A stretch of 36,185 bases of DNA from an uncultured Lachnospiraceae bacterium (GCA_946630825.1 CAMOZG010000003.1:1-36185); one strand, 5' to 3'. Shown: positions 1 to 36,185, numbered from the stretch's first letter. The notes: generated by a model not told the origin, from the sequence alone. Numbers and translations: made by a program.

Positions 1-2
1 CT

Positions 3-572
3 TATCAGGAGGCTCCGTTTCACGACCAGAACTGGCAGCTCATCAGGGTGAAGCCCAGTAAAAAAGCATTTTTATGGTCATATGAAAAAGATGGTCAGGT
101 TTGTTTGAATCTGAAATGTGATCCGGAGTGGCGAGACTTATGGAGGTGTACTTATGATGCCGTACTTCCGGGGTATCATCAGAACAAGGAGCATTGGAAC
201 ACTGTAATTTTAGATGGCAGTATTCCTGATGATGAAGTGAAACGCATGATTGGGGAGAGCTATGACCTGGTTACAGACTGTCCTACAAAACGTATATACG
301 AAGCTGTAAAGTGTATCCCACAGGGCAAGGTGGCAACTTACGGACAGGTGGCTGCTATGGCAGGAAATCCAAAGATGAGTCGAGCAGTAGGGAATGCCTT
401 GCACAAGAATCCGGATTTTGAAAATATCCCCTGCTACAGGGTGGTAAACGCTAAAGGAGAGTTGGCAGACGAGTACGTTTTTGGGGGAGCTGGAGTACAG
501 AAGAAACTTTTAGAGGCAGATGGAATTGTTGTTCAAAACGGAAAGGTGGATCTTGGCAGGTTCGGAATTTGA
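3..572 (+). CDS. MmcQ/YjbR-like domain fused to MGMT/Ogt-like DNA methyltransferase domain; 5' end truncated by window edge
   Basis: Frame stays open upstream of the listed start (YQEAPFHDQNWQLIRVKPSKKAFLWSYEK...); N part resembles MmcQ/YjbR (DPEWRDLWR...GYHQNKEHWNTV), C part has GKVATYGQVAAMAG and NIPCYRVVNAKG, an MGMT-type active site. Confidence 0.85.
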   Translation, partial: YQEAPFHDQNWQLIRVKPSKKAFLWSYEKDGQVCLNLKCDPEWRDLWRCTYDAVLPGYHQNKEHWNTVILDGSIPDDEVKRMIGESYDLVTDCPTKRIYEAVKCIPQGKVATYGQVAAMAGNPKMSRAVGNALHKNPDFENIPCYRVVNAKGELADEYVFGGAGVQKKLLEADGIVVQNGKVDLGRFGI

Positions 573-576
573 AGCC

Positions 577-1368
577 ATGGAAATACGGGATGAGCGGGTA
601 GACTCCGGGAAGGCATTTGATTGGGGAAGAGCTTCAAAGGAATATGCCAGATACAGAGATATCTACCCGGAAGAGTTTTATAAAAAAATTGTGGACAGGG
701 GACTTTGCATAGAAGGACAGAGTGTTCTGGATATCGGGACGGGGACAGGTGTGCTTCCCCGCAATATGTACAGGTATGGTGCCAAATGGACAGGGACGGA
801 TATTTCACCGGAGCAGATAAAGCAGGCAAAGAAACTGGCGGCTGCTTCTGATATGAAAATAGATTTTTTTGCTGTGCCGACAGAACAACTGGACTTTCCA
901 AGGGAGAGCTTTGATGTGATCACAGCCTGTCAGTGCTTTTGGTATTTTGATCATGAAAAGGTTATGCCGAAGCTGGCAAAGCTTTTGAAAACAGACGGGA
1001 AGCTTCTTATTCTTTATATGGCATGGCTGCCCTATGAAGACAGGATCGCAGGTGCAAGTGAAGCGCTTGTACTTAAATACAGTCCGAAATGGTCAGGGGC
1101 AAAAGAAACAAGGCATCCGATCCGCATACCGGATATTGCCTATGAGTATTTTGAGCTGGAAGACCATGAGGAATATGATCTGATGGTGCCATTTACCAGA
1201 GAGTACTGGCACGGGAGAATGAAAGCCTGCAGAGGGGTGGGTGCCTCATTATCAGAGGAAGAATTAGCCAGGTGGGATAGAGAACACAGAGAATTACTTG
1301 ACAGGATCGCACCGGAAAAATTTGAGGTCATGCATTATGCAGCATTAGCGGTTTTGAGGCTTCGGTAA
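577..1368 (+). CDS. Class I SAM-dependent methyltransferase
   Basis: SAM-binding motif VLDIGTGTGVLPRNM, followed by DVITACQCFWYF. ATG at 577 is preferred over 520 because it follows the stop of the upstream gene. Confidence 0.85.
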   Translation: MEIRDERVDSGKAFDWGRASKEYARYRDIYPEEFYKKIVDRGLCIEGQSVLDIGTGTGVLPRNMYRYGAKWTGTDISPEQIKQAKKLAAASDMKIDFFAVPTEQLDFPRESFDVITACQCFWYFDHEKVMPKLAKLLKTDGKLLILYMAWLPYEDRIAGASEALVLKYSPKWSGAKETRHPIRIPDIAYEYFELEDHEEYDLMVPFTREYWHGRMKACRGVGASLSEEELARWDREHRELLDRIAPEKFEVMHYAALAVLRLR

Positions 1369-1383
1369 ACCAGTGAAAAAAAT

Positions 1384-1428
1384 AACCTCCCAGCCACTGG
1401 AACTACAACAGTGACCGGGAGGTTTTAT
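1384..1428. terminator. Bidirectional intrinsic terminator between convergent genes
   Basis: Inverted repeat AACCTCCC(1384-1391)...GGGAGGTT(1417-1424) with inner CCACTG/CAGTG pairing, flanked by A-rich and T-rich tracts. Confidence 0.8.
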
Positions 1429-1441
1429 AGTAAAGACAGGC

Positions 1442-3022
1442 TTATCTTATTACTGCAAAGGACTGGGCATCAGCGCAAACCTTTTCATTATCTGTAGAAA
1501 CCTCACCGATCTTCAGCAAAACTTCCCCATGCAAAGAACCTGCAATGTCAGCAGGAAGAGGGGTCTCAAGCTTACTTCCCGTGGGGTTTAAAACACAAAG
1601 GAGAGAGCCTCTTTTGTAAACCAGGGGCTTGTCTGCATCAGTGCATATGAAGCGCAGATCTGCATCTGCCTGCAGGTCCTCTTCGGTGTGGCGCATTTTA
1701 AGAAGCGAACGCACTGTATTTAAAAGTGAATCAGGATCGGATTCCTGCGCCTCTACCGTAGGTGCCTCCGGTGATGAATCCACAGGAAGATAGAGATCCG
1801 ATTCTTTGCCCTCGGAGAAGCCGAGATTTGCACTGCCATCCCACTGCATGGGAGTTCTGGAACCGGTGCGGAAATATCCGCCTTCCTTTGTGGGCACATC
1901 AAGGTATTTCATTCCGATCTCATCACCATAGTACAAAAAGGGAACGCCGGGAAGGGTAAAAATAAACGCATAAGCAAGCTTCATCTCATCCACAGTCAGA
2001 TTGTAGCTGGGGCGGATGGTATCGTGGTTGCAGGTGATCAACGAGATGTATCCCTTATCCTTTGTGTCCTCATACCAGGAAAGATACTGATCCAGAAAAC
2101 GGTTGATATTTCCACCGGCATCCTTTTTGAAATAGCTGTGATCCTCTGCATTTACATCACCGTGAATACTTCCGCCGTGGTTATAATAATCCCGCATCAA
2201 AGTAGAGTAGCCGCCGCCGTGTTCGTTGAGGCAGAAATCCATATCATATCCTGCCCGCAGTGCCAGAGGGGGATTGCTCCACTCGGCTATCATTGCAGCA
2301 TTCGGAAATTCCGTATCAAGCATACGGCGTACATCCTTCCACACTGCACTGGTGCCGGTTTTCTTCTCGTCGTCATTCTTTACCAGAGATGATGCCATAT
2401 CCACACGGAAACCGTCGCATCCATGTGAAAGCCAAAACCGCATGATATCCTTTATTGCATCTCTTGTGGCTATGGCAGCAGGATCCAGATAGCTTTTCTG
2501 CCAGGGCTCAGTGACCCTGTAAAAACCGTAGTTAAGAGCGGGCTGGCATTTGAAAAAGTTCAGGATATAGCATCCGCTGCGGTCGCTTTCGCCCCCCACA
2601 TAGGGCAGACCGTTTGCTCCCTTAAAGCAGAAATCCGTCCAGATGAAGCGGTCGGAATACTCGTTATGGGAAACCTTCTTGCTCTCCAGAAACCAGGGGT
2701 GTTCTTCCGAGGTATGTCCGGGAACCAGATCAAGCAAAACACGGATGCCTTTTTTGTGAGCCTCGTCAAAAAGATTAAAGAGATCTTCATTGGTGCCGTA
2801 CCGGGGAGCTACTTTTTTATAGTCACGGACATCATAGCCCGCATCCTTAAAGGGTGAGTCATAGCAGGGGTTGATCCAGAGTGCATTGCAGCCCAGCCCC
2901 TTGATATAGTCAAGTTTTTGCGTTATTCCGTTGATGTCCCCGATACCATCCCCGTTTGAATCCTTGAATGATTGGGGATAGATCTCATAAAAAACAGTAT
3001 CCTTAAGCCATTTTGCCGCCAT
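1442..3022 (-). CDS. GH13 alpha-glucosidase / oligo-1,6-glucosidase-like alpha-amylase family protein
   Basis: FYEIYPQSFKDSNGDGIGDINGI, GFRVDMASS, LITCNHDTIRP; RBS GGAGGG before the ATG. Confidence 0.9.
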   Translation of the reverse strand: MAAKWLKDTVFYEIYPQSFKDSNGDGIGDINGITQKLDYIKGLGCNALWINPCYDSPFKDAGYDVRDYKKVAPRYGTNEDLFNLFDEAHKKGIRVLLDLVPGHTSEEHPWFLESKKVSHNEYSDRFIWTDFCFKGANGLPYVGGESDRSGCYILNFFKCQPALNYGFYRVTEPWQKSYLDPAAIATRDAIKDIMRFWLSHGCDGFRVDMASSLVKNDDEKKTGTSAVWKDVRRMLDTEFPNAAMIAEWSNPPLALRAGYDMDFCLNEHGGGYSTLMRDYYNHGGSIHGDVNAEDHSYFKKDAGGNINRFLDQYLSWYEDTKDKGYISLITCNHDTIRPSYNLTVDEMKLAYAFIFTLPGVPFLYYGDEIGMKYLDVPTKEGGYFRTGSRTPMQWDGSANLGFSEGKESDLYLPVDSSPEAPTVEAQESDPDSLLNTVRSLLKMRHTEEDLQADADLRFICTDADKPLVYKRGSLLCVLNPTGSKLETPLPADIAGSLHGEVLLKIGEVSTDNEKVCADAQSFAVIR

Positions 3023-3165
3023 TGTAATCGCCCTCCTTTTAAAAAAATGTATCTGTTGATTCGAATTTAATAGTATAATACAATGTATCAGAAACCAAAT
3101 CTATAAAAATCCGTCGGAATTATAACACTATCCTATGATTTCGCGGGGAGGATCAGGTGTGGGAA

Positions 3166-4053
3166 ATGAAAAACGAAACGACCCTTAATGTTCCGAGAGA
3201 AAATGCCCGGCACGGCAGCATTATTTTGCCTGTGAACAGCTATCACTGTTTTGTGCCGGAGACGTACACAGAGCTTGCACTTCACTGGCATGAAGAAATG
3301 GAGATCACACTGGTTCGGGAGGGGACATCCGATTACAAGGTCGGACAAAAAACCTTCCGTGTCAGGGCTGGGGATATACTTCTGATCCCGCCTTATTGTA
3401 TTCACTCCGCCTCTGAGATACCCGGAGAGACCATGCTTACAGACAGTCTGGTATTTCATCTGGATTATCTGGGGGCAAAAAGCCAGGATATATCTGCAGC
3501 CAAGTACATGCGACCCATGAAGGAGGGTTACTTTCAGATGCCGGAGCGGATAAAGCCGGGGGATCCCGGATATGCCAATATCAAAGATGCTTTCTTGCGT
3601 TCACTGGATTTCTTCCTTAATAAGCCTGCATTTTTTGAGATCAGCTTAAAGGCAGAATTATTAAATGTGATCCTGCTTCTTTTTAAAAACGGCTACGTGA
3701 AAGAAACTACGGAAAGCCGGAATGCAGCTGAAAACCGTCAGCAGATCAAAGCTGTGCTTCAATACATTTCCGAGCACTATCGGGAGAAAATAAAAATCTC
3801 CGATCTTGCAGATCTGGCGGGTTTTAGTGAGAGCTATCTCATGAGCCTATTTCGTCAGTATGTGGGAATGAGCTGTATCCAGTACATCATTCACTACCGG
3901 ATCCAGGAGGCTGCCCGGGCATTGGAGGAGACCTCTGACTCTGTTGCCGTGATCGCAACAGATCACGGATTTGACAATATTTCATACTTCAATCTGCAGT
4001 TTAAAAAATACTTCGGCATGACTCCCCGGGAGTTTCGCAAAGCAGAAAAATGA
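3166..4053 (+). CDS. AraC-family transcriptional regulator with cupin-like N-terminal domain
   Basis: HWHEEMEITLVREG...GDILLIPPYCIHS cupin; C-terminal double HTH ...IKISDLADLAGFSESYLMSLFRQYVGMSCIQYIIHYRIQEA...FDNISYFNLQFKKYFGMTPREFRK. ATG at 3166 or GTG at 3157. Confidence 0.92.
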   Translation: MKNETTLNVPRENARHGSIILPVNSYHCFVPETYTELALHWHEEMEITLVREGTSDYKVGQKTFRVRAGDILLIPPYCIHSASEIPGETMLTDSLVFHLDYLGAKSQDISAAKYMRPMKEGYFQMPERIKPGDPGYANIKDAFLRSLDFFLNKPAFFEISLKAELLNVILLLFKNGYVKETTESRNAAENRQQIKAVLQYISEHYREKIKISDLADLAGFSESYLMSLFRQYVGMSCIQYIIHYRIQEAARALEETSDSVAVIATDHGFDNISYFNLQFKKYFGMTPREFRKAEK

Positions 4054-4106
4054 TATTTGGTGACTTTTGGACAAAAAAGTGATAAAATTCTATATCAACA
4101 GACACT

Positions 4107-5516
4107 ATGTCTGAGGGGAAAAGCATCAATGAGGTAGTTGCTTTGACAGAGGGGAAAAAGAAAAGAATTACATACAGGGCAAAACTGATAACCATTGTGA
4201 CAGTTGTTCTGCTGGCTGCCAACCTGGGGCTGGGTGGAGTTCTTCTGATGAAATCAGAGGATGCCCTCAGATCAATTATGGATGACAGGATGCTTGATAT
4301 AGCCAATGTTGCGGCGGAAACCATAGACGGAGATTTTCTGGAAAGGATGACAGAAGCCGACGTGGGGAGTGCGGACTATCAGCGGGTCATGGATCAGTTT
4401 GCCATATTCCAAAGGAATATCAGGCTGGATTATATATACGGTGCCAAAAAGGTGGGAGACAAAAAGTACGTTTTCACGGTGGATCCCGACCCGGTGGATC
4501 CGGCGGAGTTTGGTGAAGAAGTGGTATTCAGCCCCGCCATGGACAAGGCTTCAGATGGAGTGGCTTCGGTAGAAAGCTTTCCCACAGAGGATCAGTGGGG
4601 TAAATTCTACACTGCCTACAGTCCTATTTATAATTCCGACCGGAAGGTGGTGGGAATAGTTGGAGTTGATTTTGATACCCAGTGGTATGACGATCAGATG
4701 AACTCCAATCGAAGGATCATTTTAGCCATTAGTCTGCTGTCCCTTTTTGTAGGCTGCATAATCGTTATAGCCATTACCGACAGAATCAGACGGCAGTTTA
4801 AGGATGTTAATGCCGAGCTGGGTGATCTGTCCTCCGATCTGGAGGGGCTTGCCAGGGAGATAGGCATAGGGGACGGCGAATCCGTGGGAGAGGTCTTTAC
4901 TCTGGATCCTGCCAGACATGCAGGCATCAATTATGATGATGAGCTGTCAAAGCTAAGTGCCAAGATCCTTAATATTCACAAAGAACTGAAGCTGTATATT
5001 GATGAGGCTCGTGCCCGGGCATATATTGACGGCATGACGGGAGTGGGCAACAGGACTGCCTACGGGGATATTGCAAAAGAATATGATGAGCAGATCAAAG
5101 CCGGAAAAGCCAACTTTGCGCTGGCTATCATGGACATTAACGGACTTAAGAATATCAATGATAACTTAGGACATGAGAAGGGCGATATCGTAATACGTGA
5201 TACAGCCATGCTCCTTAAGCGCTCCTTTGGAGAAAATGATGTCTACAGGTTAGGCGGAGATGAATTTATAGTGATAATCTCCGGCTTCACCTCTGATGAT
5301 ATGCAGGAGATATTTAAGGAGTTTGATTCAAGTCTTGACAGGTTTAATACCCAGGAAAAGAATTATGAAATGGAGATCTCTGTCTCCAAGGGATTTGCGG
5401 TGTATATTCCCGGTGAGGACAGCGACTACAGGACGGTGTTTAAGCGGGCTGACGATGCCATGTATGTAAATAAAGAAGCCTATTATCAAAAAAACGGATA
5501 TCAAAGAAGTCATTAA
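4107..5516 (+). CDS. Membrane-anchored diguanylate cyclase (GGDEF) with extracytoplasmic sensor domain
   Basis: Two hydrophobic segments flank a periplasmic-type region; DIDINGLKNINDNLGHEKGD-like motif and RLGGDEF. Exact start uncertain (no clear RBS). Confidence 0.88.
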   Translation: MSEGKSINEVVALTEGKKKRITYRAKLITIVTVVLLAANLGLGGVLLMKSEDALRSIMDDRMLDIANVAAETIDGDFLERMTEADVGSADYQRVMDQFAIFQRNIRLDYIYGAKKVGDKKYVFTVDPDPVDPAEFGEEVVFSPAMDKASDGVASVESFPTEDQWGKFYTAYSPIYNSDRKVVGIVGVDFDTQWYDDQMNSNRRIILAISLLSLFVGCIIVIAITDRIRRQFKDVNAELGDLSSDLEGLAREIGIGDGESVGEVFTLDPARHAGINYDDELSKLSAKILNIHKELKLYIDEARARAYIDGMTGVGNRTAYGDIAKEYDEQIKAGKANFALAIMDINGLKNINDNLGHEKGDIVIRDTAMLLKRSFGENDVYRLGGDEFIVIISGFTSDDMQEIFKEFDSSLDRFNTQEKNYEMEISVSKGFAVYIPGEDSDYRTVFKRADDAMYVNKEAYYQKNGYQRSH

Positions 5517-5532
5517 AGGAGGAAATGTGAAC

Positions 5533-6504
5533 ATGAAGATTGGAATTTTAGGCTATGGCAACCTGGGTAAGGGGGTTGAAAAGGCTGTTGCAAAAAATGA
5601 TGATCAGGAACTTGTGGCAGTTTTTACCAGACGTGACCCTGCAGGTATAAGTATCAATACTCCCGGAGCCAAGGTGCTTTCAACGGATGCTCTCGAAAAT
5701 ATGCAGGATGAGATAGATGTGCTTATAATCTGCGGCGGCAGTGCTACGGATCTGCCCGAGATGACGCCTAAGTATGCGGCTATGTACAATGTGATAGACA
5801 GCTTCGACACCCATGCCAATATCCCCACCCACTTTGCAAATGTGGATGAGGCGGCAAAGGCTGCAAATAAAGTTGGAGTGATCTCCTGCGGATGGGATCC
5901 GGGGATGTTTTCTTTAAGCAGGTTATATGCCCACAGCATACTTCCCGGCGGAAATGATTATACCTTTTGGGGCAGGGGAGTAAGCCAGGGACATTCTGAT
6001 GCCATAAGACGCATAGATGGGGTGGCAGATGCAAGACAGTTTACCGTGCCTGTAGAAGCTGCGGTGGAGAAGGTGAGAAACGGAGAAAATCCCACTCTTT
6101 CCACCAGGGACAAGCACACCCGTGAATGTTTTGTAGTGGCAAAAGAGGGAGCCGATCTTGCTAAAATAGAAAATGAGATCAAGACCATGCCAAACTACTT
6201 TGCGGACTACGATACCACGGTTACATTCATCTCCCAGGAGGAATTAAACGAAAAATACAGCGGTCTGCCCCATGGCGGATCAGTTATCTATTCCGGAAAT
6301 ACTGGAGATAACAAGCACGTAATTGAATACAGCCTAAAGCTGGATTCCAACCCCGAATTTACCGGTTCGGTGCTGGCAGCCTGTGCCAGGGCGGCATACC
6401 GTATGAATTCCGAGGGAATGTCCGGCGCAAAGACCATGTTTGATATAGCTCCTTCATATCTGTCACCTCTTTCGGGAGAGGAACTCAGAGCTCACATGTT
6501 ATAA
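5533..6504 (+). CDS. ddh: meso-diaminopimelate D-dehydrogenase
   Basis: MKIGILGYGNLGKGVEKAVAKNDDQELVAVFTRR; CGWDPGMFSLSRLY; GRGVSQGHSDAIRRIDGV; RBS AAGGAGG upstream. Confidence 0.92.
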   Translation: MKIGILGYGNLGKGVEKAVAKNDDQELVAVFTRRDPAGISINTPGAKVLSTDALENMQDEIDVLIICGGSATDLPEMTPKYAAMYNVIDSFDTHANIPTHFANVDEAAKAANKVGVISCGWDPGMFSLSRLYAHSILPGGNDYTFWGRGVSQGHSDAIRRIDGVADARQFTVPVEAAVEKVRNGENPTLSTRDKHTRECFVVAKEGADLAKIENEIKTMPNYFADYDTTVTFISQEELNEKYSGLPHGGSVIYSGNTGDNKHVIEYSLKLDSNPEFTGSVLAACARAAYRMNSEGMSGAKTMFDIAPSYLSPLSGEELRAHML

Positions 6505-6508
6505 AAAT

Positions 6509-7141
6509 ATGATCACAAAAAGTCTGGCAAAAAAGCATTTTTCACATAACGAAAGGGCGCTTATAAATGCGCCCTTTTTTCGACGTGTCACCAGACGTTT
6601 TTATATTGAAAACCAGGCACAGTGGGGTTCCATAAAATACGGATGGCATCCCAGATCCAACATGGCATACTCCGGCTGCGGGGTGATCGCAGTCTGGAAT
6701 CTGCTGGTGTATTTTAACCGGGTGCCAAGGGTGGGAGCCCCGGCAGCCCTATCCAATCTGATATGGGATTTTGAGAGATTTGCCACGGTAATGGGCGGGG
6801 CATTCGGAACATCCATATTTCCAATATATCTTTATATTAAGAGGATTTTTAAGAAAACAAGGCTCTCCTTCTGGCGCTCAAGAAATTCCATGGACAGATT
6901 CGGAGAAAGCTATAAGGCATTTATAGTCATAACCATGAATGATTCCAAAAGATTAACCAGCGGACTTCATATAGTGTGTATCACCACAGATTCCAGGGGC
7001 TATTCGGTACATAATTCCTACAGGAAAAACTCCACGGGAAACTACATAGTTACCATCCCCTATAAGACCCTGTCTGAAGCCATAGACCATATAAATAAAA
7101 GTCCCCTGCCACTGGCTGTCATTGGAGTGGCAGAGGACTGA
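6509..7141 (+). CDS. Putative papain/C39-like cysteine-peptidase-fold protein, function unknown; start codon uncertain
   Basis: MAYSGCGVIAVWNLL (candidate nucleophile Cys) and GLHIVCITTDSRGYSVHNSY (candidate His/Asn). No good RBS at 6509 and a terminator-like hairpin lies in the first ~25 codons. Confidence 0.55.
   Translation: MITKSLAKKHFSHNERALINAPFFRRVTRRFYIENQAQWGSIKYGWHPRSNMAYSGCGVIAVWNLLVYFNRVPRVGAPAALSNLIWDFERFATVMGGAFGTSIFPIYLYIKRIFKKTRLSFWRSRNSMDRFGESYKAFIVITMNDSKRLTSGLHIVCITTDSRGYSVHNSYRKNSTGNYIVTIPYKTLSEAIDHINKSPLPLAVIGVAED
6552..6580 (+). terminator. Rho-independent terminator-like hairpin just after ddh, inside the ORF called at 6509
   Basis: GGGCGC(6555-6560) TTATAAAT GCGCCC(6569-6574) followed by TTTTTT. 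Confidence 0.75.
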
Positions 7142-7157
7142 TGACTTGCTGCATGTT

Positions 7158-8264
7158 TTAATCACTTACATCTGTATCCATCTGGATGTGAAGGGTGTAT
7201 TCCGGATATCTGGCATGAACCTTTTCAAATATACTCATATACACCTTTTTGGGATCCTGGGAGGAAAAATCCATTACAACGTCAAAGGTAATGGATTTTT
7301 TTTCTTTGTTCAGATAAAATCCGTGGATCTGCAGCACATCGGAATAATCCTTTACGGTTTCCCGGACAAATTGCTCCACAGAAAGTGAAAAGCTGTCGGT
7401 GGTATTGCTGGAATAGATCCCCACAGCAGCCATCACCACGCCAAAGCGTTCATACACTCTTCTGGATATATCCCGGGTGAGGGAATCTATCTGTGCGGCA
7501 GTCATGCAGTCATCCACCTCTATGTGGACAGAACCTGTATACTTGTCGGGACCATAGCTGTGGAGGACCAGATCATAGGCACCGTGAACCTCATCACTTT
7601 CACAGATAACCTTTTTAATATCCTTGGCAAGATCGGAATCAACTCTCTCGCCTAAGATGGTACTAATGGCATCTGTAAGCATCTCGTAACCGGACTTTAT
7701 GATGGCAAGGGAAATAATGGCACCTAAATATGCCTCCGTGGAGACATGCCAGATAATATATATACCGGCAGCTATAAGGGTGGTAAGGGAGATTATGGAA
7801 TCCAAAAGAGCATCCTTACCTGAGTCTATCAGTGAATCGGAATTCACCTTTTCACCGGTCTTTTTAACATAGGTTCCTAAAACTATTTTAACCAGAATGG
7901 CAACAGTGACAATGATGAGAGTAGCGGGCGAATAGTCCGGCAGCTCCGGGGCTATGATCTTTTTTATGGACTCGATCAGGGAGGTGACTCCTGCGTAAAG
8001 AACAATGGCGGATATAATAAGGGCGCTTAAAAATTCCACTCTGCCGTGACCGAAGGGATGATCCTTGTCCGCAGGCTTATTTGCAAGCTTGGTGCCGATT
8101 ATGGTAATCAAAGAGGAAAGGGCATCTGACAGATTGTTTACAGCATCTAAAACTATTGCTATTGAATTGGAAATAAGCCCCACCGCCGCTTTAAATGCTG
8201 CCAAAAATATATTTGCGAGTATGCCTATGCCGCTTGTCCTTATTATGATCTTATCTCTTGGCAT
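7158..8264 (-). CDS. Cation diffusion facilitator (CDF) family transporter
   Basis: ALDAVNNLSDALSSLITIIGTKLANKPADKDHPFGHGRVEFLSALI, plus a C-terminal cytoplasmic domain. Confidence 0.93.
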   Translation of the reverse strand: MPRDKIIIRTSGIGILANIFLAAFKAAVGLISNSIAIVLDAVNNLSDALSSLITIIGTKLANKPADKDHPFGHGRVEFLSALIISAIVLYAGVTSLIESIKKIIAPELPDYSPATLIIVTVAILVKIVLGTYVKKTGEKVNSDSLIDSGKDALLDSIISLTTLIAAGIYIIWHVSTEAYLGAIISLAIIKSGYEMLTDAISTILGERVDSDLAKDIKKVICESDEVHGAYDLVLHSYGPDKYTGSVHIEVDDCMTAAQIDSLTRDISRRVYERFGVVMAAVGIYSSNTTDSFSLSVEQFVRETVKDYSDVLQIHGFYLNKEKKSITFDVVMDFSSQDPKKVYMSIFEKVHARYPEYTLHIQMDTDVSD

Positions 8265-8289
8265 ATTACATCCTTTCTAAAAATTTTTG

Positions 8290-8338
8290 TAACTATTCAG
8301 AACCAGCTCGAATCCGCTTCGCTCCTTTTGAATAGTTA
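8290..8338. repeat. Long inverted repeat at the 3' end of the greA-family gene; terminator-like or dispersed palindromic element
   Basis: 10-bp perfect arms TAACTATTCA(8290-8299) and TGAATAGTTA(8329-8338), loop containing CGAATCCGCTTCG. Confidence 0.7.
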
Positions 8339-8839
8339 AAACTTTTTTATCTCATCTTCGCTGTCATCAGTATCGGGGTCAATGGCACGTATCTCTATGG
8401 GATAGGACACCTCATCATTTACCTTTACCATGCGCCTCTCTCCAACTTTGGCTCCGCGAAGGGCTTTTCCCAAGGGGGACTCAATACTGACTTTGCCCTT
8501 TAGTGAGTTGCTTCTGATTGAAGTTACAAGTTTAAAGGTATCCTCGCTGTCGTCATCCGGGAAAAATACAGTTACCCTGTTATTTAATCCTACCTCTCCG
8601 TCCACGGTCTGGTCCTCTACGATAGTTGCGTTTTTAAGCATATTTTCCAGATATCGTATGCGGCTGTTATTCTGACCGTTTGCCCTCTTGGCTGCGTAGT
8701 ATTCGAAGTTTTCTGACAGATCACCCTGAGCCCTTGCCTCCTTTAGATCTGCCAGGATCTTTGGACGTTCATTCAGTGTCCGGTCCTCTATCTCTGCCTT
8801 GATCTTTTCCACATCCGATCTGGTTAGTCTTTCTCCCAT
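8336..8839 (-). CDS. greA: GreA/GreB-family transcription elongation factor
   Basis: LKEARAQGDLSENFEYYAAKRANGQNNSRIRYLENML; C-terminal SPLGKALRGAKVGE. RBS CGGAGG precedes the ATG at 8839. Confidence 0.92.
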   Translation of the reverse strand: MGERLTRSDVEKIKAEIEDRTLNERPKILADLKEARAQGDLSENFEYYAAKRANGQNNSRIRYLENMLKNATIVEDQTVDGEVGLNNRVTVFFPDDDSEDTFKLVTSIRSNSLKGKVSIESPLGKALRGAKVGERRMVKVNDEVSYPIEIRAIDPDTDDSEDEIKKF

Positions 8840-9013
8840 AAGCTTGTGCCTCCGTTTCAAACATTAAGGACATTCTACATCAAAAAGTGTATGTTAGGAA
8901 AGCCGAAGTTATGAAAATACATCTATCCAATTTGTGGAAATAGGGGTATAATATTTTCTGTGTATTCATTAGCCGGGGTCGGCAGCAGCCGGATTGAAAA
9001 GGGGGGATTTATT

Positions 9014-10528
9014 ATGCTTTCAAGAATAGATCTTAAGGAAAAGCTTTCAAAGGAAGAGTACAAGGAGAAAATAGCACCGCTCAGGGAAAAGCTTCGCACA
9101 CTGGACGGTCCCATTAAGGCGGCTAACCTTCCGGTGATCATTCTCTTTGAAGGCTGGGAGGGAGCCGGTAAGGGAGGGATCATTTCCCGTCTTATCAAAA
9201 ACTTCGATCCCAGATGGTTTACCATGGTAAATACACTTCCGCCTACCATGGAGGAGCTGAGGGAACCGGTGATGTGGCGTCACTGGCTTACCATACCCGA
9301 AGCGGGACTTATGACGGTGATGGACAGATCCTGGTATCAGGAGGTCTCGACCCTGCGTATAAAAAACCATGTGGATGATACCACCAATTCCCGCCACATG
9401 AACGAGATCAAAAATTTCGAGAGAGGCCTTTATGATAATGGCTATGTGATCATAAAGATCTTTTTGCATATTTCTAAAAAAGAACAGAAAAAGCGGATGG
9501 AAGCCTTAAAAGCCGATTCCAACACAAAGTGGCGCGTCACCGGTGAGGATGAAGAGGAAAACCGCAAATACGACACATATTATGAAGCATTTGACGAGAT
9601 GCTCACATACACTGATACTGCAGAGGCACCCTGGCATGTGGTTTCATCCATGAACGAGAGAGCCTGCACATATCAGGTATTTAAGATAGTAAGCGAGTCC
9701 ATTGAAAAGGCTCTTTCGGAAAAGGAAAAACGGGATGCCGCACTAAAGGACGGGTATTCTGTTATCAATCCAGGCTGGTATAATTTTAAGCCCATGCCCA
9801 AGCTTCGTGACATAAAGCTTGATAAGACCCTTAGTGAAGAGGAATATGAAAAGAAGCTTAAGAAACTTCAAAAGAAACTTTCAAAGCTTCATAACCGGAT
9901 CTATAAAGAACGTATCCCTGTGATCATAGCCTATGAGGGCTGGGATGCAGCCGGTAAGGGAGGCAATATAAAGCGGGTATCCGAGGCTCTGGATCCCAGA
10001 GGCTATGAGGTGCTTCCCATAGCATCCCCGGACAAGGGGGAAAAAGCCAGACATTTCCTTTGGAGATTTTGGAAACGTCTGCCCCATGACGGACATTTTG
10101 CCATATTTGACAGAACCTGGTACGGCAGGGTCATGGTGGAGAGAATAGAGGGCTTCTGCTCCAAGGCTGACTGGCAGAGAGCCTATTCCGAGATCAACGA
10201 CTTTGAACGTCAGTTGTATGACTGGGGAGCTATAGTGCTGAAGTTCTGGATCCATATCGACAGCGAGGAACAGCTCAGGAGGTTTAACGATCGGGCGGCA
10301 AATCCCGCCAAGGCATGGAAGCTGACGGATGAGGATTGGCGCAACAGGGAAAAATGGCAGCAGTATGAGGAAGCAGTGGATGACATGATCCAATACACCT
10401 CCACCGACTTTGCTCCCTGGAATATCATTCTGGGTAACGACAAAAAGTACGCCAGGATACAGACGCTTGAAATAATCTGTGATGCCATAGAAGCAAGACT
10501 TAGTTCGACTAAAAAGAGAAAGCGGTAG
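9014..10528 (+). CDS. pap: Two-domain PPK2-family polyphosphate kinase / polyphosphate:AMP phosphotransferase-like protein
   Basis: Two PPK2 repeats, each with a Walker A-like motif: FEGWEGAGKGGIISRL and YEGWDAAGKGGNIKRV; FDRTWYGRVMVERIEGF. RBS GGGGGGA before ATG 9014. Confidence 0.9.
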   Translation: MLSRIDLKEKLSKEEYKEKIAPLREKLRTLDGPIKAANLPVIILFEGWEGAGKGGIISRLIKNFDPRWFTMVNTLPPTMEELREPVMWRHWLTIPEAGLMTVMDRSWYQEVSTLRIKNHVDDTTNSRHMNEIKNFERGLYDNGYVIIKIFLHISKKEQKKRMEALKADSNTKWRVTGEDEEENRKYDTYYEAFDEMLTYTDTAEAPWHVVSSMNERACTYQVFKIVSESIEKALSEKEKRDAALKDGYSVINPGWYNFKPMPKLRDIKLDKTLSEEEYEKKLKKLQKKLSKLHNRIYKERIPVIIAYEGWDAAGKGGNIKRVSEALDPRGYEVLPIASPDKGEKARHFLWRFWKRLPHDGHFAIFDRTWYGRVMVERIEGFCSKADWQRAYSEINDFERQLYDWGAIVLKFWIHIDSEEQLRRFNDRAANPAKAWKLTDEDWRNREKWQQYEEAVDDMIQYTSTDFAPWNIILGNDKKYARIQTLEIICDAIEARLSSTKKRKR

Positions 10529-10545
10529 ATAAGGAGGGTTTTATA

Positions 10546-13002
10546 ATGATAATGCATCCATATGAGAGGGAGCATCTGGCAAGGCTCAGAGAGGGGCTGG
10601 CAGGATGCACGGTCCTTTTAAAAAGCAATGGGGACTTTCCCCTTGATGAAGCCGGTGATCTGGCGCTTTTTGGAAGTGGTGCCAGACGCACCGTAAAGGG
10701 CGGTACCGGTTCGGGGGAGGTCAATTCCCGTTTCTTTGTAAATGTCTATGACGGGCTTAAGGAGGCAGGTTTTAATATCACCACAGATGAGTGGCTGGAT
10801 GCCTATGATGAGGAATACAAAAAGGCACGTGAAAAGTATGTGTCGGAAATAAAGGAGAGAGCCCGCAAGAACCATACCCTTGCAGTTATGGAGGCTCTGT
10901 CGGTGATCATGCCGGAGCCGGAATACTATATTCCCATAGAGGGTGATGGAGATGTGGCTATATACGTGCTCTCTCGTATATCAGGTGAAGGAAGCGACAG
11001 AAAACCGGTGGGAGGAGATATACTTTTAAGCGGACCTGAGATCAGGGATATCCTCACCATCCAGAAAAAGTATGACAAATTCATGCTGGTCATAAATGCA
11101 GGAGGACCGGTGGATCTTTCTCCCATAGCGGATGTGGTTGACAATATACTGGTGCTGTCCCAGCTTGGAGTGGAGACCGGCGCCGTGCTTGCGGATATAA
11201 TTTTGGGCAAGGCAAATCCTTCGGGAAAGCTTGCCACCACCTGGGCGGCATTTTCGGATTATCCCCATATAGGTGATTTTGGAGAAAGGGATGACACCCA
11301 CTACAAAGAGGGAGTATATGTGGGGTACCGCTATTTTGACTCTGTGGACAAAGCACCCTTGTTCCCCTTTGGCTATGGACTTTCCTACACCTCATTTAAG
11401 CTGTCGGATGCAGAGACCAAGGCTAAGGGCGAGAAGATAAGCGTAAGCCTTGAGGTTAAAAACACAGGCAGCCTTCCGGGGCGGGAGGTGGTGCAGCTTT
11501 ATGTGTCAAAGCCGGACAAGACCATAGACACTCCCTATCAGGAGCTGGTGGCATTTGCCAAGACCGGAGAGCTTTCTGCCGGGAAGAGTCAGAAGGTGAC
11601 CTGCAGCTTTAATATGTCAGACATCACGGTATATGACCAAAAGAGCGGAGCCTACATCTTAGAGGATGGAGATTACTATCTGAGGGTGGGCACATCCTCT
11701 GTGGATACACAGTTGTGTGGTGTGATCAGACTTTCTGAGACTGTTACGGTTAAAAAAGTGGACAACTATGCAGGCATAGACAACCCGGATTATACCGACT
11801 GGCAGCCGGAGACAAAAAGATCCAAGCACAGGGGCAGACTGCCTGCAAAGGCACAGGTGATAGAGCTTAAAGCCAAAGCCATCCCCCAGACGGTGGTAAA
11901 CTACGACAAGGATTATGAGATAGATGAACGCATAGAAAAATATGGTGATGATGAGCTGTCATTTATGATGCTGGGAGCCTATGATACCGGAAGCATAGGT
12001 AACCTGATGGGCGGTGATATCTACAGTGTGGCAGGAGCTGTGGGAGAGACTGCTGAGGCTTTTAATATCTTAGGTATCAAGCGCCTGGTAATGGCAGACG
12101 GCCCTGCGGGACTCAGACTTGCCAGGGAGTATTTTAAGGATGACAAAGGGGGAGTGCATCCATTGGGTGACACCATGCCTGAGACCATGCAGGAACTATT
12201 ACCTGCACCTGCCAAAGGCGTCATGAAGGTGATGGAGAAAAAACCCAGATCCAAAAGCGATATACACCATCAGTATTGTACCGCCATACCCATTGCCACA
12301 GCTATAGCCCAAAGCTTTGATGTGGACTTTGCAGAGGCGTGCGGAGATATAGTCGGTGAGGAGATGCAGCTTTTCGGAGTGAATCTCTGGCTGGCACCCG
12401 GCATGAATATACACCGGGATATCAGATGCGGCAGAAACTTTGAATATTTTTCAGAGGATCCCTTTGTATCGGGAGCCTTTGCAGCAGCTATTACAAAGGC
12501 AGTTCAGGCTCATGAGGGCTGCGGTGTGACAATAAAGCATTTTGCCTGCAATAACCAGGAGACCAACAGGTCCAACAACAACAGTGTGGTTAGTGAAAGA
12601 GCCTTAAGAGAGATCTATTTAAGAGGCTTTGAATACTGCATCAAATATGCCGATCCTGCGGCTATTATGACCAGCTATAATCTTATAAACGGAGCTCACA
12701 GTGCATCCAAGAGCGACCTGCTCAGATACGTCCTTCGCTGCGATCTGGATTATGACGGAGTGGTGATGACGGACTGGTGGGTAGATGTGCTTGGCAATGC
12801 GGATCGGGATTCCAAACATGACAGGATGCCTGCTTCAGAAGTGACGGCAGTAGGGGGCGATCTGTTTATGCCCGGAAGCCGTAAGGATCATAGAGACATT
12901 TTAGATGCCTTAAGAGAGGGCAGGCTTTCACGGAAGCAGATGGAGATAAATGCCAGCAGGGTTGCCAGGCTTGCAGACAAGCTTTCGGCGACAAAAGAAT
13001 AA
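10546..13002 (+). CDS. Glycoside hydrolase family 3 (beta-glucosidase-like), inverted domain order
   Basis: GH3 C-type domain first (FGSGARRTVKGGTGSGEV...FPFGYGLSYTSF, Fn3-like), then the N-type catalytic domain (ADGPAGLRL...RNFEYFSEDP...VTIKHFACNNQET...GVVMTDWW). Confidence 0.92.
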   Translation: MIMHPYEREHLARLREGLAGCTVLLKSNGDFPLDEAGDLALFGSGARRTVKGGTGSGEVNSRFFVNVYDGLKEAGFNITTDEWLDAYDEEYKKAREKYVSEIKERARKNHTLAVMEALSVIMPEPEYYIPIEGDGDVAIYVLSRISGEGSDRKPVGGDILLSGPEIRDILTIQKKYDKFMLVINAGGPVDLSPIADVVDNILVLSQLGVETGAVLADIILGKANPSGKLATTWAAFSDYPHIGDFGERDDTHYKEGVYVGYRYFDSVDKAPLFPFGYGLSYTSFKLSDAETKAKGEKISVSLEVKNTGSLPGREVVQLYVSKPDKTIDTPYQELVAFAKTGELSAGKSQKVTCSFNMSDITVYDQKSGAYILEDGDYYLRVGTSSVDTQLCGVIRLSETVTVKKVDNYAGIDNPDYTDWQPETKRSKHRGRLPAKAQVIELKAKAIPQTVVNYDKDYEIDERIEKYGDDELSFMMLGAYDTGSIGNLMGGDIYSVAGAVGETAEAFNILGIKRLVMADGPAGLRLAREYFKDDKGGVHPLGDTMPETMQELLPAPAKGVMKVMEKKPRSKSDIHHQYCTAIPIATAIAQSFDVDFAEACGDIVGEEMQLFGVNLWLAPGMNIHRDIRCGRNFEYFSEDPFVSGAFAAAITKAVQAHEGCGVTIKHFACNNQETNRSNNNSVVSERALREIYLRGFEYCIKYADPAAIMTSYNLINGAHSASKSDLLRYVLRCDLDYDGVVMTDWWVDVLGNADRDSKHDRMPASEVTAVGGDLFMPGSRKDHRDILDALREGRLSRKQMEINASRVARLADKLSATKE

Positions 13003-13016
13003 TAGAGGAGTGAAAA

Positions 13017-13895
13017 ATGAAAGGAATCATACTGGCAGGGGGCAGCGGCACCAGATTATATCCCCTGACCAAAGCCATATCAAAGCAGATCATGCCGGTG
13101 TATGACAAGCCCATGATCTATTATCCCCTTTCCACGCTTATGCTTTCGGGGATCAGGGAAATACTTATTATATCCACCCCCAGGGATCTGCCTGTATTCC
13201 GGGAGCTTTTATCCGACGGAAGCCAGTTGGGAATGGAGATAAGCTATGCCGTGCAGGAAGCGCCCAATGGACTGGCGGAGGCATTTTTGATCGGGGAGAG
13301 CTTCATAGGCTCTGATCCGGTGGCGCTGGTCTTGGGTGACAATATCTTTTACGGACAGAGCTTTTCAAAGGTATTAAGAGAGTCATTTGACAGGAGCACC
13401 AATGAAAAGGGTGCCACCATATTCGGGTATTATGTGAGAAATCCCAGGGAATATGGTGTGGTTGAATTTGACGAGACCGGCAAAGCCATATCCATAGAGG
13501 AAAAACCCCAAAAGCCGAAATCAAATTATGCGGTTCCGGGCTTGTATTTTTATGACAATGACGTTATCTCCATAGCAAAGGAGATAAAGCCCTCCGCCAG
13601 AGGTGAGCTTGAGATCACCTCAGTAAATGAGGCATATTTGAAAAGAGGGGATCTCCATGTGGAGACACTTGGCAGGGGCTTTGCCTGGCTTGATACCGGA
13701 AGCCACGATATGCTTCTGGCAGCAGCGGATTTTGTCTCCACCTTCCAAAAGAGGCAGGGGCTTTATATATCCTGCATAGAAGAGATCGCTTACAAGCGTG
13801 GCTTTATCGACAAAGAGCAGCTTCTTAAATTGGCAGAGCCATTGATGAAGACAGAATATGGCAGATACCTGGTGGAGGTTGCAGAGGGACTTTAA
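13017..13895 (+). CDS. rmlA: Glucose-1-phosphate thymidylyltransferase
   Basis: [54 protein letters not shown]. Confidence 0.96.
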
Positions 13896-15082
13896 TGGAA
13901 AATTCGGTAAATACAATTATAGAGTCCCACCCCATCAGAGCCCTTAAGGAAAAGTGGGGGTGTATATATGAGTGCGCCAATTCAGGAGCTTTGGATGTGC
14001 CGGTGTGGGCAAAGAGCGCCGCAGAAGCCGGGTTTTTGACAGACAAAAGATCCTTTGCCGAGGCTATCAGTCATGTCAGATCCATGGGCTTTGATGATTT
14101 CGTGTGCTTCGGCGCCAGACCGGATGTTTTTTTGCCTTCTGAGATCGTGAGGATAGATGACTTTGCGGTGCTGGAGGCAGAGGAATTTACCCACCCATCC
14201 ATAGGTGGATTTTTGTTTTTTAAAAAGTCAAAGCTTTTGGAAAATGTCACCTATGTCAAATACAATGAGCAGCGTGCCCCGGAGTACCGGCTTAAAACAG
14301 AGATCATCCGGGATGGTGATAAAAAGAAGGTGAAAAAGACAGCCACCCATCCTGATGCGGTGCCACATCTCCACAAGATCTTGGAAAACGGAGAGCTTTT
14401 GCGGGATCTGTACAGGGAGATATGGATGGTGCCTGTGGAGCGGGATGATGATACTGTTTACTTTATGTTTGTAGAGGGTGAGGGTCTTTTGTCGTCGGTG
14501 GATTTTGTTTCAGACTCTCCTAAGACAATAGTTAAAAAGATCAAAAAGGCAATGACTCCCATATTCAATTTCAACAGACAGTATGTCACGGTCTTTAAGG
14601 AGACCGAAGGGTTTCGCAGGCTTTTTGGCAGCCATCCTATTTTGGAGTACGACAGACCGGCGGTCACAAAATGTAATCTGGACTGCAATTTTGATAACTT
14701 TGGGAAAAAGGACGGGTATATCTACTGCTTTGACTATGAATGGGCGGTGGACTTTCCTGTACCCATTGACTATCTTAAGGTTCGGACACTCAGGTTTTTA
14801 TACGAGTCAGTGGAGTCCGAGCTGTCTAAAAAATTCGGCAGGGTGGAAAATTTTATTTTTGCCTTTGGCTTTTTGCCGGAGGAATACATAGTGTACACCC
14901 GCATGGAGGAATCCTTCCAGCAGCATGTACACGGGACGGATTACAGATACAGGTATACCACCACATTCAGCAATGAGCCTGTGGTGCACACACCGCCCCT
15001 TACTTATTCCACTCCCAGATGGAAATGGGTTTTAAAAAAGATCTACAGAAGGATATTCCCTGTAGTTTTACCTTTGGAGTAA
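13895..15082 (+). CDS. Uncharacterised glycan-cluster protein with possible divergent protein-kinase/APH-like fold
   Basis: NLDCNFDNFGKKDGYIYCFDYEW resembles the catalytic loop (D-x4-N) and metal-binding Asp of kinase-like folds; upstream RLKTEIIRDGDKKKVKKTA resembles a beta2-beta3 Lys region. ATG overlaps the rmlA stop. Confidence 0.5.
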   Translation: MENSVNTIIESHPIRALKEKWGCIYECANSGALDVPVWAKSAAEAGFLTDKRSFAEAISHVRSMGFDDFVCFGARPDVFLPSEIVRIDDFAVLEAEEFTHPSIGGFLFFKKSKLLENVTYVKYNEQRAPEYRLKTEIIRDGDKKKVKKTATHPDAVPHLHKILENGELLRDLYREIWMVPVERDDDTVYFMFVEGEGLLSSVDFVSDSPKTIVKKIKKAMTPIFNFNRQYVTVFKETEGFRRLFGSHPILEYDRPAVTKCNLDCNFDNFGKKDGYIYCFDYEWAVDFPVPIDYLKVRTLRFLYESVESELSKKFGRVENFIFAFGFLPEEYIVYTRMEESFQQHVHGTDYRYRYTTTFSNEPVVHTPPLTYSTPRWKWVLKKIYRRIFPVVLPLE

Positions 15083-15086
15083 TACA

Positions 15087-17297
15087 ATGTCAACTGAGTT
15101 AAAGGTTAATACGGAGGTGTACACGGTATCACAAAGTGGCCTGCTTATGGTGGGCTGGGCATTTTCGGGATCCGAAGTGGACATAACTGTATATGACGGA
15201 AAAAACAATAAGATAGATGCCATTACAGACAGGCATAAAAGGGCTGATGTCACGGAGCTTTATAACCTGCCAAAGGATTATATGGCAGGGTTTCGGGTGG
15301 AGCTTGTCTGCGAGGATCTAAAGGGGCTCCTGCCTGTGAAAGTCGTATTTTCTGATGCATCAGGAGCACAGGAGGTATCTGTTTTTGACAAGACCGCTTA
15401 CAATGCGGAGGTGCTGGGAGGAGGACACGGGCTCAAAGCCTTTTTCTACAGAGGCGTAAGATATCTGAAAAAAAACGGCTTTAAAAAGACAGTAAAAAAG
15501 ACCGTGGGAAAGCTATCCGGTGAGGGTGCCAGGGATATGTCCTATGACAGATGGCGGATCGAGCGGCTGCCGGGGAAGGATGAGCTTGAAGCTCAAAGGA
15601 GGGCTCATTTTGAATATGAGCCTGTAATAAGTCTGGTGGTTCCCCTTTACCGTACCCCCGAAAGGTATTTAAAGGAGCTGGTGGAATGTGTCAGATCCCA
15701 GACTTACTCCAAATGGGAGCTTATACTGGCAGACGGCAGCAGATCCGATCATGATGAGAGCTCACCCATGAGGGATATACTTAATTCCATAGCGGGATCT
15801 GATAGCAGGATCCATGTTACGGAGCTGTCCCATAATATGGGGATCTCAGGCAATACCAATGCGGGGATAGAGCTGGCTACAGGGGAATACATAGCCTTTA
15901 TGGATCATGATGACACCATAGAGCCTGACGCATTTTATGAGTGTGTAAAGGCAATAAATGAGCAGGGCAGCCCGGAGCTTATCTATTCGGATCAGGACAA
16001 GGTTGACGAGAATTCCAAAAAATACTTTGAGCCTTTTTTCAAAGGAGATTTCAGCATAAATATGCTATGCTCCATGAATTATATGTGCCATCTTCTTTTG
16101 GTATCACGGTCACTTTTGGACAGGCTGTGTGCTAAGGAAAGGGCTGTGGATACAGACGGGCACAGGGAGTTTTTGCGAAGGGAATTTGACGGAGCCCAGG
16201 ATTATGATTTCATATTAAGATGCGTTGAGGAAGCCCGGGGGATATATCATATTCCAAAGGTTTTATATCACTGGCGCACCATACTTGGTTCCACTGCTGA
16301 CAACCCGGTTGCCAAAAAATATGCCTTTGCCGCCGGAAGAAGGGCGGTGTCAGAGCACTACCGGCGTATCGGGGTGGATGCCACGGTTTCTGATACAGAG
16401 GTCTTCGGAGTATACCGGTCGAATATAGCTCTTAGGGAGAGACCCCTTATATCCATACTGATCCCCACCTGTGATCACAGGGAGGATCTGAAGCTTTGTG
16501 TAGAGTCCCTTATGGACAGGCTTACCTACAGAAATTTTGAAATAATTATCATTGAAAATAACAGCAAGGATCAAGCTACATTCGATTACTATGAAAAGCT
16601 TTCGGCAAAATACAGCCACTCCCACACCCCGGGAGTAAAGGTGGTCTACTACGAGGGGGGCTTTAACTTTTCGGCTATTAACAATTTCGGAGCCAAAAGT
16701 GCAAAGGGAGAATATTTCCTTTTACTCAATAATGATACGGAGGTCATATCCCCGGATCTTTTGGAAGAGCTTTTGATGTATGGACAGGATCCTGAGGTGG
16801 GAGCCGTGGGAGCCAGGCTTTTTTACCCGGATGGTGATCTGCAGCATGCAGGTATAGTCATGGGAATAGGAGGTGTGGCAGGGCATATTCACCAGCGTGT
16901 TTCGGGAGAGGATACAGGCTATTTTAACAGGATAATCGCCCAGCAGGATATAAGCGGAGTGACAGCAGCGTGTATGCTGGTAAAGAGATCCGTGTATGAG
17001 AAGTTGGGCGGATTGAATGAGGACTTAGCGGTTGCTTTTAATGATGTGGACTTTTGCCTGAGGATAAGGGAGGCGGGGTACAGGATAGTTTACAATCCCT
17101 ATGCCACCATGACCCATTATGAGTCCAAGTCCAGAGGCTATGAGGATGATCCTGAAAAGATATCGCGCTTTGCAAGCGAGATCACCTATATGAAAAACAG
17201 ATGGAAGGATGTGCTGACCGGCGATCCTTACTATAACGTAAATCTGACACTAAAGGATGTATATCACGGATTGAAGCAGAAAGAGGTGGCATTATGA
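15087..17297 (+). CDS. Bifunctional (tandem GT2-GT2) glycosyltransferase with N-terminal beta-rich domain
   Basis: First GT2: ISLVVPLYRTPERYLKELVECVRSQTYSKWELILADGS...FMDHDDTI; second: ISILIPTCDHREDLKLCVESL...LLNNDTEV...FNDVDFCLRIREAGYRIVYNPYATMTHYES. Confidence 0.9.
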   Translation: MSTELKVNTEVYTVSQSGLLMVGWAFSGSEVDITVYDGKNNKIDAITDRHKRADVTELYNLPKDYMAGFRVELVCEDLKGLLPVKVVFSDASGAQEVSVFDKTAYNAEVLGGGHGLKAFFYRGVRYLKKNGFKKTVKKTVGKLSGEGARDMSYDRWRIERLPGKDELEAQRRAHFEYEPVISLVVPLYRTPERYLKELVECVRSQTYSKWELILADGSRSDHDESSPMRDILNSIAGSDSRIHVTELSHNMGISGNTNAGIELATGEYIAFMDHDDTIEPDAFYECVKAINEQGSPELIYSDQDKVDENSKKYFEPFFKGDFSINMLCSMNYMCHLLLVSRSLLDRLCAKERAVDTDGHREFLRREFDGAQDYDFILRCVEEARGIYHIPKVLYHWRTILGSTADNPVAKKYAFAAGRRAVSEHYRRIGVDATVSDTEVFGVYRSNIALRERPLISILIPTCDHREDLKLCVESLMDRLTYRNFEIIIIENNSKDQATFDYYEKLSAKYSHSHTPGVKVVYYEGGFNFSAINNFGAKSAKGEYFLLLNNDTEVISPDLLEELLMYGQDPEVGAVGARLFYPDGDLQHAGIVMGIGGVAGHIHQRVSGEDTGYFNRIIAQQDISGVTAACMLVKRSVYEKLGGLNEDLAVAFNDVDFCLRIREAGYRIVYNPYATMTHYESKSRGYEDDPEKISRFASEITYMKNRWKDVLTGDPYYNVNLTLKDVYHGLKQKEVAL

Positions 17298-18943
17298 AAA
17301 AGAAGATATTGAGCATTCTTTTAATGGTTGCGGTGACTTTTGTTTTTATGACAGGATGTTCCAAAAAGGTGGAAGAGAGTGAGAAGCCGCAGGAGGTAGC
17401 CGAAGAAAGCGAGCCGGAGGAGGAGACTGCTGAGGTCCTGCCTGAAGAGGAAGAGGAGGAGACCTTGCAGGAAGAAAAAGCTCCTCAGGTTATGGTGGTA
17501 AGCACTTATGAAGAAGCCACCACGGATGACGGCTCAAAGAGTCTGGTGAGCTATAACACGGAATCCGTCATTTTATCAGAGGAGTGTGCTTCGGATTTCC
17601 CGGAGCTGGATGCGGCTCTTAAAGCCGAAATGGAAGCCCGGGAAGAGGAGGCAAAAAAGGGACTTAATGAGGATGCTTCATATGCAAAGGAAGCTTATGC
17701 GCAGACTTCTGATGGCTTTGAGTACGGACCCTGGGAGACCACAAGGGATATTTCCGTGACCCGTGCAGACAGTGAGGTTTTAAGTTTTACCTCCTTTTAC
17801 AGCGGTTACGCCGGAGGAGCCCATGGCATGTACAGCACCGGAGGATATAACTATGAAGTAAAAAGCGGCAAGGCAATTACTGTGGATATGGCTTTTTCCG
17901 ATAAGGAAAAGCTTGGGCAGATAGTATGGGATGGGCTGTGCGATCAGTATCCCGATCTGGTGGAGGATTTTAATTCATCTGATGCCAAAACCACGATCCA
18001 GCAATATACCAATGGAGAGTATGAATATCAGTACACCTTAGATCCATGCAGTGTATCCTTTTACTTTTCACCCTATACCTTTGCCTCATATGCGGCAGGT
18101 GCCCAGACAGTTACGTTTACTTATGACGAGCTGAAGGAAGTGATAAATGAGGCATATGTGCCGGATAAGTCAGAGCCTGTAATGTCAGGAGGGGATGTAT
18201 TTGATATCGACTCCGACGGGGATATAGAGGCAATAGCCACCTTCATTGAATATCCTGATGGGGATGAGGGCTACGGCAGGATCAAAGTCACCATAGACGA
18301 AACGGAGTATATGCTTACGACTGAGGTCCTGGGCTATGAAACCACAAATTATATAGCCAGAACAGAAGGTGGAAAGGTATTTTTACTGGTAAGCGCATCA
18401 GTGGAAAACGACTATTCGGTGACCACTATTTGTGATGTGTCGGACGGCAAGGTGACCGAGGTCGGCACCACCTGGCTTGATCACTGGGGCAGACCTTTAG
18501 ATGATAAGTACACCCGTTATGCCACCTATTGCTGGACTGATCCCACTGCTTTGCCCATGGCAGAGCGATTGAATCTGATGTCCACCTATGACGGGGAAAA
18601 GACCTACAGGCTCACTGATGAAGGAAAACTTATGTCAGAGGATGAATACTTCATGGTGCCAGTATCCTATATGCCCCTGCATACCAAACGGGAGTTTCAG
18701 GCTGACGTGATAGACGAAGAGGGCAATGTGATCGAGAAGGACTTTACGGTTCCCTCAGGAAGTGATATCATCATATATCGCACTGATGGTGTGACTGATG
18801 AGGACAGTGAAGCCATAATAGATGTGTGGCTGGATAAAGAGGGCGGCAAGCTGTTAAGACTCAGTTATTCCAATGACTATCCCCGGAAGGTAAACGGGAT
18901 AGATGAAAATGAACTTTACGAATCATTGTATTATGCCGGATAG
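17294..18943 (+). CDS. Lipoprotein with DUF3298/RsiV-like domain
   Basis: Signal peptide and lipobox MKKKILSILLMVAVTFVFMTGC, Glu-rich linker, then SVTRADSEVLSFTSFYSGYAGGAHGMYSTGGYNYEVKSGKAI...FYFSPYTFASYAAGAQTVTFTYDEL. Confidence 0.8.
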   Translation: MKKKILSILLMVAVTFVFMTGCSKKVEESEKPQEVAEESEPEEETAEVLPEEEEEETLQEEKAPQVMVVSTYEEATTDDGSKSLVSYNTESVILSEECASDFPELDAALKAEMEAREEEAKKGLNEDASYAKEAYAQTSDGFEYGPWETTRDISVTRADSEVLSFTSFYSGYAGGAHGMYSTGGYNYEVKSGKAITVDMAFSDKEKLGQIVWDGLCDQYPDLVEDFNSSDAKTTIQQYTNGEYEYQYTLDPCSVSFYFSPYTFASYAAGAQTVTFTYDELKEVINEAYVPDKSEPVMSGGDVFDIDSDGDIEAIATFIEYPDGDEGYGRIKVTIDETEYMLTTEVLGYETTNYIARTEGGKVFLLVSASVENDYSVTTICDVSDGKVTEVGTTWLDHWGRPLDDKYTRYATYCWTDPTALPMAERLNLMSTYDGEKTYRLTDEGKLMSEDEYFMVPVSYMPLHTKREFQADVIDEEGNVIEKDFTVPSGSDIIIYRTDGVTDEDSEAIIDVWLDKEGGKLLRLSYSNDYPRKVNGIDENELYESLYYAG

Positions 18944-18951
18944 GAGATGAA

Positions 18952-19539
18952 ATGGGAAAGATCACGGTTTTAAAAAACTGCGGCGGAATAGAAGGCTTAT
19001 GTGTCATAGAGCCCCAGGTATTCGGAGACAGACGGGGATACTTTATGGAGACATATAACTACAGGGACTTTGCAGCCGAAGGTATTGATGTGGAATTTGT
19101 GCAGGACAACCAGTCTGCATCTACCCGGGGGGTACTGCGGGGACTTCATTTTCAGATAGAGCATCCCCAGGATAAGCTGGTAAGGGTGATCCGGGGAGAG
19201 GTGTATGACGTGGCTGTGGATCTACGGCCTGACTCAAAGACCTTTGGAAAGTGGTACGGGGTGGTGCTGTCGGATGAAAATAAAAAGCAGCTTTTCATAC
19301 CCAGGGATTTTGCCCACGGCTTTTTGGTGCTGTCGGATGAAGCGGAGTTTTGCTACAAGGTATCAGACTTTTATCACCCGGGTGACGAGGGAGGAATAAT
19401 GTGGAACGATCCCGACCTGGGAGTGGAATGGCCCATACCCGCAGATATGACAGAAAATGATATCAATCTCTCCGACAAGGACAAGGTGAATCCATCCTTT
19501 AAGGAAGTGAGCGCCGACAGAGGACACCGAATAGTATGA
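18952..19539 (+). CDS. rmlC: dTDP-4-dehydrorhamnose 3,5-epimerase
   Basis: EPQVFGDRRGYFMETYNYRDF...FVQDNQSASTRGVLRGLHFQIEHPQDKLVRVIRGEVYDVAVDLR. Confidence 0.96.
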   Translation: MGKITVLKNCGGIEGLCVIEPQVFGDRRGYFMETYNYRDFAAEGIDVEFVQDNQSASTRGVLRGLHFQIEHPQDKLVRVIRGEVYDVAVDLRPDSKTFGKWYGVVLSDENKKQLFIPRDFAHGFLVLSDEAEFCYKVSDFYHPGDEGGIMWNDPDLGVEWPIPADMTENDINLSDKDKVNPSFKEVSADRGHRIV

Positions 19540-20369
19540 GTTATAAAAAGAGTTCAATTTTAGATGTACCCAGATCCCTTAGGGGTAACGGCAGACTTAT
19601 TATAAATCTGGCAAAAAACGACTTTAAGACCAGATTTGCCGGATCATATCTGGGAGTGGTATGGGCTTTTGTGCAGCCGGTGGTGACGGTATTTGTCTAC
19701 TGGTTCGTCTTTGAAAAGGCGCTGAATGTGGCAGGACGCTCCACCAGAGCCGGAATAGAAGTTCCCTATGTGCTGTGGATGATAGCCGGTCTGGTTCCCT
19801 GGTTTTTCTTTTCCGAGGCGGTAAGCTTTGGAACATCCTGCCTGCTGGACTATAATTATCTGGTGAAAAAGGTGGTATTTAATATCAGCACACTGCCTGT
19901 GGTAAAGGTGGCGGCTTCGCTTTTTGTCCATGTGTTTTTCATAGCATTTATGATAATACTCTATGGGATATACGGGTTTTATCCCAATGTGTACATGCTG
20001 CAGATCATATACTACAGCTTTGCCACCATTCTTCTGATACTTGGGATAATATATATCACCAGTGCGGTGGTGGTTTTCTTTAAGGATCTGACACAGATCA
20101 TAAATATAGTGCTTCAGGTTTTGGTGTGGATGACTCCCATTATGTGGAATATGGACGGGATGAACCTGTCACCCACCGTGCGGACTCTTTTGATGGCAAA
20201 TCCCATGTATTATATAGTTGACGGCTACAGGGATGCCATGATAAATAATGTGTGGTTTTGGGAAAAGCCGGGGCTGACCTTGTATTTCTGGGTGGTGACA
20301 CTGATACTTCTGGCTCTGGGAAATTTTGTGTTTAGTAAGCTGAAGGCAATGCTGGCTGACGTTTTGTAA
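19536..20369 (+). CDS. Polysaccharide ABC transporter permease (Wzm/TagG-type)
   Basis: ABC-2 type exporter: LAKNDFKTRFAGSYLGVVWAFVQPVVTVFVYWFVF; NPMYYIVDGYRDAM. Confidence 0.93.
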   Translation: MSYKKSSILDVPRSLRGNGRLIINLAKNDFKTRFAGSYLGVVWAFVQPVVTVFVYWFVFEKALNVAGRSTRAGIEVPYVLWMIAGLVPWFFFSEAVSFGTSCLLDYNYLVKKVVFNISTLPVVKVAASLFVHVFFIAFMIILYGIYGFYPNVYMLQIIYYSFATILLILGIIYITSAVVVFFKDLTQIINIVLQVLVWMTPIMWNMDGMNLSPTVRTLLMANPMYYIVDGYRDAMINNVWFWEKPGLTLYFWVVTLILLALGNFVFSKLKAMLADVL

Positions 20370-20379
20370 GGATGAGATT

Positions 20380-21690
20380 ATGGCAAATGATACTGCTATC
20401 CGTGTTGCGGATGTAAGCAAAATGTATAAGCTTTTTGATAAAAAGACTGACCGGATATGGGATGCCTTAGGGATCGGTCCGAAGCGCTATGAGGAAAAGT
20501 ACGCCCTTAACCATCTGGATTTTGAGATAAAAAAGGGAGAGACGGTTGGTATCATAGGCACAAACGGTGCGGGCAAGTCCACACTTCTTAAGATAATCAC
20601 CGGAGTGGTGTATCCCACAGAGGGGGATGTGGAGATCAACGGCAAAATATCCGCACTTTTAGAACTGGGAGCAGGCTTTAATTACGAGTATACCGGCTTA
20701 GAAAATGTCTACCTCAATGGTCTGATGACGGGACTTACGAGAAAACAGGTGGATGAAAAGCTGGATGCGGTGCTGGAGTTTGCCGATATAGGAAAGTATA
20801 TTTATCAGCCGGTCAAGTCCTATTCCTCGGGGATGTTTGTGCGACTGGCATTTGCGGTTGCCATCAATGTGGATCCTGATATCCTTATAGTGGATGAGGC
20901 GCTGTCTGTGGGGGATGTTTTTTTTCAGGCAAAGTGCTATCGCAAATTTGAGGAGTTCAAGCGCTTAGGCAAGACCATTCTTTTTGTAAGTCATGACCTG
21001 TCCACCATTACAAGATATTGTGACAGAGCTATATTGCTCAACAAGGGGCATATGCTTTCCGAGGGCACACCCAAGGACATGGTGGACCTGTATAAAAAGG
21101 TCCTTGCCGGAGCTGCGGATGTGGAGGATATAGAAGCCGGGGGCGACATTAAAAAGACGAACCAGAAAAACGGCATACTCACAGAGGCAAAGACTGACGA
21201 TTCATGGAAATCCCATTTTAAGATCAATCCCATGGTGGACGAATACGGGGATGGCAGCGCAAAGATCGTGGATTTTGGTATATTTGACGACAAGGGGATG
21301 GTTACGGATACCATTCACAAGGGCTCGAACTTTACCATCCGTTCCAAGGTAAAGTTTATGAAGGAGGTACAGGATCCCATCTTTACCTATGCCTTTAAAA
21401 ATATTCAGGGGGTGTCCATCACCGGTACAAATACCATGTATGAGGGTATACTTACGGGGACAGCCGAAGAGGGAGATGAATATGTGGCGGAGTTTTCCCA
21501 GGAGATGAACCTTCAGGGAGGAGAGTATCTGCTGTCCATAAGCTGCACCGGGTATGCCCAGGGTGAGTTTAAGGTCTATTACAGACTTTATGATGTGATA
21601 AGTGTGACTGTGGTATCCATGCAAGATACGGTGGGCTTTTACGATATGTTTTCAAAAACACAGGTCACAAAAAACGGTAAAAGCCTGTAA
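20380..21690 (+). CDS. Polysaccharide ABC transporter ATPase (Wzt/TagH-type) with Wzt_C-like C-terminal domain
   Basis: Walker A GTNGAGKST, SYSSGMFVRLAFAVA signature, ILIVDEAL; C-terminal ~170 aa GDGSAKIVDFGIFDDKGMVTDTIHKGSNFTIRSKVKF...ISITGTNTMYEG-like beta-sandwich. Confidence 0.93.
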   Translation: MANDTAIRVADVSKMYKLFDKKTDRIWDALGIGPKRYEEKYALNHLDFEIKKGETVGIIGTNGAGKSTLLKIITGVVYPTEGDVEINGKISALLELGAGFNYEYTGLENVYLNGLMTGLTRKQVDEKLDAVLEFADIGKYIYQPVKSYSSGMFVRLAFAVAINVDPDILIVDEALSVGDVFFQAKCYRKFEEFKRLGKTILFVSHDLSTITRYCDRAILLNKGHMLSEGTPKDMVDLYKKVLAGAADVEDIEAGGDIKKTNQKNGILTEAKTDDSWKSHFKINPMVDEYGDGSAKIVDFGIFDDKGMVTDTIHKGSNFTIRSKVKFMKEVQDPIFTYAFKNIQGVSITGTNTMYEGILTGTAEEGDEYVAEFSQEMNLQGGEYLLSISCTGYAQGEFKVYYRLYDVISVTVVSMQDTVGFYDMFSKTQVTKNGKSL

Positions 21691-21699
21691 AATGTCAGT

Positions 21700-21782
21700 T
21701 TTCCCACTATTTTGTGTAAAAATACATGACATAAGACTATATATTGTGGTACAATGCAGTCGTATCTATACACAGTGGGAAA
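21700..21782. repeat. Inverted repeat flanking the candidate promoter
   Basis: TTTCCCACT (21700-21708)...AGTGGGAAA (21774-21782), plus GTGTA (21714-21718)/TACAC (21769-21773). Confidence 0.5.
21726..21755 (+). promoter_or_regulatory. Candidate sigma-A promoter for the A1-B1-A2-B2 module
   Basis: ATGACA (21726-21731), 18-nt spacer, TACAAT (21750-21755). Confidence 0.45.
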
Positions 21783-21799
21783 GGACAGCGTAATAAGAA

Positions 21800-22816
21800 A
21801 TGGAATTGTTGCTGCCGATATTACTCATAGCAGTATATTTGTTTTTATTTTATCTGTGTGGTGTTATCCTTTGCCATGGGCTTGGGCGAAAGGAAAGCAT
21901 ACCCTTTAAGATCGTCTACGGATATTTCCTGTATTTTCTGTTGTTTTTCGCAGTTACCATCATCCCCAAGGCACTTAAGGCAAGCCTGACATTTTTATCT
22001 GTCCTGTGGGTCATAGTGGTCTGCCTGATCCTGATATTCGGCATACGTTTTTTGATAAGTGAGCGTGAGACCATAAATGCCGGTAAGGGATATATAGGTA
22101 TAACTTTGCTTCTTATCTTCCTCATGACGGCGCTTTTGAATACAAACGGCGACTATATCACCATATGGGATGCGGCATATTATATCGGTGATGTGAACAC
22201 CTCGGTCTACACTGACAGCATCAGCGCTTATGATCCCTACACCGGGGCGAAGCTCAGTTCCTTTACACCGGATTATTTTCTGGAGGTTTTGCAGAACCAC
22301 AGTGCAGTGGTTTGCAGGCTTTTTCATATACCTGCCCTGTTGGAGGTCAGGACCACCCTGTTTTCCGTCAATATAATTCTTTTCTACACAATAATCGTGT
22401 TGTTTTCGGGTATGTTTTTTGAAGACAGGGAAAAGCAGCGCACTCTGTTTTTAGTGCTGTTTATGTTTTTTGATCTTTTTACCTATAACCTGCACACCAG
22501 ATCCCAGATCCTTCTGATGAGAGGATATGAGGGAAAGGCGGTGGCTGCCAATATAATAATATTTGGGCTTTTGTATATACTCTTCAGATACATAGAAGGG
22601 GAAGATGATATATGGAAAGTGGGAGTTTTGGTCTCCATGGCAAGCTTTGGACTTAACATGACATCCATACTTTTAGTGCCGGCTCTTACGGCAGCAGTGT
22701 TGATACCCCATATGATCGTTACCGCAAAATATGACAGACTGCGGTATGCCATATACATAGTGCTGCCAATGGTATTTCCCGGAGTTATGTATCTGGGAAT
22801 GAAGTATTTGAGGTAG
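21800..22816 (+). CDS. Polytopic membrane protein A1 (DUF6077-like), candidate GT-C-type enzyme N-terminal part
   Basis: Multiple hydrophobic segments; loop motif WDAAYYIGDVNTSVYTDS shared with the 23656 ORF (WDTAFYLGNMNEALYTDT). Confidence 0.75.
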   Translation: MELLLPILLIAVYLFLFYLCGVILCHGLGRKESIPFKIVYGYFLYFLLFFAVTIIPKALKASLTFLSVLWVIVVCLILIFGIRFLISERETINAGKGYIGITLLLIFLMTALLNTNGDYITIWDAAYYIGDVNTSVYTDSISAYDPYTGAKLSSFTPDYFLEVLQNHSAVVCRLFHIPALLEVRTTLFSVNIILFYTIIVLFSGMFFEDREKQRTLFLVLFMFFDLFTYNLHTRSQILLMRGYEGKAVAANIIIFGLLYILFRYIEGEDDIWKVGVLVSMASFGLNMTSILLVPALTAAVLIPHMIVTAKYDRLRYAIYIVLPMVFPGVMYLGMKYLR

Positions 22817-22825
22817 AAGGTATTT

Positions 22826-23629
22826 ATGGATCTTACACTTACTTATGACGCACTGACCCAGGCATTTGAATCCCTTAAGGTGTATTTTTTAATATACTGC
22901 CTGTGCGTGGTTTTAATTTTTCTTCTGGGAAAGAGTCTGGATAGGGAGAGGTTTGTATATCCGGTTATCTTTTTGGTGCTGACTCTTTACAACCCGATAC
23001 TGGTGTCGCCCATAGCAGAGACCATAGGGCTTTTGCCCCGGATCAGACGGATCTACTGGCTTTTGCCGGTTACGCTTCTGATAGTTTATCTAATAGTAAG
23101 GGTGGTCTCGGAAGCCGGATCTGCGGTGTTTAAGGTGGCGGTGATCCTGGCGGCACTTTTGATTGCCGGAAGCTGGAATAACTATTTTGAAAACAGAAAG
23201 ACACCGGAAAACATATACAAAATATCTGACGAAAGCATCCTGGTATCTGAAAAGCTCCATGAGCTTTCTCCCCAGGACGGGGATATCATGGTGGTGTTTT
23301 CGGATGACAGACTTCAGGAGATCAGGATGTATGATGCATCCGTCAGAAATATTCTCAGGCGAAAGGATCTTTTAAACTGGCAGCCTGACGTGGAGGATGA
23401 GGAGTATGTCCGGGAGGTTTATGCTTCGGGAAAGACAAACAGGATCATCACTCTTTTTGTAAAATACGGATGTGTACCGGAGGATATAACCATATTGTCG
23501 GACGCTTTGGAAAAGAAGGATCCGGATTACCTTATCTGTGACAAGGACAGCATGAAAATGATGACATTGGAGGATATGGGCGCAAGGAAGGTGAGCGAAA
23601 CAGACAGTTTTGCCATATATGAGATCTGA
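22826..23629 (+). CDS. Membrane protein B1: N-terminal TM segments plus C-terminal soluble domain; partner of A1
   Basis: Same reading frame as A1, separated by one TAG; shares RRIYWLLPVT, QEIRMYDASVRNILRRKDLL and a C-terminal PDYLICD...AIYEI tail with the 24729 ORF. Confidence 0.7.
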   Translation: MDLTLTYDALTQAFESLKVYFLIYCLCVVLIFLLGKSLDRERFVYPVIFLVLTLYNPILVSPIAETIGLLPRIRRIYWLLPVTLLIVYLIVRVVSEAGSAVFKVAVILAALLIAGSWNNYFENRKTPENIYKISDESILVSEKLHELSPQDGDIMVVFSDDRLQEIRMYDASVRNILRRKDLLNWQPDVEDEEYVREVYASGKTNRIITLFVKYGCVPEDITILSDALEKKDPDYLICDKDSMKMMTLEDMGARKVSETDSFAIYEI

Positions 23630-23655
23630 GACTTTGCCCGGCGCCAAAACTTATC

Positions 23656-24732
23656 ATGTATGAAATAACAGCTACAATTTTAACAGTGGTCCTTTGTATT
23701 TTGTACTTCAGGCTGACAGGGACGGTGGTACTGAATATACTTGGACAGAAAAAACTCTATATTCACAGTGAACTTGTGGGATTTTTTGCAACCTTTTGCA
23801 TCTTCCAGTTTATCTATGTTCCCATGGTCATGCTTCGGGCAAATTTCCATTTTCTTGCCTATGGGTGGCTTATGGTCATTATCATAACGGTGCTGGTGTA
23901 TGGAGTATATCTGGTATCGGTAGGAGGGAGGCATCCCTTTATTATGCCGGAGGTAAAGATCTCTTTGGAGGGGACTTCCCGGAGGCTGTATCACTTTATC
24001 AAATGGATAGTCCTTTTGGGAGTCGCGGGATTTCTTGTCTTTATAGTGCTTCAGCAGTATGTTGGCTGGGATACGGCTTTTTACCTTGGAAACATGAATG
24101 AGGCACTTTATACGGATACAATGTATATCTACAACGGCAACAATGGTACCATGATGAAACAAATGGATCTGAGGTATGCTTTGTCAGGTTTTTCCATGTT
24201 CTTTTCCATTCCCTGTTATTTTCTGGGAATATCCCCCATAGTTATGTGTTATTTCGGCATAAGGGGGCTTGGGGTCATACTGGCGCTTATGATAGTCTAT
24301 GATTTCGGAGTGCTTATCTTTGATGCCGAGATCCCGGCATACCTTATGGTGGGAGCATATTTGACAGTTAATATGATGTTCTTTTCCACCATGTCCTCAT
24401 CCCTCTTTTTTATGAGACGTATGAATGAGGCAAAGGGATATTGTGCAAATGTGGTTTTGCCCATGGTGGCGCTGTTGCTTTTTATGATCTACAAAAACAA
24501 GGGCAAGGGACTTTTTCGCCTGCTCTTTTTAGTGTGTCTGGGGAGTGTGGGTGCCTCCATGTCATCCATGATGCTGGTGCCGGCGCTTTTGGGACTTTCC
24601 TCTGTGGTTATAGCACAGTCCCAGAGGAAGCTTAGACCAATAGTATACGGGATCATATGTGCCCTTCCGAATCTGGCATATGCGGCAGTGTATTTACTTA
24701 ATGCAAAGGATTATCTGGTGATTGAGATATGA
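23656..24732 (+). CDS. Polytopic membrane protein A2 (DUF6077-like), paralogue of A1
   Basis: WDTAFYLGNMNEALYTDT; GASMSSMMLVPALLG parallels GLNMTSILLVPALTA of A1. Confidence 0.75.
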   Translation: MYEITATILTVVLCILYFRLTGTVVLNILGQKKLYIHSELVGFFATFCIFQFIYVPMVMLRANFHFLAYGWLMVIIITVLVYGVYLVSVGGRHPFIMPEVKISLEGTSRRLYHFIKWIVLLGVAGFLVFIVLQQYVGWDTAFYLGNMNEALYTDTMYIYNGNNGTMMKQMDLRYALSGFSMFFSIPCYFLGISPIVMCYFGIRGLGVILALMIVYDFGVLIFDAEIPAYLMVGAYLTVNMMFFSTMSSSLFFMRRMNEAKGYCANVVLPMVALLLFMIYKNKGKGLFRLLFLVCLGSVGASMSSMMLVPALLGLSSVVIAQSQRKLRPIVYGIICALPNLAYAAVYLLNAKDYLVIEI

Positions 24733-25505
24733 CGGAGACTTTGGAGATCTTAATTAAATATTTTCAAGGACCCCAGTGGCTTATACTCTTTGGGCTGGTA
24801 TATGTGTATACCATTGTAAAGGCAAAAAAGGGGGAGAGGATATCCCTTATTATCGGGACCCTTCTTTTCTTTTTATGTATATATAATGACTTTATATATG
24901 GTGCCATGAGTAAGGTGGTGGAGTCGGAGGTATATTACAGATTCATATGGATCATACCGGTGACTGTGTGGATAGCCTATGGACTGGTGGGGTTGTTTTT
25001 GGACCTGAAAAAAATATGGCTCAGGGTGCCCTTTGTGGTTTTTGCCCTGATTTGTCTGGTGTCCATGGATCACACCTGGCTGGAGCGGGACCGGGGCACC
25101 TGGAGCAGACCGGAGAATGAGTATCTCATGCCGGGGGAGGTCCTGGCAATATCTGAGGTGCTTCAAAATGAGCATCCCTGGGGAGAAAAGATAAGATGCG
25201 TGCTGCCTCTGGGAATGACAATGCAGCTTAGATGTGTGGATGCCTCCGTGGAGTGCGTGATCCCCAGAAGGGATTATCTGAAAATGAGCGGTCAGTCCAA
25301 AAAGCCTTACAAGCAAAAAGAACTGGCATTTATGATAGAAAAAAACAAACGTCCCGATAAAGAAAAACTAAAGCAGCTTTTAAAGGAAAGCGAGACTGAT
25401 TATATAGTAGCTTATACAGACTATGACATGGAGGATTATCTTAAGTCGGCAGACTGTGAGCTCATTGAGACCACAGGAGCATTTGAGGTGTACAGGGTAA
25501 GATGA
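24729..25505 (+). CDS. Membrane protein B2, paralogue of B1
   Basis: YRFIWIIPVT, MQLRCVDASVECVIPRRDYLK, TDYIVAYTDYD...FEVYRVR; ATGA overlap with A2. Confidence 0.72.
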   Translation: MTETLEILIKYFQGPQWLILFGLVYVYTIVKAKKGERISLIIGTLLFFLCIYNDFIYGAMSKVVESEVYYRFIWIIPVTVWIAYGLVGLFLDLKKIWLRVPFVVFALICLVSMDHTWLERDRGTWSRPENEYLMPGEVLAISEVLQNEHPWGEKIRCVLPLGMTMQLRCVDASVECVIPRRDYLKMSGQSKKPYKQKELAFMIEKNKRPDKEKLKQLLKESETDYIVAYTDYDMEDYLKSADCELIETTGAFEVYRVR

Positions 25506-27631
25506 ATAAAGTATTAAAAAGGTTATTTTGCGGAGTTTTGTCACTTGCGGTTTTGACCGGATCCATTTCCCACGCTGCAACGGTAGCAGATACTACGGGT
25601 ACGGATACCGGGACCTCGGAGGGGGATATAGTTATAGTGCTTGATCCGGGGCATGATGCCACTCATACCGGCGCACAATACTATGAGCATTCGGAGGAAT
25701 ATGACGTACTTCAAATAGCTACCTACTGCAAGGAAAAGCTGGAGGAGACTCCGGGGATCACCGTATATATGACAAGGGAAGAAGAGGCCTGCGGATTTGG
25801 GGGCAAAAAGCTGACCACCGGTGAGTGCCTGAAAAAGAGGGTGGCTTTTGCCGTAGAAAAGGAGGCGGACTATTTCATATCCTTCCATCTGAATGCGGCA
25901 CCGTCTTCACCTGAAGCCACGGGAGCTGAGGTATACTATTCCAAAAGAGAAGGAGCTTCTGCCAACTGCGCATCTTTGGCGGGATCCATATTAAAGCGTC
26001 TGAGTACGGATGTGGGGTTAAAGAACCGGGGTATCAAGCGGGCAAACTACTATGTGTTAAACGGCACCACTGATGCAAATATCCCCGGGGTGCTTATAGA
26101 GCACTGCTTTATGACAAATGAAGATGACGTGGATAACTACCTGTCGGCTGAGGGCAGGCTTAAAAAGCTGGGCGTGGCTGATGCTGAGGGTATAATAGAT
26201 TACCTGACCAATGCACCTGCACCCTCGGAGAAGGAGAGCGAGGATACGCAGGTTGATATCAGCACCCTTAAGGTGGAAAATCTGGAGGCGGAGACTGATG
26301 GATTTTTTGTATCCCTGATCTGGGATGAGGTGGATGGAGCCGGTGCCTATCAGGTGTACAAGTACAATGAAGAAAAGAAGAAATGGAAGAAGCTGGCAGA
26401 GACAGAGGACACAGGGTATTCCGATCTCAACCTTGCAGCAAAGGAAAGCGGAACCTATAAGGTAAGGGCAATAGACAAGGCAGGCAAGCCCACGGTAAAA
26501 AGCAAGTTTTCCAAAAAGCAGACAGCCGTTGCAGGGGACGGACATGTAGAGTCAATTTCCGCCACAGCAGGAGCATTTAACCGCAGCGTGATATCCTGGG
26601 ATGAGGTCACAGGGGCAACAGGTTATAAGGTACAAAGACAGGATTTCGGTTCGGATAAGTGGAAGACCATCACCACCGAAGCAACAGGCGACGGCTTTAT
26701 AGACGAGACCACAAAATGCGGCATGCTATACCGGTACAAAGTCAGGGCATACAGGATGGCGGACACCAAAAAACTGTGGGGCAAAGCCAACAAAGCCACA
26801 GACTTTTTCCAGACCGCATCAGGTAAGGTGGAAATGAAAAAGAGCACTTTGGCAAAGAAGGGAGTGCAGGTCAACTGGAATAAAAAACAAAAGGCAAGTG
26901 CATATATAGTTTACCGGAAAGAAGCCGGAGAAAAGAAGTGGACAAAGCTCGGAAAGACCAAAGACGTGTACTTTGTGGATGAGACCGCTTTGTGGGAGCA
27001 CACCTACACCTACACCGTAAAGGCATATCGTGTGAAATACGGTAAAAAATACACAGCCTCCGAATATGATAAGAAAGGTGTGACTGCCCGGGCAGGGACA
27101 AAGATAGAGGGAGGATCAGAGGTCAGTGTGGAGCAGATGGTAGCCTACTATGAGGCTTCAAACAATACCTACCCTGCTGATGTCTATAAAAAATACGGAG
27201 CCGAGACCCTTACGGATTTTTGTCAGATAGTCTATGATGTGTGCAGTGAGTATAATATCCGGGCGGAGCTTGTATGGGCGCAGATATGCAAGGAGACAGG
27301 CTATCTGCAGTTTGGCGGTGATGTCAAGGCTGACCAGTGTAATTTTGCAGGTATCGGAGCTACGGGTGGAGTGACGGGCAGCAGCTTTTCGGATGTGGAA
27401 GAGGGTGTAACTGCCCAGGTTCAGCATCTTAAAATGTATGCCACCACCGATAAGAGCTGGGAAGAGGATGTGACCATAGTGGACCCCAGATACAGTGACA
27501 AGCTCAGGGGTAAGGCAATTTTGGTGGAATGGCTGTCCATATCGGCAAATCCTTACAATACGGGATGGGCAACAGCGGAAAACTATGGAGTCAGCCTTAT
27601 TGGCATGATGGATGACATGAAAAAGTTGTGA
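25502..27631 (+). CDS. Secreted bifunctional peptidoglycan hydrolase: N-acetylmuramoyl-L-alanine amidase (Amidase_3) - Fn3 repeats - glucosaminidase-like domain
   Basis: VIVLDPGHDATHTGAQYYEHSEEYDV, YFISFHLNAAP, VLIEHCFMTNEDD; Fn3-like repeats (WDEV.GA..Y.V.R); C-term YNIRAELVWAQICKETGYLQFGG...QCNFAGIGA. Confidence 0.88.
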   Translation: MNKVLKRLFCGVLSLAVLTGSISHAATVADTTGTDTGTSEGDIVIVLDPGHDATHTGAQYYEHSEEYDVLQIATYCKEKLEETPGITVYMTREEEACGFGGKKLTTGECLKKRVAFAVEKEADYFISFHLNAAPSSPEATGAEVYYSKREGASANCASLAGSILKRLSTDVGLKNRGIKRANYYVLNGTTDANIPGVLIEHCFMTNEDDVDNYLSAEGRLKKLGVADAEGIIDYLTNAPAPSEKESEDTQVDISTLKVENLEAETDGFFVSLIWDEVDGAGAYQVYKYNEEKKKWKKLAETEDTGYSDLNLAAKESGTYKVRAIDKAGKPTVKSKFSKKQTAVAGDGHVESISATAGAFNRSVISWDEVTGATGYKVQRQDFGSDKWKTITTEATGDGFIDETTKCGMLYRYKVRAYRMADTKKLWGKANKATDFFQTASGKVEMKKSTLAKKGVQVNWNKKQKASAYIVYRKEAGEKKWTKLGKTKDVYFVDETALWEHTYTYTVKAYRVKYGKKYTASEYDKKGVTARAGTKIEGGSEVSVEQMVAYYEASNNTYPADVYKKYGAETLTDFCQIVYDVCSEYNIRAELVWAQICKETGYLQFGGDVKADQCNFAGIGATGGVTGSSFSDVEEGVTAQVQHLKMYATTDKSWEEDVTIVDPRYSDKLRGKAILVEWLSISANPYNTGWATAENYGVSLIGMMDDMKKL

Positions 27632-27644
27632 TAAAGGGAAAGTT

Positions 27645-29084
27645 ATGGATAACAGTATTTACGGCAGAAAAGAAAACCATATACAGGGAAAATACGTATT
27701 CAGATGGGTGTGCGGTATTTTTCATACCCTCTATGCCAGTCTGACCTTTTGGTGGGTCTGGATCTCATACACCACTGTCCATGACCAGACAGGACATCTG
27801 ACAGGACTTGCCAACAGACTAATGGCGCTTTTGATCTATGCCTTTATATTTGTTTTTCTCATGCGCTCCATGGGAGGATATCTCATAGGTGTCAGCAGAA
27901 AGATGAATGTGGTGGGATCAATAGTTGTGGCGCTTTTTATCACAGACGGGGCAGAGGTATTTATATCTCTGGCAATTACGGGTCAGTTCAGATTTTTCGG
28001 TGCATTTTTGTGGAGGTACATACTGCTTTTTCTGGTACAGACATTTTGCATATCTTTATCAAGCATACTGCTTATTGACCTGTACAGGGTGAAATTCCCA
28101 CCGCTTAGGCTTATAGAGATCTATGGATCCCATCCTAATAGAGTGGCTAAAAAAATGGGATTTCGGGATGACAAGTATGTATTTGACGGACGCATACACT
28201 GTGATGAACCAAACGATAAAATGATAGAGACCATCCTGCCCTATGATGCGGTTTTGATAAATGACGTGCCCTCTGAGAGGGAGGATGAGCTTTTAAGACT
28301 GTGCTTTGATATCAACAAGAGGGTGTACTTTACTCCCGCCATTTCGGATGTCATGATAAAGTCCAGTGACGACATAAATCTTTTTGACACTCCCATATAT
28401 CTTTGCAGAAACAGCGGTATGTCTGCCTGGCAGCGGTTCTGGAAGAGGTTTTTTGATATTACCCTTTCAGTGATTGCAATCATCCTGCTTTCTCCGCTAC
28501 TTGTCATAGTGGCACTTCTGATCCATGCAGAGGACGGCGGTCCGGTGTTTTACAGACAGGAAAGAGTCACCTTAAACGGCAGGCATTTTATGATACTTAA
28601 ATTCAGAAGTATGATAGTAAATGCCGAAAAGGATAACAGAAGCATACCGGCAGGAGCGGAGGATCCGCGGATCACAAGGATAGGCAGATTTATCCGTGCC
28701 ACAAGAATTGACGAGCTGCCCCAGCTTTTTAACATAGCAAGGGGAGATATGTCCATAGTGGGTCCCCGGCCTGAAAGGGTGGCTCATGTGGAAAAATATA
28801 CCAGGGATATCCCGGAGTTTCGTTACCGGCTTAAAATGAGGGGTGGTCTGACAGGGTATGCGCAGGTGTACGGAAAATACAATACCACAGCCATTGACAA
28901 GCTTAAGATGGATCTCAGTTATATTACCAACTATTCACTGCTTTTAGATGTGCAGATCATATTTGAGACCCTCAGGGTCATCATGCAAAAGGAAAGCACG
29001 GAGGGCTTTTCCGAGGAGGATCAAAAGATCATGCATGAAGCTGATAATCATGGAGTGACACCCGGGGAGGAAGAAAATGAGTGA
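27645..29084 (+). CDS. Polyprenyl-phosphate sugar-1-phosphate transferase (WbaP/WcaJ-like initiating transferase)
   Basis: N-terminal TM segments, CoA-binding-like domain, then GGPVFYRQERVTLNGRHFMILKFRSMIVNAE...RIDELPQLFNIARGDMSIVGPRPERV. Confidence 0.94.
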   Translation: MDNSIYGRKENHIQGKYVFRWVCGIFHTLYASLTFWWVWISYTTVHDQTGHLTGLANRLMALLIYAFIFVFLMRSMGGYLIGVSRKMNVVGSIVVALFITDGAEVFISLAITGQFRFFGAFLWRYILLFLVQTFCISLSSILLIDLYRVKFPPLRLIEIYGSHPNRVAKKMGFRDDKYVFDGRIHCDEPNDKMIETILPYDAVLINDVPSEREDELLRLCFDINKRVYFTPAISDVMIKSSDDINLFDTPIYLCRNSGMSAWQRFWKRFFDITLSVIAIILLSPLLVIVALLIHAEDGGPVFYRQERVTLNGRHFMILKFRSMIVNAEKDNRSIPAGAEDPRITRIGRFIRATRIDELPQLFNIARGDMSIVGPRPERVAHVEKYTRDIPEFRYRLKMRGGLTGYAQVYGKYNTTAIDKLKMDLSYITNYSLLLDVQIIFETLRVIMQKESTEGFSEEDQKIMHEADNHGVTPGEEENE

Positions 29085-29829
29085 GCTGATTTCGGTGATC
29101 ACGGCGGTGTACAATGCCCAGGCGACACTTTTGGAAACGGCGGAGTCTGTCATGGCTCAGTATTATACAAATTGGGAACTGATATTGATAGACGACTGTT
29201 CCACGGATGGCAGTAAAAAGATAATGCAGGAGCTTGAAAGATCCGACAGCCGGATCAGGTGTTTGTACAATGAAAAAAATATGGGGGTGGCAGAGACCAG
29301 AAACCACGGCATAAGAGAGGCCCGGGGCAGATACATTGCTTTTTTGGACAGTGACGACATGTGGGATGTGGAGAAGCTTTCCAGACAGATGGAGTTTATG
29401 AAAGAGGTGGGGACGGCTTTTTCCTATACCTCCATCAGGATAATAGATGAAAAGGGTGAACCCACAGGCAAGGAGAGACATGTGCCTCCAAAGGTGGATT
29501 ACAAGACACTTCTCATGGGAGACCCCATGCCCTGCCTTACCATAATGATCGATACAAAAAGGATCCCCCGGGAAAAGATATATATGCCGGATATGCACCA
29601 TGAGGATTATGCGGCTTTTCTCAACTGTCTGAGGGACGGCGAAGTGGCACGGGGCTTGGATGAGGTGCTGGCAAGCTACAGGGTGAGCAAAGGTTCAGTC
29701 AGTGGAAATAAATTGCGTACTGCCACCTGGCAGTGGAGGATCTTAAGAGACCAGGAAAAACTGTCGGTTTTTTCGGCATTTTATTATTTGTGTACCTACG
29801 CATTTTTGGCTGTAAAAAAGAGGCTGTGA
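29077..29829 (+). CDS. Glycosyltransferase family 2
   Basis: ISVITAVYNAQATLLETAESVMAQYYTNWELILIDDCSTDGS...IAFLDSDDMW. Confidence 0.93.
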   Translation: MSELISVITAVYNAQATLLETAESVMAQYYTNWELILIDDCSTDGSKKIMQELERSDSRIRCLYNEKNMGVAETRNHGIREARGRYIAFLDSDDMWDVEKLSRQMEFMKEVGTAFSYTSIRIIDEKGEPTGKERHVPPKVDYKTLLMGDPMPCLTIMIDTKRIPREKIYMPDMHHEDYAAFLNCLRDGEVARGLDEVLASYRVSKGSVSGNKLRTATWQWRILRDQEKLSVFSAFYYLCTYAFLAVKKRL

Positions 29830-29833
29830 TTTC

Positions 29834-30943
29834 ATGAGTGTTAAGCATATTCTAAAAGAATATATTAAGATGTTTGTGCAGGACGTGTACCTGCCCATGA
29901 TATATAAAAAAGCATCACGTCAGCCCATTGAAGAGAATAAGGTGATATTTGCGGACGCCCACAATCACCATACTCCCTACAGCATGAGGCGTATGGAGGC
30001 AGCCTGCCGGGATGCGGGATTTAAGGTGGAGACTTTTTACAGTGATTACCAGAAGGACGGACTTTTTGCCTCTTATTCGGCAATGATAGCTTTTATGAGA
30101 TCCTATGGGACGGCTCATGCAGTGGTAATAAGTGATACTTTTTTGCCTGTGGCAGGCTGTGACAAAAGACCCGAGACAAAGGTGGTTCAGCTTTGGCACG
30201 GGGCAGGGGCAATGAAAAAATTCGGCTATGCCACCACTGATGATGTGCCGGGTTTTTACAAGAGCAATATATATAAGAATTATGATCTGATCACTGTAAG
30301 CGGAAAGTTAGCAGAAGAACCTTTTGCCTCATCCATGAGGGCGGATCCGGGCTGTGCCCGGGCAATAGGAGTCAGCAGGACCGATAATTATTTTGATGAG
30401 GACTATATGAAAAGGACCCGGGAAAAGGTATACGGGGTCTATACCGAAGCCCGTGGAAAAAAGGTGATCCTCTACGCCCCTACCTTCAGGGGGAATGCGG
30501 ACAGTGCAAATGAAAGTGAATCGGATGCCGTGGCACAGATGCTAAAGGAGCGGCTGCCGGAGGGATGGTATCTTATCACCAGTGCCCATCCCCATGCCAG
30601 AGAGGAGGGCAGCACAGGCGGCGGACTTTGTTCCGAGGAGATCATGCTGATAGCGGATGTGCTTATTACCGACTACTCATCAATCGTATTTGACTATCTT
30701 TTTTTACACAGACCCGTTATTTTATATGCTCCTGATTACGAAAGCTTTGGCAGGATAAGGGGCTTTTACACGCCCTATGAGGAATTGCCCGGAAGGATAG
30801 TAACAGATCCTGACAAGCTGACCGAAGCCATTAGGTCGGAAGTGGCGCACTATGATCCGGATGCCACAGACAGATATCTGGAAAAATATCTGGAGGCATG
30901 TGACGGCAATGCCACCGCTCGTATAGTGGAATACTTGAAATAA
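29834..30943 (+). CDS. CDP-glycerol glycerophosphotransferase-family protein (TagB/TagF-like)
   Basis: KVVQLWHGAGAMKKFG, VLITDYSSIVFDYLFLHRPVILYAPDYESF. Confidence 0.9.
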   Translation: MSVKHILKEYIKMFVQDVYLPMIYKKASRQPIEENKVIFADAHNHHTPYSMRRMEAACRDAGFKVETFYSDYQKDGLFASYSAMIAFMRSYGTAHAVVISDTFLPVAGCDKRPETKVVQLWHGAGAMKKFGYATTDDVPGFYKSNIYKNYDLITVSGKLAEEPFASSMRADPGCARAIGVSRTDNYFDEDYMKRTREKVYGVYTEARGKKVILYAPTFRGNADSANESESDAVAQMLKERLPEGWYLITSAHPHAREEGSTGGGLCSEEIMLIADVLITDYSSIVFDYLFLHRPVILYAPDYESFGRIRGFYTPYEELPGRIVTDPDKLTEAIRSEVAHYDPDATDRYLEKYLEACDGNATARIVEYLK

Positions 30944-30963
30944 CAGGGTTTCAGGGGTATAAT
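30935..30963 (+). promoter_or_regulatory. Candidate sigma-A promoter for the NlpC/P60 gene
   Basis: TTGAAA (30935-30940), 17-nt spacer, TATAAT (30958-30963), at the 3' end of the glycerophosphotransferase gene. Confidence 0.65.
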
Positions 30964-31027
30964 TTCAGTCGGAGAGATTTCCCTGATTGAGATATGAATC
31001 AGTTTGAATTTTAGCAGGAGACAGGAT

Positions 31028-32188
31028 ATGAGATTAGTCTATCTGAAAAAAAAGTTGATCGCAGGTGTTTTGGTTTCCACCTTGACGGCGGGGCTGTTTT
31101 TTGGCACCACCGCTGATGCTACCAGAAGCATAGAGGAGATTCAGCGGGACAAAGACAATCTGCAGGAGGAGATAAATGCATTAGACTCGGAGCTTGTGGA
31201 TCTTTTGGCAGATATCAGTACCCTTTCTTCAGAGATCGACCAGAATGAGCAGGAGATCGCAGACTTAAAGATCGAGCTTCAGGAGGCAAAAAAGGCTGAG
31301 AAGAAGCAGTATAAATACATGAAAAAGCGCATGAAGGCAATGTATGAAAACGATCAGAAAAGCCTGATCATGATGCTTTTGGAATCAGGCAGTTTCAGCG
31401 ATTTTCTCAATAAGATCGAATATGCCAATGCGGTATATGAATACGATCAGCAGCTTCTTAACACATATATAGGTGTCAAGGAAGAGATCAAGGAAATGGA
31501 GAACGCGCTTGAAAAGGAGCAGGTGGCTCTTCAGACCGAGAAAAACAATCTTTCTGCCAAGCAGGCTTCCCTTGACAGTATGATCACGGCAAAGCGATCC
31601 CAGATGAAGGATTTTGACCAGCAGCTTAAAAAGGCGCAGGAGCTGGCAAGGAGAAAGGCTGAGGAGGAGAGGCTGGAGAGAGAACGGAAAAGACAGGAAG
31701 AGATGGCAAGACGGATGCTTGAAGCCCAGCAGGCTCAGGCAGAGGCAGCCGCAGCGGAAGAAAGTGATGACGGAGATGACGGCAGTGTGGATGACGGTAC
31801 TGACGGACAGAGTTTAAATCCCAGTCCCACCACGGGAGTCAGTGGCTCGGCGGTGGTGTCCTATGCCAATCAGTTTGTGGGCAATCCCTATGTGTGGGGC
31901 GGTAATTCCCTGACAGAGGGCTGCGACTGTTCCGGCTTTGTGGTTCAGGTGTATGGACATTTTGGGATCAATCTGTCGGGATCCCGTAGTTCAGCCGCTT
32001 TAAGATCAGTGGGAAGCGCCGTAAGTATTGACAATGTACAGCCGGGAGATATAGTCTGCTATCCGGGTCATGTGGGATTATATGCAGGAGGCGGCACCAT
32101 AGTTGAGGCTCAAAGCAGCCGGGCAGGCATAACCAATAACAGATCCATATATTGCCATGAGATTTTGGCAATAAGAAGAGTAGTGTGA
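31028..32188 (+). CDS. Secreted coiled-coil NlpC/P60 peptidoglycan endopeptidase (CwlO-like)
   Basis: Signal peptide, long coiled coil, acidic linker, C-terminal GNPYVWGGNSLTEGCDCSGFVVQVYGHFG...GDIVCYPGHVGLY. Confidence 0.92.
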   Translation: MRLVYLKKKLIAGVLVSTLTAGLFFGTTADATRSIEEIQRDKDNLQEEINALDSELVDLLADISTLSSEIDQNEQEIADLKIELQEAKKAEKKQYKYMKKRMKAMYENDQKSLIMMLLESGSFSDFLNKIEYANAVYEYDQQLLNTYIGVKEEIKEMENALEKEQVALQTEKNNLSAKQASLDSMITAKRSQMKDFDQQLKKAQELARRKAEEERLERERKRQEEMARRMLEAQQAQAEAAAAEESDDGDDGSVDDGTDGQSLNPSPTTGVSGSAVVSYANQFVGNPYVWGGNSLTEGCDCSGFVVQVYGHFGINLSGSRSSAALRSVGSAVSIDNVQPGDIVCYPGHVGLYAGGGTIVEAQSSRAGITNNRSIYCHEILAIRRVV

Positions 32189-32901
32189 CCGGGGGGATGG
32201 GGCTTTTGCCCGGATACATTCGAAAGGTGATGCTTTTGGCGGTACTGGCGGTGGTGCTGGTGGCTTTCGGAGCTTTTCATTATGAGATGATCTCCCCCAT
32301 AGTCTATGAAGATAAGCTGGATTCGGTGGCGGTGACTGTGGATGGAGATGAGCTGACCCTCAGGGATCTTAGCTTCTATGTACTTTATGAGGAGCAGACC
32401 ATTGAGACAGAGGCTATGATATATAATTCCGAAAACACCAGGGATTTTTGGAATCTTCATGCCAACGGCATATTTTTTAAGTTTGCGGCAAAAAAATATG
32501 TGATGGATATGGCTGTACATGACTATCTGATGTACAAGGGTGCCCTGGAAGCAGAAATGACCCTTACGGATGAAGAACAAGAGATATTAAAAGACAGCTA
32601 TAATGATTTTCTGGATGATCTGCTTTTACAGCAAAAGGATTCGGGGCTTTATGATGAGCAGGTCATATATGAGACCATGGAGCGCATAGCACTGTCGGAA
32701 AAGTATCGGGGATATCTGGCGGACAGGGATGAAACTACCTACGGCGGATATGGCTATGACGGTCGTGATTATCAGAAATATCTTAAGGATCATAAGGTAA
32801 AGATCAACCACAGGATCTGGGACAGAGTTGCTATAGGTGATAACAGTCTGGTACACAAAAGTGCCAGCGGAGTAAACGGACAGGAGTCAGAGGATGAATG
32901 A
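32185..32901 (+). CDS. Membrane-anchored SurA_N-like protein (foldase-like, no recognisable PPIase domain)
   Basis: N-terminal TM; VAVTVDGDELTLRDLSFYVLYEEQTIE...FWNLHANGIFFKFAAKKYVMDMAVHDYLMYKGALEAEMTLTDEEQEIL. Confidence 0.55.
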   Translation: MTGGMGLLPGYIRKVMLLAVLAVVLVAFGAFHYEMISPIVYEDKLDSVAVTVDGDELTLRDLSFYVLYEEQTIETEAMIYNSENTRDFWNLHANGIFFKFAAKKYVMDMAVHDYLMYKGALEAEMTLTDEEQEILKDSYNDFLDDLLLQQKDSGLYDEQVIYETMERIALSEKYRGYLADRDETTYGGYGYDGRDYQKYLKDHKVKINHRIWDRVAIGDNSLVHKSASGVNGQESEDE

Positions 32902-33820
32902 TAGTATAGGATGGCAGAAAAGAGGAACAGCCGATATCAGAAAGGCTTTTCCCAAAATTGGCAGAAACGATCCCTGCTGGTGCGGAAGCGGAAGAAAATA
33001 TAAACAGTGTCATGAAAAAAATGACAAAAAAATAGAGACCATAGCATTGCAGGGACACACCGTACCCAGCCGTGACCTTTTAAAGACACCGGAGCAGATC
33101 GAAGGGATCAAAAAAAGTGCCGTGATCAATATGGCGTGCCTGGATGAGGTGGCACGTCAGATCCATGTGGGTATGACAACTTTGGAGATAGATGAGATAA
33201 TCAATGATGTCACCTATGGAATGGGAGGCATACCGGCGCCTCTTAACTATGAGGGCTTTCCCAAAAGTGTATGTACCTCGGTGAATGACCAGGTTTGTCA
33301 TGGCATTCCCTCAGACAAGGTAGTGCTTAAGGATGGGGATATAATCAACGTGGACTGTTCCACTATTTTAGACGGATACTTCTCCGATTCCTCCAGAATG
33401 TTTTTGCTGGGGGATGTGAAGCCGGAGGTGAAAAAGCTGGTTGATGTGGTAAAGGAATGCTGCGATCTGGGGCTTGCGGAAGTGAAGCCCTGGGGATTTT
33501 TGGGTGATATGGCACAGGTAGTACATGAGCACGCTGAAAAGAATGGTTACTCGGTGGTCCGTGAGATCGGAGGTCATGGGGTAGGACTGGAGTTCCATGA
33601 GGAGCCCTGGGTCAGCTATTGTTCCAACAGAGGCGAGGATATGCTCATGGTGCCGGGAATGATATTTACCATAGAGCCCATGATAAATATGGGTACTGCC
33701 CAGATCTACACTGACAAGGAAAATGGCTGGGAAGTTTATACCATGGACGGTATGCCTTCCGCACAGTGGGAATATCAGGTTTTGGTCACTGAGGAGGGAT
33801 ACGAGGTAATATCCTATTAG
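32894..33820 (+). CDS. map: Type I methionine aminopeptidase with N-terminal SEC-C zinc motif
   Basis: KIGRNDPCWCGSGRKYKQCH SEC-C; GFPKSVCTSVNDQVCHGIPSDKVVLKDGDIINVD, GHGVGLEFHEEPWV, FTIEPMI. Confidence 0.95.
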   Translation: MNDSIGWQKRGTADIRKAFPKIGRNDPCWCGSGRKYKQCHEKNDKKIETIALQGHTVPSRDLLKTPEQIEGIKKSAVINMACLDEVARQIHVGMTTLEIDEIINDVTYGMGGIPAPLNYEGFPKSVCTSVNDQVCHGIPSDKVVLKDGDIINVDCSTILDGYFSDSSRMFLLGDVKPEVKKLVDVVKECCDLGLAEVKPWGFLGDMAQVVHEHAEKNGYSVVREIGGHGVGLEFHEEPWVSYCSNRGEDMLMVPGMIFTIEPMINMGTAQIYTDKENGWEVYTMDGMPSAQWEYQVLVTEEGYEVISY

Positions 33821-33828
33821 GAGTTGAT

Positions 33829-35028
33829 ATGAAAGTTCTGATACCTCATACACGGGAGCTTTGTTACTATTCCGGAAGTTTTTTTCTGAATCAGATCCAA
33901 AACGCTCTGGAAGAAACCGGTGTGGAGGTGCGCAGACTGGAGCTTTTGGATGATGATTTTTCTCTTCTTGAAGAGGCTTGGGAAGAGGACTTTGATGCTG
34001 TCATTGATATAAATTCCAGGCTGCCAAGATTAATGGATGAAAAAGGCAGGCATTTTTTGGATACTAAAGATGCTGCCTTTTTTAATATTATTCTGGATCA
34101 TCCCCTCTATCATCATACCGGTCTTTCAGTAAGGCTTAAAAATAGTCATGCAGTTGTGGTGGATGAATACCACCGCAGATATATTGAAAAAAACTATCCC
34201 CACATCAGGTCTGTAAACTGCATACCCATGGGTGGAACGACAGGAGTGACACGGATCCCCTTTTTTGAAAGAGAACAGGAATTTTTGTTTTCGGGGACCT
34301 ATCTTTCGGAGGAGGTTTTGGAGGACAGGGCATTTCAGGTCAGAAGCGATTATGGGGATCCCACCTATCAACTGATGAGAGATCTGTATGACGCATGGGA
34401 TCCGCAGAAAGCCGGGATCGAGGATGCTTTGGATATGTTGCTGGAGGATTACTCTGCAGTGGCAAAAATGACAAAAGAGGAGCTTATCAATAATGAATAT
34501 GAAGCGGTGGATGAGGGAGAACTTTTAAACCGGCTTTATATTGTAGATCAGATGAAGAGAAATCGTCTCAGGCTTAAGACCCTGACAGAAGCGGCTGACA
34601 CGGGACTTGATCTGACGGTGATGGGAGAGGGCTGGGAGGAAACGCACTTAAGCGAGATGCCAAATGTCAGGCTGATACCTGCGGTGGCAATGGAGCTTTC
34701 CTTTGAAATCACAGCCAATTCAAAATATGTGATAGATTCAAATCCACTTTTTTTCTGCGGACTTCATGACAGGGTAACTTCTGCTTTGGCATGCGGTTGT
34801 GTATGTATAACAGACGGATCCGATTCCTACGACAGGGAGCTGAAGGATGGAAAAAATATTCTTTACTATGGCAGGGGATATGGCAGTATAGGAAATGTGA
34901 TGAAAAGACTTAAGTCCATGACCGGGGATGAGATAGGTGAGTTGTCCCGTGGTGGGACTGACATATGGCGCAAAAAATACACCTGGGATGTGGTGGCTGA
35001 AAGGTTGATTTCTATTCTAAAGAGGTGA
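33829..35028 (+). CDS. CgeB/DUF3880-like glycosyltransferase-family protein
   Basis: GT-B-like pattern: FNIILDHPLYHH, FLFSGTYL..., C-term NPLFFCGLHDRVTSALACGCVCITDGSDSYDRELKDGKNILYYG. Confidence 0.6.
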   Translation: MKVLIPHTRELCYYSGSFFLNQIQNALEETGVEVRRLELLDDDFSLLEEAWEEDFDAVIDINSRLPRLMDEKGRHFLDTKDAAFFNIILDHPLYHHTGLSVRLKNSHAVVVDEYHRRYIEKNYPHIRSVNCIPMGGTTGVTRIPFFEREQEFLFSGTYLSEEVLEDRAFQVRSDYGDPTYQLMRDLYDAWDPQKAGIEDALDMLLEDYSAVAKMTKEELINNEYEAVDEGELLNRLYIVDQMKRNRLRLKTLTEAADTGLDLTVMGEGWEETHLSEMPNVRLIPAVAMELSFEITANSKYVIDSNPLFFCGLHDRVTSALACGCVCITDGSDSYDRELKDGKNILYYGRGYGSIGNVMKRLKSMTGDEIGELSRGGTDIWRKKYTWDVVAERLISILKR

Positions 35029-35031
35029 AAA

Positions 35032-35604
35032 ATGGGAAAAGAGGTTTTATTTGTTAATGCTTGTGTAAGAAAGAAATCCAGAACAAAAGAACTTGCAAAG
35101 AAGCTGCTTACGAAATTGGATAAGCCCTATGAAGAAGTCTGTCTGGAGGATATACATTTTCCTACTATGGATCAAGGCTATCTTTCAAAACGAGACAGGT
35201 TTATTTCAGGAGGGGATTTTTCCAATCCAATGTTTGACCTGGCACGTCAGTTTTCAGAGGCAGAGATGATCGTGATAGCAGCACCCTTTTGGGATCTGTC
35301 TTTTCCGGCAAGTTTGAAGCAGTATTTGGAACAGGTAAATGTTGTGGGTATTACTTTTAAATACTCTAATGAAGGGGTTCCCGTGGGACTGTGCAGGGCT
35401 GATAAAATATTCTATGTCACCACTGCCGGTGGACACTTCGTACCGGAGGACTACGGCTTCGGATATGTAAAAGCCCTGGCAGAGGGTTATTATGGAATAT
35501 CGGATGTCAGATACATCAGCGCCGTCGGTCTTGATATAGATGGGGCGGATGTCAATGCTATAATGAAAGAAGCTGAGGAGCAGATAGATAGTGGCTCTTA
35601 TTGA
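35032..35604 (+). CDS. Flavodoxin-fold NAD(P)H oxidoreductase (FMN-dependent azoreductase-like)
   Basis: VLFVNACVRKKSRTKELAKKLL; MIVIAAPFWDLSFPASLKQYLEQVNVVGITFKY; YVTTAGG. Confidence 0.87.
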   Translation: MGKEVLFVNACVRKKSRTKELAKKLLTKLDKPYEEVCLEDIHFPTMDQGYLSKRDRFISGGDFSNPMFDLARQFSEAEMIVIAAPFWDLSFPASLKQYLEQVNVVGITFKYSNEGVPVGLCRADKIFYVTTAGGHFVPEDYGFGYVKALAEGYYGISDVRYISAVGLDIDGADVNAIMKEAEEQIDSGSY

Positions 35605-35615
35605 GCACATAAATG

Positions 35616-35647
35616 AAAAACACCAGCCGGTCTTGGCTGGTGCTTTT
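35616..35647. terminator. Bidirectional intrinsic terminator
   Basis: AAAAA CACCAGCC(35621-35628) ggtctt GGCTGGTG(35635-35642) CTTTT. Confidence 0.85.
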
Positions 35648-35726
35648 AGTGAAGAGGTCTTTTTGTATAATCACAATATTTAACGTAAGCTCTCCATCCT
35701 TCTTTCAATAGATCCTTAAATGTCAT
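35646..35726 (-). CDS. Candidate small protein, 26 aa: MTFKDLLKEGWRAYVKYCDYTKRPLH
   Basis: Strong SD GGAGG upstream of the ATG on the minus strand; directly followed by the bidirectional terminator. Confidence 0.5.
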   Translation of the reverse strand: MTFKDLLKEGWRAYVKYCDYTKRPLH

Positions 35727-35775
35727 AATGATACCTCCTGATCTCGTCAATAAAATCTTTAAAACTCTTAATCAT
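35716..35775 (-). CDS. Candidate small peptide, 19 aa: MIKSFKDFIDEIRRYHYDI
   Basis: SD AAGGAGG upstream of the ATG; 3' end overlaps the start of the 26-aa ORF; FKD-containing N-terminus resembles it. Confidence 0.4.
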   Translation of the reverse strand: MIKSFKDFIDEIRRYHYDI

Positions 35776-35960
35776 TTTATATTACCTCCTTACAGTGGTC
35801 ATAATACCATTGATACATGGCCTTTGCTTGCCAAAGTCGGCAAAAAAGTAGCCAAATCTTGTGCTGGCATTTTTATGGGACACATTGGATGCTACCATGG
35901 TCTCATCAAAAAAAGAGGGCGAAATCAATGGTAAGGGTAAGGTAATCTTTAAGTGCAGTG

Positions 35961-36098
35961 TTAATTAGGTCATGTCCAAAATTAATTTAGTCAAATTCAT
36001 TTCAAATGACGAAATTGAAATTATTGACGACTTAATTAAATCGTAGTAGAATAACAATGACTTAATTATGTCATTTGTAAACAAAAAGACCAAATTAA
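35961..36098. promoter_or_regulatory. Operator-like array of TTAATTnnGTC half-sites in both orientations
   Basis: Plus: TTAATTAGGTC 35961-35971, TTAATTTAGTC 35982-35992, TTAATTATGTC 36062-36072; minus: TTAATTAAGTC (36029-36039), TTAATTTGGTC (36088-36098). Near-palindrome AATGACTTAATTATGTCATT 36056-36075. Confidence 0.55.
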
Positions 36099-36118
36099 AC
36101 AAGTGATGAGGTAATTGA

Positions 36119-36185
36119 ATGAGGAATTACAATTACAGAGATAAATGGCAAAAGCTGCTAACTCCGGAAATTGTAAAGAAGCTCA
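36119..36185 (+). CDS. Start of a truncated ORF (MRNYNYRDKWQKLLTPEIVKKL...), possibly Fic family
   Basis: ATG at 36119 with GATGAGG upstream; the N-terminal style resembles Fic/AMPylase-family proteins from memory, not verified. Confidence 0.35.
   Translation, partial: MRNYNYRDKWQKLLTPEIVKKL

Follow-up and report, generated by a model that had tools for sequence, protein, structure and literature searches.

Tandem DUF6077 gene pairs in a Lachnospiraceae glycan cluster, each probably encoding a GT-C glycosyltransferase in two polypeptides

Results

Gene content of the locus

The window (the whole 36,185-nucleotide stretch of DNA that was analyzed) comes from a gut bacterium's incomplete assembly (2.05 Mb, 81% complete) and contains four closely packed ORFs, A1, B1, A2 and B2, which occupy positions 21800-25505, all on the plus strand and with no more than 26 bp between neighbors. 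The DUF6077 profile (PF19554) covers A1 and A2 from end to end, at 200 and 183 bits against a curated cut-off of 27. No curated family was matched by B1 or B2 in the Pfam/NCBIfam profile search, and neither A nor B was assigned to a known GT family by Pfam or NCBIfam; the YfhO cut-off (PF09586, 28.5) was not reached, B2 alone scoring at all (8.7 bits, E 0.64). At the A1/B1 junction, a single TAG is overlapped by a Shine-Dalgarno-like AGAAGG, and the ATG of B1 follows three codons on with the frame unchanged, while the start of B2 overlaps the stop of A2 as ATGA. The features considered here are the following.

19536..20369, plus strand: ABC-2 permease of the Wzm/TagG type, polysaccharide export (PF01061)
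20380..21690, plus strand: ABC ATPase carrying a C-terminal Wzt domain, the gene immediately before A1 (PF00005 and PF14524)
21800..22816, plus strand: A1, DUF6077 protein of 338 aa (PF19554, E 5.4e-59)
22169..22171, plus strand: A1 Asp124 codon, specifying the putative catalytic Asp (an acidic residue stands here in 91% of 93 A sequences; start of helix 123-138)
22814..22828, plus strand: A1/B1 junction, with in-frame TAG, AGAAGG and the B1 ATG (read from the sequence)
22826..23629, plus strand: B1, 267 aa, second half of a proposed GT-C enzyme (B profile built from relatives; joint model with A1)
23048..23050, plus strand: codon of B1 Arg75 in a YxRxxWxxP motif (Arg in 93% of the B family)
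23656..24732, plus strand: A2, DUF6077 protein of 358 aa with A1-like architecture (PF19554, E 9.1e-54)
24070..24072, plus strand: codon of A2 Asp139, the equivalent of A1 Asp124 (alignment column 230)
24729..25505, plus strand: B2, 258 aa, second half of a second proposed enzyme (B profile from relatives)
24939..24941, plus strand: codon of B2 Arg71 in a YxRxxWxxP motif (B-family alignment)
27645..29084, plus strand: polyprenyl glycosylphosphotransferase, glycan-starting (PF02397; TIGR03025 above cut-off)

Other genes of the cluster encode a sugar-nucleotide synthase, a dTDP-sugar epimerase, several transferases, a TagB/TagF-like glycerophosphotransferase and wall hydrolases, and the Wzm/Wzt-type exporter includes the Wzt carbohydrate-binding domain. 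Judged by its gene content, the cluster specifies a glycan that is exported by an ABC transporter. Beside the A-B pairs, the window has neither a GtrB-like donor synthase nor a GtrA-like flippase, and no GtrA- or Wzx-type flippase was seen among the window genes scanned; the sole PgfS-like gene found in the source genome sits on another contig (G000:C12).

Relationship between the two pairs

When compared by BLASTP, A1 and A2 were 22% identical over 356 columns, their full length (72 bits, E 1e-18), and B1 and B2 were 21% identical over 270 columns (51.6 bits, E 2e-12). Because the B1/B2 alignment takes in the soluble tail, the likeness exceeds shared hydrophobicity, and the original prediction that both halves can be aligned with their counterparts beyond chance is upheld.

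Trees of the A and B sequences placed the two window pairs with different relatives. The nearest neighbor of A1-B1 is the lone pair of a congeneric species (L068; A 38% and B 33% identical), and A2-B2 is closest to the second pairs of two other species (L061 and L066, 66-74% identical), the first pairs of which belong to a different subfamily, grouped with L060, L062 and L063. The A-B-A-B order was also found in G006, G007, G055, G561 and G784 (L061, L066, L069, L160 and L161), and within each of these relatives the two pairs are only 14-23% identical to each other. On the evidence of the trees, the second slot of the tandem is stable in the genus and the first is variable. Since the window pairs group with different relatives, the tandem is not a recent copy but two anciently diverged pairs standing side by side, which were either brought together or kept together in the cluster. 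It had been proposed that the module was duplicated and then diverged inside the cluster; the divergence is confirmed, but a fresh local duplication is contradicted by the trees.

Conservation of the split

DUF6077 passed its cut-off in 142 of the 396 genomes (species) sampled from the host's bacterial family, apparently Lachnospiraceae, and in only a few genomes beyond that family. Where close relatives occur in named records, these come almost entirely from Lachnospiraceae, among them Eisenbergiella tayi, Butyrivibrio and Parablautia muri. Loci were scanned in six frames with A and B profiles made from relatives. Among the resulting 93 A and 91 B sequences were 80 split pairs and nine pairs in one ORF, a set in which one-ORF pairs are over-represented, unsplit forms having been fetched on purpose, and A always preceded B. 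In a broad scan of the family, the unsplit form was confirmed for about five of about 150 among the matches listed. Eighty loci from named genomes were collected independently with the alignment of one subfamily and thus sample one branch of the family; here, B lay directly behind A in 76 loci, was absent in two, and was cut off by a contig end in two (i.e., 76 of 78 uncut loci). The A-B order, which the original prediction had singled out as a point to check, is therefore conserved, and so across the family is the position of the cut, which had been supposed from the two window pairs.

The computed distances among A sequences covary with those among B sequences (Mantel r 0.86; permutation maximum 0.17). 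This coevolution is a sign of stable partnership rather than of contact, as shared inheritance alone would also produce a correlation. One genome carries A and B at different loci (L065 and L085), whose tree positions are compatible with a separated pair.

Homologues in which the A and B profiles fall within one ORF, for which the original prediction had called, number at least seven: L112 (609 aa), L113 (622 aa), L115 (611 aa), L156 (707 aa), L157 (622 aa), L158 (621 aa) and L159 (650 aa). On the A tree, which includes only L112, L113 and L115 of these, the unsplit state requires at least two changes, whether fusions or splits. In two loci, L164 and L165, both forms occur, with an unsplit relative immediately behind a split pair. 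Several candidates from near relatives were discarded: the long, weak matches in G003 and G033 look like sensor-type membrane proteins, and that in G010:C25 (L074) resembles a further single-chain transferase, one that has a YDELY motif. Read-through of the stop codon was also rejected as a general route to fusion, as the two genes do not share a frame, or have several stops between them, in A2-B2 and in the majority of other pairs.

Predicted fold, topology and place of the cut

We modeled A1-B1 with AlphaFold as one chain read through the TAG, using a 45-row alignment. The pair, for which an A-B interface had been predicted, folds as one unit (pLDDT 87.7, pTM 0.91), the interface being implied by the single chain and the pTM partly reflecting read-through rows in the alignment. 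The naturally unsplit L112 gave similar values (pLDDT 89.2, pTM 0.92). In Foldseek searches, the first 13 PDB matches of A1-B1 were all GT-C enzymes (AftA, STT3, DPY19, ALG12, ALG9 and ArnT; best E 4.4e-5), as were the first 24 matches of L112 (best E 7e-7), which included STT3, AglB, DPY19, AftA, PglB, ArnT, Pmt4, EmbB/EmbC, AftB and Pmt1. Matches with E<=0.001 were GT-C throughout (nine for A1-B1 and 15 for L112). Thus, the reading of the module as GT-C-like is borne out by two confident models, and TM-scores to solved GT-C enzymes were moderate, about 0.35-0.5, as expected for distant relatives.

A search of PDB sequences with the AB profile found nothing, indicating that the relationship to GT-C enzymes is distant and that the link to them rests on the fold comparison together with a short profile match. 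In the latter, A residues 111-144 (profile numbering) match residues 10-42 of DUF6056 (PF19528) with a probability of 94%, so that the start of DUF6056 aligns with the fourth helix of A and the start of its outer loop. DUF6056 proteins are single chains of about 500 aa that do not have the three extra N-terminal helices of A. B alone gave no significant hhalign match to DUF6056 or YfhO.

The A1-B1 model has about 14 TM helices, of which TM1-3 are extra, TM4-10 form the core, and TM11-14, with an outer domain, are contributed by B. Thus, A1 has 10 predicted TM helices, three extra N-terminal ones and then a seven-helix GT-C core with an extracytoplasmic loop; its model helices run from 98-117 through a juxtamembrane pair (123-138 and 164-175) to six more TM helices. 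B1 has four TM helices and an extracytoplasmic domain; N-terminal membrane segments and a soluble tail had originally been described for both B proteins. The number of Lys plus Arg residues per loop averages 2.2-5.8 inside and 0.03-1.2 in short outside loops, a positive-inside pattern, and by this alternation the large first loop lies outside, as does the tail of B. By the published definition (PMC12041299), the core of GT-CA enzymes comprises TM1-7 and two juxtamembrane helices, the first of which bears an essential Asp at its tip. This definition, together with the model helices and the position of the Asp, places the cut, as modeled, in an outer loop immediately behind the seven-helix core.

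Conserved residues and variants of B

The putative catalytic Asp of A is located, in the model, at the tip of the first juxtamembrane helix. An RxWQGK motif is also conserved in A, and the second Asp of the usual DD motif is absent from both A1 and A2. Conserved positions of B1 are R75 (93%), W78, P81, N129, R167 (96%) and R179. Because the Asp and the B arginines are kept in both window pairs, both pairs look functional by sequence.

Some B proteins carry extra C-terminal domains, predicted to lie on the outer side: a metallo-beta-lactamase domain in L060, L062, L063, L127, L128, L138 and L147 (called in L062, L063 and L128 by likeness to scanned relatives), a histidine phosphatase domain in L068 and L069, and RHS-like repeats in L126.

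Of 55 DUF6077 loci, each spanning about 18 kb, 14 contain genes for polyprenyl-phosphate sugar synthases resembling PgfS or GtrB; given three to four copies per genome of about 2.8 Mb, about 1.3 loci with such genes are expected, although glycan clusters are rich in transferases anyway. The unsplit L112 has a PgfS-like gene 4 bp upstream. Small genes near A, located between a GT2 gene and A in L072 and L065 and just before A in L064, were considered as GtrA flippases and rejected; they encode a Spo0A C-terminal-domain protein, a membrane protein without an assigned family and a SPOUT methyltransferase.

Discussion

The original idea that A plus B equals one split GT-C enzyme gains support, all of it computational, from the fold, the unsplit homologues and the conserved split. 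We consider it probable that each A-B pair constitutes one GT-C membrane glycosyltransferase in two polypeptides, which would decorate an exported polysaccharide using a polyprenyl-phosphate sugar. In the mechanism that we propose, A, with ten membrane passes, would provide the putative catalytic Asp on the first large outer loop of the core, and B, with four helices and an outer domain, would provide conserved arginines placed for the donor phosphate or the acceptor. The two proteins would be translated in close coupling and physically assembled into a single outward-facing active site, from which the enzyme would act on glycan that has already been exported. The sugar would most likely be moved from a polyprenyl-phosphate carrier onto the polysaccharide exported by the adjoining ABC transporter, with the two diverged pairs probably making two different linkages or using different acceptors. 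In comparable known systems, the polyprenyl-phosphate sugar is supplied by a CsbB/GtrB-type enzyme (PMC8035078). A more specific version, in our judgment about evenly balanced between right and wrong, is that this is an obligate two-subunit GT-C enzyme, split between the conserved core and the variable part, with the active site completed across subunits and B, sometimes with extra outer domains, fixing the choice of acceptor; it would then be the first such natural split to be recognized.

The nature of the reaction could differ from this. An oligosaccharyltransferase-like pair would transfer the whole exported glycan, with polyprenyl diphosphate as the donor carrier and a protein or the wall as acceptor, consistent with STT3, AglB and PglB being the best PDB matches of L112, with the polyprenyl glycosylphosphotransferase that starts the cluster, and with the 41 of 55 DUF6077 loci that have no GtrB-like gene nearby. 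We think this unlikely, however, as enzymes with polyprenyl-phosphate monosaccharides as donors (AftA, DPY19 and ArnT) are about equally good matches, GtrB/PgfS-like genes are enriched around the pairs, and two unlike pairs per cluster better suit two decorations; single-sugar decoration is ranked ahead of en-bloc transfer with moderate confidence. A non-enzymatic role for the pair, as a transporter or flippase of a lipid-linked sugar, seems very improbable: although A-B is a polytopic membrane protein encoded beside export genes, in a family annotated only as of unknown function, the confident fold matches are all GT-C transferases, transporters appear only at probability <=0.18, and an acidic residue is kept at the catalytic position of the outer loop.

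Other alternatives concern the split itself. A and B might be functionally independent and share only an operon, for example if A, which has all seven core helices of the GT-C fold together with the conserved Asp, were a complete enzyme and B an accessory acceptor-binding protein; the genome with A and B at separate loci and a few A genes without an adjacent B would fit such an arrangement. The natural one-chain homologues, the conserved residues in both halves, the strong co-inheritance of A and B, the single compact model, and the fact that the helices given by B are normally part of single-chain GT-C enzymes all argue against it, and we regard it as distinctly improbable. A sequencing error in, or decay of, a one-chain enzyme is scarcely credible. 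A1 and B1 do share a frame, one TAG apart, but B has its own start and a ribosome-binding-like sequence, and the conserved residues are kept in both pairs. For the family, the recurrence of the split in 80 pairs with varied gaps and frames rules this explanation out. Assembly error is further contradicted by the presence of split pairs in genomes of one or two contigs (G773, G812 and G817) and by YfhO, another single-chain GT-C family, which is uncut in these genomes, including the source genome.

As a two-polypeptide GT-C enzyme, the A-B pair can be set against several known systems. The GT-CA enzymes (AftA, AftB, ArnT, STT3/PglB and DPY19) share with it the predicted fold, in which a seven-helix core is accompanied by a juxtamembrane pair, the first helix of the pair having an Asp at its tip, but they are single polypeptides, whereas A-B has the core and the remaining helices as separate proteins and three extra helices ahead of the core. 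In the CsbB-GtcA-YfhO and GtrAB-Gtr systems, a GT-C component acts outside on surface polymers, as A-B would, and donor synthases of the PgfS/GtrB kind are found near some DUF6077 loci, but the GT-C component in those systems is one chain (PMC8035078). The Pfam DUF6077 family, of which A1 and A2 are full members, has a model that spans the first half only and records neither a function nor the two-part nature of the protein, and partner B is unannotated. Pbn1/PIG-X is an accessory subunit on a complete GT-C chain, not a missing half. The enzyme to which it belongs, GPI mannosyltransferase I (Gpi14/PIG-M and Pbn1/PIG-X; PMC12653191), is nevertheless also a two-polypeptide GT-C enzyme. Among the open-licence papers searched, none dealing with DUF6077, with DUF6056 or with a split GT-C enzyme was found. 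As far as these searches reach, a two-polypeptide GT-C enzyme widespread in its bacterial family is thus undescribed.

GT-C enzymes make N-glycans, mycobacterial arabinan and teichoic-acid decorations, and have been regarded as indivisible membrane proteins. A natural split with unsplit kin in the same family suggests that the core and the variable parts are separable units. A review has speculated that acceptor binding by small GT-C enzymes may depend on a second protein (PMC8035078), and the A-B pairs make this idea testable; a split enzyme would also be handy for swapping acceptor-recognition halves in laboratory strains. Finally, the analysis offers a likely function for DUF6077 and its unannotated partner B, both encoded in clusters that specify surface glycans met by host and phage.

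Unsplit relatives, separated partners and a YfhO-type domain

At two homologous loci, an unsplit relative, with A and B in one open frame, lies directly behind a split pair:
L164, 8765-10729: unsplit A+B relative
L165, 8233-10248: unsplit A+B relative
The outer loop of these relatives reads VYNNEYT or VYENDYV where most others have DDAFY, suggesting that the catalytic Asp may have been lost and that these proteins could serve as non-catalytic partners.

In genome G058, A and B lie on two contigs, each gene contig-internal; A is preceded by a GtrB-like gene and B sits within another glycan cluster:
L065, 10004-11095: A
L085, 9373-10305: B

The window's own genome encodes a YfhO-type GT-C domain, in an open frame of 1452 aa that exceeds most relatives (about 830-1100 aa):
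contig C65, 5379-7886: YfhO-type domain

Window genes without a family match

13895-15082: 395 aa protein, glycan-cluster member
32185-32901: 238 aa ORF
The first had no match in Pfam or NCBIfam, and many DUF6077 pairs have a homologue nearby. The second, for which Pfam gave no match, is conserved in both L061 and L066, where it again sits next to the same cluster.

B proteins with an extra C-terminal domain

Histidine phosphatase (PF00300):
L068, 9854-11320
L069, 10248-11795
RHS-like repeats, about 550 residues:
L126, 6828-9215
Metallo-beta-lactamase fold (L062 and L063 by likeness to scanned relatives):
L060, 10759-12402
L062, 11143-12780
L063, 10959-12599
L127, 10618-12171
L138, 2533-4023
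L147, 2-1573

The histidine phosphatase domains are predicted to be extracellular, a location atypical for this mostly cytoplasmic family. The L125 extension resembles the metallo-beta-lactamase-fold domains, but has lost the HxHxDH motif. These metallo-beta-lactamase-fold domains may trim or hydrolyze the polymer that the transferase decorates.
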